From contig JAENZE010000006.1 in NCBI GenBank assembly GCA_016841425.1, positions 70,362 to 134,361 on the forward strand: a stretch of 64,000 nt of DNA, in the 5' to 3' direction. A model generated the notes under the pieces. That model was not told the DNA's origin. It saw only the letters and a list, made by a program, of their open reading frames with translations, and ran no database searches. The position numbers were made by a program, and so were the translations under genes. Source of the stretch: Syntrophomonas sp. GTDB lineage: Bacteria > Bacillota > Syntrophomonadia > Syntrophomonadales > Syntrophomonadaceae. Numbering within the stretch: the first letter of the stretch is position 1; every line of letters begins with the position of its first letter. This document shows, piece after piece, positions 1-64,000 of this stretch.

Positions 1-347
1 CTGGAAACCCGCACGGCATTGTTATCCCTTAGATACCGCCTGATCTCTCCTATTACCATGGGTACTGCATAGGTTGAAAATCTTACATTCTGCCCCAGAT
101 CAAAATTGTCAATGGCTTTTATCAATCCTATACATCCTACCTGAAACAAATCGTCTACGTACTCGCCCCTATTGCTGAATCTTTGAATTACACTCAGCAC
201 CAATCTTAAATTGCCCTGTATAAGTGTTTCCCTGGCTTCGTTATCACCTTCCTGCATCTGCGCAAATAATACTCTCATTTTTTCATTCTTTAATACTGGA
301 AGTTTGGAAGTATTAACTCCACAAATCTCCACCTTGTTTGTCAACAC
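1..347 (-). CDS. sigG: RNA polymerase sporulation sigma factor SigG, N-terminal part (runs off window)
   Basis: This is the forespore-specific late sigma factor; only about 115 N-terminal codons lie in the window and the frame stays open to base 1. The N-terminus reads NKVEICGVNTSKLPVLKNE, the hallmark of SigG. It is followed by sigma-70 region 2 with NLRLVLSVIQRF and the core-binding stretch DDLFQVGCIGLIKAIDNFD. An in-frame TAG sits directly before a GTG at 347; a TTG follows at 344. I prefer GTG because an AGGGG motif lies about 8 nt upstream. The gene follows sigE by about 320 bp, the usual spoIIGA-sigE-sigG order, so it probably has its own forespore promoter in that gap, although I could not place one with confidence. 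Confidence 0.93.
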   Translation of the reverse strand, partial: MLTNKVEICGVNTSKLPVLKNEKMRVLFAQMQEGDNEARETLIQGNLRLVLSVIQRFSNRGEYVDDLFQVGCIGLIKAIDNFDLGQNVRFSTYAVPMVIGEIRRYLRDNNAVRVS

Positions 348-540
348 CTACCACATCCCCTGCCAAGTTTAATTATTCAAGGGTATCTTTACGTTTTTTG
401 CTTTGCTGGATTAACAAAAAGGCTTTTTTTAATTATTTACGCTTATATTAGAAATTATTCTGCAAAACGGTATCAAGGGCAATTCTCAGCTTAAATATAT
501 ATTAAAATATTGCTTTTCAAGACGGTCGCTTATTAATGAT

Positions 541-640
541 TACCCTCAGCGTATGGGAGGCTAACCGCTCCCCCCTGAACGCCGAGCCAAGCAACAGATG
601 GTATTATTGGGCGACGGAGTAGGCGGAGATAGCTGTTAAT
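541..640. other. GC-rich, foldable segment in the sigE-sigG intergenic gap
   Basis: The 319-bp gap at 348-666 has no convincing gene. Most of it is AT-rich, but 541-640 is clearly GC-richer and self-complementary. GCGT (549-552) can pair with ACGC (579-582) around an inner stem GGGAG (555-559) and CTCCC (568-572) with an 8-nt loop. A second stem pairs AACAG (593-597) with CTGTT (633-637). Neither side is followed by a U-run, so it does not look like an intrinsic terminator. It matches no riboswitch consensus I know. It could be a structured leader of sigG, a small RNA, or a remnant repeat. The strand is undetermined. Confidence 0.35.
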
Positions 641-666
641 TTGTGTTATGCACTGAAGTTTTTCAA

Positions 667-1389
667 TTATTCGATTTTTCTAATTTCACGCTGAAGCCGC
701 TTTAAGATTCGCTTTTCCAGCCTGGATATATAGGACTGGGAAATACCTAGAATATCAGCGACTTCTTTCTGAGTCTTCTCACCGCCGCCCATTAGGCCAA
801 AGCGAAGCTGAATTATGGTCTTCTCGCGGTTGGTCAATTTATGCATAGCCTGCCAAAGGAGGCTTTTTTCCACTTCTCCTTCAATTTTCTTATAAATCAT
901 GTCACTCTCAGTCCCCAAAACGTCCGAGAGCAAAAGCTCGTTCCCATCCCAATCAACATTAAGGGGTTCATCCAGTGATATATCGCTTCTATTTTTAAGG
1001 TTTCTGCGCAGATACATTAAAATCTCATTTTCTATGCAGCGTGATGCATAGGTAGCCAGTTTTATATTTTTGCTCGGTTCAAAGGTATTGACTGCCTTAA
1101 TTAAGCCGATAGTTCCTATGGAAACCAGGTCTTCTATATTAATACCGGTGTTTTCAAATTTCTTGGCTATATAGACTACTAATCTCAGGTTATGCTCTAT
1201 AAGTGTCGACTTGACCGTCATCTCACCCTGCCCCAACCTGAAAATTAAATCCATTTCCTGGCGTTCACCCAGGGGAGGTGGCAGTACTTCGGTAGACCCA
1301 ATATAATGTATACTTCTGCTTAATTTAAGTGACAGAATAATTTTTATCATCCGGAGCCTGAATTTACTAAAGTCTGCTGACCATCTCAT
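667..1389 (-). CDS. sigE: RNA polymerase sporulation sigma factor SigE precursor (pro-sigma E)
   Basis: This is the early mother-cell sigma factor, made as an inactive membrane-associated precursor. The 240-aa length matches Bacillus SigE (about 239). The N-terminal 28 residues are basic and hydrophobic like a pro-sequence, and the processing region reads [12 protein letters not shown] near residues 28-39, equivalent to the YYIGGSEALPPP cleavage region of Bacillus. Sigma region 2 ([27 protein letters not shown]) and the C-terminal region 4 helix-turn-helix ([21 protein letters not shown]) are both intact. The ATG at 1389 follows a perfect AGGAGG. It lies just downstream of spoIIGA, whose product is expected to process it. 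Confidence 0.97.
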
Positions 1390-1400
1390 AATATCTCCTC

Positions 1401-2306
1401 CTATCCACCCTCAACTATTTCTGCCGGCACCAACATCTGATATTTGTTCTGGGAAGTCAATTTCCCTTTGTAAATACCAATAACCATGTTCTTATACAGG
1501 GGGTGATTTTTACCCAGGTCCACCTTTACTTCATCAGCCCTCATACCTACCAGCATTCCATTGTTTTTACCAATTGAAGTGAAAGGAATGAGTCGCAAAC
1601 GCCTGGACCAGCTGGAGACTATCAAATCATCCAGCATACGACCTTCATCATGGTTGTTCTCCATGGCTTCTTGTACATCTCCCGGCAGACAATCTTTAAG
1701 AAAATCATACTCGGCGATTATTACTGGTTTGTTAGTTAATGGGTCTCGGAGGCTGTTTCCAGTATCGAGGAACCCTTTCCCGGTGCAGGTCTTTTGTTCG
1801 AATTTCATTTCCACCCTGAATTTCAAGAGGTCGGGTATGACCCGATTAGCAATGATTTTCCCCCCAAAAGTTCCTATCAATAACGCACATACGACTCCCA
1901 CCACCAGCCAGAAATAGTTGGAATTAAAACCAATCACGTCGGCTTTTATCATATATGAAAAGGCTATTGTGGCTCCTGCTACAGTGAAGTTGATAGCGTA
2001 AAATAGAATGAAGGCTCTTTTAAAAACATCCCAGCTTCCAAGAGGTAGAGCTACCAGTACCATCAGGCAAGAGAAAATCACTTTGGCTGGAAAACTGTAG
2101 AAGAAATAGAGCTGGGGCAGCAGGTATCCTACAGCATATAATCCTCCCAGAAAAGCTGCGGCTACTATCCTGCCTATTACAGGAGTTATCCTGGCCATCC
2201 GGGCTGTTGCCCATAATATAATAAAGTCCATAATGAAGTTTACCAGCAGTGTTATATCGGCATAAACCTGAGGACTATCCATTTTAATCACCATCTTATC
2301 TATCAA
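1401..2306 (-). CDS. spoIIGA: SpoIIGA, sigma-E processing aspartic protease
   Basis: This is the membrane protease that cleaves pro-sigma E after asymmetric septation, on a signal from the forespore protein SpoIIR. The 301-aa protein has five or so hydrophobic segments in residues 12-150, followed by a cytoplasmic domain. That domain carries [17 protein letters not shown] with the catalytic Asp at about residue 181, in the DTGN motif typical of the family. The start is a TTG at 2306 placed 9 nt after AGGAAAG; in-frame ATG codons at 2294 and 2282 are possible but lie too far from that site. Its stop is 11 bp from the sigE start, so the two are co-transcribed. Confidence 0.96.
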
Positions 2307-2403
2307 TTATTTGTACTTTCCTGCTGCATTTATGCCGCAATAAATCCCATACTCACACACTACTAAATAATTATTCCCACCATCGCTCCTGCATGTATTC
2401 CAA

Positions 2404-2412
2404 ATTATACCA
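2404..2412 (-). promoter_or_regulatory. Candidate promoter (extended -10) of spoIIGA-sigE
   Basis: The minus strand reads TGGTATAAT, an extended -10 with a perfect TATAAT at 2404-2409, about 90 nt before the spoIIGA start. There is no good -35 at 17 bp; a TATACA lies 21 bp upstream. The Bacillus spoIIG promoter also has an abnormally long spacer and depends on Spo0A, but I found no clear TGTCGAA box here. Confidence 0.42.
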
Positions 2413-2477
2413 GAGCGTTATATAGTTTTTTGTATATTCATGCGTGGACACATCCTTCATAATACTCCATAAAACAT

Positions 2478-2510
2478 TAAAAACCGGGAATCGTAAGAAT
2501 CCCCGGTTTA
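2478..2510 (-). terminator. Intrinsic terminator downstream of ftsZ
   Basis: On the minus strand an AACCGGG / CCCGGTT hairpin is followed by TTTTTAATGTTTT. It lies 65 bp past the ftsZ stop and separates the division cluster from spoIIGA. Confidence 0.8.
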
Positions 2511-2574
2511 GCTTTAAACCTTTAAATAATTGGTTGTTAAATTATTGGTAAAATTTACATCTATGTATGTTTTT

Positions 2575-3645
2575 CTACCTGTTTCGTCTTAAGAAAGGAG
2601 GAATTTCCAGATCACCTTTATCTAAGAAAGTTGGAGGCGGTTCCATACCTCTGTTTTTAGTAGTTTCACCCACTGTGATAGATGGCTTTACTGTATTAAA
2701 CCCGGTAGCAATCACTGTAACCCGCACCTCATCGGTTAATGCTTCATCGATGTTGGCTCCAAATATTATATTGGCTTCCATGTCAGCGGCCTGGTGAATT
2801 ATTTCCGCAGCTTCATTTATTTCAAACAGAGTCAGATCACTTCCACCGCTGATATTGAATAACACCCCTTTAGCACCTTCGATAGACGTTTCTAAGAGGG
2901 GACTGGAAATCGCCAATCTGGCCGCTTCTGCAGCCCGGTTTTCACCCTTGGCCTGCCCAATTCCCATTAATGCTGAACCTGTGTTCTGCATCACAGTTTG
3001 TACATCGGCAAAATCGCAATTGATAACCCCGGGTACCGCGATCAAATCAGATATTCCTTGTACTCCTTGCCGGAGGATATCATCAGCAATTTTAAAGGCA
3101 TCGTTAAAGGCCGTATTTTTGTCTACTACCTGTAAAAGACGGTCATTGGGAATGGTAATAAGACTGTCCACCTCAGCTCTCAACGTGTTAATTCCGTTTT
3201 CTGCCTGGTTGTTCCTTTTCCTGCCTTCAAAGGTAAAGGGTTTGGTTACTACGCCAACTGTTAATGCTCCTATCTGCCTGGCTATCCTGGCCACAATAGG
3301 CGCTCCTCCCGTTCCAGTTCCACCACCCATACCAGCAGTAACAAAAACCATATCAGCACCCTGCAAAGCAGATTTTATTTCATCAGAATTTTCCTCGGCA
3401 GCTTTCATGCCAATTTCCGGATCTGCCCCAGCTCCCAAACCTTTGGTTAGTTTACCACCCACCTGTATTTTCTTTTCAGCACGGGAAAGATATAATGCCT
3501 GTGCATCAGTATTAACGGCAATAAACTCAACCCCTTTCAAACCCGCTTCTATCATACGGTTGATGGCGTTGTTGCCGCCTCCCCCAATACCGATAACCTT
3601 GATGTTCGCAAACTGCTGCATATCTACATCAAAATCTAATGGCAT
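2575..3645 (-). CDS. ftsZ: Cell division protein FtsZ
   Basis: This is the tubulin-like GTPase that forms the Z ring at mid-cell. The 356-aa protein has the N-terminal GTP-binding start [15 protein letters not shown] (residues 17-31), the tubulin signature [10 protein letters not shown] (near 108-117), and the T7 synergy region with NNQAENGI. The C-terminal tail ends in the conserved peptide [12 protein letters not shown], which binds FtsA and other partners. The ATG follows GAGGAGG at good spacing. It lies 19 bp after ftsA and is the last gene before a terminator. Confidence 0.99.
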
Positions 3646-3664
3646 TTAACTACCTCCTCTAAAT

Positions 3665-4936
3665 TTACCCAAAAAATTCTCTTAACCAGTAATTCACCTT
3701 ATTAAATATACCTGACACACCATGCTTGTTCTCATAATGTATATCGATATTTTTACCAGAATAAATTAGTCCCCCGATAACCGTAGCATAATCAGGGCGG
3801 CTAATATCTGATTGAACACCTCTCAGATTCTCGGGGATGCCTGATCGTACCGTAATATCCATATAGTCTTGCATTATCTCTTCAATCCCAGCCAGATGTG
3901 CTCCTCCACCTGTAAGTACAATACCTCCTGGTATCTTGTCCAAACAATTAAACTGTTTTAGCTCTACATATATCATTTCCATCATTTCTACAACCCGGGC
4001 ATAAATAATGTCAGCTATTACCTGCTGAGATACCTGCCTGACCTCTTTTCCATGCAGGTTGTGAACATTGATCATAACATCACTGGAAGCCTGTGATGGA
4101 CCAGCTACTCCATGAGTTTCTTTTATTTTTTCTGCATCTTCTAATGAAGTTTTCAATACGATAGCCAGATCGCGAGTAATATAATCCCCTCCGACCGGCA
4201 GTACCGAGGCACACAGCAGATGCCCACCCTCGAAATAGCTAATATCAGTAGTTCCTCCCCCAATGTCAATAAGGGCTACGCCCATTTCTCTCTCAGCTGG
4301 CAGCAAAACAGATTCAGCAGCTAAAACGGGATTATATACCAACCTGTCAATTTGCAGTTCAATTCTCCCGGTACTTCTCTGGAGATTCTGTACCGCAGCA
4401 GTAGCCGCAATAACAATTGTTACTTCAGCTTCCAGTCGGCTGCCTACCATACCAATGGGATCCATTACCCCGTCATAACCATCAATGATGTATTGTCTCT
4501 CAATAGTCTGAACAACACATCTGTCCAGGGGCAGAGCTACATTGCGAGCTGATTGCAAAACCCGCACCTTATCTTCTGGAGTTATTTCATAATTAGAGTT
4601 TCCTACTGCGACAACCGCCCGGTTGTTAAGCGTATTGATGCTGCTGCCTGAATAACCTACCAGAGCATTGTTTATTTCTACTCCGGCCATTCTTTCCAGT
4701 TTATGCAAACATTCATCAATAGACCTGGCTGCAGTTTCTATATCGATAATATTGCCTTTTCTTAAACCCTGACTATCTACCGTTGTTATCGCTAAAATAT
4801 GAATATCCTCGCCGTAATTAACCTCGCCCATGGCGGCTTTGATCTTGCTGCTGCCGATATCCAGGCTAACCACAATGTTTCTTTTCTTGATAACAACGCA
4901 CCCCTTATGAATACTTATACCCTTTAAATACCACAA
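3665..4936 (-). CDS. ftsA: Cell division protein FtsA
   Basis: This actin-fold ATPase tethers FtsZ to the membrane. After a short leader the protein reads IVVSLDIGSSKIKAAMGE (phosphate 1). It then has ALIDIGGGTTDISYF (phosphate 2), GGIVLTGGGAHLAGI (adenosine motif), and a C-terminal amphipathic stretch NKVNYWLREFFG that fits a membrane-targeting helix. The start is uncertain. The open frame begins at a TTG (4936) with a weak AAAGGA 12 nt upstream. The usual family N-terminus corresponds to the codons after AAGGGGTG, where the only start-like in-frame codon is ATC. The true protein may therefore be about 14 residues shorter. Confidence 0.97.
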   Translation of the reverse strand: MWYLKGISIHKGCVVIKKRNIVVSLDIGSSKIKAAMGEVNYGEDIHILAITTVDSQGLRKGNIIDIETAARSIDECLHKLERMAGVEINNALVGYSGSSINTLNNRAVVAVGNSNYEITPEDKVRVLQSARNVALPLDRCVVQTIERQYIIDGYDGVMDPIGMVGSRLEAEVTIVIAATAAVQNLQRSTGRIELQIDRLVYNPVLAAESVLLPAEREMGVALIDIGGGTTDISYFEGGHLLCASVLPVGGDYITRDLAIVLKTSLEDAEKIKETHGVAGPSQASSDVMINVHNLHGKEVRQVSQQVIADIIYARVVEMMEMIYVELKQFNCLDKIPGGIVLTGGGAHLAGIEEIMQDYMDITVRSGIPENLRGVQSDISRPDYATVIGGLIYSGKNIDIHYENKHGVSGIFNKVNYWLREFFG

Positions 4937-4972
4937 ATGCTTTGCTATTCCTTTAATTAAGAAGAATTTTAT

Positions 4973-5308
4973 TTAGTGTTTTTTTAATAGATATCGACGA
5001 ATTATACCTAAATTATTGAACAAACGTACCCCGAAAACGATAACTGCTGCCAGATAAAGTTCAACTCCCAGTCTATCTCCCATATAGGCCAGGCCAGCAG
5101 CTAAAAGCATATTTACAAAAAATCCACTGATGAAAATAACATTATCAAAGCTTTCTTCCATATATGCTCGAATCCCGCCTAAAACCGAGTCCAGGGCTGC
5201 CAGTACAGCTATAGACATGTATTTAGTATATACCAGGGGCAGCAGTACTGGTAATTGAAACCCCAGTACCAGTCCCACCAATAAACAAAAGAATATCATT
5301 ACCCACAT
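4973..5308 (-). CDS. sbp: Small basic protein (Sbp/DUF1290 family) of the division cluster
   Basis: This is a 111-aa integral membrane protein with three or more predicted hydrophobic helices (residues 2-20, 32-50 and 57-96) and a basic C-terminus ending LLKKH. The motif AALDSVLGGIRAYMEESFDNVIF and the ending GVRLFNNLGIIRRY are typical of the small basic protein found between ftsQ and ftsA in Firmicutes. Its biochemical role is unknown. The ATG lies 4 bp after the stop of the upstream DUF881 gene, so the two are likely translationally linked. Confidence 0.92.
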   Translation of the reverse strand: MWVMIFFCLLVGLVLGFQLPVLLPLVYTKYMSIAVLAALDSVLGGIRAYMEESFDNVIFISGFFVNMLLAAGLAYMGDRLGVELYLAAVIVFGVRLFNNLGIIRRYLLKKH

Positions 5309-5312
5309 AATT

Positions 5313-6032
5313 CTATTCCGCCTTTTCTTGATACTGAGAAGGAACTGCGTATTTTATTTTTATAGGCCCGTTATAGGCTGGCAGTTTAATATTTTCCATT
5401 TTTTGTACGCTGGTTTGTAATCCTAAAAATTTCAAAGTACTGAGGTGACCTCCATTAAGCATAAGACCGCTCTGGAGCATATCAGGATCGCCAATGGCTT
5501 CAATAGTGAACGGAGGTCCAATTTTAGTCCAATTAACTAGAATTAATGTACCTGCACAGCGAATCTCAGACATAGCAGTAAGCCGTTCACCATTAATCGC
5601 TATAGCCTCGGCTCCTGAAGCTTTCAGTTCATTAACTATAATTAATAAATCGCTATCGTGTACAATAGAATAATTTGCGTTATCTCCAGGCTGTATGTTC
5701 AAGTTACTGTCATTTAGAGATACTATAACACCTGGACCTTCAGCAGGAATAGTGCCGGCTGCCATCTGAACCTTCTGTAATTCATCCTGCAGGTCTTTCA
5801 TCGCCTTGTCCGTCTCACGCACGTTTATCAATTTATCTCTTAAAGATAATACCTCTTCTTCCAGGGTATCTTTTTGCTGGGTAACCGTATTCAGCTTCTG
5901 GGTTAACTCATCAACCCTCTCGGGTATAAGATCGGTCTGATAATTTTCGGTAGCTTTAAATTGTATGGCCAACAGCACACCCATAATCAGGCAAACCAGA
6001 GCTATAGATATTTGAGCACTTTTGCTTTTCAT
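5313..6032 (-). CDS. DUF881 family protein (YlxW-like) of the division cluster
   Basis: This 239-aa protein has one N-terminal membrane anchor (residues 6-24). A coiled coil rich in E, L, K and Q follows (about 32-85), and then the extracytoplasmic DUF881 domain with GPGVIVSLNDS and LLIIVNELKASGAEAIAINGERL. Members lie beside sbp in Firmicute division clusters. Their function is not established, although division or sporulation roles are suspected from context. The ATG follows AGAAGGTGG. Many relatives have two DUF881 genes flanking sbp; only one is present here. Confidence 0.9.
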   Translation of the reverse strand: MKSKSAQISIALVCLIMGVLLAIQFKATENYQTDLIPERVDELTQKLNTVTQQKDTLEEEVLSLRDKLINVRETDKAMKDLQDELQKVQMAAGTIPAEGPGVIVSLNDSNLNIQPGDNANYSIVHDSDLLIIVNELKASGAEAIAINGERLTAMSEIRCAGTLILVNWTKIGPPFTIEAIGDPDMLQSGLMLNGGHLSTLKFLGLQTSVQKMENIKLPAYNGPIKIKYAVPSQYQEKAE

Positions 6033-6055
6033 AAAACCACCTTCTATACATCCAT

Positions 6056-6793
6056 CTATTTCATCTTTAGTACCGGTTGACCAGTAAATCTGAGGTCAAT
6101 ATATTCCAATTTGCCAGTGCCATCTTCTTCCAGATCAATTTCCATGGGGAAAACCTGGGAAATTAATTCTGCTTTCTCTTCCATCCGATCCAGGCTGCCA
6201 AATTTTATTTCAGTACCTTTCAATGTGTATATTAATATTTCTTCCTTGGTTGAATCATAATGAAACTCGGAAATATTCTGACGCACCTCTTCTGGAATAA
6301 GCTCATAAACTTTTCTTATCATCTCGATTTCACTGGATGCTACTGCATGTCCAAGGATTACCTGCTCTGGCCAGTTGTCCATAGTTATTAAGCAATAGTC
6401 ACCGGCTGGAAAATTGACCATTTTGTCTAAACAAATTCCTTCTGGATCCAGAACCAAAAAAACTTCATTATAAGGCATTACTGCCCACATCTCTCGTTCA
6501 ACTATGCTTATTTTAATCTCCCGGGGCAGCTGCCGGGTCACCTGAGCAGTTTTTATTATTGGATGAGCTTCGATTGACCGGGCGCTCAGCCTATTATCCA
6601 GCTTAAATATATTGCTGCCCTTTTCAACGTCAGAAAGCCTTAAGACCTCGCTCTCTGCAACTTTTTCATTACCGCTTACTGTAATAGTATCGATATTAAA
6701 AAAAGAGCTGTACAAGAAAAGGAAGATACAAATCAGCGCAATAAAAAACAATATGGAAATCTGAAAAATCCTGCGGGATCTATGCTTTGTCAT
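6056..6793 (-). CDS. ftsQ: Cell division protein FtsQ/DivIB
   Basis: This bitopic divisome protein bridges FtsL/FtsB-type partners and the septal synthase. In 245 aa it has a short basic cytoplasmic tail (TKHRSRR), one membrane helix (about 10-30), and a POTRA domain starting IDTITVSGNEKVAESEVLRLSDVEKGSNIFKLD. The DivIB beta region follows, with REMWAVMPYNEVFLVLDPEG. The ATG follows CAGGAGAAG. It sits between murA and the DUF881-sbp-ftsA block, the expected location. Confidence 0.95.
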   Translation of the reverse strand: MTKHRSRRIFQISILFFIALICIFLFLYSSFFNIDTITVSGNEKVAESEVLRLSDVEKGSNIFKLDNRLSARSIEAHPIIKTAQVTRQLPREIKISIVEREMWAVMPYNEVFLVLDPEGICLDKMVNFPAGDYCLITMDNWPEQVILGHAVASSEIEMIRKVYELIPEEVRQNISEFHYDSTKEEILIYTLKGTEIKFGSLDRMEEKAELISQVFPMEIDLEEDGTGKLEYIDLRFTGQPVLKMK

Positions 6794-6885
6794 TTCTTCT
6801 CCTGCCCCACAATTACTGTGAAGATTATACCAGATATCTATAGGAAAATCATTATTATATAGTTCCTTAGTCGAGACATCCGTCC

Positions 6886-8142
6886 TTAGACTGAACGCCT
6901 CCTCTGTATATCAGCTCCGATGCTTCTTAACTTCATATGAATATTTTCGTATCCCCGGTCAATATGCCTCAGATTCGCAATTTCAGTCTCCCCCTGGGCA
7001 AATAATCCTGCGAGTATGAGGGCAGCTCCTGCTCTTAGATCACTGGCCTCAACACTTGCTCCCTCCAGCTTTTCCTTGCCCTTTATTATGGCTACCCTGC
7101 CTTCAATCTTAATTTCTGCTCCCATACGACGCAGCTCTGGAACATGCATATATCTGTTCTCAAAAATGGTCTCAACTACAATACTAGTTCCTTTTACGGT
7201 AGACAACAGGGCCATGGTCTGAGGCTGCATATCGGTTGGAAAGCCAGGATATGGCATAGTCTTAAAATCGACTGGCCTTAGACACCGGCTGCCAACAACT
7301 CTTAAACCAGTACCAGTTGGCAATATGTCAGCACCGATCTCGCTAAGCTTGGCAGCCACGGGCTGAACATGTTCACATGCAACATTTTCGACCAATACAT
7401 CTCCTCGGGTTATAGCGGCTGCAATCATAAAAGTTCCGGCTTCTATGCGATCAGGTATCACTACATGGTTAATACCTCCAAATTTTTTTACACCTTCGAT
7501 TCTTATTGAATCCAGACCTGCCCCCCGGATTTTCGCTCCCATTCGGTTTAAGAAATTTTGTAAATCAATAATTTCCGGTTCCCGGGCTGCATTGCGTATT
7601 ATAGTGGTACCAGGTATAGTACTGGCCGCCATCATCAAGTTTTCAGTAGCACCAACACTAGGAAAATCGAGTAAAATTTCCCGCCCCATGCTGGGTTTAC
7701 CTTCCCCAACCATAAAGCCGCCTTTTTCGCATACTCGATATCCAAGATTATTAAAACCTTTTAAGTGCAGATCTACCGGCCTGCTGCCTATGGCACATCC
7801 CCCTGAATGAGCAACTTTGGCAAAGCCAAAACGAGCTAACAGCGCGCCCATAACCAGATTCGATGCCCTCATCTGGCGGGAGATATTTTCTGGCAACTCA
7901 CAGGAACGAATGTATCTGCCATCGATAACCAGTGAATCTCTTTCTCTCTTAATTCTAGCCCCCAGTATGGTCAAGGCATCTGACATAACCTTAATATCTT
8001 CCAGGTCGGGCACCCCGGATAGGACAACCTCCCCCGCAGAAAGCAGACTGGCTGCCATTATAGGCAGTATCGCATTCTTGGCACCGCTGACTTTTACCTG
8101 ACCTTTTAAGGAACTGCCTCCTTTTATTACCAAGCTTTCCAA
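6886..8142 (-). CDS. murA: UDP-N-acetylglucosamine 1-carboxyvinyltransferase MurA
   Basis: This enzyme catalyses the first committed step of peptidoglycan synthesis, transferring enolpyruvate from PEP to UDP-GlcNAc in the cytoplasm. The 418-aa sequence has the usual length and starts with the GAKNAILP motif. It carries the catalytic loop SGGCAIGSRPVDLHLKG with the PEP-binding, fosfomycin-target cysteine at residue 116. PDRIEAGTFMIAAA and YPGFPTDMQPQ are also conserved. The start is TTG (8142), 7 nt after GGAGG. It occupies the place between murC and ftsQ where many relatives carry murB. Confidence 0.98.
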   Translation of the reverse strand: MESLVIKGGSSLKGQVKVSGAKNAILPIMAASLLSAGEVVLSGVPDLEDIKVMSDALTILGARIKRERDSLVIDGRYIRSCELPENISRQMRASNLVMGALLARFGFAKVAHSGGCAIGSRPVDLHLKGFNNLGYRVCEKGGFMVGEGKPSMGREILLDFPSVGATENLMMAASTIPGTTIIRNAAREPEIIDLQNFLNRMGAKIRGAGLDSIRIEGVKKFGGINHVVIPDRIEAGTFMIAAAITRGDVLVENVACEHVQPVAAKLSEIGADILPTGTGLRVVGSRCLRPVDFKTMPYPGFPTDMQPQTMALLSTVKGTSIVVETIFENRYMHVPELRRMGAEIKIEGRVAIIKGKEKLEGASVEASDLRAGAALILAGLFAQGETEIANLRHIDRGYENIHMKLRSIGADIQRRRSV

Positions 8143-8180
8143 TTGAACACCTCCGCCAGAATTTTGCCGGGGGAAATCGT

Positions 8181-9548
8181 TTACAGTTTATCTATTATTA
8201 TTCTTCCTATTTTCCATATGTCACCCGCTCCCATGGTTATCACCATATCGCCTTCTTCAAGTATTTCCAGCAGATATTCTTCAATATCCACAAAGGTCGG
8301 TAGATAGACTGAATTGGAACCGGTCTTTAGCGCAGCTTGATAAACAGTGGTCCCGTTTATTCCTTCAATGGGTATTTCTCCGGCAGAATAGACATCCGTA
8401 ACAATGATTAAATCAGCTTCCTGTAAAGATTCTCCCAGTTTTCCTCCCAGCAACTGGGTCCGGGTATAACGGTGCGGTTGAAATATCACTATGATTCGTC
8501 CATTGTGAACCTTTCGCGCAGCTTCAAGGGTAACTTTTATCTCTGTAGGATGGTGAGCATAATCGTCGACCACGGTTATACCACACTTGCTTCCAGTAAT
8601 CTCAAAGCGCCGGCCGGCTCCTTTAAAATCTTTGATGGCCCTCCGGGTATCTTCTAAACTGCCGCCTAGCTCCAGGGTAATAGCTACGGCTGCCATGGCA
8701 TTAACCGCATTGTGTTTTCCCGGAACTGAAAGCTCCATATTTCCCAACCTCTTTCCCTGCTGGTATATGTTGAATATAGATCCCATACCTGAGGGCTGCC
8801 ATTCGGAAAGATAGTAATCATTGGAAGGGGCTTCACCATAAGTTACCACCCGGGTTGGAGTAATTGATTTAATTATCGTATTGTACTCATCTTCTCCGTA
8901 CAATACGGCAAAGCCATCTGGATTAACCTGGTTGATATACTGTTTAAAAGCCTTCTGGATATTTTCGATCGATTTATAATAATCCAGGTGATCATCTTCA
9001 ATATTGGTTATCACTGCAATATAAGGGTTTAATTCCAGGAATGATGCGTCACTTTCATCTGCTTCAACTACTGCATAACTGCCTTTTCCCAGACACGCAT
9101 TTAATTTGCTGCCCTGCAGTTCTCCTCCCACAATAAAGGTTGGATCAAAACCATTGTAGGAGAGAGATAAATAAATCATAGAAGTAGTAGTAGTTTTTCC
9201 ATGAGCCCCGGCAACGGCTATCCCTTTTCTTTTGTTAACCAGCTCCGCTAGCATCTGACCCCGTGATAGAACAGGAATCTTATTGTCACGAGCTGCAGCT
9301 ATTTCAGGGTTGTTACCAGGAATGGCTGATGATACAACCAGCCAATCGATACCTTCGCGGACATAGGATGAAGAATGACCCTGAAACACTTCAACTCCTA
9401 GTTCAGATAGTCTTTCAGTTGTGCTGTTACTCTGCAGATCAGATCCGCTGACCCGATATCCTTCTTCAGCCAGTACCCTGGCGATACCGCTCATGCCTGC
9501 TCCTGCAATACCTACCATATGAACCCATTGTTCTGCGGCAGCGGCCAT
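8181..9548 (-). CDS. murC: UDP-N-acetylmuramate--L-alanine ligase MurC
   Basis: This ATP-dependent ligase adds L-alanine to UDP-MurNAc. The 455-aa protein has an N-terminal Rossmann-like UDP domain (VGIAGAGMSGIARVL) and the central ATPase with AGAHGKTTTTSM (near residue 113) and EADESDASFLELNP. The C-terminal ligase domain has DDYAHHPTEIKVTLEAAR and FQPHRYTRT. The ATG is 8 nt after AAGGAG. It follows murG, with a 144-bp gap holding only a weak GCTGTC/GACAGC-type inverted repeat. Confidence 0.98.
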   Translation of the reverse strand: MAAAAEQWVHMVGIAGAGMSGIARVLAEEGYRVSGSDLQSNSTTERLSELGVEVFQGHSSSYVREGIDWLVVSSAIPGNNPEIAAARDNKIPVLSRGQMLAELVNKRKGIAVAGAHGKTTTTSMIYLSLSYNGFDPTFIVGGELQGSKLNACLGKGSYAVVEADESDASFLELNPYIAVITNIEDDHLDYYKSIENIQKAFKQYINQVNPDGFAVLYGEDEYNTIIKSITPTRVVTYGEAPSNDYYLSEWQPSGMGSIFNIYQQGKRLGNMELSVPGKHNAVNAMAAVAITLELGGSLEDTRRAIKDFKGAGRRFEITGSKCGITVVDDYAHHPTEIKVTLEAARKVHNGRIIVIFQPHRYTRTQLLGGKLGESLQEADLIIVTDVYSAGEIPIEGINGTTVYQAALKTGSNSVYLPTFVDIEEYLLEILEEGDMVITMGAGDIWKIGRIIIDKL

Positions 9549-9692
9549 AACCTCATCTCCTTAAGCGTTATATTAAGAATTACACCTTATAGTATGCATA
9601 ATTAATAAAAGTGGTTACATTCTTCATAAGCCTGTCCTATAAGACAGCTTAACCAGCTTTCAAGAAAAACCAAGCCTGGTCTTGAATATACA

Positions 9693-10781
9693 CTATTTCA
9701 AAATTATATTTAGTATCTGGTTCAATGCATCAGGCCTTGCTTCTTTTTTCATATTTAAACTCATCTTTTGCAGCCGGGATCTATCCTTCCTCAAATTTTC
9801 CAGTTTATTATAGAGAGTATTTCCATCGAGGAACTCATCGATAACCATTTCAGCAGCTTTTTTTTCTATTAATGCCCGAGCATTCTTTTCCTGATGGTTT
9901 TCGGCCGCATAAGGATAAGGTACCAGAATCGCTGGCAGACCCAGTATAGCTAACTCGCTCAGAGTACTGGCTCCAGCCCTGCATAGGGCCAGGTCAGCAG
10001 CAGCCATAGCATCTTCTATATTATGCATAAAAGGCTTTATTATAACTTTGCTCGAACTTAAAGCAGCCTCTTCCAACTGCTTAGCCATATCTTCATAGGC
10101 AGAATCACCTGTTATCCAGATTACCTGCATATCGTCAATCCTGTACTCCTGTAGGAATTTAAGCATGGCCTGGTTGATTGAAGCGGCTCCCCTGCTCCCC
10201 CCGAAAGCCAAGAGGGTAAAGATATTCTCAGCCAAACCCAGTTTAATTAAGGCCTGTCCCCGGTCAACTTTTATTATTTCCTGTCTCACCGGAAGGCCAG
10301 TGATCTTTATGCTTTTAGATTTCAGGTATCGGGCGGCCTCAGGAAAATTGATCATAGTGCAGTCCACTTTTCTAGCCAGGTTTCGGTTAGCTATACCAGG
10401 AAATGCATTTTGTTCATGAATAAAAGTTCGACAGCCAGGAAAAAGAGTCCCCGCCGATACTACCGGGAAAGACACATATCCACCAGTTCCCAGAACCATA
10501 TTGGGTTTAAACTGTTTGATAATACTCCAAGCCTGGAATATGCTCTTAGGAAACTTGGCCAGTGATGCGGAAGCCTTGAGGATTGAAGACCGGTTAATTC
10601 CCGAAATATCTATGAAAGCAAACTCAAATCCTGCTGCCGGAACTATTTTGCTTTCCAGACCCTCCCGGGTACCCACATATAAAATATCAGTATCAGGAAG
10701 CCTTTCTTGTATCCCTCTAGCTATTGCCAGAGCAGGGTAAATATGTCCTCCTGTACCTCCTCCGCTTATTACCACCTTCAT
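9693..10781 (-). CDS. murG: UDP-GlcNAc--undecaprenyl-diphospho-MurNAc-pentapeptide GlcNAc transferase MurG
   Basis: This GT28-family transferase acts on the inner face of the membrane and converts lipid I to lipid II. The 362-aa protein shows the N-terminal G-loop [16 protein letters not shown], then [12 protein letters not shown] and the second G-loop [12 protein letters not shown]. The UDP-GlcNAc-binding segment [31 protein letters not shown] has been kept. Length and motif order are normal for the family. It lies between ftsW and murC. Confidence 0.98.
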
Positions 10782-10915
10782 AAGTTCTAATCTCCTATCT
10801 CCGATATTTCACAATCAAGGATGGTTATTCATTTATCATTCTACTAATCTTTCTGCTTAAAAAATGATTATATCAGCCGGCCGTATGCTAATTAAACTAT
10901 AAATCAATTGAGCCA

Positions 10916-12016
10916 TTAACGATTGGAACTATAACGGGATATATTCAAAAGCAGACCAACACCTAACATGGTAAATGCCAGAGAGGACCCCCCATAACTG
11001 ATAAACGGCAGGGTTATTCCTGTAACCGGCAGGACCCCTGACACCACGCCAATATTAATAGCTGCCTGGAAAACAATCATTATGGTTATTCCAGCTGCTA
11101 ACAGGCTGCCAAAGGTATCAGGAGCATAAATAGCTGTTTTAAATCCTCGCCAGGCAAACAAGAGAAATAAGCCAATAATCAATGAAGCACCTATAAAACC
11201 CAATTCTTCCCCGAGGATAGCAAAAATAAAGTCCGTATGCTGTTCGGGGAGATAGAAAAATTTTTGCCTGCTCCTTCCTAATCCCAGGCCAAATAAGCCT
11301 CCAGATCCCAGGGCATAAAGGGACTGAATGGTCTGAAAGCCTTCGTCGCTGGCATATTTCCATGGATCCATGAAGGCAATCATCCGTTCCATGCGGTATG
11401 GAGCTTGAATAATGAGCGCGCCAACTACTGCAGAACCGGTGAGTGCCAGCATCCCCATATGAGCCATTCTAGCTCCAGCAGCTGCCATCATAAAAAATGC
11501 TGTGCCAGCAATAGCGAATGAAGTGCCCAAATCCGGCTGGCACATTATTAACCCGCAGATTACTGCTACCAGCAGTATGTATGGAACAATACCCGTTTTG
11601 AAGTCTTTCATCTTCTCCAGGTTAATATCCATAATCCGGGCAAGGAACATAACCATAGCCAGTTTGGCCAGCTCAGATGGCGCAAAACCGGTTATTCCGA
11701 GATTCAACCAGCGGCTGGCACCCTTGGTTTCAATCCCCATAGGGGTTAAGACCAGTATAAGGCATATTACAGCTGCAATCATTAAAGGTAAGGCCAGTTC
11801 CCGCAGCCGAAGATAATTTATCTTCATTACCACTATCATGGCTGCTATACCTATTAGCACCCATAAGAGCTGCTTTCTGAAGAAAAAATAAGGGTCATCG
11901 TACCTAACTCCGGCAGTTACTGCACTGGAGCTAAATACCATTACCAATCCAATACCCAGCAGTGCCAGAGTAGTTACAAAGAGAATAAAATCAGGCGGTC
12001 CTTTTTTTAACCTCAA
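10916..12016 (-). CDS. ftsW: SEDS-family peptidoglycan glycosyltransferase FtsW/SpoVE
   Basis: This polytopic glycosyltransferase polymerises lipid II with its partner class B PBP. In 366 aa there are about ten hydrophobic helices. Conserved SEDS segments are GFAPSELAKLAMVMFLAR, QPDLGTSF (around 165-172), the extracellular loop GLGRSRQKFFYLPEQHTDFIFAILGEELGF, and the C-terminal GITLPFISYGGSS. The TTG start (12016) is 9 nt after GGAGG. Sequence alone does not separate FtsW from the sporulation paralogue SpoVE; the spoVD-type PBP upstream means either is possible. Confidence 0.95.
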   Translation of the reverse strand: MRLKKGPPDFILFVTTLALLGIGLVMVFSSSAVTAGVRYDDPYFFFRKQLLWVLIGIAAMIVVMKINYLRLRELALPLMIAAVICLILVLTPMGIETKGASRWLNLGITGFAPSELAKLAMVMFLARIMDINLEKMKDFKTGIVPYILLVAVICGLIMCQPDLGTSFAIAGTAFFMMAAAGARMAHMGMLALTGSAVVGALIIQAPYRMERMIAFMDPWKYASDEGFQTIQSLYALGSGGLFGLGLGRSRQKFFYLPEQHTDFIFAILGEELGFIGASLIIGLFLLFAWRGFKTAIYAPDTFGSLLAAGITIMIVFQAAINIGVVSGVLPVTGITLPFISYGGSSLAFTMLGVGLLLNISRYSSNR

Positions 12017-12173
12017 ATTGCTTTTCCTCCCTGATAATTATGGATCTATAAACCTCGTAGCTTGTTCCCCCTGAATAATTGTAATTTGGGTTGGGAGCAT
12101 GCATAAATATACTTGTTCCCAATCTCCGCATGGACAACACCAACTGCTTGACGCTTGTCTTCAGGGGTACCAG

Positions 12174-13538
12174 CTATGGCTCGATTATGGATTTAACCAC
12201 CTGACAGAACAGGTCCCCTCGATGTTCGTAACTGGGGAACATATCCCAGCTGGCGCAAGCCGGAGATAGTAAAACCACGTCACCTGCCTGGGCAAGTTCG
12301 TGAGCAGTAATAACTGCTTCTTCAAAACCTTCTACCTCATATATATTCTTGTAGTTCATATCCATGACTGCCTGTTTGATATCTGTTTTGGCTTCTCCCA
12401 GCAATACCAATTCTTTAACCTTCTGATTTATTAACCGGGCCAGCTGCTTAAAATCAGAACCTTTGTTCCTGCCCCCGGCTATTAGTATAATCGGGTTACT
12501 AAATGATTCCAGGGCTTTGATGGCTGATTCTGGATTGGTGGCCTTGGAGTCATTTATATAGAGTATGCCATCCTCATACGCTACTTCTTCCATACGGTGT
12601 CTCACACCTTTAAACTCCGCCAAGGTGGCCGCTATCGATTGTATCCTGGCCCCTCCCAGGTAAGCCATCATCACTGCACATAAAATATTTTCCAGGTTAT
12701 GTCTGCCTCTTAATTGAATATAGTCCAGAGGACAAATTATTTGCTTTTTATTATGTGCAGCAATAACTAGATAATTATCCTCTATAAACGCGCCTTCCTG
12801 AAGCACCTGTTCGCTGGAAAAATAAAATACCCGGGATGGGCATCTGGCAGCAATCTCTCTTATAGTGCAGTCTTCGTAATTTAGTACTGCAAAATCATCC
12901 TCTGTTTGCTGGCTGAATATATTTTCTTTAGCCTTAATATATGCGGTCATGGTTTTATGTCGGTCCAAATGGTCGGGAGTAATATTTAATAGTCCGCAAA
13001 TCGAGGGGCGAAAATCTACGATGGTTTCCAGCTGAAAACTGGAAACCTCAACCGCTATGACGGCATCCTCCACCTCGTCTACCAGAGTTGTCAGCGCGAT
13101 CCCGATATTGCCGGCGCAGAACGCCGCTCTGCCATCTTGAGCAAAAATTTGCTGCAGAAGTGCAGTAGTTGTAGTCTTCCCGTTAGTACCAGTTACAGCT
13201 AATATTTGAGTCTTACTATTTTTCAGCTGATAGGCTAATTCCAACTCTCCAATAATAGGGATGCCTTCCTGGCACGCTTGTTGAAAAGGCTGAATGTCCA
13301 GAGGTATCCCGGGGCTGGCAACTAACAGGTCATATTTTTCTCTGCTGACTGCTGGATATTCACCGGCATATACTTGGATCCCGGCTGATTTTAGCTTATC
13401 CAGGCTGGCCTGGATTTCATCTGCTCCCTTTCTATCACACACGCTGACCTGAGCTTTGTGTCGTTTTAGAATTTCTGCAGCTGCTTCCCCACTTCTTCCC
13501 AAACCTACCACCAATACTCTTTTATTCTCCAGATGCAC
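12174..13538 (-). CDS. murD: UDP-N-acetylmuramoyl-L-alanine--D-glutamate ligase MurD
   Basis: This ligase adds D-glutamate to UDP-MurNAc-L-Ala. The 454-aa protein begins with a Rossmann-like domain (VLVVGLGRSGEAAAEIL). It has the ATP loop AVTGTNGKTTTTALL (about 115-130), EVSSFQLETI, NITPDHLDRH and the C-terminal NDSKATNPESAIKALES with LLSPACASWDMF, all family hallmarks. The start codon is GTG (13538), with GGAAG about 10 nt upstream. A 157-bp gap separates it from ftsW. That gap contains an inverted repeat TTGGGA...TCCCAA near 12080-12112 and no gene. Confidence 0.98.
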   Translation of the reverse strand: MHLENKRVLVVGLGRSGEAAAEILKRHKAQVSVCDRKGADEIQASLDKLKSAGIQVYAGEYPAVSREKYDLLVASPGIPLDIQPFQQACQEGIPIIGELELAYQLKNSKTQILAVTGTNGKTTTTALLQQIFAQDGRAAFCAGNIGIALTTLVDEVEDAVIAVEVSSFQLETIVDFRPSICGLLNITPDHLDRHKTMTAYIKAKENIFSQQTEDDFAVLNYEDCTIREIAARCPSRVFYFSSEQVLQEGAFIEDNYLVIAAHNKKQIICPLDYIQLRGRHNLENILCAVMMAYLGGARIQSIAATLAEFKGVRHRMEEVAYEDGILYINDSKATNPESAIKALESFSNPIILIAGGRNKGSDFKQLARLINQKVKELVLLGEAKTDIKQAVMDMNYKNIYEVEGFEEAVITAHELAQAGDVVLLSPACASWDMFPSYEHRGDLFCQVVKSIIEP

Positions 13539-13587
13539 CGAATAACACTTCCTTAACCATGCTAATATAAAACCAGGAATATAATAA

Positions 13588-14568
13588 TTATCCCAGACCT
13601 TTCAAACTCCATAATCCCAATAATATAAAAAAGATGCCTGCCATCCAAAATACGCGGACTACTTTTTTCTCCGTCCACCCTTTCAGTTCATAATGGTGGT
13701 GAAGCGGAGCCATTAAAAATATTCTTTTACCAGTAGTCTGGTAAGATATTATTTGTAGAATTACACTGAGAGTTTCAATGACATACACCCCACCGATAAT
13801 TACCAATGCTATTTCAGACCTGGTTATAGCGGCAACTGCAGCAACTGCCCCACCTAGCGCCATTGAGCCGGTATCCCCCATGAAAACCCGGGCTGGATAA
13901 CGGTTAAACACTAGAAATCCGAGGCAAGCTCCGGCTACGGCACCACAAAAAATGGTCAAATTGTAATGAGCAGACATCAGCGAGACTATCGAAAAAGCCA
14001 TGGCTACCAGAAAAGTAACCCCACTGGCCAGTCCGTCTAATCCATCAGTGAGATTTACCGCATTAGAAGCAGATAGCAAAACAAGTACCAGAAATGGTAC
14101 ATACAAAAATCCTAAATCGATTGAATTCCCACTGAAAGGAATAATTATAGTAGTTCCCCGCTCCAAATAATAAATCAGAAACAGAGCGAACAATATTCCC
14201 ACCAGGAGCTGCAGGCCAACTTTTTCCCGTGCTCTCAATCCCAGTGAACGTTTTAGAACTACTTTTATGTAATCATCCCAAAAACCAATTCCTCCAAAAG
14301 CCAGCATAACCAGAACCGCCACCAGAACTTCAACACTAGCCCCGGCCATAATAAAACTAGCTACCATAACTGCAGTAATTATGATTATGCCGCCCATGGT
14401 AGGCGTGCCAGCCTTTTTCAAATGTCGTTTTGGTCCATCTTCTCTAATATTCTGGCCAACTTTTAGCCTGCTCAAAAAAGGAATCATAAACGGTCCCATA
14501 GCCAGGGATATTAATATCGAAATTCCAGCGGCCAATATAGTATTAAAAATAAATTCATATCCCTGCAT
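13588..14568 (-). CDS. mraY: Phospho-N-acetylmuramoyl-pentapeptide-transferase MraY
   Basis: This membrane enzyme transfers phospho-MurNAc-pentapeptide to undecaprenyl phosphate to make lipid I. The protein (326 aa) is polytopic with about ten helices. It carries the catalytic aspartate motifs GGIGFWDDYIKV and NAVNLTDGLDGLASG, the metal-binding region FMGDTGSMALGG, and the C-terminal HHHYELKGW histidine triad. I chose the ATG at 14568 rather than the adjacent TTG because of the distance to GGAGGAGAT. Confidence 0.98.
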   Translation of the reverse strand: MQGYEFIFNTILAAGISILISLAMGPFMIPFLSRLKVGQNIREDGPKRHLKKAGTPTMGGIIIITAVMVASFIMAGASVEVLVAVLVMLAFGGIGFWDDYIKVVLKRSLGLRAREKVGLQLLVGILFALFLIYYLERGTTIIIPFSGNSIDLGFLYVPFLVLVLLSASNAVNLTDGLDGLASGVTFLVAMAFSIVSLMSAHYNLTIFCGAVAGACLGFLVFNRYPARVFMGDTGSMALGGAVAAVAAITRSEIALVIIGGVYVIETLSVILQIISYQTTGKRIFLMAPLHHHYELKGWTEKKVVRVFWMAGIFFILLGLWSLKGLG

Positions 14569-14642
14569 CAACCCATCTCCTCCAACTAACGCAGCCAGTT
14601 TTTACCATATATGATGATTTATAGTATAACCCTTACTTATAC

Positions 14643-16025
14643 TCATTTCAGCAGCTCATCTGCCAGAGTCTCCATCTGCATACCCCGGGATGCTTTAAAA
14701 ATTATTGTATCCTTTTTATCAAAAGTTTGCTGAATAAATTTTAAACTTTTACTCTTATCTGCAAAATAGCGAACCTTTTCAGGAGCCATTCCTGCCGCCA
14801 GTGCTCCCTCGGCAATATGTCTGGCCAGATTTCCTACTGCCACCAGAATGTCCAGATTAAGCTCAGAGGCTTTTCGCCCTACCTGTAGATGTCCTTCAAC
14901 TTCATGCACTCCCAATTCGAACATATCACCCAGAACTGCCAGCAGCTTACCGTCTCCTGCAATTTGCCGGCCGGTTTCCAGGGCTGAAGCCATAGATAAT
15001 GGATTGGCGTTATAGGTATCATTGATTAGCGCTCCACCCTCTGCAAACCGGGTTATATTAAGCCGATTTCCGGAAGGCTTATACGTTTCCAGACCAAGCT
15101 GTATAGACTCTAAATCAATTCCCATTACAAATGCTACCCCAACACAGGCAGCAATATTGGCGGCCAGACGCTCAGAAGGGATGGGAAAATGGAACTGAAC
15201 TGGATTTCCTTTAAGATGCATATCAATATACATACCCTGAGAATCAGAGGTGATTTTATCTATTTTGAAATCACAATTCTCATTAAACCCAAACGTATAC
15301 AAGCGACAGGGATAGTTCGATGCCGCCTTGAGCAGTATTTCGTTGTCTCCATTGACAAGTGCAAAATGCTGTTCTTCAAGAAAAGCTAATATTTCACATT
15401 TAGCCTCAGCAATGTTTTCTACACTTCCCAGGGTTTCCAGATGAACTCCTTCAACATTGGTTATTATAGAACAGGTGGGCCTGGCAATATCAGCTAGTCT
15501 AAGTATTTCTCCTTTGCCTCTCATGGCCATCTCCAGTACTGCCGCCTGATATCCTCTTTCTAATCTAAATATCGTCAGGGGCAGCCCAATGTCATTGTTA
15601 AAATTTGCTTCAGTCTTCATAGTCCTTAACCTGGTGCTCAAACATGAATATATCAGGTCTTTAGTAGTGGTCTTGCCAACACTGCCACTGACAGCTATCA
15701 CAGGAATATTGAACAATTGTCTATAATAACGGGCTAAATCCTGCAGAGCCTGCAGAGTATCCTCAACAAGAATTAATGCTCTATCGGGATATTCGGAGGG
15801 CGGCATATCGATGTTCATAGAAATGACAGCTGCTAAAGCCCCGGCTCGAAAAGCCTGAGTAACATAGTCATGACCATCAAAATTCTCACCCTCAAGCGCA
15901 AAAAACAGACTGCCTGCAGATAGCTTTCTAGAATCTGTTTCTATAGAATTAATATTCAATTCCAAACTACCTGTTAATAATTTTCCATTTATATGCTGGC
16001 ATATTGTAGCCAGAGATAAATTCAT
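14643..16025 (-). CDS. murF: UDP-N-acetylmuramoyl-tripeptide--D-alanyl-D-alanine ligase MurF
   Basis: This enzyme completes the UDP-MurNAc-pentapeptide by adding D-Ala-D-Ala. The 460-aa protein has the N-terminal Mur domain (SIETDSRKLSAGSLFFALEGENFDGHDYV) and the ATP loop AVSGSVGKTTTKDLI. EMAMRGKGEI and INDTYNANPLSMASALE in the C-terminal half are family markers. Its start lies 5 bp after the murE stop, indicating tight coupling. No ddl gene is present in the window. Confidence 0.98.
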   Translation of the reverse strand: MNLSLATICQHINGKLLTGSLELNINSIETDSRKLSAGSLFFALEGENFDGHDYVTQAFRAGALAAVISMNIDMPPSEYPDRALILVEDTLQALQDLARYYRQLFNIPVIAVSGSVGKTTTKDLIYSCLSTRLRTMKTEANFNNDIGLPLTIFRLERGYQAAVLEMAMRGKGEILRLADIARPTCSIITNVEGVHLETLGSVENIAEAKCEILAFLEEQHFALVNGDNEILLKAASNYPCRLYTFGFNENCDFKIDKITSDSQGMYIDMHLKGNPVQFHFPIPSERLAANIAACVGVAFVMGIDLESIQLGLETYKPSGNRLNITRFAEGGALINDTYNANPLSMASALETGRQIAGDGKLLAVLGDMFELGVHEVEGHLQVGRKASELNLDILVAVGNLARHIAEGALAAGMAPEKVRYFADKSKSLKFIQQTFDKKDTIIFKASRGMQMETLADELLK

Positions 16026-16030
16026 AAAAT

Positions 16031-17488
16031 CTATCCTTTCAAAAACTCGGCGGCTACTTTCCTGTCATCAAACTCCAAGACTTTATCTTTGACCAGTTGA
16101 TAGGTTTCATGTCCTTTTCCCGCAATAATAATTAAATCTCCCTTTTTACCAAAATTTATGGCATGTCGAATTGCTTCCCGGCGATCTACTATGATAGCAT
16201 ACCGCGAATTTTCCACCCGGTCCAACCCCGGTATGATATCGGCGATAATATCCTCCGGTTCTTCACTGCGAGGGTTATCAGAAGTTACTATACAGAAATC
16301 ACTATACTGAGCAGCTATTTCCCCCATTAACGGACGCTTGGTCCTGTCCCTATCACCTCCACAGCCAAACACAGTAATAAGCCGATTTTCCACTATCTGC
16401 CTGGAAGTTTTCAAAATATTCTCCAAACCATCAGGAGTATGGGCATAATCAACGATCACTGTGAAATCACGCCTGGAAGGAACCTGTTCGAAACGGCCGG
16501 ATACACCCTGCACCTTTTCTATAGCCTTTTTAATAACCTTGGGATCCACGCCTTGAGCTAATCCACAGGCAATAGCGGCCAGAGCATTATAAATACCAAA
16601 ACGACCTATGAGATGCATATTAATAGAAACTGCTTTTCCCTGGAAATTAAATTTGAAACTGCTTCCTTTAAGATTAAAACTCAGGTCACTAGCCTGCACA
16701 TCCGCCGGCTGGTTAACGCTATAAGCCAGACATCGGCCTCTGGCTGCAGCCATGAAGTATTCAGCATATATGTCATCAGCGTTTATTATACAAAAACTAT
16801 CATCGCCATCTACCATTTTAAAAAGTTTTAACTTGGTCTGTAAATAGTGATTCATATTCTGATGATAATCCAGGTGATCTTGAGTGAGATTGGTATAAAC
16901 GGCAGCATTGAATGGTATTTTATCTACCCGGTGTAAGTCCAAAGCATGAGACGAGACCTCCATTACCAGGTATTCCGCCTTTTCCCGGCTGCAAAGGCTC
17001 ATAAATTCTTCAATTTCCAGTGCTTCAGGGGTAGTACGTCCCAGATCCATTTCAATATCTCCTATCTTTGCATACAGGGTTCCCAAAATTGCCGTCTTTT
17101 TGCCTGCTTCTTCCAGTATAGCCTTTATCAGGTGAGTGGTAGTAGTCTTCCCGTTGGTGCCGGTTACACCTATCACCCTTAATCCGCGATCAGGTTGTTC
17201 ATAATAATTTCTGGCCAGGGCAGCCAGGGCTTTCCTGGTATTGGAGGTTTGAATCACCACCGCCCCCACGGGAACATCAATTATCTTTTCTACAAGAACT
17301 GCAGCTGCTCCTTTTGTCACTGCCTCTGCTGCAAACAAATGCCCGTCGGTCTTAAAACCGGCTATACATACAAAAAGAGAACCAGGTGTCACTTTTCTTG
17401 AATCGTATTGGACACCGCTTATCTCTGTATCAGGGTCTCCAGAGATAATCTTATAATCTACACCCTTGAACAGTTCTGTTAATATCAA
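16031..17488 (-). CDS. murE: UDP-N-acetylmuramoyl-L-alanyl-D-glutamate--2,6-diaminopimelate ligase MurE
   Basis: This adds the third residue of the stem peptide. The 485-aa protein has an ATP loop GVTGTNGKTTTTHLI, YTNLTQDHLDYH and VVDYAHTPDGLENIL. The substrate-specificity segment is SDNPRSEEP; DNPR at this position is characteristic of enzymes that use meso-diaminopimelate rather than lysine, so the wall is predicted to be DAP-type. The start is TTG (17488), 7 nt after GGAGG. Confidence 0.97.
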   Translation of the reverse strand: MILTELFKGVDYKIISGDPDTEISGVQYDSRKVTPGSLFVCIAGFKTDGHLFAAEAVTKGAAAVLVEKIIDVPVGAVVIQTSNTRKALAALARNYYEQPDRGLRVIGVTGTNGKTTTTHLIKAILEEAGKKTAILGTLYAKIGDIEMDLGRTTPEALEIEEFMSLCSREKAEYLVMEVSSHALDLHRVDKIPFNAAVYTNLTQDHLDYHQNMNHYLQTKLKLFKMVDGDDSFCIINADDIYAEYFMAAARGRCLAYSVNQPADVQASDLSFNLKGSSFKFNFQGKAVSINMHLIGRFGIYNALAAIACGLAQGVDPKVIKKAIEKVQGVSGRFEQVPSRRDFTVIVDYAHTPDGLENILKTSRQIVENRLITVFGCGGDRDRTKRPLMGEIAAQYSDFCIVTSDNPRSEEPEDIIADIIPGLDRVENSRYAIIVDRREAIRHAINFGKKGDLIIIAGKGHETYQLVKDKVLEFDDRKVAAEFLKG

Positions 17489-17573
17489 TTTCGTCCCTCC
17501 CTTATATAATAAATGACGCTATTTTCGCTAACTTGCTTTCCCGTTATTTTAATTCTTGCCACCTGTGACTGCT

Positions 17574-19697
17574 TTATTCTCCTATAGGTTGAAACTTGAC
17601 CTTTAAACTGCTGCCAGCGCTGATAACTTTGCCTGCTTCTGGTATCTGTTCGTATGCTAGTCCATAACCTTCCGGGATTAAATGCAAACCTAGTTCGGCC
17701 AGTATTCGGGCCACTTCTTTCATGGATTTGCCCTGTAGATCAGGAACAGTAACTTCGCCCGTATTATTCTCTTCATCATAAGGTGACATTTTAATAATTA
17801 CCTGGGAGCCTTTATTTATTTTACTTCCTGCTACTGGCGTCTGCTGCCACACAATATTCCCGGTTCCGGCTACTTTCACTTCCAGACCACGGTCTTTTAT
17901 AGTAGATATGGCTTCTGCCAGCGGAAGATTAACAACATCTGGAGCAATCACTTGTTCTGTTTTTTCCTCATTGCTCTCACTATCACTGCTTTCAGTTTCA
18001 TACATAGGTTGCTCGAGATAACGCAGCGAATCTCTCATGATTTCCCGAAAAGCCGGGGCCGCTACCCAGCCCCCATAATAAGGATACCCTTTAGGTGCGT
18101 CGACAGCCACCAGGCATACCAGACGAGGTTCATTGGCAGGCGCAAAACCTACAAATGAAGCTACGTATTCATTTGCCATATAACCGCCGGTTGGAGATAT
18201 TTTTTGAGCAGTACCCGTTTTGCCTGCTGCCCTATACCCTTCAATATAAGCATTTTTACCGGTACCATTCACAACCTCACCTTCTAGAATTGCACACAAC
18301 CGATGTGCGGTATTCTCAGATACCACCTGTTCTGCCATTACCGGCTGGTTTTCCTGTAAAACTTCTCCTTCATTGCTTACCACCTGCTTTACCAGATGAG
18401 GCTGCATCTTCTGACCATTATTAGCTACTGCAGCTACAGCGGTAATAAGCTGTATAGGAGTCACCGCATTGGCCTGCCCCATTGCCATAGTGCCCAGATC
18501 AATCTGCTTCGCTGTAGTTTTATCTACCAATATACCAGCTGCTTCGCCTGGCAGATCTATTCCGGTAACCTTACCAAAACCAAACTTTTCTATATAGGTG
18601 AAGTATCTGGCCAAACCCAATTCCATACCTACCTGTACAAAACCTACATTACATGAATTTTCAACTATCTCAGCAAAAGTCTGGTCTCCATGAGCCTTAC
18701 GATCAGGACAGCCTATAGTCTCTTTACCGACTTTGATATAACCAGGGCAGTAAAACTTGGTATTCTCATCGACTATTTTTTCCTCCAGGGCCATGGCAGC
18801 TGTGGTAATTTTCATAGTTGACCCGGGTTCATAAGCATCGCTGATACACCAATTGCGCCGGTTTTTGTTAGGATAATCTCCATAATTGTTAGGATCATAA
18901 GTTGGCCGATTAGCCAGAGCCAATATTTCACCAGTGGCCGGGTCCATAACTATAGCTGCAGCAGCTTTAGCCTGTCGTTCTTTAAAGACTTTATCAAGTT
19001 CTCTTTCTGTTATATATTGTATAGTTTCATCTATAGTAAGAATGAGATTAGCCCCATCGATCGGGGCAATATATTTGTGAGTTGCTTCTGGTATGGGTCG
19101 ATTGGCAGCATCATGTTCAATTACAATGCGCCCCGGAGTTCCGCCCACCAGGTCATTATAGTAATAATCAATACCTTCCAGGCCGGTGTTATCGATGCCC
19201 GCAATTCCAAGCACATGGCTGGCCAGAGTTCCTTTAGGATAATATCTGCGGCTTTCTTCAGTCATATCTATGCCTGGCAGATCCATATCTCTTATGGATG
19301 CTGACTTTTCCGGATCTACCTGGCGATCTATCCATTCAAAAGAGCTTTGTTTAGTAATGCGTTCTAACAAAGCAGCCTGGTCCATATCCAATACCTCGGC
19401 AAGTTTTTGGGCAATAAGCTCTTCCTGTCCGCTGGCCAGAACTTCAGCTGGAATGGCATAGATAGAATCGCTGCTGATAGATATTGCTAACTCTTTACCA
19501 TTACGGTCATATATGATTCCTCGTTTAGACTCTACCGGCACGTCTCTCATTCTATTTTGCATGGCTTTTTCCGACAACTCATTCCCACGCACAAACTGTA
19601 CCCAGAAAATCCTGAATCCCAGGCCAAGAAATCCTACCGCAAATAATAAAAAAAGCGTTATTATACGCTTCCTCACAATAAGATTGCTGGTTTGCAT
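17574..19697 (-). CDS. spoVD: SpoVD/FtsI-type class B penicillin-binding protein with two PASTA domains
   Basis: This transpeptidase cross-links septal or spore-cortex peptidoglycan. The 707-aa protein has one membrane anchor (about 12-34), a PBP dimerisation domain, and a transpeptidase domain. The active site is EPGSTMKITT (Ser293), ENSCN (Ser348) and AGKTGTAQK (Lys493). Two PASTA domains follow, about 580-645 and 652-707 (VTVPDLQGKSMKEVARILAELGL). A single such gene sits where Bacillus has pbpB and spoVD in tandem, so it may serve both vegetative division and sporulation. The symbol could equally be ftsI. Confidence 0.93.
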   Translation of the reverse strand: MQTSNLIVRKRIITLFLLFAVGFLGLGFRIFWVQFVRGNELSEKAMQNRMRDVPVESKRGIIYDRNGKELAISISSDSIYAIPAEVLASGQEELIAQKLAEVLDMDQAALLERITKQSSFEWIDRQVDPEKSASIRDMDLPGIDMTEESRRYYPKGTLASHVLGIAGIDNTGLEGIDYYYNDLVGGTPGRIVIEHDAANRPIPEATHKYIAPIDGANLILTIDETIQYITERELDKVFKERQAKAAAAIVMDPATGEILALANRPTYDPNNYGDYPNKNRRNWCISDAYEPGSTMKITTAAMALEEKIVDENTKFYCPGYIKVGKETIGCPDRKAHGDQTFAEIVENSCNVGFVQVGMELGLARYFTYIEKFGFGKVTGIDLPGEAAGILVDKTTAKQIDLGTMAMGQANAVTPIQLITAVAAVANNGQKMQPHLVKQVVSNEGEVLQENQPVMAEQVVSENTAHRLCAILEGEVVNGTGKNAYIEGYRAAGKTGTAQKISPTGGYMANEYVASFVGFAPANEPRLVCLVAVDAPKGYPYYGGWVAAPAFREIMRDSLRYLEQPMYETESSDSESNEEKTEQVIAPDVVNLPLAEAISTIKDRGLEVKVAGTGNIVWQQTPVAGSKINKGSQVIIKMSPYDEENNTGEVTVPDLQGKSMKEVARILAELGLHLIPEGYGLAYEQIPEAGKVISAGSSLKVKFQPIGE

Positions 19698-19720
19698 TTG
19701 TCCGGCACCCCATTTTATTA

Positions 19721-20221
19721 TTAGTTATTATCAGCGAGCTGCATTAAGCTGGCATATAATTTTTCCAGAGAACTTCCATTAATATCTGCACTGGACATTT
19801 CTTCACTGTTTGAAGCGGTATTTAAACTATCCTGTGAGGACGAACTATGGGTGTTTAAAACTGCCACGTTAATATTACTATCCGGCTTGAACATGTTCAG
19901 CTCATTAAGAGCTACTTCTTCTACCCTCTGCAGGGAAGTCATCTGCGCTATCTGATATTCTACCCGGTAATTGGCGGTTTGCAGCGCACTTATATCTTTC
20001 TCTAATTCTACTATCTGATAGCCCAGCGTTGCTGATTTAATACACAGAAATACCAGGAATAATCCATATAAGAATAATGCTATACCTAATTTACCCAACA
20101 GCTTTTTAGAGCTGTTTACTTTTTTTCTGGTTACCTTTTTTACTATTCTCTCAGGCCTGGATGACACGACAGCTGGTTCTTCTTCCCATCGTGGTGCATA
20201 ATTATAGCCTACCTGTACCAT
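19721..20221 (-). CDS. ftsL: Cell division protein FtsL
   Basis: This is a small bitopic divisome protein of 166 aa. It has a basic cytoplasmic segment of about 50 residues (SRPERIVKKVTRKKVNSSKKLLGKLG), one membrane helix (about 50-68), and an extracellular leucine-zipper-like coiled coil (VELEKDISALQTANYRVEYQIAQMTSLQRVEEVALNEL) ending in a low-complexity serine-rich tail. FtsL sequences diverge strongly; the call rests on topology and the invariant location between rsmH and the PBP gene. Confidence 0.88.
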   Translation of the reverse strand: MVQVGYNYAPRWEEEPAVVSSRPERIVKKVTRKKVNSSKKLLGKLGIALFLYGLFLVFLCIKSATLGYQIVELEKDISALQTANYRVEYQIAQMTSLQRVEEVALNELNMFKPDSNINVAVLNTHSSSSQDSLNTASNSEEMSSADINGSSLEKLYASLMQLADNN

Positions 20222-20248
20222 ATTATTCTGTCCTCCTTCAATATAGAA

Positions 20249-21172
20249 CTATATTTTCTGGGCGACTCTCAGCTTAGCGCTCCTAGCCCGATTGTTGCTC
20301 AAGCATTCTTCTTCACCAGGGACTATGGGTTTTCGATTCACAATTTTAATTTCTGCTTTTTGACCACCACAGGTGCATACCGGCTGCTGGTCCGGACATA
20401 TACAGTTACGACTCTTAGCAATAAAATACTTTTTGACTATTCGGTCCTCCAGGGAGTGAAAAGTTATCACCGCCACTTTACCTCCTGGTTTCAAAACCTC
20501 TATGGCCTGGGGAAGAACTCCTTCTACGGCCCCCAGTTCATCATTCACCGCGATTCTTATAGCTTGAAAAGTCTTGCGGGCTGGGTGCTTTTCTCTTCTA
20601 TATTTGGCTGGCACCGCGTTCTTTATTATTTCTACCAGCTCCAACGTGGTATTAATATCCTTTTTGTCCCTTTCCTGAACAATAGCCCGTGCAATTTTTC
20701 TGCCAAAACGTTCTTCGCCATATCTAAAAATTATATTAGCCAGGTCAGCTTCGGAAAAGGTATTAATAACATCCCAAGCTCTCAACTTCTGGCTGGTGTC
20801 CATCCTCATATCCAGGTCCGAATCAGAATGAAAGCTAAAACCCCTCTCAGGTGTATCCAGTTGAAATGAGGATACACCCAAATCTATTACTATTCCATCT
20901 GCGTTTCCGCATTCATCTTTATCCAGGAGTTGTTTTAAGACCCGGAAGTCGGCGTGGATAAATTTTATTCTATCATCAGTTAGTTTCTGGCTGGTTTGCT
21001 CTAGAACATCTGCGTCCCTATCTATTGCTATTATCCTGGCTTTCTCTCCCAGACGGTGCGCTAATTCCTGTAGATGTCCGCCGCCCCCCAGCGTACAATC
21101 AATATATAATCCATTGGCATCACCTATTATGGAATCGATAGTTTCATAGAGCAAGACCGGTTTATGTACCAT
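20249..21172 (-). CDS. rsmH: 16S rRNA m4C1402 methyltransferase RsmH (MraW)
   Basis: This SAM-dependent enzyme methylates N4 of C1402 in 16S rRNA. The 307-aa protein has KPVLLYETIDSI, the SAM loop YIDCTLGGGGHLQELAHRL, DGIVIDLGVSSFQLDTPERGFSF and EDRIVKKYF. A cysteine-containing segment with CICPDQQPVCTC precedes the conserved C-terminal NNRARSAKLRV. The ATG follows TAGGAGTGT. It lies 10 bp after mraZ, the standard arrangement. Confidence 0.98.
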   Translation of the reverse strand: MVHKPVLLYETIDSIIGDANGLYIDCTLGGGGHLQELAHRLGEKARIIAIDRDADVLEQTSQKLTDDRIKFIHADFRVLKQLLDKDECGNADGIVIDLGVSSFQLDTPERGFSFHSDSDLDMRMDTSQKLRAWDVINTFSEADLANIIFRYGEERFGRKIARAIVQERDKKDINTTLELVEIIKNAVPAKYRREKHPARKTFQAIRIAVNDELGAVEGVLPQAIEVLKPGGKVAVITFHSLEDRIVKKYFIAKSRNCICPDQQPVCTCGGQKAEIKIVNRKPIVPGEEECLSNNRARSAKLRVAQKI

Positions 21173-21182
21173 ATATACACTC

Positions 21183-21614
21183 CTAAATGCCGAGATCTAC
21201 CATTTTCTCTGCAATTTCTTCATATGATGCTGCCGCACTTTCGTTATAGTTTTCCCACTTATCTGCGGACCAAATCTCAATTCTTGCTCCAACCCCGATA
21301 ACCGTTACATCCTTGTCTATCTCAGCATAATTTCTTAGATTTGCACTCAATACGGTTCGGCCCTGTTTGTCAACTTCAAGTTCTGATGCCCCCGAGAAAA
21401 AGAAGCGCACAAAAGATCTGACATCTGCCCTGGTTAATGGGAGAGCATGAAGTTTCTCTTCTATGGCCTTCCATTCATTTATTGGATAAAGGAAAATACA
21501 ATTATCCAAACCTTTAGTAGCCACAAATCGATCACCTAACAGTTCCCGAAATCTAGCTGGAATTGTAATACGACCTTTAGTATCCAGTGAATGCTGATAT
21601 TCTCCCAGGAACAT
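21183..21614 (-). CDS. mraZ: Transcriptional regulator MraZ
   Basis: This AbrB-fold, ring-forming DNA-binding protein regulates the division and cell-wall operon. The 143-aa protein has the two MraZ repeats. The first is FLGEYQHSLDTKGRITIPARFRELL with the DxxGR DNA-contact motif; the second is ASELEVDKQGRTVLSANLRNYA. The start ATG is preceded by AAAGGAAAGG. It is the first gene of the cluster and lies immediately downstream of a triple CCACT repeat on the plus strand (AGTGG on the sense strand) that looks like its operator. Confidence 0.98.
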   Translation of the reverse strand: MFLGEYQHSLDTKGRITIPARFRELLGDRFVATKGLDNCIFLYPINEWKAIEEKLHALPLTRADVRSFVRFFFSGASELEVDKQGRTVLSANLRNYAEIDKDVTVIGVGARIEIWSADKWENYNESAAASYEEIAEKMVDLGI

Positions 21615-21651
21615 AAGCCTTTCCTTTCTGTTTCATCTTAGGGATTTTAAT

Positions 21652-21676
21652 CCACTATCAACCACTTCACTCCACT
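21652..21676 (-). promoter_or_regulatory. MraZ box: three AGTGG repeats at 10-bp period
   Basis: On the minus strand AGTGG occurs at 21652-21656, 21662-21666 and 21672-21676, exactly one helical turn apart and 38-62 bp before the mraZ start. Known MraZ operators in other bacteria are three or more G-rich pentamers separated by 5 bp, so this is a strong candidate for the autoregulatory site. A TAGAAT immediately upstream (21679-21684) could be a -10 element, but no matching -35 is evident. Confidence 0.75.
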
Positions 21677-21839
21677 CTATTCTACTTCAGCTGTAGGATT
21701 CCCTTCTTTGTGAACATAGTCACAACCATCAAAATTCCGACATAATCAGCACATCAATTAACTAAGACCCATAATATTGGGATTTATACGATTTTTAGTC
21801 ACGATAACACCTGGTTGGCCTATGAAAAAATTGTAGAAA

Positions 21840-21860
21840 AGTCCTATAAATTTAAGGACT
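21840..21860 (-). terminator. Weak terminator-like hairpin after the PHP gene
   Basis: AGTCCT (21840-21845) pairs with AGGACT (21855-21860) and is followed on the minus strand by TTTTC. It lies 70 bp past the PHP gene stop. The rest of the 315-bp gap at 21615-21929 holds the MraZ box and AT-rich sequence with no gene. Confidence 0.4.
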
Positions 21861-21929
21861 CAAGCAGGAGCTTAATTGGTTATTAATAGTGGGGAGGATA
21901 CGAAGATAAATGAAGATAAATATAAAAGC

Positions 21930-22973
21930 TCACTCTACCCAGATCGAATTGGAGAATATCCAGGGGCGGTATCCAAATAAATGGCGATGGTAAGCTTCAA
22001 TTCTATATACTCCCGGATCAATATCAGCAAAAATATGCCTCTTTCCGAAACTAAGCTGCTTTGTCTTACCGTTTTTAATCAGTTTAACCCGTGCTCTTAC
22101 TGATGTTACTACCTGAATGGTCAAATCCTTGTTCAATGGCACAGTGTCTCCCATCTGCCAGGTTTTATCACCGTCCGTAATATGGAATTGGAAACCTCTG
22201 CTATTAGTAAAATAATCGTACCCTATCCATAAGGTACCTTTTTTAATAGCTGTATATAATTTCTCTTTATCTTGAGCAACATCCCCGGTCAGAGGTAGTT
22301 GAGTCAGAACATGTACGTTGATACACTTGAATGAAGTATCATAAGGTGATACCTGGAAGTGAAACATACCCACTTTCATGGAATATCCATGGGCATCAGA
22401 ACTGCCGATAGCAATTATTTTCTCTCCCTGACCTTGTCGCTCATCTAATTTAGCCAGAGATTCAGGACAGGGTCCTGACAGTGCGGCATGGGGATAAAAA
22501 ACCAGCCAGAGCCCTTGCAGGGTGCTGCACACATGGTCTTTCCATTGAGAAGTAAAATTCCATATTTCGATCCCCTGAAAGCCATGAACATCCCAATCTG
22601 TCCAGGGAAAGCTGATTCCATCGGCAAAGCAGGGGGAACCCTTTTCAAAGGGATGGGCAATGATACCCAGTCCGTGCTGCTGATTCACCTCATCAATAAC
22701 CATCTGGGGATTCTCGCTGTTTTTTATAACTTCCTTAGTAACATCCAGACAGAGATAATGATTTTTGCTTTCGTTGGCTTCCACACCTATCAAGACCAGA
22801 ACATTCTGCTGATAACCTTCTTTCCCATCATACAATCCGTTCAAGTTGTTATGGTCGGTAATAATAATGAAATCCAGTCCAGACCGGCAGGCTTTAGCAG
22901 CTATATCCGCTATTTCCAGAGAGCCATCCGAATATGATGAGTGTATATGTATGTTTCCCGTATATTCGTACAT
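21930..22973 (-). CDS. PHP-domain metal-dependent phosphoesterase
   Basis: The 347-aa protein starts with a PHP domain: NIHIHSSYSDGSLEIADIA (HxH plus D), DFIIITDHNNLNGL (DHN), a conserved glutamate in LIGVEAN, GIIAHPFEKG and a late SSDAHGYS. Together these supply the usual metal ligands. The last 100 residues form a beta-rich domain with WQMGDTVPLNKDLTIQVVT and a YRIEAYHRH motif, as in other PHP proteins that carry a C-terminal sandwich. Substrate is unknown. The frame is open further upstream, but the ATG at 22973 has AGGAGGTG at ideal spacing. A repeat element (22991-23079) sits directly upstream. Confidence 0.88.
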   Translation of the reverse strand: MYEYTGNIHIHSSYSDGSLEIADIAAKACRSGLDFIIITDHNNLNGLYDGKEGYQQNVLVLIGVEANESKNHYLCLDVTKEVIKNSENPQMVIDEVNQQHGLGIIAHPFEKGSPCFADGISFPWTDWDVHGFQGIEIWNFTSQWKDHVCSTLQGLWLVFYPHAALSGPCPESLAKLDERQGQGEKIIAIGSSDAHGYSMKVGMFHFQVSPYDTSFKCINVHVLTQLPLTGDVAQDKEKLYTAIKKGTLWIGYDYFTNSRGFQFHITDGDKTWQMGDTVPLNKDLTIQVVTSVRARVKLIKNGKTKQLSFGKRHIFADIDPGVYRIEAYHRHLFGYRPWIFSNSIWVE

Positions 22974-22990
22974 TGCTTTCACCTCCTGAG

Positions 22991-23079
22991 GGCCACAAGG
23001 GGACATTTTTAGTGTGTCCCCAATTTCGGTGCCAGGCACCGTTCTGCAAAGGCCACAATAAAAACGTCCCCTTGTGGCC
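22991..23079. repeat. 89-bp inverted-repeat element (REPIN/MITE-like)
   Basis: The ends are 21-bp inverted repeats, GGCCACAAGGGGAC(A/G)TTTTTA, with one mismatch between arms. Inside are a 13-bp palindrome GGTGCCAGGCACC (23028-23040) and a nested GGGGACA/TGTCCCC hairpin in the left half. It lies between the terminator of the ACT-paaK operon and the PHP gene. The GGGGAC core resembles the repeats that flank the RAYT transposase at 39.8-40.7 kb, which suggests a non-autonomous relative. Confidence 0.7.
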
Positions 23080-23092
23080 TTCTGTTAACTTA

Positions 23093-23135
23093 TAAGGAAA
23101 AAATAAAAGGTAGGGCGGTAAACGCTTACTACCTT
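23093..23135 (-). terminator. Intrinsic terminator of the paaK-ACT operon
   Basis: On the minus strand AAGGTAG (arm 23129-23135) pairs with CTACCTT (23107-23113), with an inner GTAA/TTAC extension, and is followed by TTATTTTTTCC. Confidence 0.75.
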
Positions 23136-23181
23136 CAAGATATTTTCTCAAGCAATACCAATTCTTAGATTCGCTTGATTG

Positions 23182-23610
23182 CTAAAGTCTATACAGGGTG
23201 TTCTCATCCAAAAATTTGATTCCTTTTTCATTAAATATTTTCCTGGCTTTGCCGATATCTTCTACTTTAAATATAACCAGGGCATCGTCCCCTTTGGTAC
23301 CTAGAAAAGCATAAAGGTATTCGATGCTCAGCTCTTGTTCAGTCATCTGTTCAAGAACCGAGGCCAGTCCTCCAGGTGAGTCCGGTACTTGCACTGCTAT
23401 TACTTCGGTCTCACTCACAGTAAACCTGGCGTCCTTCAAAATCTGATAGGCTTTAGCTGGATCACTGACAATCAACCTCAAAATACCAAAATCTGAAGTA
23501 TCGGCTATAGATAATGCCCGAATGTTAATTCCGGCTTCACCTAAAACCCTGGTTACATGAGCCAGTCGCCCTACTTTGTTTTCCAGGAATACAGATATCT
23601 GTTTTGCCAT
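23182..23610 (-). CDS. Tandem ACT-domain protein
   Basis: This 142-aa protein consists of two ACT modules, residues 3-70 (ISVFLENKVGRLAHVTRVLGEAGINIRALSIADTSDFGILRLIV) and 71-142 (AVQVPDSPGGLASVLEQMTEQELSIEYLYAF). ACT modules bind amino acids or related ligands. Stand-alone tandem ACT proteins of this type usually lie next to phenylacetate-CoA ligase-like genes in anaerobes, as here, 14 bp downstream of one. It may sense an aromatic amino acid or regulate the ligase. I chose the ATG at 23610 over the adjacent GTG for its spacing to AAAGGAGG. Confidence 0.88.
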   Translation of the reverse strand: MAKQISVFLENKVGRLAHVTRVLGEAGINIRALSIADTSDFGILRLIVSDPAKAYQILKDARFTVSETEVIAVQVPDSPGGLASVLEQMTEQELSIEYLYAFLGTKGDDALVIFKVEDIGKARKIFNEKGIKFLDENTLYRL

Positions 23611-23623
23611 CACTATACCTCCT

Positions 23624-24925
23624 TTAAATATTCCTCTTGTCGATTACTCTTTTAGCTTTTCCCTCACTGCGTTCTATAGTTTTATGTTCCACCAGGCGTA
23701 CCCTTACAGCTATGCCCAGTGCACTTTCCAGCTCCTTGGCAATGTGCAGCCCCAGCCGCTCCATTTTCCTCACTTCGTCACTGAATACTTGTTCCGATAC
23801 CTCTACATGAACTTCAAGTTCATCCAGATTATCCTTTCTATCAACCACCAAGAGGTAGTGGGGTTCGACTCCTGGTATGTCCAACAGCACACTTTCTACC
23901 ATAGAAGGAAATACATTGACCCCCCGTATAATGACCATATCATCCGAACGCCCCAGGACTTTCCTCATCCGGGCATGAGTCCTTCCACATTCACACTTCT
24001 CCATATCCAATGTAGTAAGATCCCGGGTCCGGTACCTGATAATGGGAAGGGCTTCTTTGGTGATGGTTGTTAAAATGAGTTCACCGGCTTCGCCCTCTGG
24101 CAAGACTTCACATGTATCTGGATCGATAATTTCCGGAATGAAGTGATCCTCAGCAATATGCAGCCCGTTCTTATTATTACACTCAATAGCCACCCCTGGT
24201 CCTATTATTTCACTTAATCCATATATATCATAAGCATCGATTTCGAGTTTATTTTCAATTTCCCTGCGCATACTCTCAGACCAGGGCTCGGCTCCGAATA
24301 CACCGGCTTTCAACTTCAAGTCTGAAGGTTTAATCCCCATTTCCCGCATTACTTCATACATGAAGAGCGCATAAGAAGGGGTACAGGTTAAAATGCTGCT
24401 GCCAAAGTCCTGCATAAGCATGATCTGGCGGCGGGTGTTCCCACCCGATGTAGGTATTACAGAGGCACCTATTTTCTCCGCCCCGTAATGAGCTCCCAGT
24501 CCCCCGGTAAATAAACCATACCCATATGAATTTTGAATAACCGAATATCTACTGGCACCTGCGCTGTACAGGGCTCTGGCCATTAACTCAGCCCAGGTAT
24601 CAATGTCTTTACTGGTATATCCAACTACGGTTGGTTTACCTGTGGTTCCGGACGAGGAATGTATCCTGACTACATCACTCATAGGTACAGCAAAAAGTCC
24701 GAAGGGATAATTATCTCTTAAATCTTGTTTGGTAGTGAAGGGAAGCTTATTAATGTCTTCAACACTCTTAATATCCTCAGGTTTTACTCCTATCTGGTCC
24801 ATCTTTTCTTTATAAGCTGGAACAAATGCATAGGCGCGATATACAGTTTCCTGCAATCTCCTCAACTGTAGAGTCCGCAACTGTTCCCTTGGCATACATT
24901 CTTTTTCTTTATCCCAATAAGTCAT
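23624..24925 (-). CDS. Phenylacetate-CoA ligase family protein (PaaK-like)
   Basis: This AMP-forming acyl-CoA ligase of the ANL superfamily would convert an aryl or related acid to its CoA thioester. The 433-aa protein begins with [23 protein letters not shown]. It has the P-loop-like [18 protein letters not shown], then [15 protein letters not shown], an ADP-binding [10 protein letters not shown], and a C-terminal swing domain [20 protein letters not shown]. The ATG at 24925 has AGGAGG 7 nt upstream; the longer open frame overlaps the preceding gene and is unlikely. With no indolepyruvate or phenylpyruvate oxidoreductase next to it, the substrate is uncertain; aromatic acids from amino-acid breakdown are the usual guess. 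Confidence 0.88.
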
Positions 24926-24944
24926 TATTCTACCTCCTGTTTTC

Positions 24945-25619
24945 TTATTCCTGCAAATGTGAGGATTGTTTGCACAAGCTGCTAATGGGGCATAAGGAAC
25001 AATCTGCATGGTTTTTCTTGCAGCAGTTGGCACCCAGAGCTACCAGAAGGGCATGATATTCATTATAAATATAGGTATTCGCTTCTACGTTTGCATGCAT
25101 AAAATCCTGCATCTGCTGGTAAGTTATATTTTCATCCACCATACCTAATCGCTTAAAAATTCTCATGGTATAGGCATCTACTACAAATATAGGTTGGTCT
25201 CCGGCATATAATAAAATTGAATCCGCTGTTTCCGGACCAATTCCCCATATACCCAATAGCTCTTCTCTTAACTGGGGCAGGGTTGTCTTGAACATTGAGT
25301 CCAGTTCGCGGTTATATTCTTTGTCGATGAAGTTAATCATGAACTTAATCTTTTTAGCCTTCTGCCGATTATATAGAGCAGGCTTTATTAAAGCTGCCAG
25401 CTCTTCTTCCGCAATATCCAGCAGGGACTGAAATGTAAATAAATTTTTGATTTTCATATTGCTTATAGCTTTTTCTACATTATTCCATGCTACAGCTTGA
25501 GTCAATATGGCTCCTACTATTATTTCCAACCTGCTTTCTCCCGGCCACCAACCCCTGGGACCATAATGATTGAGCAGCATTCGATATATTTGCATAACAA
25601 TTTCTTTATCGGCACTCAT
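24945..25619 (-). CDS. Endonuclease III-like HhH-GPD DNA glycosylase (MagIII-like)
   Basis: This is a 224-aa base-excision repair glycosylase. It has the helix-hairpin-helix [19 protein letters not shown] and the GPD aspartate in [15 protein letters not shown]. The C-terminal cluster is Cx6Cx2Cx5C ([17 protein letters not shown]), the exact endonuclease III [4Fe-4S] spacing. The lysine used for beta-lyase chemistry in endonuclease III (GxGRKTA) is replaced by Glu (GIGPETA), so it is probably a monofunctional glycosylase. The same change is known in MagIII-type 3-methyladenine glycosylases. I chose the ATG at 25619, 11 nt after AGAGGA, rather than an upstream TTG. Confidence 0.86.
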
Positions 25620-25645
25620 CTTATTCAAAATCCTCTTCTAAAATA

Positions 25646-26347
25646 TCAGCTGTTATCCAGGCTCAAAATACTATTAACTACATGTGCTGCCAAAAGCAAT
25701 CCTGCAGTTGCTGTTACATATACTATACTTCCAAGTTCAGGCCCTTTCCTCAAGGGAATTTCCTGGGAGTATACCACCGTGAGTCCCGAGTATACACCAT
25801 ACCCTCGTAGTTCATGCCTTACTTTGCGAGCCACTGGACAGATACTGGTATCTTTTATATCTGCTATTTTAAGCTTTTGTGGGTTTATCCGATTAGCGGT
25901 ACCCATGGAACTAATAATAGGGATTTCTTTATCGAGGCAGGTTTTAATTAAGTGTATTTTATCTTTTATAGAGTCTATGGCATCAATTACATAATCACAG
26001 GTTCCCTGACCAATCATGGAACTGTTTTCCGAGGTATAGCTGGAAGGGTAATGACTGATCCGGAGAAAAGGATTAATCTGCTGCATTCTTTCGGCCATAA
26101 CCTCGGTTTTATAACGACCTATAGTAGATATCAAGGCTGGAATCTGGCGGTTAATGTTGCTGTCCTCGATTCGGTCAGGATCAATAATCGTAATATTGCC
26201 CACTCCGCACCGGCACAATGCTTCAACCGCATGTGATCCTACTCCCCCAACTCCCACGATGATGATCCGGGAGTTATTGAGTCTCTCCATTCCTTCTTCT
26301 CCTACCAGCAGCTGGGTCCTATGAAAATAACTGTCATTCTTGTCCAT
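25646..26347 (-). CDS. tcdA: tRNA threonylcarbamoyladenosine dehydratase TcdA (ThiF family)
   Basis: This E1-like enzyme uses ATP to cyclise t6A37 of tRNA to ct6A. The 233-aa protein has the N-terminal RTQLLVGEEGMERLNNSRI, the nucleotide loop IIVGVGGVGSHAVEALCRCGVG, and the acidic IIDPDRIEDSNINRQ. CDYVIDAIDSIKDKIHLIK and SSMGTANRINP are also typical of TcdA/YrvM. It lies downstream of aspS and the 6S RNA gene, the same arrangement as Bacillus yrvM, which supports the assignment over molybdopterin-type ThiF proteins. Confidence 0.92.
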   Translation of the reverse strand: MDKNDSYFHRTQLLVGEEGMERLNNSRIIIVGVGGVGSHAVEALCRCGVGNITIIDPDRIEDSNINRQIPALISTIGRYKTEVMAERMQQINPFLRISHYPSSYTSENSSMIGQGTCDYVIDAIDSIKDKIHLIKTCLDKEIPIISSMGTANRINPQKLKIADIKDTSICPVARKVRHELRGYGVYSGLTVVYSQEIPLRKGPELGSIVYVTATAGLLLAAHVVNSILSLDNS

Positions 26348-26412
26348 AACCCTCTATCGACCTCATCATATAATCAGTATCTATAAAGATGGTATAGCGT
26401 TTCCTGACACTT

Positions 26413-26565
26413 AAAAGAAAAAACACCCCACCGAGCCGTGGTCGCCGTGGGTTTAACCTGCATTGCAGGTGGGTGCCTTCCCGCATAATTAATGGGTCCC
26501 TAAAAGAAGGGCATACAGGCCTTACGCGGAGTTCAGGCTCCCTAAGTGTTGGTGTTGGAAAAACT
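26413..26565 (-). ncRNA. ssrS: 6S RNA (SsrS)
   Basis: This regulatory RNA mimics an open promoter and sequesters sigma-A RNA polymerase. On the minus strand the ends pair as AACACC (near 26551-26556 region) with GGTGTT-type sequence (26421-26428), followed by a T-rich tail. Inside are the conserved stretches GGGAGCCTGAACTCCGCG and GCGGGAAGGCACCCACCTGC with AAGGCCTGTATGCCC between them, as in clostridial 6S RNAs. It occupies most of the 346-bp gap between aspS and tcdA. Bacillus 6S-1 (bsrA) lies between the same two genes, which is strong synteny support. The exact 5' end is approximate and may extend further toward 26615. Confidence 0.85.
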
Positions 26566-26693
26566 TGACCGGCTTCTCACGTACACAGCAGGGAATCTCT
26601 TTCATTTTCCTGTGGTTAGCAAAAATATACCACAGAATTGCCTTTTCAGCAAGAATGCTGGGCTGTTATTATCATCCAGCAGATAGATTTTTA

Positions 26694-28454
26694 CTACTTA
26701 TCCCGAATCTTGAGAGCCAACTCTCTCAATTGTTTGGAACTGACAGCTGAGGGCGCATCGGTTAACGGACATGCGGCACTCTGGGTTTTAGGGAATGCTA
26801 TAACGTCCCGGATACTGCTTCTGCCACCCATAATCATTATCAGACGGTCAATCCCAAAGGCTACTCCTCCATGGGGAGGGGTTCCGAATTCAAAAGCGTC
26901 CAGCATATATCCAAATTTATCCCGAGCTTCGTCCATAGACATACCTAGAAGTGAAAACACCTTTTCCTGCCAGTCTCTTCTATGTATTCTTATGCTGCCA
27001 CCCCCGATTTCAGTACCGTTTAGCACTAAATCATAGGCCCGTGCTTTAACGGCACCCGGGTTGCTGTCCAAGAGGTCCAGGTCGGATAATCGGGGAGAGG
27101 TGAACATATGATGAACGGCCACATAACGTGCTTCTTCTGCATCATATTCAAACAGAGGAAAATCATATATCCAGACGAAATTAAGCTCGTTTTTATCAAT
27201 AAGCCCCAGCCTTTTGGCTAATTCCAGTCTCAGTACTCCTAGAACTCGTGATACTACCTCATGGCTATCTGCTCCAAATAAAATAAGATCACCTGGTTCG
27301 GCTGATAAGGCGCTTAAAATCTGCTCTATCTGCGTTTCACTTAAGAATTTGGTAATCGGAGATTTTAATTCGTTTTCTGCTACGACAATCCAGGCCATTC
27401 CCCTGGCTCCGTATTCCACTGCCATGCTGCCCAGACTATCTATCTCGCGGCGTTTAAATGAAGCACAACCTTTAGCGTTGATGGCTCTCACTGCTCCACC
27501 AGCACTTATAGCGCTGGCAAAGACCTTAAATTCTACGTCTGCCAGCAGTTCGGTTAAATCAACTATCTCCAGTCCGAATCTCAGGTCGGGTGCATCACTG
27601 CCGTATTTTTTCATTGCTTCATCATAGGACAAGCGGGGAAAGGGAATGGTAATATCTCTTTCTTTACCCTGTTTGAATAACAATACCATCATTTCCTCAA
27701 TCAGAGTGATTATATCTTCTTCATCTATAAAAGACATTTCTATATCCAGCTGAGTAAATTCAGGCTGTCGATCAGCGCGCAGGTCTTCATCCCGGAAGCA
27801 TCTGGCTACCTGAAAATACTTTTCCATTCCTGAGACCATCAGCAGCTGCTTAAATATCTGAGGAGATTGAGGCAGGGCAAAGAATTCCCCGTGATGAACT
27901 CTACTTGGCACCAGATAATCCCGGGCTCCCTCCGGACTGCTCTTGGTCAAAATAGGAGTTTCTACTTCAATAAACCCCCTGGTATCTAAAAAGTCACGCA
28001 TGGTTTTCACTACCCGATGTCTGAGCATAAGATTTTCTCTCATTTCACGCCTTCTCAAATCCAGGTAGCGATATTTAAGACGCAGGTTTTCGTCTACTTC
28101 TATGCCATCTTCGATATAGAATGGAGGAGTCTTTGCAGAATTCATGATCTCCATTTTATCTACATAAATTTCAATTTTTCCTGTCTTTAAGTTAGGGTTT
28201 TCAGTATCCGCCGGCCGATGGCTCACCCTCCCCTGCACGCTTACTACGTATTCGCTTCTAACCTGCTCTGCCAGGCGAAAAGCTTCTTCATTTACTTCGG
28301 GGCTGAAAACTATCTGTATTATGCCGGAACGATCTCGCAAATCAATAAATATAAGTCCTCCATGGTCTCTGCGGCTATCCACCCAGCCATTTAATACCAC
28401 CTCGATTCCAAGATCATCGACATCCAGGCTAGTAGCGTTGTGAGTTCTTTTCAT
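26694..28454 (-). CDS. aspS: Aspartyl-tRNA synthetase
   Basis: This class II synthetase charges tRNA-Asp. The 586-aa protein is the long bacterial type. It has an N-terminal OB anticodon-binding fold (VVLNGWVDSRRDHGGLIFIDLRDRSGIIQIVF), motif 2 in YFQVARCFRDEDLRADRQPEFTQLDIE, an inserted GAD domain near 290-420, and motif 3 in FGIDRLIMIMGG. The ATG follows AGGAGG. It lies 14 bp after hisS. Whether it is discriminating or also charges tRNA-Asn cannot be judged by eye. Confidence 0.98.
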   Translation of the reverse strand: MKRTHNATSLDVDDLGIEVVLNGWVDSRRDHGGLIFIDLRDRSGIIQIVFSPEVNEEAFRLAEQVRSEYVVSVQGRVSHRPADTENPNLKTGKIEIYVDKMEIMNSAKTPPFYIEDGIEVDENLRLKYRYLDLRRREMRENLMLRHRVVKTMRDFLDTRGFIEVETPILTKSSPEGARDYLVPSRVHHGEFFALPQSPQIFKQLLMVSGMEKYFQVARCFRDEDLRADRQPEFTQLDIEMSFIDEEDIITLIEEMMVLLFKQGKERDITIPFPRLSYDEAMKKYGSDAPDLRFGLEIVDLTELLADVEFKVFASAISAGGAVRAINAKGCASFKRREIDSLGSMAVEYGARGMAWIVVAENELKSPITKFLSETQIEQILSALSAEPGDLILFGADSHEVVSRVLGVLRLELAKRLGLIDKNELNFVWIYDFPLFEYDAEEARYVAVHHMFTSPRLSDLDLLDSNPGAVKARAYDLVLNGTEIGGGSIRIHRRDWQEKVFSLLGMSMDEARDKFGYMLDAFEFGTPPHGGVAFGIDRLIMIMGGRSSIRDVIAFPKTQSAACPLTDAPSAVSSKQLRELALKIRDK

Positions 28455-28468
28455 CTGCCTTTATCCTC

Positions 28469-29737
28469 CTAATCTATCAGCAAAGTTTTGCTTACACTGC
28501 GAATCAGATCTCGGTTATCAACCTGAAACTGTTCCTTACTGCGCATATTTCTTAAGGTTATAAAACCTTTTTCGACCTCTTCTTCTCCAATCAGTATAAC
28601 AGCTCTGGCACCTATCTTGTCGGCGTACTTCATCTGGGCCTTGGCCTTGCGCTGATTATAATCCTTTTCAGCCTTTATACCCGCCTTTCGCAGCATCTGC
28701 AGTATCTTCATGCCCTGGGATTCATAAGCAGGGTCCATAACGGCGATAAAGACATCCGTTTCCTTCTCCGCCATAAATTTTTCTCCCAGCTTATCCACCG
28801 CCAGCAAGAGCCTTTCCATACCCATAGCAAATCCTATTCCAGGCAGGTCAGGACCCCCACACTCCTCGACTAGTCCGTTATACCTTCCTCCGCCGCCAAC
28901 GGCGCTCTGGGCCCCTATTCCCGGTATATGTATTTCGAAGGCCGTATTAGTGTAGTAGTCCAGGCCTCGCACCAGGTTGTCATCGTGCATGAAAGAAACC
29001 TCATGCTCTATCAGAGTATTTTTTACCTTCGCATAATGTTCCTCACATTGCTCACAGAGGTTGGCAAATAGAGTCGGATATCCCTGGATAGCTTGATGAC
29101 AGGATTCATTCTTACAGTCTAGCACCCGGAGCGGGTTTTGCATATATCTGGTCTGGCAGTCTTTGCATAACCGGTCCTGGTGAGGATTTATGTGGTCAAT
29201 CAACTTCTGCCGGTATTCACTACGGCATTCAGGGCAGCCGACAGAATTCAGGTGCAGTTCATATTCTCCTATTCCAAGACGCAGGAGCACCTCTATCAAT
29301 AGTATTATTACTTCTGCATCTATATAAGGATTGTTGCTGCCAAAGGCTTCTACTCCAAATTGATGGAACTGCCTGTACCGACCGGTCTGGGGACGGTCAT
29401 ATCTGAACATGGGTCCTGTATAATACCATTTAACGGGCAATAGTCCTGCATAAAGACTGTGCTCAATAAGGGCTCGCACACAGGAAGCGGTACCCTCCGG
29501 CCTGAGGGTAAGACTCCGACCTGATTTATCGTCAAAAGTATACATTTCTTTGCTTACTATATCAGTAGTAGTACCTACACCACGTTCAAACAGCTCGGTA
29601 TGTTCAAATATCGGTACCCGCACTTCCCGATAGCCAAAGATTTCAGCAGTCTCCCGCATAATTTTTTCAATATACTGCCATCTGGATGATTCCTCGGGTA
29701 AAATGTCATATGTTCCTCTAGGCGCTTTTATCAGCAT
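28469..29737 (-). CDS. hisS: Histidyl-tRNA synthetase
   Basis: This class II synthetase charges tRNA-His. The 422-aa protein starts IKAPRGTYDILPEES. It has motif 2 in WYYTGPMFRYDRPQTGRYRQFHQFGVEAFG, the histidine-A motif LVRGLDYYTNTAFEI, and motif 3 GIGFAMGMERLLLA. A C-terminal anticodon-binding domain spans about 325-420. Between motif 2 and the histidine motif there is a Cys-rich stretch (CPECRSEYRQ, CKDCQTRY, CEQCEEHY) that resembles a zinc-binding insertion found in many Firmicute enzymes. Confidence 0.98.
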   Translation of the reverse strand: MLIKAPRGTYDILPEESSRWQYIEKIMRETAEIFGYREVRVPIFEHTELFERGVGTTTDIVSKEMYTFDDKSGRSLTLRPEGTASCVRALIEHSLYAGLLPVKWYYTGPMFRYDRPQTGRYRQFHQFGVEAFGSNNPYIDAEVIILLIEVLLRLGIGEYELHLNSVGCPECRSEYRQKLIDHINPHQDRLCKDCQTRYMQNPLRVLDCKNESCHQAIQGYPTLFANLCEQCEEHYAKVKNTLIEHEVSFMHDDNLVRGLDYYTNTAFEIHIPGIGAQSAVGGGGRYNGLVEECGGPDLPGIGFAMGMERLLLAVDKLGEKFMAEKETDVFIAVMDPAYESQGMKILQMLRKAGIKAEKDYNQRKAKAQMKYADKIGARAVILIGEEEVEKGFITLRNMRSKEQFQVDNRDLIRSVSKTLLID

Positions 29738-29755
29738 ATATTTCCTCCGAACCTT

Positions 29756-29764
29756 ATTATACCA
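29756..29764 (-). promoter_or_regulatory. Possible extended -10 promoter before hisS
   Basis: The minus strand reads TGGTATAAT with a perfect TATAAT at 29756-29761, in the 54-bp hemZ-hisS gap. A transcript from here would have only about a 12-nt leader, just enough for the GGAGG site, so the assignment is doubtful. The adjacent CCAAG...CTTGG inverted repeat may be an operator. Confidence 0.3.
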
Positions 29765-29791
29765 AGCATAGTTTACATTCCTTGGATAATT

Positions 29792-31276
29792 CTAATTTAA
29801 GGCCCAGAGCTTGTCAACTTTGCGTTTTATCAGCTTTTCTATTGATTCGCAGTAACTTGCCGGGTCTTTAGGATTATAGGATGAATTAAGTTTCCAGTCC
29901 GAGGTATTGATGAACTTGCTGGCTGCACCTCCACCCATACCGATGATAGTCTGTCTTTCTTCCATCATCTGGATATTGTAAAGGCATTCCTGCCCCGGAA
30001 GGGAATAACCGGTATTTTCCATACCCGCTTTCATATATTTCTGCCGATACATGTAATAAGGCAGATAACCAGCTTGTCGTAACTGGCTGGCAAAGAACTC
30101 TACACCTTTTTGCACTTCACTTACCCGATCGTCAATTTCATCCTTATCTTCCACAGCAGCCATTTTTGAACCTCTTTTAAGGGATAAGGTATGAACAGTG
30201 ACGTTTTCCGGGCCTAATTCGAGAATCTTATCTGCTGTGCTCATGTTTTCCGAAATTGTTTCTCCTGGTAATCCCACTATTAAATCCATATTAATTTGTT
30301 TAATACCTGCTTCTCTAACCCATTCGATCGAACGCACCACTCCTTTCTGATCATGATTCCTCCCTATAAGTTTTAAAGTAGAATCATTCATGCTTTGAGG
30401 ATTAACACAGATCCGGTTTACTCCAGCTTGTTTCAAGATTTTCAGTTTATCTGGATTAAGGGTATCCGGTCTGCCTGCCTCTACCGTAATCTCTTGAGTC
30501 CTATGAGTAATGTACCTGTAATTCAACAGATCCATCATCTCCTCCAGGTCCTTTGCAGAGAGCACGGTAGGGGTACCTCCACCGATATATATAGACTGTA
30601 TTGAGATATCCTGCTGCTGCAGACAGTCTGCTATCTGGTTCATCTCGGTATACAAAGCTTGCAAAAATGACTTTATTTCTGAATCGTAATCTTTTAGCAA
30701 CATACCGGGAAAGGAACAATAATAACATCGACTGGGACAGAAAGGGATGCCAATATATATACTCACCATCTTCTTGGCCTTTTCTGGAGTCAGGAGAAAT
30801 GGCCGGTTGTTCTGGGCTACTTCCAATAGCAAAGCTGTCTTTGACTCCTGCAGCAAATAATCGTCCTGTAAAATATTAGCTATTTCTTTCTCTTGGAATC
30901 CGAAATCCATGAGGCGATGAACCAGCTTCACCGGCCTCATACCGGTTAGAAGTCCGTAAGCATTGATATTCCTATCCATATGCTGGCATAGCAATTGATA
31001 AGTGAACCTACGGGCATACCATCTGGCCTCATTACTGGGATTTGTTCCCTGACTCCTGAACTGGTATTCTTGTTTCAAAACGGTATTGCCCTCCGGAGAA
31101 AATACGGCTCCCCGTATCACGGTTGATTCCTCCCTCGCTTCCATCTTAATTTGAATGCTGGTCGCATGGTGCCCTCCTTTTTCCTTGATTATCTGACATC
31201 CTGGAAAGGCTAAACGAACTAGTTCATGCAGGGAATAATAAAGCTGTTGTGGTTCAAAATCACCATGAATTAACAT
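29792..31276 (-). CDS. hemZ: Radical SAM coproporphyrinogen dehydrogenase family protein HemZ
   Basis: This family is annotated as oxygen-independent coproporphyrinogen III dehydrogenase acting in haem synthesis. The 494-aa protein has an N-terminal extension of about 165 residues. The radical SAM core follows, with CPSRCYYCSF (CxxxCxxC, about 178-186), IYIGGGTPTVLS and the SAM-binding LIVGLPGE. A HemN-like C-terminal domain has YYMYRQKYMKAGMENTGYS and GMGGGAASKF. The ATG lies inside the end of pheA (17-bp overlap), suggesting coupled translation. A haem-synthesis role fits the cytochrome b subunit encoded at 51.4 kb. True activity of HemZ-type proteins is less certain than that of HemN. Confidence 0.88.
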   Translation of the reverse strand: MLIHGDFEPQQLYYSLHELVRLAFPGCQIIKEKGGHHATSIQIKMEAREESTVIRGAVFSPEGNTVLKQEYQFRSQGTNPSNEARWYARRFTYQLLCQHMDRNINAYGLLTGMRPVKLVHRLMDFGFQEKEIANILQDDYLLQESKTALLLEVAQNNRPFLLTPEKAKKMVSIYIGIPFCPSRCYYCSFPGMLLKDYDSEIKSFLQALYTEMNQIADCLQQQDISIQSIYIGGGTPTVLSAKDLEEMMDLLNYRYITHRTQEITVEAGRPDTLNPDKLKILKQAGVNRICVNPQSMNDSTLKLIGRNHDQKGVVRSIEWVREAGIKQINMDLIVGLPGETISENMSTADKILELGPENVTVHTLSLKRGSKMAAVEDKDEIDDRVSEVQKGVEFFASQLRQAGYLPYYMYRQKYMKAGMENTGYSLPGQECLYNIQMMEERQTIIGMGGGAASKFINTSDWKLNSSYNPKDPASYCESIEKLIKRKVDKLWALN

Positions 31277-32096
31277 CAGTCATCTCCTTCCTTCTGTTAT
31301 ATGAACCCAGGTACTTCAAGCTGTTACAGTAGAGCTGCAGTTCATCCAGGGCCTGGTTCAGGTTATGATCATTACCTCTCACTTCGACTTCAATATAGAA
31401 ACAAAAACTGCCCTGTCTGCTTCTATCGGGTTTGGATTCAATCTTATTAAGATTTAGGTTTCTCAGGGCAAATATCTCCAACGCTTTATATAATGATCCC
31501 GGCACATCAGGAAGTGAACATATCAAACTTGCCTTCTGCCCATCATTTGAAGACCCTCCATTTTTAGTAACATGAACAAAGCGAGTAGTATTATCTTGAT
31601 TTTGTATATCTTCTTGTATTATTTCCAATCCATAAATAGCTGCCGCCCGCAAATTACCTATTGCTGCTGCCTTTTTGCTTTCAGTGCCGATTATCTGTAA
31701 TGCCCTGGTGGTGCTGCTGGTTATTTCAGTTCGAACCCCCTTTAAGCTGCTATCGATAAAATCACCGCACTGCATCAGAGCAGTTGGTTGAGATATGATT
31801 AGTTCTATGTCTTCCAGCTGATATTTCCGAGCCGCAATCAGATGCTGACGGATAGGTATTACTATTTCCCCCTTAATACTTACCGGGTATTCCTGTAAGC
31901 AATTGATACATATATCAATGGACCCGGCCTGAGAATTGTCTATGGGAACCAGAACATTCTCAACTTCTCCTCCGGCCAGCATTCGGAACAACTCTGGTAT
32001 AGTAGAGGCTGCGGAAACCTCCACATCATCTCCCCAGTACAGATGAGCGGCTTCTTCACTAAAAGTTCCGGTCGGCCCTAATACTGCACATAACAT
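31260..32096 (-). CDS. pheA: Prephenate dehydratase
   Basis: This enzyme converts prephenate to phenylpyruvate in phenylalanine synthesis. The 278-aa monofunctional protein has a PDT domain (LGPTGTFSEEAA, VPIDNSQAGSI, and the catalytic NTTRFVHV near 187-194). A C-terminal ACT domain follows (KASLICSLPDVPGSLYKALEIFALRNLNLNKIESKP) for phenylalanine feedback inhibition. Its ATG overlaps the aroF stop by one base (TAATG), and its 3' end overlaps hemZ. It lies under the Phe T-box, fitting the pathway. Confidence 0.97.
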   Translation of the reverse strand: MLCAVLGPTGTFSEEAAHLYWGDDVEVSAASTIPELFRMLAGGEVENVLVPIDNSQAGSIDICINCLQEYPVSIKGEIVIPIRQHLIAARKYQLEDIELIISQPTALMQCGDFIDSSLKGVRTEITSSTTRALQIIGTESKKAAAIGNLRAAAIYGLEIIQEDIQNQDNTTRFVHVTKNGGSSNDGQKASLICSLPDVPGSLYKALEIFALRNLNLNKIESKPDRSRQGSFCFYIEVEVRGNDHNLNQALDELQLYCNSLKYLGSYNRRKEMTDVNSW

Positions 32097-32938
32097 TACT
32101 TAACCCTCCTTCCGCAGGCACGTGCGATAGGTTCAATCTCCCGCATCAGACGGCTAAATCCCTTTGGAGTAAGGGACTGCGGTCCATCAGAAAGAGCCTT
32201 TTCTGGATTAGGATGTACCTCGATCATAAGACCGTCTGCCCCGGCTGCTATAGCTGCTTTTGACATAGGAGTAATAAGGCTTCTAATCCCGGTTCCATGA
32301 CTGGGGTCTACCATAACCGGCAGATGAGATAACTCTTTGACTAGTGCAACCGCTGCCAAATCTACCGTATTTCGCGTCCAGGTCTCAGAAGAACGTATAC
32401 CCCTCTCACACATAATCACCCGGTAGTTGCCTCCAGCCATGACATATTCTGCGGCCAGCAGCCATTCTTCTATGGTAGCGGATAGACCTCTTTTTAGGAC
32501 CACCGGTTTATCTAACCGGCCCAGTTTCTTGAGCAGAGAATAATTATACATGTTGCGGGCTCCTACCTGCAGGATATCTGAATACTCGGCTACCAATCCA
32601 ATATCTTCACTATCCATGACTTCAGTCACTACCGGCATATTCATATCCTGCCCTACTCGGGCCAGGATCTTAAGCCCTTCCTCCCCATATCCTTGAAAAC
32701 TGTATGGTGAAGTCCGGGGTTTATAAGCGCCTCCCCGCAGCATGGAAGCACCAGAGGCTCTGACTTTGAAGGCTGTCTCTTTAAGAATGTCTTCGCTTTC
32801 TATGGCGCACGGTCCGGCTACCACAAGTGTTTTCTCCCCGCCAATAACACAGCCTTTTACCTCAAATTGTGTATTTTCCGCCTGCTGCATACGCGAGACG
32901 AGTAGTTGATTACCTTCTTTAGCCAATAAGTTTTTCAT
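32096..32938 (-). CDS. aroF: 3-deoxy-7-phosphoheptulonate (DAHP) synthase, AroF type
   Basis: This catalyses the first step of the shikimate pathway, condensing PEP and erythrose 4-phosphate. The 280-aa protein belongs to the short KDO8P-synthase-like class. It has the core motifs [52 protein letters not shown] and [11 protein letters not shown], with no chorismate mutase domain fused. The ATG at 32938 is 8 nt after GGAGG; an in-frame TTG two codons earlier is too close to the site. It is first in the operon aroF-pheA-hemZ, downstream of two T-box modules. Confidence 0.96.
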
Positions 32939-32961
32939 TAACAATACCTCCTTAAAAATAC

Positions 32962-32993
32962 AAAAAACCTCTCATCCGTCTAGGGACGAGAGG
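32962..32993 (-). terminator. T-box-controlled terminator 2
   Basis: CCTCTCGTCCC...GATGAGAGG hairpin followed by TTTTTTG on the minus strand, directly before aroF. It is the mutually exclusive partner of the second T-box antiterminator. Confidence 0.85.
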
Positions 32994-33077
32994 CACTAAA
33001 ACTTCCCGCGGTACCACCCTGATTGGCATAGATACCCACTTGAATAAGATACGGGACTATCCCTCAAATCTAATCTA
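32994..33077 (-). promoter_or_regulatory. Second T-box module lacking Stem I
   Basis: The T-box sequence AGGGTGGTACCGCGGG lies at 33005-33020 and is followed by terminator 2. Only about 60 nt separate it from terminator 1, too little for a Stem I with a specifier loop. Those 60 nt resemble the Stem III region of the first T-box (GGGATA...CCCGTATCTTATTCAAG versus GGATAAATCCTGTATCTTTTCTAAG). It therefore looks like a duplicated antiterminator/terminator unit without its own codon recognition. Confidence 0.8.
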
Positions 33078-33082
33078 TAAAA

Positions 33083-33330
33083 CAAAAAACTTCTCTATCC
33101 TCCATGGGACGAGAAGCGTTTAGCTGCCCGCGGTACCACCCAAATTGCCATTGGCCCGCTTAGAAAAGATACAGGATTTATCCGATATCCCCTCTCTTTT
33201 AACGGTAAGAGTTCCGCCACGACCTACTTGCTAGTGTTTCAGCCGGGTGCTCCAGAGTGAACTTCAATATGCTTCCTTATGGAGATGCTTACAGCCGATG
33301 ACATCTCTTCTCTGAATAATTTCACATACC
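33083..33330 (-). promoter_or_regulatory. T-box leader specific for tRNA-Phe (aroF-pheA operon)
   Basis: This leader RNA senses uncharged tRNA. On the minus strand Stem I closes with CAGAG (33310-33314) and CTCTG (33253-33257). Just inside its 3' side the specifier loop reads GAAGTTCA, giving the codon TTC (33259-33261), that is phenylalanine. The T-box GGGTGGTACCGCGGG follows at 33127-33141, and terminator 1 after that. Uncharged tRNA-Phe should stabilise the antiterminator and allow transcription of DAHP synthase and prephenate dehydratase, which matches the specifier. The codon assignment comes from aligning the loop by eye with known T-boxes. Confidence 0.88.
33084..33116 (-). terminator. 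T-box-controlled terminator 1
   Basis: CTTCTCGTCCC...GATAGAGAAG hairpin followed by TTTTTTGTTTT on the minus strand, paired with the complete upstream T-box leader. Confidence 0.85.
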
Positions 33331-33373
33331 TACTTTACTCGTTCATCACATTTAATATATTAGATTAAAGATT

Positions 33374-33403
33374 ATCATAATAATATCAAAAAGTAAAGAG
33401 CAA
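33374..33403 (-). promoter_or_regulatory. Candidate sigma-A promoter of the aroF operon
   Basis: On the minus strand TTGCTC (33398-33403) and TATGAT (33374-33379) are separated by 18 bp. The predicted transcript would start about 35 nt before the T-box Stem I. Confidence 0.45.
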
Positions 33404-33419
33404 ATTTTCTTCGATATTC

Positions 33420-33459
33420 CCCTGCCCTACCAATACATTGGAGTATCTTAAGGGCAGGG
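33420..33459 (-). terminator. Long hairpin after the metallo-hydrolase gene
   Basis: CCCTGCCCT (33420-33428) and AGGGCAGGG (33451-33459) pair perfectly, with an inner CCAAT/ATTGG. It lies 6 bp past the stop of the recJ-relA-dtd-hydrolase gene string. The following sequence is AT-rich but lacks a proper U-run, so termination is likely but unproven. Confidence 0.55.
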
Positions 33460-33465
33460 ATATCC

Positions 33466-34098
33466 TTACATAGTTCCGTTAATAAATGGATTGTGTATCC
33501 TTTCAAACCCGATGGTAGTACCAGGTCCATGACCAGGGTAACAAACTACATCATCATCGTAACACAATAATTTTTCCTTGATATTTTTTATTATTTGGGG
33601 ATAGGACCCTCCAGGAAAATCGGTCCTGCCTATAGAACCCTGGAAGAGGGTATCGCCCACAAAAATTATCTTGCCTACCTTCAGACATATACCACCCTGA
33701 CTGTGGCCAGGTGTATGGATTACTTCCAATTCTACGGTATTTCCAATCTTGATAATATCTCCCTCGTCAACAAATTGGTCAGCCGCCGGGCTGGTAACTT
33801 TAGATCCCATCATAAAGGAGAAATTGGAAACTGCGTTTTCCAGCATCTTAGCATCGTTCTCGTGAATCAAGATTTTTGCCCCGGTGGCATCTTTAACTTC
33901 CCGATTGGCACCGATATGGTCTATATGACCATGGGTATTAATAATGTAGACTGCTTTCAGATTTTCTTGTTCCAGCAATCTCAGAATCGCCGGAGCATTT
34001 CCACCCGGGTCGATAACAGCTGCCTCTCTGGTCTCTTCACATCCGATAATGTAGCAATTAACTGCCATGGCGCTTATCTCTAAGCCTCTTAATATCAT
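33466..34098 (-). CDS. Metallo-beta-lactamase-fold hydrolase (glyoxalase II-like)
   Basis: The 210-aa protein has the zinc-binding THGHIDHIGAN (HxHxDH), HTPGHSQGGICL, GDTLFQGSIGRTDFPGG and CYPGHGPGTTIGFE, supplying all seven usual ligands. This is the YqgX-type small MBL family often annotated as hydroxyacylglutathione hydrolase. The organism probably lacks glutathione, so the real substrate is unknown. It lies 17 bp after dtd, and is probably in the same operon as relA and recJ. Confidence 0.9.
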   Translation of the reverse strand: MILRGLEISAMAVNCYIIGCEETREAAVIDPGGNAPAILRLLEQENLKAVYIINTHGHIDHIGANREVKDATGAKILIHENDAKMLENAVSNFSFMMGSKVTSPAADQFVDEGDIIKIGNTVELEVIHTPGHSQGGICLKVGKIIFVGDTLFQGSIGRTDFPGGSYPQIIKNIKEKLLCYDDDVVCYPGHGPGTTIGFERIHNPFINGTM

Positions 34099-34115
34099 TT
34101 CATATCTACCTCCTA

Positions 34116-34565
34116 TTAAAACACTTTCTCACTATCCAGCAGAATGGTCACTGGCCCATCGTTGTCGATTCTAACCAGCATCTCTGCTCCAAATATGCCG
34201 GTGGCCACTTTTATACTCCTATCCTCAAGATATTTAACACTGTACTCGAAAAGGGGTAATGCCAGGTCAGGCAAAGCCGCATCACTGAAACCAGGTCTTC
34301 TCCCTTTACGCGCATCACCATACAGCGTAAACTGGCTTACCAGCAGAATCTCCCCCCCGGTATCTATCAGAGAGCGATTCATTTTGCCCTCTTCATCTGG
34401 AAATATCCTCAAATGGACTATTTTATCCATCATGTATTCGGCCTCTTTTTCTGTATCTCCTTTTTTTATTCCAAGCAGAACCATTAAACCTCTTTTAATC
34501 TCTCCAGTAATTTCATCGTTTACTGTAACTTTACTGCCAATAGTCCTCTGGATAACAGCCCTCAA
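34116..34565 (-). CDS. dtd: D-aminoacyl-tRNA deacylase
   Basis: This enzyme hydrolyses D-amino acids mischarged on tRNA. The 149-aa protein has MRAVIQRTIGSKVTVNDE at the N-terminus, LLVSQFTLYGDARKGRRPGFSDAA with the catalytic SQFTL motif, and a C-terminal GIFGAEMLVRIDNDGPVTILLDS including the Gly-cisPro-type region. The start is TTG (34565), 8 nt after AAGGAG, overlapping nothing but starting 2 bp after the relA stop. Confidence 0.96.
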   Translation of the reverse strand: MRAVIQRTIGSKVTVNDEITGEIKRGLMVLLGIKKGDTEKEAEYMMDKIVHLRIFPDEEGKMNRSLIDTGGEILLVSQFTLYGDARKGRRPGFSDAALPDLALPLFEYSVKYLEDRSIKVATGIFGAEMLVRIDNDGPVTILLDSEKVF

Positions 34566-34566
34566 T

Positions 34567-36750
34567 CTAATCGCTCCTTATTTCGCCGGGAAGCACTCTT
34601 CTGACCTCTACCACATCTCTTATCTTTTGTATTCTCTGCATTACCGCCTGCAAATGACCCATGTCTTTTATTTCTAATTTAAAGTTCATGACTACCCAAT
34701 TGTTTTTAGTAACTCTCGAAAATACCGAGAGAATATGAACTTTAGTCTCATTTATCTCCACCATGACATCAGCAGTAAGACGGGGTCTGTCCAGGGCTCT
34801 TACTTCCAATTCGACACTATACAGACCTTTATCATCCGCCCATTCAACTTCAATGGTCCTTTCTTTTTCGCTTCTCAAGTAATTAAGCATATTCGGGCAG
34901 TCCCGACGATGAACAGATACTCCTCTCCCCCTGGTTATATAACCTAAAACGCTGTCTCCCGGAAGTGGATTACAGCATCTAGCCAGCCTTATGGCCACGT
35001 CATCTACACCTTTGATGCGCAGAGCAGTGGCTTCTCGTTCATGCTGAGCGGTAGTGCTGTGCATAGGTAAATTTACGATATCTTCTACCTGGGCATCGTG
35101 AAAATACAGTTCCTTCTGCTTGTTTATAACTTGATTAACGGTGATAGTTCCGTCTCCAACTGCTGCAAATAGATCATCAACATTGGTTAAACTGAAACGT
35201 TTGGTAACCTCAATAAGTTTATCTTCTTTAAGCAGTTCTTTGGGAGATAGATGTCTTTTCTTCATCTCAGTCTCCAGCAGGTCATGTCCTTTGAGAATAT
35301 TGGACTGGCGTTGCTCCTTTTTAAACCACTGTTTTATCCTATTTCTGGCCGAAGAAGTTTTAATAAAGTTTAACCAATCATGTGAAGGTCCCGGTGAGTT
35401 TTTAGAAGTGATTATTTCAACTATGTCACCGTTACTGAGCTGATAATCTAAAGGCACAATCCGGCCATTGACTCTGGCACCAGTGCAGCGGTGCCCGACC
35501 TCAGTATGAACGCGGTAGGCAAAATCAACCGGGCAAGCCCCTTTAGGCAGTTCATATACATCGCTTTTTGGCGTAAAGACGTATACTGTATCATCAAAAA
35601 GGTCTATTTTTAAAGACTCCATAAATTCACCGGTGTCGTTGATGTCCTGCTGCCATTCCAGAATGCTCCTGAGCCAGGCCAGCTTTTTATCCAATTTCTT
35701 CTCTGCTGTACTCTCGCCTTCCTTGTATCTCCAATGGGCTGCTATGCCAAATTCAGCAGTTTTATGCATTTCCCAGGTACGGACCTGAACCTCAAAGGGC
35801 TCACCGCCTTTCCCAATGACGGTGGTATGAAGGGACTGATACATATTGGGTTTGGGAGTAGCAATATAGTCCTTAAAACGTCCTGGCAGTGGTGTCCACA
35901 TAGTGTGTATTACCCCCAGAACTCCATAACAAACCCAGATATCATCTACAACTACCCGGATAGCGATTTTATCGTAAATTTCATCTACATCTTTATTCTG
36001 CTTTATCATCTTCTTATAAATACTGTATATATTTTTGGGGCGCCCTTTAATTTCAGCTTTTATGCCAGCTTTATCAAGACCATCCCGCAGTTGCTGGATT
36101 AATTCGTTGACATACTCTTCTCTTTCCCTTCTTTTCTTTTTAAGACGACTAGCTACTTCCCGATACATATTGTTGTTAAGGTAAGCAAATGCCAGATCTT
36201 CCAGTTCCCATTTAAATTTAAATATACCCAGACGGTGTGCCAGCGGTGCAAATATTTCCATAGTCTCACGGGCTATTTCCTGCTGTTTACGATCACTCTG
36301 GTAATTAAGGGTTCGCATGTTATGCATTCGATCAGCCAGTTTAATCAATAAAACTCGAATGTCTTTAGCCATGGCCATAAACATCTTGCGCAGGTTTTCC
36401 GCCTGAGCGTCCTCTCTGGATTTAAAATTGATACGGCTCAGTTTGGTTACACCGTCAACCAGTACTGCAACCTCCTCGCCAAACATATTCAGTATATCAT
36501 TATAGGTATAACTGGTATCTTCAACCACGTCATGCAGAAGCGCAGCACATATTGAAGCAGTATCCATTTCAATATCAGCCAAAATAAGTGCCACTTCCAG
36601 CGGGTGAGTTATATAAGGATCTCCTGATATCCTTTTTTGTCCTTCATGTGCTTTGTGAGCAAGGTCAAAGGCTTTGATGATCAATTCGGTGTTAGCCCCG
36701 GGGTCATAGCTCAGCACACAATCCAGCAAAGGCTGAACTTCTACACACAT
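34567..36750 (-). CDS. relA: Bifunctional (p)ppGpp synthetase/hydrolase RelA/SpoT (Rel)
   Basis: This protein controls the stringent response. The 727-aa sequence has an N-terminal HD hydrolase domain with an intact LLHDVVEDT (His73, Asp74). The synthetase domain has KRREREEYVNEL, DEIYDKIAIRVVV and GRFKDYIATPKPNMYQSLHTTV. TGS (VYVFTPKSDVYELPKGACPVDFAYRVHTEVGHRC), a zinc-finger region (RLARCCNPLPGD) and a C-terminal ACT domain follow. The intact HD motif and RFKD motif indicate both activities. The ATG at 36750 suits the GGGTGAT site better than the in-frame GTG at 36759. It starts 11 bp after recJ. Confidence 0.97.
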   Translation of the reverse strand: MCVEVQPLLDCVLSYDPGANTELIIKAFDLAHKAHEGQKRISGDPYITHPLEVALILADIEMDTASICAALLHDVVEDTSYTYNDILNMFGEEVAVLVDGVTKLSRINFKSREDAQAENLRKMFMAMAKDIRVLLIKLADRMHNMRTLNYQSDRKQQEIARETMEIFAPLAHRLGIFKFKWELEDLAFAYLNNNMYREVASRLKKKRREREEYVNELIQQLRDGLDKAGIKAEIKGRPKNIYSIYKKMIKQNKDVDEIYDKIAIRVVVDDIWVCYGVLGVIHTMWTPLPGRFKDYIATPKPNMYQSLHTTVIGKGGEPFEVQVRTWEMHKTAEFGIAAHWRYKEGESTAEKKLDKKLAWLRSILEWQQDINDTGEFMESLKIDLFDDTVYVFTPKSDVYELPKGACPVDFAYRVHTEVGHRCTGARVNGRIVPLDYQLSNGDIVEIITSKNSPGPSHDWLNFIKTSSARNRIKQWFKKEQRQSNILKGHDLLETEMKKRHLSPKELLKEDKLIEVTKRFSLTNVDDLFAAVGDGTITVNQVINKQKELYFHDAQVEDIVNLPMHSTTAQHEREATALRIKGVDDVAIRLARCCNPLPGDSVLGYITRGRGVSVHRRDCPNMLNYLRSEKERTIEVEWADDKGLYSVELEVRALDRPRLTADVMVEINETKVHILSVFSRVTKNNWVVMNFKLEIKDMGHLQAVMQRIQKIRDVVEVRRVLPGEIRSD

Positions 36751-36760
36751 AATTATCACC

Positions 36761-39571
36761 CTATAAGATTTTATTTAAATCATCAACTAATTTAACAAAA
36801 GATTGTTTTTCATACTTTCCTTCCAGGTAATAAGGTGATCTACTAATAGGTAACTGCTGTTTTTCTACATTTTTAAACTTTATTTCAATAATACTACCCT
36901 TTTTATTAATTTGACACAAGCCGAGATCAATTAGAATATACAGCACCGGGAACATATCAAAGGGTGTAAATTCTTTGCCGAGATAATTCCCTATCAACGA
37001 TGCCAGATCCGCAATTTCCATGTCAATGGGGTTTCTGCCCGAGTTATGGAAGCATTCCAAAACGGTCTTGAGGATCTCTGGTTCAGGATACATTCTATTC
37101 AAGTAATTGCGATTCAGCCTGATATCCCTGGAAGCAAACATTATCCCTGCGGTTGGGCATTCTTCCTTCACCTGTTCTAACACAAATCTGGCTTCATAAT
37201 AACTAAACGGTGCATCTGCAAACAACACTTGATCAAATTTGAAATCATAGGTGTTACACCCGCTGTATGCTCCATCAGTGATCAGTGCGCTGCTCCTGGT
37301 TTGCCAGAATTCTTGTCTTACTTTCCGCCGCTCATTTATATTGGCCAGGCCTGCTTCCATTTTACTTCCCGAAAAATGTTTAATTATATATTGTATAGTT
37401 CTCTTCCGGTTGGCATAGATCAGGGTTCTGCCGGGATAATCGCTTTTAACAGATGACTCTTTCCATTCGGTATTTCGGATGGTCTCCTCGATAGTCTCGA
37501 TTTCGCGGTCTCTTATATAGTACAGTAAATTCTGATCAATGGTGTCCGGCCAGGACTGAATAAGCAGCCTGAGCTTATGTGGCAGGACTTTATTCTCCAA
37601 ATAATAGCGCAGATAGGAAACCGAAATAACGTAGATTTTGTTCTTGCCCTTAATAAATTCAGCTTCGTACATATTTCTTCTGGCAGCTGGCAATTTTCCA
37701 TGAAGTTCAGATATGATATCTGGGCGGAAAAAACTCTGTAAAACATTAACATGTCTGATAAGGCTTCTATAAGTAGGACATATAAACAGTACCGGCCTGT
37801 TTTCATCTATTTCGTACAAACATTTTTCTATTACCCTTATTAATCCGGAACTGAAGCTGTTGTTTTTTGGAATCACATCGGGCCGATAGGAGGGTTTCAT
37901 GTCTCTGATCTTAAGCTGCAAATTACTCTGCCCTCGAAATTCATTTTCCGTAAGTTCAAAGACCTGATCGTGATAGCAGATACTGGTTGGACAGTTCATG
38001 AGGTCAGCCCGGTTGAAGGCTATGGCAGCGAGACGTCTGCTGCCTACTTTACCCTTGAAGTGACCCTGACCTACCAGGGAGGGTGAATATACCTGGGTAT
38101 TCCTTAAAGCCAGCACTGGTATGGGGTTACCTTCCCCACAGGGTTGAAATTGCTGCAATTCACTTAATAGCCCTTTGTCTATATCGTCTAACTCTACCTC
38201 TAAATCTATAAACTGCCGGCGCTTGAGGTCCTCAATTTGATAGTTGTTCTCGCTCCATTCATTTATAGCTCTTCTAAAATCCAAATAGTCGGTTTTATTT
38301 ATTGTCAAGCCCGCCGCCAGCTTATGCCCACCAAATTGAATCAAATACCTTTGACAGCTTTCCAAGGCCTGGTAAAGGTCGAATCCAAGAATACTTCGGC
38401 CCGACCCCTTCCCCACTGGTCCGTCCCAGGATATTAGGACACTGGGACGATTATATCGATCGCAAAGCCGTGAGGCCACGATTCCGGTGACTCCCTGATG
38501 CCACTCTTCTCCTCCCAGTACCAGAACTCTATCACCAGTCATATCCTCTTTTTCAATCTGCACGACAGCTGCTTGAAAAATATCTTCTTCTATCATCCGG
38601 CGCTCAGCATTCATTTCACTCAGCATATGAACCAACTCTTCGGCCATCCTTTTGTCCCTGGCCAGCAGCAGTTCGATACTGGTTCCCGCGTTCTGTAAAC
38701 GGCCCGCGGAATTCAAGCGAGGCGCCAGAGCAAATCCGATGTGAGACGGGAGGAGCAGACGACCCTCAAGCCCACATTCTGTTATCAAAGCTCGTAAGCC
38801 TACTCGCTTAGTATTCTGTATTTTTTCCAAACCATATTTCACGTATATCCTATTATCCCCGGTTAAAGGAACAATATCAGCTATGGTAGCAAGGGCCACC
38901 AGATCCAGCCATTCGTACTCGTCAATATCGATACCCTGTACCTGGCAGATAGCCTGAGCTAACTTGAAGGCAACCCCTACCCCGGCTAGATCCCGATTTT
39001 TATCATTCCCATCGATACGCGGATTTACAATGGCCACAGCTTTTGGCAGTTCCTCGCCCGGAGTATGGTGATCAGTTATTATTATATCTAGACCAAGTGC
39101 AGACGCACGTTGTACTTCTTCCACTGATTTAATACCGCAGTCAACACTTATAACCAGTGAATACCCCTGTCTGGCCAGCTTATCCACCGCATCTAAATTT
39201 AAACCATACCCTTCTGTAAACCGTCCCGGGACATAATAGTCAACCGGGTAACCTAGTTGATCAAAACAGCTTTTCATCAAAACCACACTGCATATTCCAT
39301 CTACATCGTAATCCCCATATATGATTATCTTTTCGTTTCGTTCAATAGCCCGGTTAATTCTCCCGATGGCAGTTTGCATCCCTCCTAAAGCGAACGGATC
39401 ACTCAGGTCCGCCACCTCTCCAAACAAAAAACTATGAGCCCGAGAAGACGTATCTATACCTCGTTGTACCAAAAGCCTGGCTACAATAGATGAAATATTT
39501 AGCTCATTTTGCAGCTTCAGAGCTTTTGCTTCATCAAAAGCCTTGAACTGCCAGTAGGATCTCAAATGCAT
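36761..39571 (-). CDS. recJ: Single-stranded-DNA-specific exonuclease RecJ with extended C-terminal domain
   Basis: This 5'-3' ssDNA exonuclease acts in repair and recombination. The 936-aa protein has a DHH core: IIIYGDYDVDGICSVVLMK, ISVDCGIKS, IITDHHTPGEELP and VGVAFKLAQA. The DHHA1 motif FGGHKLAAGLTI and an OB fold follow. Residues from about 570 to 936 form the extra C-terminal domain seen in Firmicute RecJ, with helicase-like features (VLFICPTYRSLIRHVNVLQ, RTLIYANRKRTIQYIIKHF) but no recognisable Walker A. Bacillus RecJ is about 786 aa, so this one is long. The ATG at 39571 follows GGAGG; the in-frame TTG upstream overlaps the site. Confidence 0.95.
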   Translation of the reverse strand: MHLRSYWQFKAFDEAKALKLQNELNISSIVARLLVQRGIDTSSRAHSFLFGEVADLSDPFALGGMQTAIGRINRAIERNEKIIIYGDYDVDGICSVVLMKSCFDQLGYPVDYYVPGRFTEGYGLNLDAVDKLARQGYSLVISVDCGIKSVEEVQRASALGLDIIITDHHTPGEELPKAVAIVNPRIDGNDKNRDLAGVGVAFKLAQAICQVQGIDIDEYEWLDLVALATIADIVPLTGDNRIYVKYGLEKIQNTKRVGLRALITECGLEGRLLLPSHIGFALAPRLNSAGRLQNAGTSIELLLARDKRMAEELVHMLSEMNAERRMIEEDIFQAAVVQIEKEDMTGDRVLVLGGEEWHQGVTGIVASRLCDRYNRPSVLISWDGPVGKGSGRSILGFDLYQALESCQRYLIQFGGHKLAAGLTINKTDYLDFRRAINEWSENNYQIEDLKRRQFIDLEVELDDIDKGLLSELQQFQPCGEGNPIPVLALRNTQVYSPSLVGQGHFKGKVGSRRLAAIAFNRADLMNCPTSICYHDQVFELTENEFRGQSNLQLKIRDMKPSYRPDVIPKNNSFSSGLIRVIEKCLYEIDENRPVLFICPTYRSLIRHVNVLQSFFRPDIISELHGKLPAARRNMYEAEFIKGKNKIYVISVSYLRYYLENKVLPHKLRLLIQSWPDTIDQNLLYYIRDREIETIEETIRNTEWKESSVKSDYPGRTLIYANRKRTIQYIIKHFSGSKMEAGLANINERRKVRQEFWQTRSSALITDGAYSGCNTYDFKFDQVLFADAPFSYYEARFVLEQVKEECPTAGIMFASRDIRLNRNYLNRMYPEPEILKTVLECFHNSGRNPIDMEIADLASLIGNYLGKEFTPFDMFPVLYILIDLGLCQINKKGSIIEIKFKNVEKQQLPISRSPYYLEGKYEKQSFVKLVDDLNKIL

Positions 39572-39796
39572 AATTACCTCCAAGTAGTGGTGGATATGGA
39601 TTAAATCAGGAAAGCTACCGTTCTGTTAACGCACCCGGGCTTCTAATACCCGCACTCAGAAGATTATAGGAATTAAGTCCTTATATGAAAGTCATTGTGC
39701 GGGTTGGTGGTAGATACAGCCATATTTATTAAAATCAATTATAACCGATTGTATATAATCTGCGGGATTTTTTTATGGCGGGGGAACTGAACCAAG

Positions 39797-39826
39797 GGTG
39801 AACCAAGGGGACGGTTCTTGCGGTTG
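39797..39826 (+). repeat. REP-like repeat, left copy
   Basis: The 30-bp sequence contains AACCAAGGGGACGGTTCTTG and is the inverted partner of 40644-40673. It ends 14 bp before the transposase stop codon. Confidence 0.8.
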
Positions 39827-39839
39827 GACAATTTCTAGA

Positions 39840-40598
39840 TTATGCCTTCAAAATGATACCTCTGCTAATCCCTGTTAATCGCGCCAATTGTCTTGTGGAT
39901 AGCCCCTCATCTTTCAATGCCTTCAAAAACCTATCCCTTTTATCCTTTTCCAAATTTTGAACATCTGAACATTGGCTGACACTGCATGTTTTTTTAATAA
40001 TAGTAATTGCTTCCTCATCCGATATTCTTCTTCTTTCAATTATATCCAGGCATTTATCATCATTCGTTGTCTTATGAAACTCCTTAAAACTAGCAATTGC
40101 TTTGTCCTTGTCCTCATTAAACAGCTTCAGCGCAAAATCTGTATCGGTTATTTTTCTATTTCCTGTATATTCCGAATAACTACTCCATTTATACTCAGCA
40201 ATATCCTTTACGATTCCAGCCTTTAAAGGGTTTCGGTGTATATATCTTAAGACAGTTAAAAAATATTTATAATCTTCAACAGCTTCACTTTTGTATCTGT
40301 CCTGAAATAAATGCCCGCATCGTTGATATTTCCAATTATACCAATACACATAGCTGGCCCCTATACGCCGCATAATGATCCCCAATTCTTCTCGTTCTTC
40401 CTTAAGCAGTAAATGAACATGATTTCCCATTAAACAATAAGCATATATCTTATAACCGCTTGTATCCATATATGTTTGTAAAGTTTCCAGGAATCTTATA
40501 GCATCTTCCTCGTCTTCGAAAATAGTCTGTCTATTGGATCCTCTTAAGACAATATGATAGATGCCGCTTTCGCTTCGCTTTCTTTCAGTTCTTGGCAC
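39840..40598 (-). CDS. REP-associated tyrosine transposase (RAYT, Y1_Tnp family)
   Basis: This HUH-type single-strand transposase has 252 aa. It has the metal-binding HUH motif in YCLMGNHVHLLL (His60, His62), a tyrosine-rich helix ASYVYWYNWKYQRCGHLFQDRYKSEAV that should hold the catalytic Tyr, and RYIHRNPLKAGIV. A C-terminal helix-turn-helix (LSTRQLARLTGISRGII) is present as in the longer RAYT group. The start is GTG (40598), 7 nt after GAGGTG. The frame is intact, and the flanking inverted repeats suggest recent activity or maintenance. Confidence 0.9.
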   Translation of the reverse strand: MPRTERKRSESGIYHIVLRGSNRQTIFEDEEDAIRFLETLQTYMDTSGYKIYAYCLMGNHVHLLLKEEREELGIIMRRIGASYVYWYNWKYQRCGHLFQDRYKSEAVEDYKYFLTVLRYIHRNPLKAGIVKDIAEYKWSSYSEYTGNRKITDTDFALKLFNEDKDKAIASFKEFHKTTNDDKCLDIIERRRISDEEAITIIKKTCSVSQCSDVQNLEKDKRDRFLKALKDEGLSTRQLARLTGISRGIILKA

Positions 40599-40643
40599 AT
40601 TAACTCACCTCTGGTTTATCATAACAAGAATCAGAAGGTTATG

Positions 40644-40673
40644 CAACCACAAGAACCGTCCCCTTGGTTTACC
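40644..40673 (-). repeat. REP-like repeat, right copy
   Basis: Reads CAACCACAAGAACCGTCCCC then TTGGTTTACC on the plus strand, the inverted partner of 39797-39826. A further CCCTTGGTTTACC follows to 40686. Confidence 0.8.
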
Positions 40674-40750
40674 CCCTTGGTTTACCTGATTTGCCATATG
40701 TACCTGATTAAATATACAATATGATTATCAAGCGGAAGGAGGTCTTTATA

Positions 40751-40966
40751 ATGAATAAGGAGCAGATTGAGCGTATTAACGAATTGGCCCGGATAAAAAA
40801 GGAAACCGGACTTTCACCTGAAGAAGAACAGGAGCAAAAAGTACTGTACCGACAGTATATAGATTGGATCAAAGGCCAGGTCAAAGCCGGATTGGATGAA
40901 GCAGTTTCGAGGGAGCAGCCTGGGTCATGTTCCTGTAATGATCCCAACTGCAAACACATCCATTAA
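40751..40966 (+). CDS. DUF896 (YnzC/UPF0291) family small protein
   Basis: The 71-aa protein starts NKEQIERINELARIKKETGLSPEEEQEQKVLYRQYIDWIKGQVKAGLDE, the helical hairpin of the DUF896 family found in Firmicutes; function is unknown (some members are linked to the SOS operon). The C-terminal end adds a Cys/His stretch, SCSCNDPNCKHIH, which could bind a metal. The ATG at 40751 has AAGGAGGT upstream; the longer open frame from 40721 would put the site inside the gene. It stands alone between the transposon and the double P-loop gene. Confidence 0.88.
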   Translation: MNKEQIERINELARIKKETGLSPEEEQEQKVLYRQYIDWIKGQVKAGLDEAVSREQPGSCSCNDPNCKHIH

Positions 40967-41060
40967 GACGCTACGGAAGTCATAACCTCCTAGTTGTTCT
41001 GATCATTGGGTTTTATCTGCTTTTCCTTTCGCTATCCATAAGATAATATTAATTTATGGT

Positions 41061-41084
41061 AGGGGCGAACAAAGAGTCGCCCCT
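41061..41084. repeat. Perfect inverted repeat in the intergenic gap
   Basis: AGGGGCGA (41061-41068) and TCGCCCCT (41077-41084) flank an 8-base loop. It lies about 100 bp past the DUF896 gene and could end that transcript, but the following TTCTGATTTCT is a weak U-run. Similar GGGGCGA hairpins are common dispersed repeats in Clostridia. Confidence 0.5.
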
Positions 41085-41235
41085 TCTGATTTCTAACTGC
41101 AAGCTTCCCTCTTAAGTTATAATCCTCTTTTTCCCTCCATTTACATAATTAACTTGTGCGTATTCTGTTGTATACAACATATATATTAATGATGTGACCA
41201 CGGTGTATTCAGGTGTATAGCAGGAGGTGCTGGTT

Positions 41236-42330
41236 TTGGCAAGTATCAGACATATGTACCCGGGCGGCAATACTCGTTATGGGTTTTATTCACTATACCA
41301 CGATCTGGTTTTACCCCGGGTAAAACGAAAAATAGTATTAAAAGGTGGTCCGGGAGTTGGCAAATCGACTTTCATGAAAAAAGTAGGCACTTATTTTTTC
41401 GAAAAAGGTTTTGATATCGAATTTCACTGGTGTTCATCTGACGATAATTCCCTTGATGGATTGGTGATAGGAGACCATCAGCTGTGCCTTGTGGATGGTA
41501 CCGCTCCCCACGTAGTAGATCCAGTTTATCCAGGTGCAGTTGATGAGATTATAAACCTGGGTGAATACTGGGACCGGGAAAAGTTAAGCTCCGCCCGGGA
41601 TACCATTATAAAACTAACCGGGATTATCGGCAGATATTTCGAGCTGGCTTATAGCCGGCTGCAGGAAAGCGGAATTGCGTATGACGAATTAAAATCCTAT
41701 CACAGCAGAAGCATAGATGAACAGGCATTAAGCAAAAACATCCAAGCCCTGGCTTCAGACTTCCTGGGAAGTGAAACTTCATCTTTCAAAAAACCCCGGC
41801 ATCTTTTCGCGGGGGCTATCACTCCCAGTGGCCTGAATACCAGAATAGACAGTCTGATTCATGAAGGTACTTCCCTTTTCGCAGTGAAAGGGAGTCCGGG
41901 AAGCGGTTTAAAAAATTTATTTAAGCATATCGAGGGAATGCTTGAACTGGCCGGAATATATGCAGAAATTTTTCATAATCCCTTTGATCCCTTGGAGATT
42001 GACCTTATTATTCTGCCGGGAAGCAGAAAAGCACTGCTGGATACCAGTTCAAATATCTTCTCATATGAGAATAAACTGCAGAATCCTAAATACCGCAGGA
42101 TATTAGATTTTGATAAGTTCCTGCTTAAGTCGGAAGTAGAAATATATGCAAAATCAATCGCACAGGCCCACGACCGAATGGAAGATGGAATAAGAGATGC
42201 AGTCTATTTCATAGAATCCGCCAAGAAAACCCATGACGAATTGGAATTGAATTATATTCCAGCCATGAATTTTGAAGCAATCGATGCTTTTCGGGAGCAG
42301 CTACAGGAAGAACTGCTTCTCATATTATAG
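41236..42330 (+). CDS. Double P-loop ATPase-like protein (PRK06851-type)
   Basis: I recognise this as the PRK06851-like family of Firmicutes, which has no established function. The 364-aa protein is an internal duplication. The first half has a good Walker A, LKGGPGVGKSTFMKKV (residues 37-44 form the loop). The second half has a degenerate copy, VKGSPGSGLKNLFKHI (218-225), with the lysine shifted by one position. LCLVDGTAPHVVDP in the first half and IDLIILPGSRKALLD in the second may be Walker B-like strands. The start is TTG (41236), 8 nt after AGGAGG. It is monocistronic, convergent with moeA. Confidence 0.75.
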   Translation: MASIRHMYPGGNTRYGFYSLYHDLVLPRVKRKIVLKGGPGVGKSTFMKKVGTYFFEKGFDIEFHWCSSDDNSLDGLVIGDHQLCLVDGTAPHVVDPVYPGAVDEIINLGEYWDREKLSSARDTIIKLTGIIGRYFELAYSRLQESGIAYDELKSYHSRSIDEQALSKNIQALASDFLGSETSSFKKPRHLFAGAITPSGLNTRIDSLIHEGTSLFAVKGSPGSGLKNLFKHIEGMLELAGIYAEIFHNPFDPLEIDLIILPGSRKALLDTSSNIFSYENKLQNPKYRRILDFDKFLLKSEVEIYAKSIAQAHDRMEDGIRDAVYFIESAKKTHDELELNYIPAMNFEAIDAFREQLQEELLLIL

Positions 42331-42462
42331 ATATCTAACGTGGGATAAGATGGCGATATGTCATCTTTCCCCAAACCTTCAGAATAAAGTCAGTCAGCGA
42401 TTGGCAGATTCCTTAATTGATGAGGCGTGCCAGGTCTTAACTTTTGAAAAAAAGATGCCCAT

Positions 42463-42483
42463 CAGGAACCGTCCCAAGTGTCC
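42463..42483. repeat. REP-like fragment
   Basis: CAGGAACCGTCCCAAGTGTCC shares the GAACCGTCCC core with the RAYT-flanking repeat. It lies in the 232-bp gap after the P-loop gene and is not obviously paired. Confidence 0.45.
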
Positions 42484-42514
42484 AAGTATCATCTCGCCAA
42501 ACTTGTAACACGAA

Positions 42515-42538
42515 TAGCGGAGAATAAATTCTCCGCTA
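42515..42538. terminator. Hairpin between convergent genes
   Basis: TAGCGGAGAAT (42515-42525) and ATTCTCCGCTA (42528-42538) are a perfect 11-bp inverted repeat with a 2-base centre. It sits between the P-loop gene and moeA, 24 bp from the moeA stop. A U-run is missing on both sides, so function as a bidirectional terminator is likely but not certain. Confidence 0.5.
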
Positions 42539-42562
42539 CTCGCAGGCTTATATTAGTCCTTC

Positions 42563-43765
42563 TTATATCATCATGGCTTTAACTACATCCCCCTGCTTTC
42601 CCTGCCCGGGTTTAAGATCCAGTATCAAGGGGGTCTCACTGCAGAAGTTATTAGCTTCATCCAGGGGCCGGGCGAAAACATAACCCGGTCCCATAAATAT
42701 CATTTCTGCCCTTCGCAGACTGCGCCGGTCCGATATTTTCTTTATCGCATAATGGAGTTTAATATCAAACCAATTCTCTGATCGATCAGAAACTCCTCTC
42801 AAGCTTAAAATAGCGGGTTTGATAAGCACTTCAAAAAGCAGGCTGACTGCGCCGGGATGGCCGGCCAGGTTGTATATCAGCCTTCCATTATAAACTGCCG
42901 CAGCTGAACCTTTCCCAGGAACAATATCTATCCCTTTAAAAAGGAGCTGTGCCCCGAGTTTCTGTAATGAATCGTAGACCAGATCAGATGTACCATGACC
43001 TGTTCCCCCGCTTATTATGACCATGTCAGAGGAACTGGCCCCCCTGACGATTGCTTCTGCAATAGCATCACGATCGTCTTTGACTCCATTTTCTGTAAAC
43101 AAGGGAGCTCCCCCGGCCTTAATAATTTTAGCGGAGAGAAGACTCCGATTACTATGATAAATTTGACCTCGCTGCAGGGGAATCCCTGGTAAAACCAGCT
43201 CATTTCCAGTGTTGATAATGTATATGTGAGGAACCCTGTGTACTGAGACATTTGCTACTCCGCAGCAAGCTATACGTTCAATTCTTTCCGAGTCCAGAAT
43301 ATCTCCCCTTTTAACCAGTCGTTTTCCGGCCGGTATTTCACTGCCGGCCTGCTGTATATTTTCACCCGGTCTTATCTTTTGGCCTGGAAAGATGATACTG
43401 CCGCGTTGGTCTACATGCTCCTGCTTTAAAACGGCAGCAGTTCCATCTGGCAAAACAGCTCCCGTCATAATCTTAATTGTTTCTCCGGGGTTAAAAGAGA
43501 CATAATCACTTCTGCCAGCTGACAATTCGTTAATCAGCTTCAGTGGAGTAATATGATCGCTGCTTATTTTAAATAAATCCGCCCTGGTTACGGTGAAACC
43601 ATCTACTGCAGAACGATCAAAACCTGGAACAGGGAACTCTGCTGCGATATCTTCTGCAGACACACGCTGACAGGCAGTCTGCAGGCTTATATATTCATTT
43701 TCCACAGGATAAATGTACTGCTTGCACAAGGCCAGTGCAGCTTCCAAATTAATTGAACTGTTCAT
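42563..43765 (-). CDS. moeA: Molybdopterin molybdenumtransferase MoeA (copy 1)
   Basis: This enzyme inserts molybdate or tungstate into adenylylated molybdopterin. The 400-aa protein shows the MoeA order: VPGFDRSAVDGFTVTRAD, FNPGETIKIMTGAVLPDGTAAVLKQEHVD, IYIINTGNELVLPG, VIISGGTGHGTSDLVYDSL, and GKGSAAAVYNGRLIYNLAGHPGAV. A conserved C-terminal domain IV follows. It lies 17 bp after a second moeA in one operon. Compared with that copy it has GTGHGTSD where canonical MoeA has GGSSVGxxD, so the two may differ in metal preference or activity. Confidence 0.93.
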   Translation of the reverse strand: MNSSINLEAALALCKQYIYPVENEYISLQTACQRVSAEDIAAEFPVPGFDRSAVDGFTVTRADLFKISSDHITPLKLINELSAGRSDYVSFNPGETIKIMTGAVLPDGTAAVLKQEHVDQRGSIIFPGQKIRPGENIQQAGSEIPAGKRLVKRGDILDSERIERIACCGVANVSVHRVPHIYIINTGNELVLPGIPLQRGQIYHSNRSLLSAKIIKAGGAPLFTENGVKDDRDAIAEAIVRGASSSDMVIISGGTGHGTSDLVYDSLQKLGAQLLFKGIDIVPGKGSAAAVYNGRLIYNLAGHPGAVSLLFEVLIKPAILSLRGVSDRSENWFDIKLHYAIKKISDRRSLRRAEMIFMGPGYVFARPLDEANNFCSETPLILDLKPGQGKQGDVVKAMMI

Positions 43766-43782
43766 TAATTACACCCACCTCA

Positions 43783-44991
43783 TCAGAAGAGCCAGGCAGT
43801 TATACTACTGCCGGCCAAAATTCCCTGCTGCTCATAAGGAATATGAATGAAGGCGTCGGCTAGAGACAAGATACTCATTAAACCTGATTTACCCAGCAGT
43901 GGCCGGCCCAATAATTGATGGTCTTTTTCCTCTAGTACCACCGGAACAAAATCATCTCTGCCGGGTTGAGATGCAATATTCTGAGTCACCTTTACCGTGA
44001 CTCTCTGACTGCTATCTGTTTTTAAAAGCGGACTACATATAATAGAAAATATCATCAGTGCCGATACCGGATGTCCAGGCAGTCCTATGACCATTTTTTC
44101 ATTCACCCTGACCGCCAGAGTGGGCTTGCCCGGTTTAATCGCCAGACCATGAAACAACAGTTCTGAACCTGGAATTGACAGCAGTACATCGATGGTTACA
44201 TCCATGATTCCCACCGAACTCCCACCCGACATCAGCAGTATATCATTCTCTTCCAGGGCCTTTAAGACTATTGCTTTAAGAGCCTGGAAATCATCTTTGA
44301 CTATAGGATAAGTACATGGTATACTACCGCAGCAATAGACAGCTGAAGCCAGTGCATGGGTATTAACATCCCTGACCTGCCCCACTGCAGGATTAATATC
44401 AATTGGAACAATCTCATCGCCGGTGGAGATTATTCCTATTTTGTAGGGTTGGTATACATCGATAGTATTGATTCCCAGGGAAGCCAAAAATCCTATATCC
44501 TGAGGCCGCAATACCTTCCTGGGTTTAAACAGAGATTGACCCCTTTTAACATCTTCGCCTTTGAGCATAAGATTCTCTCCGGGTCCTACCGGACGATAAA
44601 TTAATATAGTGTCATCTCCTAATCGTTCCGTATACTCCACCATAACCATCGCATCGGTACCAGGGGGCATCATCCCTCCCGTAGGCACCCAGCAGCACTG
44701 TCCTTTTTCTATTTTGATTCCCGCTGCCTCCCCCATCTTCACCTCACCCTGATAATCAAGATAAGCAGGTAACGACTCACTACTGCCAAAGCTGTCCTCA
44801 GCCCTGACTGCATACCCATCTACGGTAGACCTATCAAATGAAGGCAGATCTTCTGGCCCAATTATATCCTGGGCCAATAATCGGCCGGAGGCTGACAGGA
44901 GGCTTAAGCGTTCTATCCTGCGGACGGGAAAATGCTGCTTAATTTTTGCAACTGCTTCGTCATATTTTACTACTTTTAAGAATTCCGTCAT
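43783..44991 (-). CDS. moeA: Molybdopterin molybdenumtransferase MoeA (copy 2)
   Basis: The 402-aa MoeA paralogue has LPSFDRSTVDGYAVRAEDSFG, VPTGGMMPPGTDAMVMVEY, IGIISTGDEIVP, LLMSGGSSVGIMDVTIDVL and GKPTLAVRVNEKMVIGLPGHPVSALMIF, a fully canonical set. Its promoter is divergent from that of the moeA-binding-protein fusion. A gene pair of non-identical MoeA proteins, together with molybdo/tungsto-enzymes in the same region (formate dehydrogenase, AOR), suggests separate Mo and W insertion, as proposed for other anaerobes. Confidence 0.95.
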   Translation of the reverse strand: MTEFLKVVKYDEAVAKIKQHFPVRRIERLSLLSASGRLLAQDIIGPEDLPSFDRSTVDGYAVRAEDSFGSSESLPAYLDYQGEVKMGEAAGIKIEKGQCCWVPTGGMMPPGTDAMVMVEYTERLGDDTILIYRPVGPGENLMLKGEDVKRGQSLFKPRKVLRPQDIGFLASLGINTIDVYQPYKIGIISTGDEIVPIDINPAVGQVRDVNTHALASAVYCCGSIPCTYPIVKDDFQALKAIVLKALEENDILLMSGGSSVGIMDVTIDVLLSIPGSELLFHGLAIKPGKPTLAVRVNEKMVIGLPGHPVSALMIFSIICSPLLKTDSSQRVTVKVTQNIASQPGRDDFVPVVLEEKDHQLLGRPLLGKSGLMSILSLADAFIHIPYEQQGILAGSSITAWLF

Positions 44992-45028
44992 TATATATCA
45001 CACCTCACGGTTTCATTCTACATTCACT

Positions 45029-45058
45029 ATTATACTAGATATTATCCAGGACTGTCCG
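45029..45058 (-). promoter_or_regulatory. Candidate sigma-A promoter of the moeA pair
   Basis: On the minus strand CGGACA (45053-45058) and a perfect TATAAT (45029-45034) are 18 bp apart, about 38 bp before the moeA copy 2 start. Confidence 0.55.
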
Positions 45059-45175
45059 CTTCATAGCTTTTCTTGTTTAGCAGGCTTTTCCTCAATTTTC
45101 TTGTGTCAGTTAAGCCTCGTTTATTGTATAAATTAGATTATACCCACTGCTTAATTAAATAAAAAGGGACTTGCT

Positions 45176-45204
45176 TTCTGGCATAGAATTAATAGTGTTA
45201 TACT
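45176..45204 (+). promoter_or_regulatory. Candidate extended -10 promoter of the moeA fusion gene
   Basis: TGTTATACT (TG at 45196-45197, TATACT at 45199-45204) with a weak TTCTGG 17 bp upstream; about 35 bp before the ATG. Confidence 0.45.
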
Positions 45205-45239
45205 TTAAGTTGAAATAAATGCTTTAGCAGGTGAATAAT

Positions 45240-47159
45240 ATGGAAAGAAATGTATATATTCAGAATACTCCACTGGATCAAGCCATAGATATATTTATGG
45301 GGCAGTTGGAAAAACGCGGTTATTTTCAAATAGAAACCGAAACCATTGATGTTCTGGGCAGTATAAATCGGATCTTGGGTTCCGCTGCCAGTGCTCGCAG
45401 ATCGTCACCACATTATCCGGCTTCGGCCATGGATGGTATAGCAGTTAAAGCATTGGATACTTTTGGAGCCAACGAGAGCAATCCGGTAATTCTTGATAAA
45501 AATCAGTACATAGAAGTAGATACCGGTGAATATGTACCCCGGTCCTTTGATGCAGTAATAATGATAGAAGACGTAAATTTCCAGGGAGAACAGGTGGAAA
45601 TTATTAAACCTGCCGTACCCTGGCAGCATATCCGCTCGGTGGGAGAGGATTTGGTAGCCATGGACATGATCGCACCGTCCTCTACCAAAATAGGCCCTTA
45701 TGAACTGGCTTCCTTTTTAACCGCGGCAATTTCTGAAGTTGAGGTGGTAAAGAAACCAGTAGTTGCAATTATCCCGACCGGCACTGAGCTTCTGGATCAG
45801 GGCAGCGAAGACATGAACCCGGGAGAGATCGTAGAGTCTAACAGCAGGATGCTGATAGCTATGTGTCAGGAGTGGGGAGCAGAAGCCCTTAGACATGATA
45901 TAGTTATTGATGATAGAATCAGGCTCCGGGAGGCAGTAGAAGAGGTTAAAGACCAGGCTGATATGATTGTTATCTGTTCTGGATCATCGGCCGGCCGGGA
46001 AGATTATACTTCCTCAATAATACGAGAGTCAGGAGAATTACTGGTGCATGGGATAGCTACTAAACCAGGAAAACCTGCGATTCTCGGGCTCATAGATGAT
46101 AAACCGGTTATCGGTGTACCTGGTTATCCAATATCAGCCCAGCTAGTTTTTACTCTCTTTGCCAGACCGATTATTTATAAAAAATTGGGGCTTCCTTTCC
46201 CATCTGATTCTGTTATCGAGTGTAAAGTTTCCAGAAAGGTAGCATCCTCTATGGGTGTAGATGAATTTATTTATGTCAATACCGCCCGGATAAAAAATAA
46301 TTATATTGCCTATCCTCTCAATCGGGGGGCCGGGATCACTACCAGTCTGGTCAAAGCAGATGGAGTGATGCATATAGAACGGGGTAACGAAGGGCTGGAG
46401 GCCGGCAGCCGATGCTCAGTGATGTTAAGAAAACCACGGGCACTGGTAGACCAAACCCTGGTATCTATTGGCAGTCATGATATTTCAATAGATTTTTTAG
46501 CCGATATCTTGCAGGTGCAGCATAATAAGCGGCTTATTTCCACCAATGTTGGCAGTATGGGTGGTATCATGTCCTTGATGAAAAATGAGTGTCATTTTGC
46601 CGGTGTGCATCTGCTGGATACAGATTCTGGAGATTATAATATTAGCTATCTAAAAAAATACTTGAATAAAACTCCCTGGCTGCTTCTCACTCTAGTGAAT
46701 AGAGAGCAAGGATTAATTGTAAAGAAAGGTAATCCATTTAATATTAAGGAAATAAATGACTTGCCAGGACCAGAGATTAGATACATCAATCGGCAAAAGG
46801 GATCTGGAACCCGGGTTTTACTGGATTATCTGCTGGATAAAAACAGTATAAAACCCAGCACCATTAACGGCTATAGTCGTGAGGAATACACTCATCTGGC
46901 AGTTGCTGCGGCAGTTAAAAATGATACTGCTGATTGTGCTCTGGGCATCTATGCCAGTGCTAAAGCATTAAATTTGGATTTCATTCCCATTTCTGAAGAA
47001 AGATATGATTTATGCATATTACCGGATTTATTGGATGAACAGGATATTAATCTGCTGATGCAGGTAATTTCCAGCACTATTTTCAAAAAAAGGGTTATAG
47101 ATTTCGGCGGATACAACATATTAAATACAGGGCAGGTAATCTATTCCAATAATATATAA
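45240..47159 (+). CDS. MoeA fused to a periplasmic-binding-protein-like domain
   Basis: The 639-aa protein has a MoeA domain in residues 1-400: SPHYPASAMDGIAVKALDTFG, VAIIPTGTELLDQG, IVICSGSSAGREDYTSSIIRESGELLVHGIATKPGKPAILG, and GVPGYPISAQLVF. A C-terminal PBP-like domain spans about 410-639 (TLVSIGSHDISIDFLADILQ, STNVGSMGGIMSLMKNECHFAGVHLLD, RYINRQKGSGTRVLLDYLL, DCALGIYASAKALNLDFIPISEERYDL), as in LysR-type or ModE-like molybdate-related sensors. The binding domain probably senses or supplies an anion or cofactor precursor. The ATG at 45240 suits the AGGTG site better than an upstream GTG. It precedes the formate dehydrogenase operon by 340 bp. Confidence 0.92.
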   Translation: MERNVYIQNTPLDQAIDIFMGQLEKRGYFQIETETIDVLGSINRILGSAASARRSSPHYPASAMDGIAVKALDTFGANESNPVILDKNQYIEVDTGEYVPRSFDAVIMIEDVNFQGEQVEIIKPAVPWQHIRSVGEDLVAMDMIAPSSTKIGPYELASFLTAAISEVEVVKKPVVAIIPTGTELLDQGSEDMNPGEIVESNSRMLIAMCQEWGAEALRHDIVIDDRIRLREAVEEVKDQADMIVICSGSSAGREDYTSSIIRESGELLVHGIATKPGKPAILGLIDDKPVIGVPGYPISAQLVFTLFARPIIYKKLGLPFPSDSVIECKVSRKVASSMGVDEFIYVNTARIKNNYIAYPLNRGAGITTSLVKADGVMHIERGNEGLEAGSRCSVMLRKPRALVDQTLVSIGSHDISIDFLADILQVQHNKRLISTNVGSMGGIMSLMKNECHFAGVHLLDTDSGDYNISYLKKYLNKTPWLLLTLVNREQGLIVKKGNPFNIKEINDLPGPEIRYINRQKGSGTRVLLDYLLDKNSIKPSTINGYSREEYTHLAVAAAVKNDTADCALGIYASAKALNLDFIPISEERYDLCILPDLLDEQDINLLMQVISSTIFKKRVIDFGGYNILNTGQVIYSNNI

Positions 47160-47421
47160 TTATTTGTTATACATTGTATTACTCTATATTATATCTTAGT
47201 GGTTATTCCGACAAACTGCAAGGAATTTAATTGCGGGTGTCGAAGTTATTAGCAGGTGAAGGCAACTGAATTATGTACATGCTGTATTCCGCAGCAGACC
47301 CACTGGAGAGGGGAGGGGGTTTTAAAGCCTTTTAAGCAGTTTCCCCATAATTATAATGGAATACTTAACCTGTAAGCTGTATAAGTAGAAAAAATTTGAG
47401 ACTTATGCGCTTATTTTAGGG
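47160..47421. other. Gap upstream of formate dehydrogenase, no gene seen
   Basis: This stretch has no ORF with a ribosome site. It holds the long imperfect inverted repeat GGGGA...TCCCC around TTTTAAAGCCTTTTAA (about 47309-47346), which might end the moeA fusion transcript, and a CCGACA...TGTCGA inverted repeat (47208-47243) of unknown role. It matches no riboswitch I know, including the Moco motif. Confidence 0.4.
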
Positions 47422-47450
47422 TGTCCAATTTTTTGCTGGAGTGTTACAAT
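47422..47450 (+). promoter_or_regulatory. Candidate promoter of the formate dehydrogenase operon
   Basis: TGTTACAAT is an extended -10 (TACAAT at 47445-47450) with TGTCCA 17 bp upstream, about 57 bp before the ATG. The extended -10 form is the same as at the moeA fusion gene. Confidence 0.45.
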
Positions 47451-47506
47451 CTATAGCAGTATCCAGTTAAAAGAATTGAATACGGTGAAAGGAGAGTGTG
47501 GAGTTT

Positions 47507-50500
47507 ATGAAGGTTACCCGTAGACAATTCCTCAAGGTAACCGGAGCAACCGTAGCAAGCTTTGCAGTTGTAGACCTTGGTTTTGATCTGTCTGCTACTG
47601 CCAGTGAAGTCCAGGGCGTACGCACCAAAGATGTAAAACCTGTACCGACCATCTGTCCATTTTGTGGCGCTGGTTGTGGACTAGTTGTTTATTCCAGGGA
47701 TGGTGCACCTGCTGATGGACCACAGTTGCTCAGCGTTCAGGGGGACCCCGATAACCCAATAAATCGGGGAGGAGCATGCAGTAAAGGTTCGGCGCTGTTT
47801 AATATCAGGGAGGTGTACAGCCCTGAAACTGGTGAGCAGGAGATTAATCCGGAAAGAAAAACCAAACCTTTATATCGAGCACCAAAAAGTGATAAGTGGG
47901 TAGAAAAAGATTGGGATTGGATGTTCGATGAAATAGCGAATAGGTTTAAGAAAACCCGCGACGAAAACTTCGAATATAAGGATGAAAATGGTATCATTGT
48001 CAGCCGGTGTGAAGCTTTAGCAAGTATGGGGGGAGCAGCACTGGACAACGAAGAGCTTCAATTGATTTCAAAATTAATGCGAGCTCTTGGAATGACTTAT
48101 ATTGAACATCAGGCCCGTATCTGACACTCCGCGACGGTTGCCGGTCTGGCACCAACATATGGTCGTGGAGCGATGACTAACCACTGGGTTGACCTGAAAA
48201 ATACTGATTGCGCTTTAATAATGGGCAGTAATGCTGCTGAAAATCATCCCATTTCTTTCAAATGGCTTACTGAAGCCAGAGAAAAACGGGGCGCGAAGAT
48301 AATCAGTGTTGACCCTCGTTTTACCAGGACTTCAGCCCGGGCAGATATCTATGCTCCGCTGCGTTCTGGTACTGATATTGCCTTTATTGGTGGTATGATG
48401 AACTACATTTTACAGAACAAACTTTATCACGAGGAATACGTGAGATGGTTTACCAATGCTACCTTTATAGTCAAAGATACTTTTGGATTTGAAGACGGTC
48501 TATTTTCTGGTTATGATCCGGAGAAACGCAAATATGATGCAGCCAGTTGGGCTTTTGTCATGAACGAAGACGGCACTTACCAAAAAGATATGACCATGGA
48601 AAATCCTCAATGTGTATTGCAGATAATGAAAAAACATTATGCGCGCTATGACGTTGACCTGGTATGCAGAATCACCGGAACTCCTAAAAACAAATATATG
48701 GAAGTAGTTGAGGCTTATGCCGCAACCGGTGCTCCTGATAAAGTAGGTACTATCATGTACGCTATGGGAACTACCCAGCACACCGTAGGTACCGAAAATG
48801 TAAGAAGTTTTGCAATTCTGCAGCTTCTGCTCGGAAACATAGGGAGAGCCGGCGGCGGAGTTAACGCACTGCGCGGGGAATCAAATGTGCAGGGATCAAC
48901 CGACTGGGCACTGCTGTATCATATACTGCCTGGATACCTGGCAACTCCTGAAGCTAAAAAGCATCCGGATTATGCCACCTATAATGCCGTAGAAACACCC
49001 AAAACCGGCTACTGGAAAAATAAACCTAAATTCCTATCCAGCATGCTGAAATGCTACTGGATGGAAGATGATCCAGCGAAATCCTATAATTATCTTCCTA
49101 AACGGATAGATGGCAAGAACTATTCGCATATCGCCATGTTTGAAGATATGTACAAGGGAATAATCAAGGGTATGATCATCTGGGGCTCAAACCCGATTGT
49201 TGGCGGACCGAATGCCAACAAAGAACAAAAAGCCCTGGCTAACCTGGAATGGCTGGTTGCTATAGACCTGTGGCAGACTGAAACGTCAGAATTCTGGAGC
49301 TATAAAGCTCTGGAGCGTCCCACTGACAAAAATGAATATGATATCAAGCCTGCAGACGAAATAGATACTGAAGTATTCTTCCTGCCTGCCTGCGGTTCTT
49401 ATGAAAAAGAGGGCTCTGTTTCCAACAGCGGACGCTGGATGCAGTTCCGCTGGCAAGCTGCTGACCCGGTGGGAGAATCCAAGGCTGATCTGGAAATCGT
49501 CCATAAATTGGCTCTTAAGATTAAAGAACTCTATGCGGGAAGCAGCAGAGTAGAAGACGAACCTATTACTCGCCTGACCTGGGAATACGGTCATGGTGAT
49601 CATCCAGATATTAATGTTATTGCCCGTGAAATCAACGGCTTTACAGTAGTAGATGGTAAACCTGGACCTCAGGTAGCCAATTTCACCAAGCTGATGGATG
49701 ATGGTACTACAGCATGTGGTAACTGGATCTATTCCGGCTGCTATCCGGCTGATACTGGAAATCCTGATGTAGACTATCTGGCCCGCAGAAGAATAAACAA
49801 AGATGATCAGGTAGATCCTAATTATCCTCCGATAGGAAGCTATAGCCAGTGGTCATGGTGCTGGCCGGTCAATCGGCGTATCATCTATAACCGCTGCTCT
49901 TGTACTCCCGAAGGTGTTCCCTGGGATGCCAACCGCGCTTCTATTTGGTGGAGTGGTGAAGAATGGACCGGCAATGACGTACAAGACTTTGGAAAAAACA
50001 CCGATCCCAATGGACCTGGCGGCAGAAATGCATTTATCATGCGGCCGGAAGAAGTTGGCTGTATGTACAGCAAATGTAATGAAGGTCCATTACCCGAACA
50101 TTATGAACCCTGGGAAAGCCCGGTTAAGAATCTGCTGAATAGTCAGGATCTAAATCCTGCCGTCCAGATATTTGAGCCGGATAAGCAGGGTACTACTGAT
50201 AAATATCCTATAATTGGTACGACTTACAGGGTTTCAGAACACTGGCAGTCAGGTATTATGACCAGGACTCAGCCCTGGTTAGCTGAACTGATGCCCAATT
50301 GTTTTGTGGAAATGAGTGAAGAGTTGGCCAGGGATAGGGATATTAAGAACGGTGATGACGTAATCATCACAACTACCCGCGGTGATATAAAAGCTCTGGC
50401 ATGTGTTACCAAACGATTCAAGCCATTCTTGATCGATGGCAATTATGTACATCAGATCGGAGTATTATGGCACTTTGGATTTAACGGATATGCACCTGGT

Positions 50501-50593
50501 GAACCGGCTAACCGCCTGACACCGCATGTCGGTGACGCGAACACCACGATTCCAGAGTATAAAGCATGGCTGTGCGATGTAAGGAGGGCGTAA
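47507..50593 (+). CDS. fdnG: Formate dehydrogenase alpha subunit, selenocysteine-containing, Tat-exported
   Basis: This molybdo/tungsto-pterin enzyme interconverts formate and CO2. The start is the ATG at 47507 (a GTG at 47498 is possible). Residues 4-30 form a Tat signal (TRRQFLKVTGA). Cys50, 53, 57 and 91 (CPFCGAGC ... GGACSKG) bind a [4Fe-4S] cluster. The in-frame TGA at 48122-48124 encodes Sec206: the flanking ARI-U-HSATVAGLAPTYGRGAMTNHW aligns exactly with E. coli FdnG, and the frame continues without a shift to TAA at 50593, giving 1028 aa (FdnG is 1015). A SECIS-like hairpin follows the UGA. The Tat signal and the cytochrome b partner place it outside the membrane, suited to reverse electron transfer in syntrophy. 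Confidence 0.97.
48122..48160 (+). promoter_or_regulatory. Bacterial SECIS element after the Sec UGA
   Basis: Starting at the UGA, GGTTGCCGGTCTGGCACC forms a hairpin: TGCC (48139-48142), loop GGTCT (48143-48147), GGCA (48148-48151). E. coli fdhF has GGTTGCAGGTCTGCACC at the same distance. The conserved GGTCT loop is what SelB recognises. Confidence 0.85.
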
Positions 50594-50595
50594 CT

Positions 50596-51396
50596 ATGGC
50601 AAAGATGACTAATTTATATGATGTCAGCAAATGTACCGCCTGCCGTGGTTGCCAGGTAGCCTGCAAAGACTGGAATCAACTGCCGGCAGTTATCGAACCT
50701 TTTAAAGGTAACTATCAGACCCATGAAGATACCAATGGTGACACCTTTACTATTGTAAAATTTATTGAAGGCGAGGACCCGGTAGATGGTGTATACTGGA
50801 ACTTCATCAAGTATCAGTGTATGCACTGCTCTGATCCTGCCTGTATGAGTGTCTGCCCACAGGGAGCTTATTCCAAGACTTCCTGGGGAGCGACCTATCA
50901 TGACCCGGAAAAATGCATCGGCTGCCAGTACTGCACCTATGCATGTCCATTTGAGATTCCCAAATACCGCGCCAGAGAAGACAAGATAACCAAGTGTACT
51001 CTCTGCGTGGACCGAGTTGAGGAAGGATTGACGCCGGCCTGTGCCCGTACCTGTCCTACTGGAGCTCTCAAATTCGGAGAACGCGATGAACTTCTGCAAA
51101 TAGCGGAAGAAAGAGCCAAGTTCCTTCGGGCTAATGGCTTTCCCCGGGCTACCATATACGGCAAGGTGGAACTGGGTGGTTTGAACAAGCTGTATGTTCT
51201 TACTGACACTCCAGATAAATTCGATTTGCCGTTGGATCCCAAGGTGCCAGGACAGATTACCTTCTGGCAGAATTGGGTACAGCCTTATTTCGGATGGCTT
51301 ATCCCAATTGCCCTGGGAGGTTCTGCAATTAGTTTTGTAACTACCAGAATACTGGCTAATAAAAATGGAGACCATACGGAAGGAGGTCATGAGTAA
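50596..51396 (+). CDS. fdnH: Formate dehydrogenase iron-sulfur (beta) subunit
   Basis: This subunit carries electrons from the alpha subunit to the cytochrome b. The 266-aa protein has four [4Fe-4S]-type clusters: CTACRGCQVACKDW, CMHCSDPACMSVCP, CIGCQYCTYACP, and CTLCVDR...ACARTCP. A C-terminal membrane anchor (PYFGWLIPIALGGSAISFVTTRIL, near 235-255) is present, as in FdnH. The ATG follows AAGGAGGG; its site overlaps the end of the alpha gene. The subunit probably faces outward with alpha. Confidence 0.95.
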   Translation: MAKMTNLYDVSKCTACRGCQVACKDWNQLPAVIEPFKGNYQTHEDTNGDTFTIVKFIEGEDPVDGVYWNFIKYQCMHCSDPACMSVCPQGAYSKTSWGATYHDPEKCIGCQYCTYACPFEIPKYRAREDKITKCTLCVDRVEEGLTPACARTCPTGALKFGERDELLQIAEERAKFLRANGFPRATIYGKVELGGLNKLYVLTDTPDKFDLPLDPKVPGQITFWQNWVQPYFGWLIPIALGGSAISFVTTRILANKNGDHTEGGHE

Positions 51397-52079
51397 TGCA
51401 ATGGATTCCTGAATATAAAGGGGATGTTCCTCGAGTAGAAAGATTCAATTTCTTGTCCAGGTTTACTCACTGGGGACATACCGTGACCTTTTTGCTCTGT
51501 CTCTTCACTGGTCTGGCACTTTTCCTGGATAGCGCCGACTGGCTGGCAGCAATTTTCGGTGGCTTCCATGGCGCAGGTCTGGTACACAGGATAGCTGCAG
51601 TAGCAATGACCATCGTAGTAGTTATATTCGTAATAGGAAATTTTAAGGTAGTAATTGCCTGGATTAAAGATATTCTACGCTTTGGTAAGAATGACATTAT
51701 ATTTATTATGTTATTCCCTTTGGAGTTTCTGGGCTTTAAGGTAAAAGTACCTCCCCAGACCAAGTTTAACGGGGGGGAAAAAGGAAACTCCATGATCACC
51801 CCAACTGCGGTAATATTCCTAATTTTGAGCGGCTATATCATGTGGGTTCCATCGATATTCCCAGCTGGTCTGGTGAGACTTGCTTATCCTATCCATGATA
51901 TCAGTATGGTTCTGGCAACCATGATGGTATGTATGCATGGATACCTGGGATCTTTCCATCCTGGCTCCGGAGAATCCTTCTGGGGTATGTGGAAAGGTAC
52001 AGTTAGAGAAGATTGGGCTGAACATCACCATAAAACCTGGTATGATGAAACCTATGGTGATAAAGCCAGTGGTGAATAA
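51396..52079 (+). CDS. fdnI: Formate dehydrogenase cytochrome b (gamma) subunit
   Basis: This four-helix membrane subunit binds two b haems and passes electrons to or from a quinone-type carrier. In 227 aa it has FNFLSRFTHWGHTVTFLLCLFTGLALF (helix 1 with His), HGAGLVHRIAAVAMTIVVVIFVIG (helix 2), a third helix with TAVIFLILSGYIMW, and PIHDISMVLATMMVCMHGYLGSFHPG (helix 4), supplying candidate haem ligands. Its ATG overlaps the last base of the beta gene stop, with AGGAGGT 8 nt upstream. The haem supply may involve hemZ at 30 kb. Confidence 0.93.
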   Translation: MQWIPEYKGDVPRVERFNFLSRFTHWGHTVTFLLCLFTGLALFLDSADWLAAIFGGFHGAGLVHRIAAVAMTIVVVIFVIGNFKVVIAWIKDILRFGKNDIIFIMLFPLEFLGFKVKVPPQTKFNGGEKGNSMITPTAVIFLILSGYIMWVPSIFPAGLVRLAYPIHDISMVLATMMVCMHGYLGSFHPGSGESFWGMWKGTVREDWAEHHHKTWYDETYGDKASGE

Positions 52080-52100
52080 CACCTTATAATCTGCTGCTAT

Positions 52101-52128
52101 AAAAGGGGGAGAGTACTCCCCCTTTATG
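52101..52128 (+). terminator. Intrinsic terminator after fdnGHI
   Basis: AAAGGGGGAG (52102-52111) and CTCCCCCTTT (52116-52125) form a perfect 10-bp stem with a four-base loop, followed by ATGTTTAT. The U-run is partial, so some readthrough into fdhE is likely. Confidence 0.68.
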
Positions 52129-52142
52129 TTTATCAAGCAGAA

Positions 52143-52164
52143 TTTGGGACGGTTGTTTGGTTCC
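52143..52164. repeat. REP-like fragment
   Basis: TTTGGGACGGTTGTTTGGTTCC shares GGGACGGTT with the RAYT-flanking repeats but is otherwise divergent. It is in the fdnI-fdhE gap. Confidence 0.35.
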
Positions 52165-52253
52165 TTAAACTTAAGCCAGCAGGAAAGCATATAAGAGTGC
52201 AGCGTTCTATGCTTTTTCCTCTACCTGGAATCTACTTCAAGGAGTGATATTTA

Positions 52254-53084
52254 ATGAAAAGAAATAGTCCAGTTGAACTTCCAGATGGATATGTAGAGTT
52301 TTATAAAGCTTTAGAAACATGGCAGAATGAACAGCAGATTAAGCTGCAGAAAAACTGTGCATATAGCAAGGTGGATAATATTCTGCCATTACTATCGGAA
52401 CAAAAAAGACCTATAATAATCATAGGTAATTTTATCATCGATCCACATGAATACAAGATGGTTTTTGGAGATCTGCTTACCTTCATAAGTAAATCACGAC
52501 CCGAACTTCAAGAGATGATAGAGGCTATATCAAAGGACATTGTACAACTGGACTACGATCAGTTGATTAAGGATTTATTGAACAGCAAGTATGAAACTTT
52601 TGCAACATTGGCGGAAAATTATGGTACATCAACTGAGCTGCTGGTTTTTCTTTTTGAACATGCTGTCAGACCATTCCTTAGAATCTATGCTGCTCCTTAC
52701 CAGAAAGAATTAACCGAAGATACTTTTCAACATTGGGACTTCCCTTCTCTATGTCCAGTCTGTGGAAGCAAGTCACATTTCAGTCGGCTCAGGCCGATTG
52801 ATAGTCGGAGGTTTATGTTCTGTGATCGTTGTTTTATCGAATGGGAAGCCAAGTATTTGCAGTGTATTCACTGCGGCAATGATACTCCGGGAACCATCAA
52901 GTACCTTTCTATAGAAAATGATGATGCTTACCAGATATATACCTGCGAAGAATGTAAGGGTTATCTGAAGACCTATGATGAAAAGCAAGGTGGCCGCAGT
53001 ACTGACCTTTTTATCGCCAATATTGAGACCATTTATCTGGATATGCTGGCTCAGGAAAAAGGATATACTGATCACGATATTTAG
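52254..53084 (+). CDS. fdhE: Formate dehydrogenase accessory protein FdhE
   Basis: FdhE proteins help mature the exported formate dehydrogenase, acting on the catalytic subunit. The 276-aa protein has the family's four CxxC pairs, CPVCG, CDRC, CIHCG and CEEC, in the C-terminal half (about 188-245), which form a rubredoxin-like metal site. The N-terminal half is helical and matches FdhE only in general features. The ATG follows AAGGAGTGAT. It stands 175 bp after fdnI, past a terminator. Confidence 0.9.
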   Translation: MKRNSPVELPDGYVEFYKALETWQNEQQIKLQKNCAYSKVDNILPLLSEQKRPIIIIGNFIIDPHEYKMVFGDLLTFISKSRPELQEMIEAISKDIVQLDYDQLIKDLLNSKYETFATLAENYGTSTELLVFLFEHAVRPFLRIYAAPYQKELTEDTFQHWDFPSLCPVCGSKSHFSRLRPIDSRRFMFCDRCFIEWEAKYLQCIHCGNDTPGTIKYLSIENDDAYQIYTCEECKGYLKTYDEKQGGRSTDLFIANIETIYLDMLAQEKGYTDHDI

Positions 53085-53132
53085 CCAAAGTTCCGTATCT
53101 GATACCAAACTTATTATTATCAACAAATATAT

Positions 53133-53170
53133 AAGGCCGGATAGTTATTATTACCGTCCGGCCTCTATTT
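53133..53170. terminator. Bidirectional terminator between fdhE and the DUF134 gene
   Basis: AAGGCCGGA (53133-53141) and TCCGGCC (53157-53163) pair around a 15-base loop; TCTATTTTAT follows on the plus strand and TTATATATTTG on the minus strand. Confidence 0.75.
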
Positions 53171-53189
53171 TATATTGTGTTCTGATTAA

Positions 53190-53555
53190 TTATTCTTCGT
53201 CAGTATGGTTTTTAACGTCTGCAGCACAGCGACCCCGGTTATGGTGATGGTACCGGCAGTCGTTTACTAGTTCGTAATTGCCTCCTTCAAGAACCAGCAT
53301 TTTTGAGTTTATTAATGTATCAGCGACCTTCTGCCGGGCTTCTACCAGAATTCTCTGGAATGTAGTCCGGGATACTCCCATTTCCACTGCACAATCTACC
53401 TGATCCAGTCCTACCAGGTCTTTTAATCGCAGGGCTTCCGCCTCTTCTATCTTTAATATAATTTCTTCCAATTCATAGGCAGGTATGCCTGCTGGCTTAA
53501 AGAAATTCGACCTGGGTATATGTCCTACCCGCCGGCATTTGGTTTTCCTGGGCAT
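53190..53555 (-). CDS. DUF134 (UPF0251) family helix-turn-helix protein
   Basis: The 121-aa protein starts MPRKTKCRRVGHIPRSNFFKPAG, then has EEAEALRLKDLVGLDQVDCAVEMGVSRTTFQRILVEARQKVADTLI, a sigma-region-4-like helix-turn-helix typical of DUF134. The family is thought to be DNA-binding and is often next to metalloenzyme genes in anaerobes. The C-terminal tail is rich in His and Asp (CRYHHHNRGRC), possibly a metal site. The ATG at 53555 is 7 nt after AAGGAG. It follows the AOR cluster by 95 bp and could regulate it. Confidence 0.88.
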   Translation of the reverse strand: MPRKTKCRRVGHIPRSNFFKPAGIPAYELEEIILKIEEAEALRLKDLVGLDQVDCAVEMGVSRTTFQRILVEARQKVADTLINSKMLVLEGGNYELVNDCRYHHHNRGRCAADVKNHTDEE

Positions 53556-53650
53556 ATTCATTCTCCTTTTTAGTTAATTATTTGGCCTTCCTTGTATTAT
53601 AGCATGCACCTTATCCGGCAGAAATGTTTGTAGTGACAAAATTGTAACGC

Positions 53651-54118
53651 CTAACCGCTCTTAAGTATATTCCTGGCTGCTGCATCTCTTTTCCCGCCCA
53701 ATGCCCTATCAAGTGGAACATACTGCAGCGCTTCGGTCCAGCAAAACTCTACACATTGCGGTGATCCTCCGCACAGGTCGCATTTAAATGCGGTACCTCG
53801 GTCTAAGCTGAAATTAGCATGTCCAAATGGGCAGGCCTGAACACATTGCCGGCATCCAATGCACAGGGCAGGGTTAATTGCAACATCACCACTATCTGCA
53901 TTTTTAGTAATGGCTCCGGATGGGCATACGCTGACACATGGTGGCGATTCGCAGAAAGCACAGGTTATGGGTACATTAAAAGCTTCCGTAGGATACCTGA
54001 CTACTCTTATTCGTGAGAGGGCCGGTGAGCATATATCTTCATGGACCATTGAACATACCATTTCACAGGTAGCACAACCCACGCACTTATGGTAATCAAT
54101 AAAAATTAATTTATCCAT
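53651..54118 (-). CDS. 4Fe-4S ferredoxin-type electron-transfer subunit (AOR cluster, second)
   Basis: The 155-aa protein is HycB/DmsB-like. It has the sets CVGCATCEMVC, CAFCESPPCVSVCP, CIGCRQCVQACPFG and CDLCGGSPQCVEFC, sufficient for four [4Fe-4S] clusters, then a short tail GKRDAAARNILKSG. It lies 32 bp after the FAD oxidoreductase and is a paralogue of the ferredoxin encoded at 55.4-55.9 kb; both end with a segment following CDLCGG. I chose the ATG at 54118 after AAAGGAGG. Confidence 0.9.
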   Translation of the reverse strand: MDKLIFIDYHKCVGCATCEMVCSMVHEDICSPALSRIRVVRYPTEAFNVPITCAFCESPPCVSVCPSGAITKNADSGDVAINPALCIGCRQCVQACPFGHANFSLDRGTAFKCDLCGGSPQCVEFCWTEALQYVPLDRALGGKRDAAARNILKSG

Positions 54119-54150
54119 TGTTTCCTCCTTTGCCTGCCCACTAATATTCT

Positions 54151-55392
54151 TTAGAAATATCTTCGACTGTCTATATACCATGCCATGGTCGAAATCAAAC
54201 CCTGGTTAAGCAGAACTCTTCTGGCTTCGGATAGAGAAGTTCCTTTTTTTATCATGGTGAAAATTGAACTTGCACCATCCAGGCTGCCGATGCATTGATA
54301 TCCTGCTATCCTATCATTGACTGCTAAGAGACGATAATATAAATCTTGACTCTCCTGCTCAATGACTTCCACTTCATATCCATTGAGGCCCTGGAGGTTC
54401 AACCCTATTGCAATACAAGGTATACCCATTATTTCTTCGATAACTACACTGCAGTTGCCTTCGTATTCATAGGACTGCCCCATACAATTGGCCGCCGCCA
54501 GATCAGCTTGTCTCTTGGCACTTGACCATAAAAGGCTTAAAGATGGTTTACCGGTAATAACATTTAGTGACTGCACACAGTCACCACAGGCAAAAACTCC
54601 CGGATGAGTGCACCGCATATATTTGTCGACTTCTATACCTCCCAGACTTCCTATTTTAAGACCTGCCTGGCGGGCTAACTCGACATTAGGCTTAACCCCG
54701 GCGGCCCAAATAACCGTATCACATTCGAGGTCCTGCTGGTCGGTCCTCAATCTTTCTACCCGCTGTTCCCCTTGCACTTCGATAACCCGTTCCCCGGTAA
54801 AAACCCCGATATTTTCCTTTTCCAGCAAAGATCGTATCCTATTAGCCGACTTCAAGTCATACAAAAGAGGCATTACCCAATCCTGCATTTCTACAATTTT
54901 TACATCACAGCCTCGATTTCTGAGGGCGCCGGCGGTTTCTACCCCTATATTACCTGCACCAACCACTACTACCCGGCCCGGTTTATGTTCCATGATTAGC
55001 TCTATATCTCGAGGTGTCTTAAGCACGAAGTTGCCCTTCAACAGCGATCCATTTATGGGTGGGATTATGGGACGGCTGCCAGTTGCTATGATAAGGCAAT
55101 CGTAGCCATATTTTTTATCCCCGGCTTCCAGGCATTGGTTGTTAATGTCTATGTTCTCTACTTCCTGCCCGAAACAGGTTTTTATTTTCTGCTGCTCATA
55201 ATCGGCCAGGGTCTTTAAATAAGTCTTATTAATAGGTATCCACCCGGCCAGAGCATCGGGCAGAGCACAGGCAGAATATTCTGAATAATATTCTCTGGCA
55301 AACATGAGTATCTCACATTCTGGACTATATTTTCTAATGCTGGCTGCTGCTTGGTTACCAGCTGCGCCATTGCCTATGATTAGTATTCGCAT
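54151..55392 (-). CDS. FAD-dependent pyridine nucleotide-disulfide oxidoreductase family protein (AOR cluster)
   Basis: The 413-aa protein has an N-terminal FAD-binding GxGxxG (ILIIGNGAAGNQAA), an NAD(P)H-binding VVVVGAGNIGVETAGAL (about 140-155), and VFACGDCVQS for FAD. It resembles NADH oxidase/CoA-disulfide reductase proteins, including a Cys in the SxxCALP segment (YSACALPDALAGW, near 42). In the position between two ferredoxins next to an AOR it probably passes electrons from AOR to NAD+, as described for AorC of the Aromatoleum AOR complex. The ATG follows GGAGG. Confidence 0.9.
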   Translation of the reverse strand: MRILIIGNGAAGNQAAASIRKYSPECEILMFAREYYSEYSACALPDALAGWIPINKTYLKTLADYEQQKIKTCFGQEVENIDINNQCLEAGDKKYGYDCLIIATGSRPIIPPINGSLLKGNFVLKTPRDIELIMEHKPGRVVVVGAGNIGVETAGALRNRGCDVKIVEMQDWVMPLLYDLKSANRIRSLLEKENIGVFTGERVIEVQGEQRVERLRTDQQDLECDTVIWAAGVKPNVELARQAGLKIGSLGGIEVDKYMRCTHPGVFACGDCVQSLNVITGKPSLSLLWSSAKRQADLAAANCMGQSYEYEGNCSVVIEEIMGIPCIAIGLNLQGLNGYEVEVIEQESQDLYYRLLAVNDRIAGYQCIGSLDGASSIFTMIKKGTSLSEARRVLLNQGLISTMAWYIDSRRYF

Positions 55393-55410
55393 AGGTTTCC
55401 TCCCTATTTA

Positions 55411-55887
55411 TTACAGTTTCCGGGATGCCTCCAAAATCTGTAACCCGGCCGTTTGCCTCCTCTTTTTATCTGCTGCTTCTGATATATCGATAAATGCCAA
55501 AGCTCCAGCAGGGCAGTATTTTACGCACTGCGGATCTCCCCCGCACAGGTCGCAGTTCACAACTGCTTCACTTATAGGATCCATAATAGCAGCGGAAAAT
55601 GGACATGCAATCTCACAGGCCCTGCATCCTATACACCTATCCTCATGACGCAAGGTTAAATCACTATCATGGTCCTTATATATCAGATTCATAACACAGA
55701 AGGTCTCACAGGGAGGATTACTGCAGTGCATGCAGAATATCGGCACATTAAGGCCGAATTCTTCATCCCGCTTTATTATTATTCTGGAAAAGGATGGATG
55801 CCATTGACCTGCCTTCTGGGCTGAACAAACCAGCTGACATACACCACATCCATCACAGATCTCTATGTTTACAGCAATTCTCTTCAT
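55411..55887 (-). CDS. 4Fe-4S ferredoxin-type electron-transfer subunit (AOR cluster, first)
   Basis: The 158-aa protein has IEICDGCGVCQLVC, CMHCSNPPCETFC, CIGCRACEIACPF and CDLCGGDPQCVKYCP. It is again a four-cluster HycB-like subunit, like AorA. It starts 21 bp after the aldehyde oxidoreductase stop. The ATG at 55887 is 6 nt after GGGGA; a second ATG two codons upstream is too close to the site. Together with the next gene it would form the electron path out of AOR. Confidence 0.9.
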   Translation of the reverse strand: MKRIAVNIEICDGCGVCQLVCSAQKAGQWHPSFSRIIIKRDEEFGLNVPIFCMHCSNPPCETFCVMNLIYKDHDSDLTLRHEDRCIGCRACEIACPFSAAIMDPISEAVVNCDLCGGDPQCVKYCPAGALAFIDISEAADKKRRQTAGLQILEASRKL

Positions 55888-55907
55888 CTGCATTCCCCAT
55901 GCTTTCC

Positions 55908-57812
55908 CTAGTTATCCAAATCATCCAGTTTTAAGCGGTCCAAGGTATTGGCCTCAGGCCTCCCCGTTTTCCTGTCCCAACCTCGAGCTTGATAGTACTT
56001 TTCCAGTACCGCCTGTATTTTCGCCTCATCCAGTCTATTACCATCGATGTCTTCTTCGTAGAAGCGCCGGGGGAATTTGCTGGCATCCACCGCTTCCCCT
56101 TCCCTCAGGTTAAACAGCTTAATCAAATTCCAGGTTCGTTCTGAGCTCTCCATCAAATCGGCTGCATTTATGTCAATTCCGATAAATGCCCGGCAGGCTT
56201 CTGCAATAATGGTGGGTCCAACCTTTTCCATAACCGGAGGCCTTATACAGATCCCTACCGCGTTATACAGGTTAATTAAATCCTCCGCCCACTTGGACAT
56301 TTCTGGAATATCCACGGTGTCATTTTCAAGATCTATAGCTTTGCTCTTAAGCTCTTCGGGCATATCCAGCCGGTCATACATAGGTTTCTTAAAGCCAAAT
56401 CGCTCTTTCATATACGCTTCATCTTTATCGTTATAACGCAGGTTTTCCACTGGATTACGGCAGCGGAGGTGGTCCCCCCCTCTTATGTTGGTTAGCATAC
56501 CCAGGGTCCAGGTAGACCAGCGACCTCGTGGATCTATAAAGGGTATCTCCATGCCTTTGACGTGTATAGCATATCTATCCGCCTGTTCAAATTGTTCTGC
56601 TGCCCTTTTGGTTCCTTCTGCGAGAATATTACCTATACCTTCTCTATTAATAACCTGGTGCAAAAGCTTAAAGGCTGCCTCATCATCGCCAAAATCAAGC
56701 TCAAATCCTACATCCTCATCAGTTAAAATGCCTTTTTTATAAAGCTCTATGGCAAAACCCAAGACTCCTCCGGCACTGACCATATCCACACCATAGCGCT
56801 GGCATATTTCGCTGGCCTTAATGATAGCTTCGGTATCCAAACCTACTGTAGCTCCGAAAGACATAACCGGGGTAATTTCCAAATCCTTAATTCTTAAACC
56901 TGCATATTTACCTTCCTTTATCTCTGCCCAGTGCCCGCAGGCAATGATACAGGATTGACAGGCCACATGCCGACTGCCGTATTTGTCCACAATTGGCCTG
57001 CCTCCAATGTCTTTCCAATCAGGCAGGGTACCTTTGGTGAAATTATGGGCAGAGGTGGCTTTAAACTTTCCATAAGGTATACTGGCATTCAATGTTCCGT
57101 ATTCGGTAAAAGCCATATAAGAAGAAGCAGATTTTATGAGCTGCTGCCCCTTTTTCACTGCTTCCAGCATGGCTGCTGTATCGTAAATATTTCTGCCCCG
57201 GCTTCCTTTAACAGCTACAGCCTTAAGGTTCTTGGAACCCATGACTGCTCCCAATCCCGTGCGCCCCCATCCATCATAGCGGCCATTCTCGATGCTGGCA
57301 AATCGCACCAGGTTTTCTCCAGCGGGTCCTATAAGGGCTATTTCTGCTCCATAATGTTTTTGCTCCAGTATATCAACGGTTTCCCAGCATTCCTTTCCCC
57401 ACAAGAAACCCGCATTAAGAATTTTAGCCTCATCGTCATTAATTACTAAATATGCAGGTTCTGCCGCCTTACCCTTTATCACCAGGGCATCATAACCGGC
57501 TGTTTTCAGTTGGATGCCAAAAAATGCGCCAGAGTTAGAGGTTCCAAACTGTCCGGTTAAGGGCGATTTAGCAGAAGCCTCGGTACGTGATGCGGTTGGA
57601 AAGGGCGTGCCCACCAGAGTTCCAGCAGCAAATACCAGCACATTATCTTCTCCCAGGGGGTCCGCTCCTGAAGGTATTTCATCATATAAGATACGGGCAC
57701 ATAACCCTATTCCCCCTAGGTACTTCTTTATTAATTCAGGTTCAACTTTCCTTGAACTGATTGAACGGGTGGATAAATTAACTTCGAGTATTTTACCGGG
57801 GTAATCATTCAT
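55908..57812 (-). CDS. aor: Tungsten-type aldehyde ferredoxin oxidoreductase (AOR family)
   Basis: This enzyme family oxidises aldehydes to acids (or reduces acids) with a bis-tungstopterin cofactor. The 634-aa protein has the normal AOR length. It carries NSGAFFGIQLKTAGYDALVIKGKA, IGPAGENLVRFASI, the pterin-binding MGSKNLKAVAV (191-201), and the cluster ligands CQSCIIAC (Cys285, 288, 292) with Cys522 in AVGICIRPPV as fourth. The ATG at 57812 is 8 nt after GAGGGGTG. A TATAAT lies 38 bp upstream (57850-57855), with an 18-bp palindrome further up. It heads AOR-FeS-FAD-FeS, a three-component complex. Confidence 0.94.
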   Translation of the reverse strand: MNDYPGKILEVNLSTRSISSRKVEPELIKKYLGGIGLCARILYDEIPSGADPLGEDNVLVFAAGTLVGTPFPTASRTEASAKSPLTGQFGTSNSGAFFGIQLKTAGYDALVIKGKAAEPAYLVINDDEAKILNAGFLWGKECWETVDILEQKHYGAEIALIGPAGENLVRFASIENGRYDGWGRTGLGAVMGSKNLKAVAVKGSRGRNIYDTAAMLEAVKKGQQLIKSASSYMAFTEYGTLNASIPYGKFKATSAHNFTKGTLPDWKDIGGRPIVDKYGSRHVACQSCIIACGHWAEIKEGKYAGLRIKDLEITPVMSFGATVGLDTEAIIKASEICQRYGVDMVSAGGVLGFAIELYKKGILTDEDVGFELDFGDDEAAFKLLHQVINREGIGNILAEGTKRAAEQFEQADRYAIHVKGMEIPFIDPRGRWSTWTLGMLTNIRGGDHLRCRNPVENLRYNDKDEAYMKERFGFKKPMYDRLDMPEELKSKAIDLENDTVDIPEMSKWAEDLINLYNAVGICIRPPVMEKVGPTIIAEACRAFIGIDINAADLMESSERTWNLIKLFNLREGEAVDASKFPRRFYEEDIDGNRLDEAKIQAVLEKYYQARGWDRKTGRPEANTLDRLKLDDLDN

Positions 57813-57922
57813 TACTAAAACACCCCTCTCCCTCAATATGTTTAATTTAATTATAAACGAGCCCGGTACAGTTTTGACTTATTTAAAATTGGAAATTATG
57901 TCAAGTATAACTGGTTGGCCAC

Positions 57923-57940
57923 TAATTTGTATACAAATTA
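57923..57940. promoter_or_regulatory. 18-bp perfect palindrome, probable operator of the AOR cluster
   Basis: TAATTTGTATACAAATTA is a perfect palindrome centred 119 bp before the AOR start, in the 207-bp gap. Its core TTGTATACAA resembles operators of GntR-family regulators. A TTGACA lies nearby (57899-57904), but no canonical -10 is at the right distance from it. Confidence 0.55.
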
Positions 57941-57944
57941 ATTA

Positions 57945-58005
57945 TAGAATAAGAAACCCTGTTGCGCAAGAACCCCTTTGATCGGTACTCCTTACTTAAC
58001 AGGGT
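57945..58005 (-). terminator. Intrinsic terminator after mtaD
   Basis: On the minus strand ACCCTGTT (57998-58005) pairs with AACAGGGT (57956-57963) across a long loop and is followed by TTTCTTATTC. Confidence 0.72.
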
Positions 58006-58019
58006 GATTAATTGCTCGA

Positions 58020-59315
58020 TTATAGTGAAGCTGCTAGCCTTTTAGCTGCTTTTTCAGCCTTCAGCAATACTTGTTTTTCATCAAAAGTCATTATCTTTTT
58101 GTTTTCCATAATAATATTGCCGTTAATAATAACTGTCTCTACATCACTGGCCTGGGCCGAGTAAACTATATTGGCTGCCGCATCATGAACTGGCGTCATA
58201 TGAGGTTGATCAAGACTGATGATTATAAGGTCAGCTTTTAATCCTGCCTGCAGCCGGCCCGTTTCATTTCCTAGTCCCAGTGCTTTCGCTCCATGGACGG
58301 TTGCCATTTCTATGGCTTGATAAGCTGGCAGAACAGTAGGGTCCATAGTGTTCACTTTATGTAATAATGCACAAGTACGCATCTCTTGCAGCATATCCAG
58401 GTTATTGTTGCTGGAGGCTCCATCTGTACCCAGAGCAACTGAAATACCTGCCGCCAACATTTCTGGTACTGGAGCAATACCACTGGCTAATTTCATGTTG
58501 CTTTCCGGGTTATGTGCGACTCCGATATCATACTTTTTAAGTATGGCTATGTCAGCCGGGGTCAGATGCACACAATGAGCAGCTGTGGTGGGTATTTCAA
58601 ACAAGCCTGCTTCTTCCATGAGCTCTACCGGGGTTTTGCCATACTGCTTTTTTATATCCTCTAATTCAACTTTAGTTTCGGCTATATGGGTGTGAATACC
58701 AACATTTAATTCCCTGGCTAGAGCTGTTACCTTTTTCAAATATTCAGGAGGACAGGTGTAAGGTGCATGAGGTCCCAGCCTGAAACTGATTCTGTCATCA
58801 GCAGCCCGATGCCATTTTCCTATCAGTTCCCGACTTTCCTCCAGACCGCTTTCTGCGGCTGGTCCAACTCCTATTAATCCTCGAGCTAGAACCGCTCTTA
58901 TGCCTGATTCCTGAACTGCCCGAGCAGTTTCTTCCATAAAAAAATACATGTCATTGAAGGTAGTAGTACCAGATTTAATCATCTCGAGAATAGCCAGCAT
59001 GCTTCCCCAATAGACATCGTCTGCTGTCAGCTTAGCTTCCAGGGGCCATATTTTATGTTCCAGCCACTCCATCAAAGGCAGGTCGTCTGCATAACCCCTC
59101 ATAAGGGTCATTGCCGCATGAGTATGGGTATTAACAAACCCCGGCATCAATAATTTATTCTGTCCGTTGATAATCTTATCGTAGCTTCCCCGAGGGGCCT
59201 GACCCATCCCCACTTCTTTTATCTTTTCATGTTCAATTATCAAGTAACCTTGATTAATAAATGCATCTCGCCCGGTAACCGGTAATATGCAGGTATTTTC
59301 CAGCAGTATGCTCAA
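58020..59315 (-). CDS. mtaD: 5-methylthioadenosine/S-adenosylhomocysteine deaminase (MtaD/DadD type)
   Basis: This zinc amidohydrolase deaminates the adenine ring of methylthioadenosine, S-adenosylhomocysteine or 5'-deoxyadenosine. The 431-aa protein has the metal motifs PGFVNTHTHAAMTLMRGYADDLPL (HxH), VGIHTHIAETKVE, TAAHCVHLT and ALGTDGASSNNNLDML (catalytic Asp). The start is TTG (59315), 8 nt after GGAGG. It closes the operon mtnP-mtnA-aldolase-mtaD, so its products (methylthioinosine, 5'-deoxyinosine) would feed the phosphorylase at the other end. Archaeal DadD is a close functional analogue. Confidence 0.93.
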   Translation of the reverse strand: MSILLENTCILPVTGRDAFINQGYLIIEHEKIKEVGMGQAPRGSYDKIINGQNKLLMPGFVNTHTHAAMTLMRGYADDLPLMEWLEHKIWPLEAKLTADDVYWGSMLAILEMIKSGTTTFNDMYFFMEETARAVQESGIRAVLARGLIGVGPAAESGLEESRELIGKWHRAADDRISFRLGPHAPYTCPPEYLKKVTALARELNVGIHTHIAETKVELEDIKKQYGKTPVELMEEAGLFEIPTTAAHCVHLTPADIAILKKYDIGVAHNPESNMKLASGIAPVPEMLAAGISVALGTDGASSNNNLDMLQEMRTCALLHKVNTMDPTVLPAYQAIEMATVHGAKALGLGNETGRLQAGLKADLIIISLDQPHMTPVHDAAANIVYSAQASDVETVIINGNIIMENKKIMTFDEKQVLLKAEKAAKRLAASL

Positions 59316-59363
59316 ATTGATATCCTCCTTAAATTGCAGATAAATTCCGCCTTACATCAATAA

Positions 59364-60023
59364 TTACCGGGGCGGTTTATTGGTCTGCCCATAATTCTTA
59401 AACTTCTGATGCAGCTCTGTTACTTCCGCTTCTGGGAGGCAGTGTATTTCCCCAATTCCCCTGGCGTAAATTGCCACCCGTGAGGTCTTCTCTGCTACAT
59501 AACATATCTTCAAGGCTTCTTCCATGGAAGATCCCACTGCCAGCAGACCATGATTGGCAAGCAAAACAGCTTTTTTATGCTCCCCTAAGGTTCTGACTAC
59601 TGCTTCGGCCAAGGCGTTGCTGCCGCACATGGCATAATCAGCAACCGGCACCTCATGGCCAATCATCTGGGCTGTCTCCTCTAAAATAACCGGGATACTT
59701 GTGCGGGCAACAGCAAAAGCAGCAGCATAAAGACTGTGTACATGAACAATAGCAGATACCTCCGGGCGTTTTCTATATATCTCCATATGCAGCGGAGTTT
59801 CGCTGGAAGGCTTCAAAATTCCTTCCCGCACTTGATAAAAGCCGTCCACTATCACCATATCTTCCATAGTCATGGAATCATAGCCCACCCCGCTGGGGGT
59901 AATAACCATTAGATCATGGTCACACCTGGCGCTTACATTTCCCCAGGTTCCCATGACCATACCGGTTTGTGATATCTCCCGGGCGGTATTCAATACCTGC
60001 CGACGTTCTTCCAGATACAGCAT
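59364..60023 (-). CDS. ald2: Class II aldolase, probable 5-(methylthio)ribulose-1-phosphate/5-deoxyribulose-1-phosphate aldolase
   Basis: The 219-aa protein is of the L-fuculose-phosphate aldolase fold. It has GNVSARCDHDLMVITPSGV, SSETPLHMEIY (Glu base), the zinc ligands HVHSLYAAAFA and ANHGLLAVG, and EKTSRVAIYAR. It lies 6 bp after mtnA, so it most likely acts on the product of MtnA. That would give DHAP plus 2-methylthioacetaldehyde (or acetaldehyde from 5'-deoxyadenosine), the DHAP shunt known from Rhodospirillum and some other organisms. A MtnB-type dehydratase has a similar fold, but no mtnC, mtnD or mtnE partners are present. The ATG at 60023 is 6 nt after GGGGGTG. Confidence 0.85.
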   Translation of the reverse strand: MLYLEERRQVLNTAREISQTGMVMGTWGNVSARCDHDLMVITPSGVGYDSMTMEDMVIVDGFYQVREGILKPSSETPLHMEIYRKRPEVSAIVHVHSLYAAAFAVARTSIPVILEETAQMIGHEVPVADYAMCGSNALAEAVVRTLGEHKKAVLLANHGLLAVGSSMEEALKICYVAEKTSRVAIYARGIGEIHCLPEAEVTELHQKFKNYGQTNKPPR

Positions 60024-60028
60024 TTTCT

Positions 60029-61072
60029 TCACCCCCTGGTATTTGTTTTAACCTGCTTTAATCCATCAACATATGATGGTCTAATTATGCCTCTTTCAGT
60101 TATAATTCCGGATATTAAATCATGGGGTGTCACATCGAAGGCCGGATTAAATACTTCCACCTCAGGTACGGTTAGATAATTACCGCTAATCTGCCTTACC
60201 TCATCTTGATGCCGTTCTTCAATGGGAATTAATGCTCCAGTTTCAATACTCAGATCTACGGTGGATAACGGGGCGGCAACATAGAAGGGAATACTATTAT
60301 AATTAGCCAGTACCGCTAGAGAAAAAGTACCAATTTTATTGGCCACATCTCCATTAGCTGCTATGCGGTCAGCACCAACTATTACCACGTCTATCTGACC
60401 CAGTTTCATGGTATAACCAGCCATACTATCAGTAATCAGGCTAACCGGTATATGGTCCTGGAGCAGCTCCCATACCGTCAAACGGGCACCCTGCAGTACA
60501 GGTCTGGTTTCACATGCCCATACTCTTTTCAGCTTCCCTCGCCCGGCGGCTGAACGTATAACCCCCAGTGCAGTCCCATAACCACAGGTGGCCAGGGCTC
60601 CGGCATTACAGATAGTCATCACATTGGAACCCAGGTCTACTACTTCCTGGCCATACTCCCCAATGGCTCTATTTATCTGGATATCTTCTTCATACATCTT
60701 TTCCGCTTCATCCAGCAATACCTGAGCAATTCTGTCTGGTTCTTCATGCCTATTGGCTTGATAAATCTTATCCATTCTCTCCAAAGCCCAGAACAGATTT
60801 ACTGCAGTAGGTCTGGTTGAGGCCAGAAGTTTTTTGGTCTCCCGGAAATACTCATCCAGTCCGGCTGCGGAACCGCTATAATTGTTTACTCCCATAGCCA
60901 GACCAAAAGCAGCAGTTACACCTATTAGGGGTGCTCCCCGCACTTTCAGTTTATTAATAGCTTCCGCTACCTGAAGACTGCTGCTGCACCTCTCATAAGC
61001 CAATTTCTCCGGCAGTTGACTCTGATCCAGCAGCATAACTGTATTTTCCTCAAAATAAATGGTTTTTATCAT
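60029..61072 (-). CDS. mtnA: S-methyl-5-thioribose-1-phosphate isomerase MtnA
   Basis: This enzyme isomerises methylthioribose-1-phosphate to the ribulose-1-phosphate form; it also accepts 5-deoxyribose-1-phosphate in some species. The 347-aa protein has KVRGAPLIGVTAAFGLA, VMTICNAGALATCGYGTALGV (catalytic Cys), VIVGADRIAANGDVANKIGTF (catalytic Asp) and the C-terminal NPAFDVTPHDLISGIITERG. Its ATG overlaps the mtnP stop (ATGA), so they are translationally coupled. It sits between the phosphorylase and the aldolase, exactly the pathway order. Confidence 0.97.
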   Translation of the reverse strand: MIKTIYFEENTVMLLDQSQLPEKLAYERCSSSLQVAEAINKLKVRGAPLIGVTAAFGLAMGVNNYSGSAAGLDEYFRETKKLLASTRPTAVNLFWALERMDKIYQANRHEEPDRIAQVLLDEAEKMYEEDIQINRAIGEYGQEVVDLGSNVMTICNAGALATCGYGTALGVIRSAAGRGKLKRVWACETRPVLQGARLTVWELLQDHIPVSLITDSMAGYTMKLGQIDVVIVGADRIAANGDVANKIGTFSLAVLANYNSIPFYVAAPLSTVDLSIETGALIPIEERHQDEVRQISGNYLTVPEVEVFNPAFDVTPHDLISGIITERGIIRPSYVDGLKQVKTNTRG

Positions 61073-61866
61073 TTACTAACTCCGGTCTCATTTAGAATCT
61101 GCGCACAATCACAATTCTTATCTGCCTTAATATATTTAATGCTCTCCATCATAAGCTGCCTTACATCACTGGTACTGTCCTTCATTACCTGAAGTACTTC
61201 GCTGTGGGTCAGGATATTCGGGGATATTCCTGCAGCATGATTGGTGATAATGGAAATATTAGCATAACAAATCCCCAGCTCTCTAGCCAGAACAACTTCC
61301 GGTACGCTGGTCATCCCTACTAAATCACCGCCCAGTTGCTTGAACATAGATATTTCAGCCGCAGTCTCAAATCGGGGCCCTTCAGTACAAACATAAGTAC
61401 CCCCATTTTGAATAGAAAATCCCAGCTCTTCGCCAGCTTTGTTCAGAGCCTGCCTGAGCTCCGGACAATAAGGAATAGTCATATCACAGTGAATAACCCC
61501 TTGCTCACCGCCTTCATAAAAAGTACTCTTTCGGGTCCTGGTAAAATCCAGAAACTGGTCGGCCAGCACAAACATACCCGGTTCCAAATCAAGGTTTAAA
61601 GACCCAACGGCGGCGGTAGCCAAGATACTCTTTACCCCCAGCATATTCAAGGCCATAATATTAGCCCGATAATTTATCAGGTGCGGTGGAACGCTGTGCA
61701 GAGCTCCATGTCGGGGAATAAAAGCTATTTCTTCACCAGCGTGACTGCCAATGGTAACTGTTACATCTCCAAAAGGAGTACGCTGGACCGTCTCCCTGAT
61801 ATCGTCTAATATCCTGGGGTTATAAACCCCGGTTCCTCCAATTATAGCCAATCTTGTCACATTCAT
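61069..61866 (-). CDS. mtnP: 5'-methylthioadenosine/methylthioinosine phosphorylase (MtnP family)
   Basis: This cleaves the glycosidic bond with phosphate to give methylthioribose-1-phosphate and a purine. The 265-aa protein has LAIIGGTGVYNP, FIPRHGALHSVPPHLINYRANI (phosphate site), EGPRFETAAEISMFKQLGGDLVGMTSVPE, and TNHAAGIS. In human MTAP an Asp at the last site (TDYD) selects adenine; Asn209 here is the residue seen in 6-oxopurine phosphorylases. I therefore predict a preference for methylthioinosine/deoxyinosine, consistent with mtaD in the operon. The start is uncertain: ATG 61866 is close to AAGGGGG, while GTG 61860 has better spacing. Confidence 0.88.
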   Translation of the reverse strand: MNVTRLAIIGGTGVYNPRILDDIRETVQRTPFGDVTVTIGSHAGEEIAFIPRHGALHSVPPHLINYRANIMALNMLGVKSILATAAVGSLNLDLEPGMFVLADQFLDFTRTRKSTFYEGGEQGVIHCDMTIPYCPELRQALNKAGEELGFSIQNGGTYVCTEGPRFETAAEISMFKQLGGDLVGMTSVPEVVLARELGICYANISIITNHAAGISPNILTHSEVLQVMKDSTSDVRQLMMESIKYIKADKNCDCAQILNETGVSK

Positions 61867-62016
61867 TTCCCCCTTAGACATACGTTTTTAGATTAATATG
61901 ATAGTAATAGCTTCAAGTTGTTTACCTCTTGATAATCCGCCTTACCCTGCATTATTAATTCGAGCACATTGCATCCATAACTGTGAAAACAGCCCTTAAC
62001 AACCAGCCGAATAATC

Positions 62017-63108
62017 TTATTCTTCAAAAAGAGCCCGGGCAAATACTTCTGCATCAAAAGCCTTCATATCGTCCATACCCTCACCTATGCCGACAAATTT
62101 TACCGGGATTTTAAGTTCACTGGCTATCCCCAGTATTATGCCGCCTTTAGCAGTTCCATCCAGTTTAGTTAATACGATCCCCGTTACTCCGGTAGCCTCT
62201 TCGAATATTCTAGCTTGACTTATGGCATTCTGTCCGGTAGTAGCATCTAAAACCAGAAGCACTTCCTGAGGTCCGGCTGGAACCTCTCTCTCGATTATTT
62301 TTCGTATTTTACTGATTTCTTTCATCAAATTAGTTTTATTTTGCAGTCGGCCTGCCGTATCTATAATCAGCACATCCGCTTTACGGGCCTTAGCAGCATT
62401 TATAGCATCGAACACTACTGCTCCTGGATCAGCGCCTTCCTGATGCTTTATTAACTCTACACCGACCCGGTCAGCCCATATCTGCAACTGATCTATCGCA
62501 GCAGCTCGGAAGGTATCGGCAGCGGCAAGTATAACCCGCTTCTGTTCGTTTTTAAATTTATAGGCCAGCTTGGCTATGGAGGTAGTTTTACCAGCCCCAT
62601 TAACACCCACCACCATGATTACGCTGGGAGTTTCAGACCTCAGATTTAGCTCAATACCTTCATAATTGAACATTTCCCGCACCTCATCAGCGATGATGCT
62701 CATAACTTCCGAGGAATCTGATATTCTTTTATTGCGGGCAGTTTGTTTGACCTTGGCCACCAATTCAAGAGAAGTAGAAACTCCCACATCGGCCTGAATC
62801 AAAATCTCCTCCAATTCCTCCCAGAATTCTTCATCAAGCTTTTTGGTGCTCTGGATTAACTCGTTAATTTTGCCACTCAGGTTACTTCGTGTTTTGCTCA
62901 ACCCTAATTTAAATTTATCAAATAATCCAGTTTTGCTCTTTTTCCCGGCGTTGTCGTCCAGCATGACTTCATTCTGCCTGGTCTTTGCATCAGCCTTCAC
63001 CTCTGCAACAGCTGGAGTTAACTCTTCTATTCCCTCCATAACCTGCTGCTGCTTGTTTTCTGCGATATTTTCTTTGTGATCTTTGCTCTTGCGTCTAAAT
63101 AGTCCCAT
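62017..63108 (-). CDS. ftsY: Signal recognition particle receptor FtsY
   Basis: This SRP GTPase receives ribosome-SRP complexes at the membrane. The 363-aa protein begins MGLFRRKSKDHK and has a charged A domain (about 1-65). An N-domain follows (LSKTRSNLSGKINELI, LDEEFWEELEEILIQADVGVSTS). The G domain has GVNGAGKTTSIAKLA, AAADTFRAAAIDQLQIW, DTAGRLQ, TKLDGTAKGG and FVGIGEGMDDMKAFD. The ATG at 63108 follows GGGAG; an upstream GTG overlaps the site. It is located 25 bp after smc, a standard order (smc-ftsY). Confidence 0.97.
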   Translation of the reverse strand: MGLFRRKSKDHKENIAENKQQQVMEGIEELTPAVAEVKADAKTRQNEVMLDDNAGKKSKTGLFDKFKLGLSKTRSNLSGKINELIQSTKKLDEEFWEELEEILIQADVGVSTSLELVAKVKQTARNKRISDSSEVMSIIADEVREMFNYEGIELNLRSETPSVIMVVGVNGAGKTTSIAKLAYKFKNEQKRVILAAADTFRAAAIDQLQIWADRVGVELIKHQEGADPGAVVFDAINAAKARKADVLIIDTAGRLQNKTNLMKEISKIRKIIEREVPAGPQEVLLVLDATTGQNAISQARIFEEATGVTGIVLTKLDGTAKGGIILGIASELKIPVKFVGIGEGMDDMKAFDAEVFARALFEE

Positions 63109-63133
63109 TTTTTCTCCCACCTTGATTGATATT

Positions 63134-64000
63134 TTAGCCGGCTCGACTTTCAGCCTCTTTAATGTTAAGGGTCAATACCTTTGAAACTCCTTTTTCCGGC
63201 ATAGTAACCCCATAAATATTCTCACCCGATTCAATAGTAGACTGCCTATGAGTGATTATTATGTACTGCATCTCCTGGGCCATTTTTCTTAAAAACTGTG
63301 AAAATCTTACCAGATTGGTATCGTCCAGAGATGCATCAATTTCGTCCAGTATACAGAACGGGGCTGGTTTTAATCTTAATAAGGAGAATATAAATGCAAT
63401 ACAGGTCAGTGCCCGTTCTCCACCCGAAAGAAGGTTTAGCGACTGGGTTCTCTTGCCAGGAAGCTTGACATCGATGTCCAGACCTGCTTCTAATCTATCC
63501 TTACCCTGCTCCATCCTCAAACAGGCTTCACCTCCGCCAAATATATCCTGAAAGGTCTGAGCGAAGCTCTGGTCAGCAATCCTGATAAAATCAGCAAATT
63601 CCCGGGCCATTATTTTTTCTGTTTCCTGCAGCAGGTTGTTCAATGAATCCCGAGCAGTTAATAAATCTTCGTATTGCTGGTTTATAAATTTAAATCGCTC
63701 ATTAACTGTTTCGAATTCTGATATTGAATCCAGGTCAACTGGCCCGATTTCTTCCAGCTGATCAGATAAGAATTCTACTCGCTGCCGGAATTCTCTGATC
63801 TGGGAGGTATTAGTCTGGGGCTCTCCAATATCATCTATTTGCTTGTCATACTCATTTTGCCATCTGCTGATTAGAGCTTCAAATTCCGTTTCCAGGCGGG
63901 CCAAACCTATTTCCGTGTTCCGGGAATTATTCTCCATCTGTATCAGAGTCTGCCTCAACGGCGAGATTTGCTGGCGAATATTTCCTATCATTAGTTGGCA
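63134..64000 (-). CDS. smc: Chromosome segregation protein SMC, C-terminal part (runs off window)
   Basis: SMC condenses and organises the chromosome. The last 289 residues lie in the window and the frame is open at base 64000. They include the end of the coiled coil (RNTEIGLARLETEFEALISRW), FQDIFGGGEACLRME, the ABC signature LNLLSGGERALTCIAFIF, Walker B CILDEIDASLDDTNLVRF and the D-loop/switch IIITHRQSTIESGENIYGVTM. Nothing indicates truncation other than the window edge. Confidence 0.97.
   Translation of the reverse strand, partial: CQLMIGNIRQQISPLRQTLIQMENNSRNTEIGLARLETEFEALISRWQNEYDKQIDDIGEPQTNTSQIREFRQRVEFLSDQLEEIGPVDLDSISEFETVNERFKFINQQYEDLLTARDSLNNLLQETEKIMAREFADFIRIADQSFAQTFQDIFGGGEACLRMEQGKDRLEAGLDIDVKLPGKRTQSLNLLSGGERALTCIAFIFSLLRLKPAPFCILDEIDASLDDTNLVRFSQFLRKMAQEMQYIIITHRQSTIESGENIYGVTMPEKGVSKVLTLNIKEAESRAG

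Follow-up and report, generated by a model that had tools for sequence, protein, structure and literature searches.

The abstract of Vitreschak et al. 2008 (RNA 14:717) reportedly names a structural class of T-boxes with duplicated terminator-antiterminator elements. Partially tandem ("partially double") T-boxes have one Stem I and two antiterminator-terminator units, and a 2020 review stated their modes of action to be unknown (PMC7583486). For double (fully tandem) T-boxes, with an own Stem I and specifier in each unit, cooperative action and a sharper response have been suggested (PMC9413887). In the literature searched, we found no description of pairing between the linkers of partially tandem T-boxes or of a mechanism for them; the original description of 2008 lies outside that comparison. 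A 2025 survey of contiguous riboswitches covers tandem T-boxes, in passages that mention no such pairing (PMC12452182).

In this study, we closely examined a leader within a 64,000-nucleotide stretch of a Syntrophomonas genome (here named the window), where an earlier note had described a Phe T-box followed by a second module that has no Stem I. The locus, with one Stem I and two antiterminator-terminator units, has the layout of a partially tandem T-box, and module 2 lacks the Stem I and specifier of a fully tandem one. Our main reading, to which we assign a probability of roughly 0.6, is that one decoding body serves two complete discriminator-terminator switches in turn and is re-docked between them by strand exchange.

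The covariance model RF00230 of Rfam gave one match in the leader (33355-33102, minus strand, 103.2 bits with a gathering threshold of 93), which covers the full-length model (positions 1-219). All parts of this model, i.e., Stem I with the specifier, Stem II, IIA/B and the discriminator, are present in module 1 (Table 1), and the match and the folds confirm the complete Phe T-box with TTC specifier, antiterminator and terminator that had been noted before. Hairpin X is located between the IIA/B pseudoknot and Stem III of this module. The genes under control, aroF-pheA-hemZ-hisS, were identified by NF006421, NF008865, TIGR03994 and TIGR00442, all above cut-off. The window also harbors a 6S RNA (26421-26597, minus strand, 87.3 bits).

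Table 1. Features of the leader and the first genes downstream of it (window coordinates).
Feature	Position	Strand	Basis
Stem I, module 1 (sole decoding stem)	33249..33349	-	Rfam RF00230 alignment
Specifier TTC (Phe), context GAAG-TTC-ACTCTGGAGC	33259..33261	-	Sequence; motif in 31/31 order-set leaders
Stem II and Stem IIA/B pseudoknot region, module 1 (boundaries approximate)	33193..33248	-	Rfam alignment, sequence
Module-1 linker: hairpin X and 5' strand of long-range helix	33160..33192	-	Fold -8.0 kcal/mol; pair counts
Hairpin X, arm X5' GATATCGG	33189-33182	-	Sequence, fold
Hairpin X, arm X3' CCTGTATC	33175-33168	-	Sequence, fold
Purine string AAGCG, Stem III, AA of module 1	33143..33162	-	Sequence; RRRxG-StemIII-AA motif in 31/31 of order set
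T-box 1/antiterminator 1	33102..33142	-	Core 33140-33129, bulge UGGUACC; Rfam alignment, pattern, fold (-12.4 kcal/mol)
Terminator 1	33084..33116	-	T6 at 33089-33084; fold -14.6 kcal/mol
Inter-module linker V, 3' strand of long-range helix	33045..33078	-	Duplex with 33192-33160, -23.8 kcal/mol; covariation in relatives
CCCGTATC within linker V	33055-33048	-	Sequence
Purine string AAGTG, Stem III, AA of module 2 (AAGTG...CCAA)	33022..33042	-	Sequence; motif in 28/31 of order set, shuffled rate 0.07
T-box 2/antiterminator 2	32981..33021	-	Core 33018-33007; pattern, fold (-11.6 kcal/mol)
Terminator 2 with T-run	32961..32994	-	Fold -19.0 kcal/mol; terminator scan
aroF, 3-deoxy-7-phosphoheptulonate synthase (DAHP synthase), first controlled gene	32096..32938	-	NCBIfam above cut-off
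pheA (followed by hemZ, hisS)	31260-32096	-	NCBIfam above cut-off

The T-box core GGTGGTACCGCG occurs twice on the minus strand. The location given in the earlier note holds; it had left the strand unstated, and the boxes themselves are not identical, the first reading TGGGTGGTACCGCGG and the second AGGGTGGTACCGCGG. Between the T6 of terminator 1 and the start of the second box lie 62 nt, close to the 60 nt estimated before. This space leaves no room for a Stem I, and module 2 therefore has none, as had been proposed: no own Stem I with a specifier was found in the 62 nt or in the homologues, where the earlier note had said that one would count against its description, nor does module 2 have any Rfam match of its own. 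Module 2 contains an RRRxG-StemIII-AA purine string, a 7-nt bulge starting with UGGU, and helices A1/A2 that compete with the terminator, parts which make up the discriminator in the T-box literature (PMC7583486). Since the purine string is present together with the T-box, module 2 represents a whole discriminator. The noted resemblance of the space between the copies to the Stem III region of the first holds as well. It keeps a near-invariant CCCGTATC and lacks the conserved 5' half found in hairpin X. The second switch, which has its own terminator with a T-run, indeed looks functional. The UGGU bulge is found in both modules, and the genome's own tRNA-Phe(GAA), located by Rfam and ARAGORN, carries A73, the partner of the bulge U.

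Furthermore, we analyzed the distribution of this layout using about 150 related leaders as the basis for comparison. Two cores 80-140 nt apart were found with an exact pattern in 33 of the 63 genomes of the order, covering 19 of 29 genera; the reversed pattern gave 0 matches in the same 63 genomes. Twelve more aroF upstream regions were taken from genomes without an exact match or with a match at another locus, and 11 of them show two modules, the remaining one (L263) ending at a contig end. These regions have a longer gap (L262 and L264), a variant second core (L267) or, in the others, a variant first core. Nine more genomes with a looser core or spacing bring the total to at least 42 of 63, and the double structure is thus present in related genomes, where the earlier note had recommended looking for it. 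The first core is off consensus in L265, L266, L268 and L269-L273 (e.g., GGTGGTATAGCG, GGTGGTATTGCG or GGTGGTTGCGCG), and the second stays canonical.

The layout also occurs in the class to which the L057 genome belongs, here termed Desulfotomaculia from its named members (39 of 113 genomes), in a sample of Lactobacillaceae (53 of 350 genomes), and scattered in other Bacillota; raw pattern matches in high-GC genomes, which are often due to chance, were filtered by terminator features. A Phe specifier motif is present in all 31 order-set and all 29 Desulfotomaculia leaders. The specifier of the Lactobacillaceae leaders is CAC (His) where readable (30/59), and at least one other family therefore shares the layout; fixed specifier motifs give no call for 29/59 Lactobacillaceae leaders and for 20/32 of the rest. 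The RRRxG-StemIII-AA motif of module 2 was found in 28/31 leaders of the order and 26/29 of the Desulfotomaculia (shuffled, 0.07-0.09), and in only 24/59 of the Lactobacillaceae (shuffled, 0.17).

Some further observations concern related T-boxes. In the Lactobacillaceae (L044-L258), the two modules often differ in the bulge base N of GGTGGN, which is free to vary; in the Phe class it is always T. C73 of tRNA-His usually pairs with G-1, and this pairing might be the cause of the free bulge base if the Lactobacillaceae leaders are His T-boxes. In L013, L014 and L029, the gene that follows a partially tandem Phe T-box is hemZ-like and not aroF; in two of these three genomes, aroF has a tandem T-box as well. 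The window has hemZ in third position in its aroF operon. Elsewhere in the genome under study, outside the window, a complete tRNA-Ala(GGC) gene with encoded CCA is embedded in the Stem III of a full T-box leader (L006 1786-1501, minus strand; contig C25 344198-344483; 115.9 bits). This leader has an apparent Leu specifier, CTC, and the sequence downstream reads like the start of leuS. This same tRNA was found inside a T-box match in all seven relatives with a region of sufficient length.

Linker V shows complementarity to the module-1 linker, which directly precedes Stem III and otherwise folds into the local hairpin X. Duplex predictions pair V with X5', the X loop and X3' jointly, over about 15-24 bp in the better cases. 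As this X-V pairing was first spotted in loci read by eye, it was tested with swaps, controls, pair counts and contrasts. RNAduplex shuffle z-scores are poor for long segments (mean of -1.0 in the order), and the tests therefore relied on a local pairing score with limited gaps, together with swaps and control regions. Matched linkers exceeded linkers swapped within the clade in the order (27.9 versus 24.0), in the Lactobacillaceae (33.8 versus 22.1) and in the Desulfotomaculia, which were gathered after the idea had formed (30.1 versus 25.9); the mixed rest gave 23.5 for matched and 20.2 for swapped pairs. None of 20,000 permutations reached the true mean in any of these sets. The X-V score beat that of a control region behind terminator 2 in 24 of 25 held-out Lactobacillaceae leaders and in 27 of 29 held-out Desulfotomaculia leaders, some of the latter being close to leaders examined earlier. 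Against a control region upstream of X, the X-V score was the higher one in only 19 of 29 Desulfotomaculia leaders.

Pairs were then counted on the MAFFT alignments A1, A2 and A3 and compared with shuffled and slid versions, on sequences that share ancestry and with structures derived from the same sequences. In A1, 91.1% of the cells of the long-range helix are paired (at most 47% when slid), with a covariation score of 0.212 (at most 0.114 when slid). The 17 double-changed cells of this alignment are matched by 16 at slide +1, and its weight therefore rests on the paired fraction and the covariation score. A2 has 62 double-changed cells, compared to 22 in shuffled and at most 20 in slid versions, and in A3 84% of the cells are paired, compared to at most 52%. 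When sister pairs were contrasted so that every lineage counted a single time, compensated double changes numbered 8, 11 and 3; in the slid versions the means were about 2, 2 and 0.2. Taken by itself, the hairpin X loop covaries with V (0, 0 and 7 of 20,000 permutations in A1, A2 and A3, respectively). Clear cases are GAGTACG/CGTACTC in L201 versus GAGTATG/CATACTC in L203, GGTATCGAA/TTCGTACC in L074, and a long perfect X-V match in L246. The helix is also retained in L262 and L264, where an insert of about 75-110 nt separates the modules; in L262, from the same genus as the window, it is predicted at -34.9 kcal/mol and is far stronger than in the window.

Hairpin X itself is 99.5% paired in A1 and shares columns 15-22 with the long-range helix. 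Since they share these strands, the two are mutually exclusive, and the leaders thus contain two conserved, exclusive helices with one strand in common, as expected for strand exchange. The spacer from helix to core measures 26-37 nt in module 1 (from X3') and 26-32 nt in module 2 (from the helix end). We also considered whether the complementarity is a by-product of a duplicated inverted repeat. This origin was rejected because the bases of the hairpin X loop covary with V; furthermore, V is nearer to the reverse complement of the module-1 linker than to the linker itself and has little self-structure in most leaders.

For the class, the comparative data make the predicted long-range helix well supported. 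In the window itself, energy calculations favor it only marginally (-23.8 kcal/mol for the X-V duplex, against -14.4 kcal/mol when folded locally), ensemble folds yield 0.8 to 7.3 expected long-range pairs depending on the segment boundaries, and 12 of 14 helix pairs aligned in A1 can form. Energy differences in the Desulfotomaculia are small (mean of -1.6). In about one-third of the order set and in the majority of leaders from beyond the three main clades, no dominant helix emerges in ensemble folds. Beyond these clades the helix is often absent, and partially tandem T-boxes may therefore be more than one thing.

From the anatomy, the conservation, the covarying complementarity and the equal spacers, we infer cotranscriptional exchange, a hand-off of the tRNA and a regulatory gain. 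RNA polymerase would make module 1 first, and its body (Stem I, Stem II and IIA/B) would catch tRNA-Phe via TTC, the free 3' ACCA end of which would stabilize antiterminator 1. Linker V is made only after terminator 1. Once polymerase has passed this point, the new linker V would invade hairpin X, and the long-range helix would replace it, looping out the first discriminator on its far end and bringing the second Stem III-antiterminator to the distance from the body that the first had. Because the helix-to-core spacers are equal, module 2 would then stand to the decoding body as module 1 had stood before. Such a geometry is what presenting the same bound tRNA to a second sensor needs, and we suppose that this presentation takes place. 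The same body, still carrying its tRNA or a replacement, would be read again before terminator 2. The net effect would be two serial aminoacylation checks, with which the second termination check offered by the earlier note is compatible and probably identical. With two serial checks, the leakages of the terminators would multiply, and full expression would need uncharged tRNA-Phe at both. In its widest form, the proposal is that two aminoacylation sensors take turns in using one tRNA-decoding domain, which a conserved exchange of strands between the linkers would re-dock, together with its tRNA, from discriminator 1 to 2. The arrangement would be shared by the Phe T-boxes of the order and of the Desulfotomaculia and by the separate family of the Lactobacillaceae (His where read); we put this proposal at slightly better than even odds.

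Other readings have to be weighed against this one. The covariation that backs the helix would also suit a second check without hand-off, in which the tRNA stays on antiterminator 1, terminator 2 is a leakage trap, and the helix organizes the linker or blocks refolding of module 1. Terminator 2 is indeed the stronger of the two in the window; a plain trap, however, needs neither a whole conserved discriminator with purine string and UGGN bulge nor a helix-to-discriminator spacer matched across modules, and we consider this reading rather unlikely. Alternatively, the 3' end of the tRNA could reach the second discriminator by flexibility alone, across an unstructured linker in which V forms a short local hairpin unpaired with X. 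V in the window and in close relatives can fold in this way (GGGATAGTCCC, -6.4 kcal/mol), and ensemble folds of L021, L022 and L023 contain few long-range pairs. This is unlikely given that V is almost without local structure in most Lactobacillaceae leaders, that V and X, loop included, covary across clades, and that the same-genus relative spans its long insert with a strong helix.

It is quite improbable that module 2 is autonomous and recruits any uncharged tRNA with discriminator A via UGGU, leaving Stem I unused: its bulge and antiterminator are intact, but it has no decoding or elbow-binding element, cognate tRNA recognition is in general supplied by Stems I and II (PMC7583486), and there would be no need for the conserved link to module 1. 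The resemblance of module 2 to module 1 from CCCGTATC onward is what a decaying or neutral partial duplication would leave behind. This idea, also raised in the earlier note, is scarcely credible and, as far as sequence can tell, refuted by the conserved layout in at least 42/63 genomes; in several relatives the variant core is the first and the canonical one the second, and V is closer to the reverse complement of X than to a copy of it. Among the three ideas put forward there, the handing on of the tRNA is the best supported, and the covarying helix between the linkers offers it a concrete route.

The long-range helix turns the mode of action of partially tandem T-boxes into a testable question. 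If the strand-exchange reading is true, a single ligand-binding domain serves an RNA sensor in two consecutive decisions, and a genetic switch could in this simple way be made sharper and less leaky without a second aptamer.

Compared to the canonical single Phe T-box (RF00230), module 1 has every part that was tested; the locus differs from it by a second discriminator and terminator behind the first and by a linker complementary to module 1. Like fully tandem T-boxes, it offers two terminator decisions in series; unlike there, the second unit has neither Stem I nor specifier. As in cotranscriptional strand-exchange riboswitches (e.g., the purine riboswitch, PMC9756952), a later-made strand would invade an earlier helix and pass on a decision; the exchange there feeds the terminator decision of a single platform, whereas here it would move an entire ligand-binding body over to a second expression platform. 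With one Stem I and two terminator-antiterminator units, the locus is a member of the known class of partially tandem T-boxes, and the helix between its modules is a newly recognized structural link that gives this class a testable mechanism.
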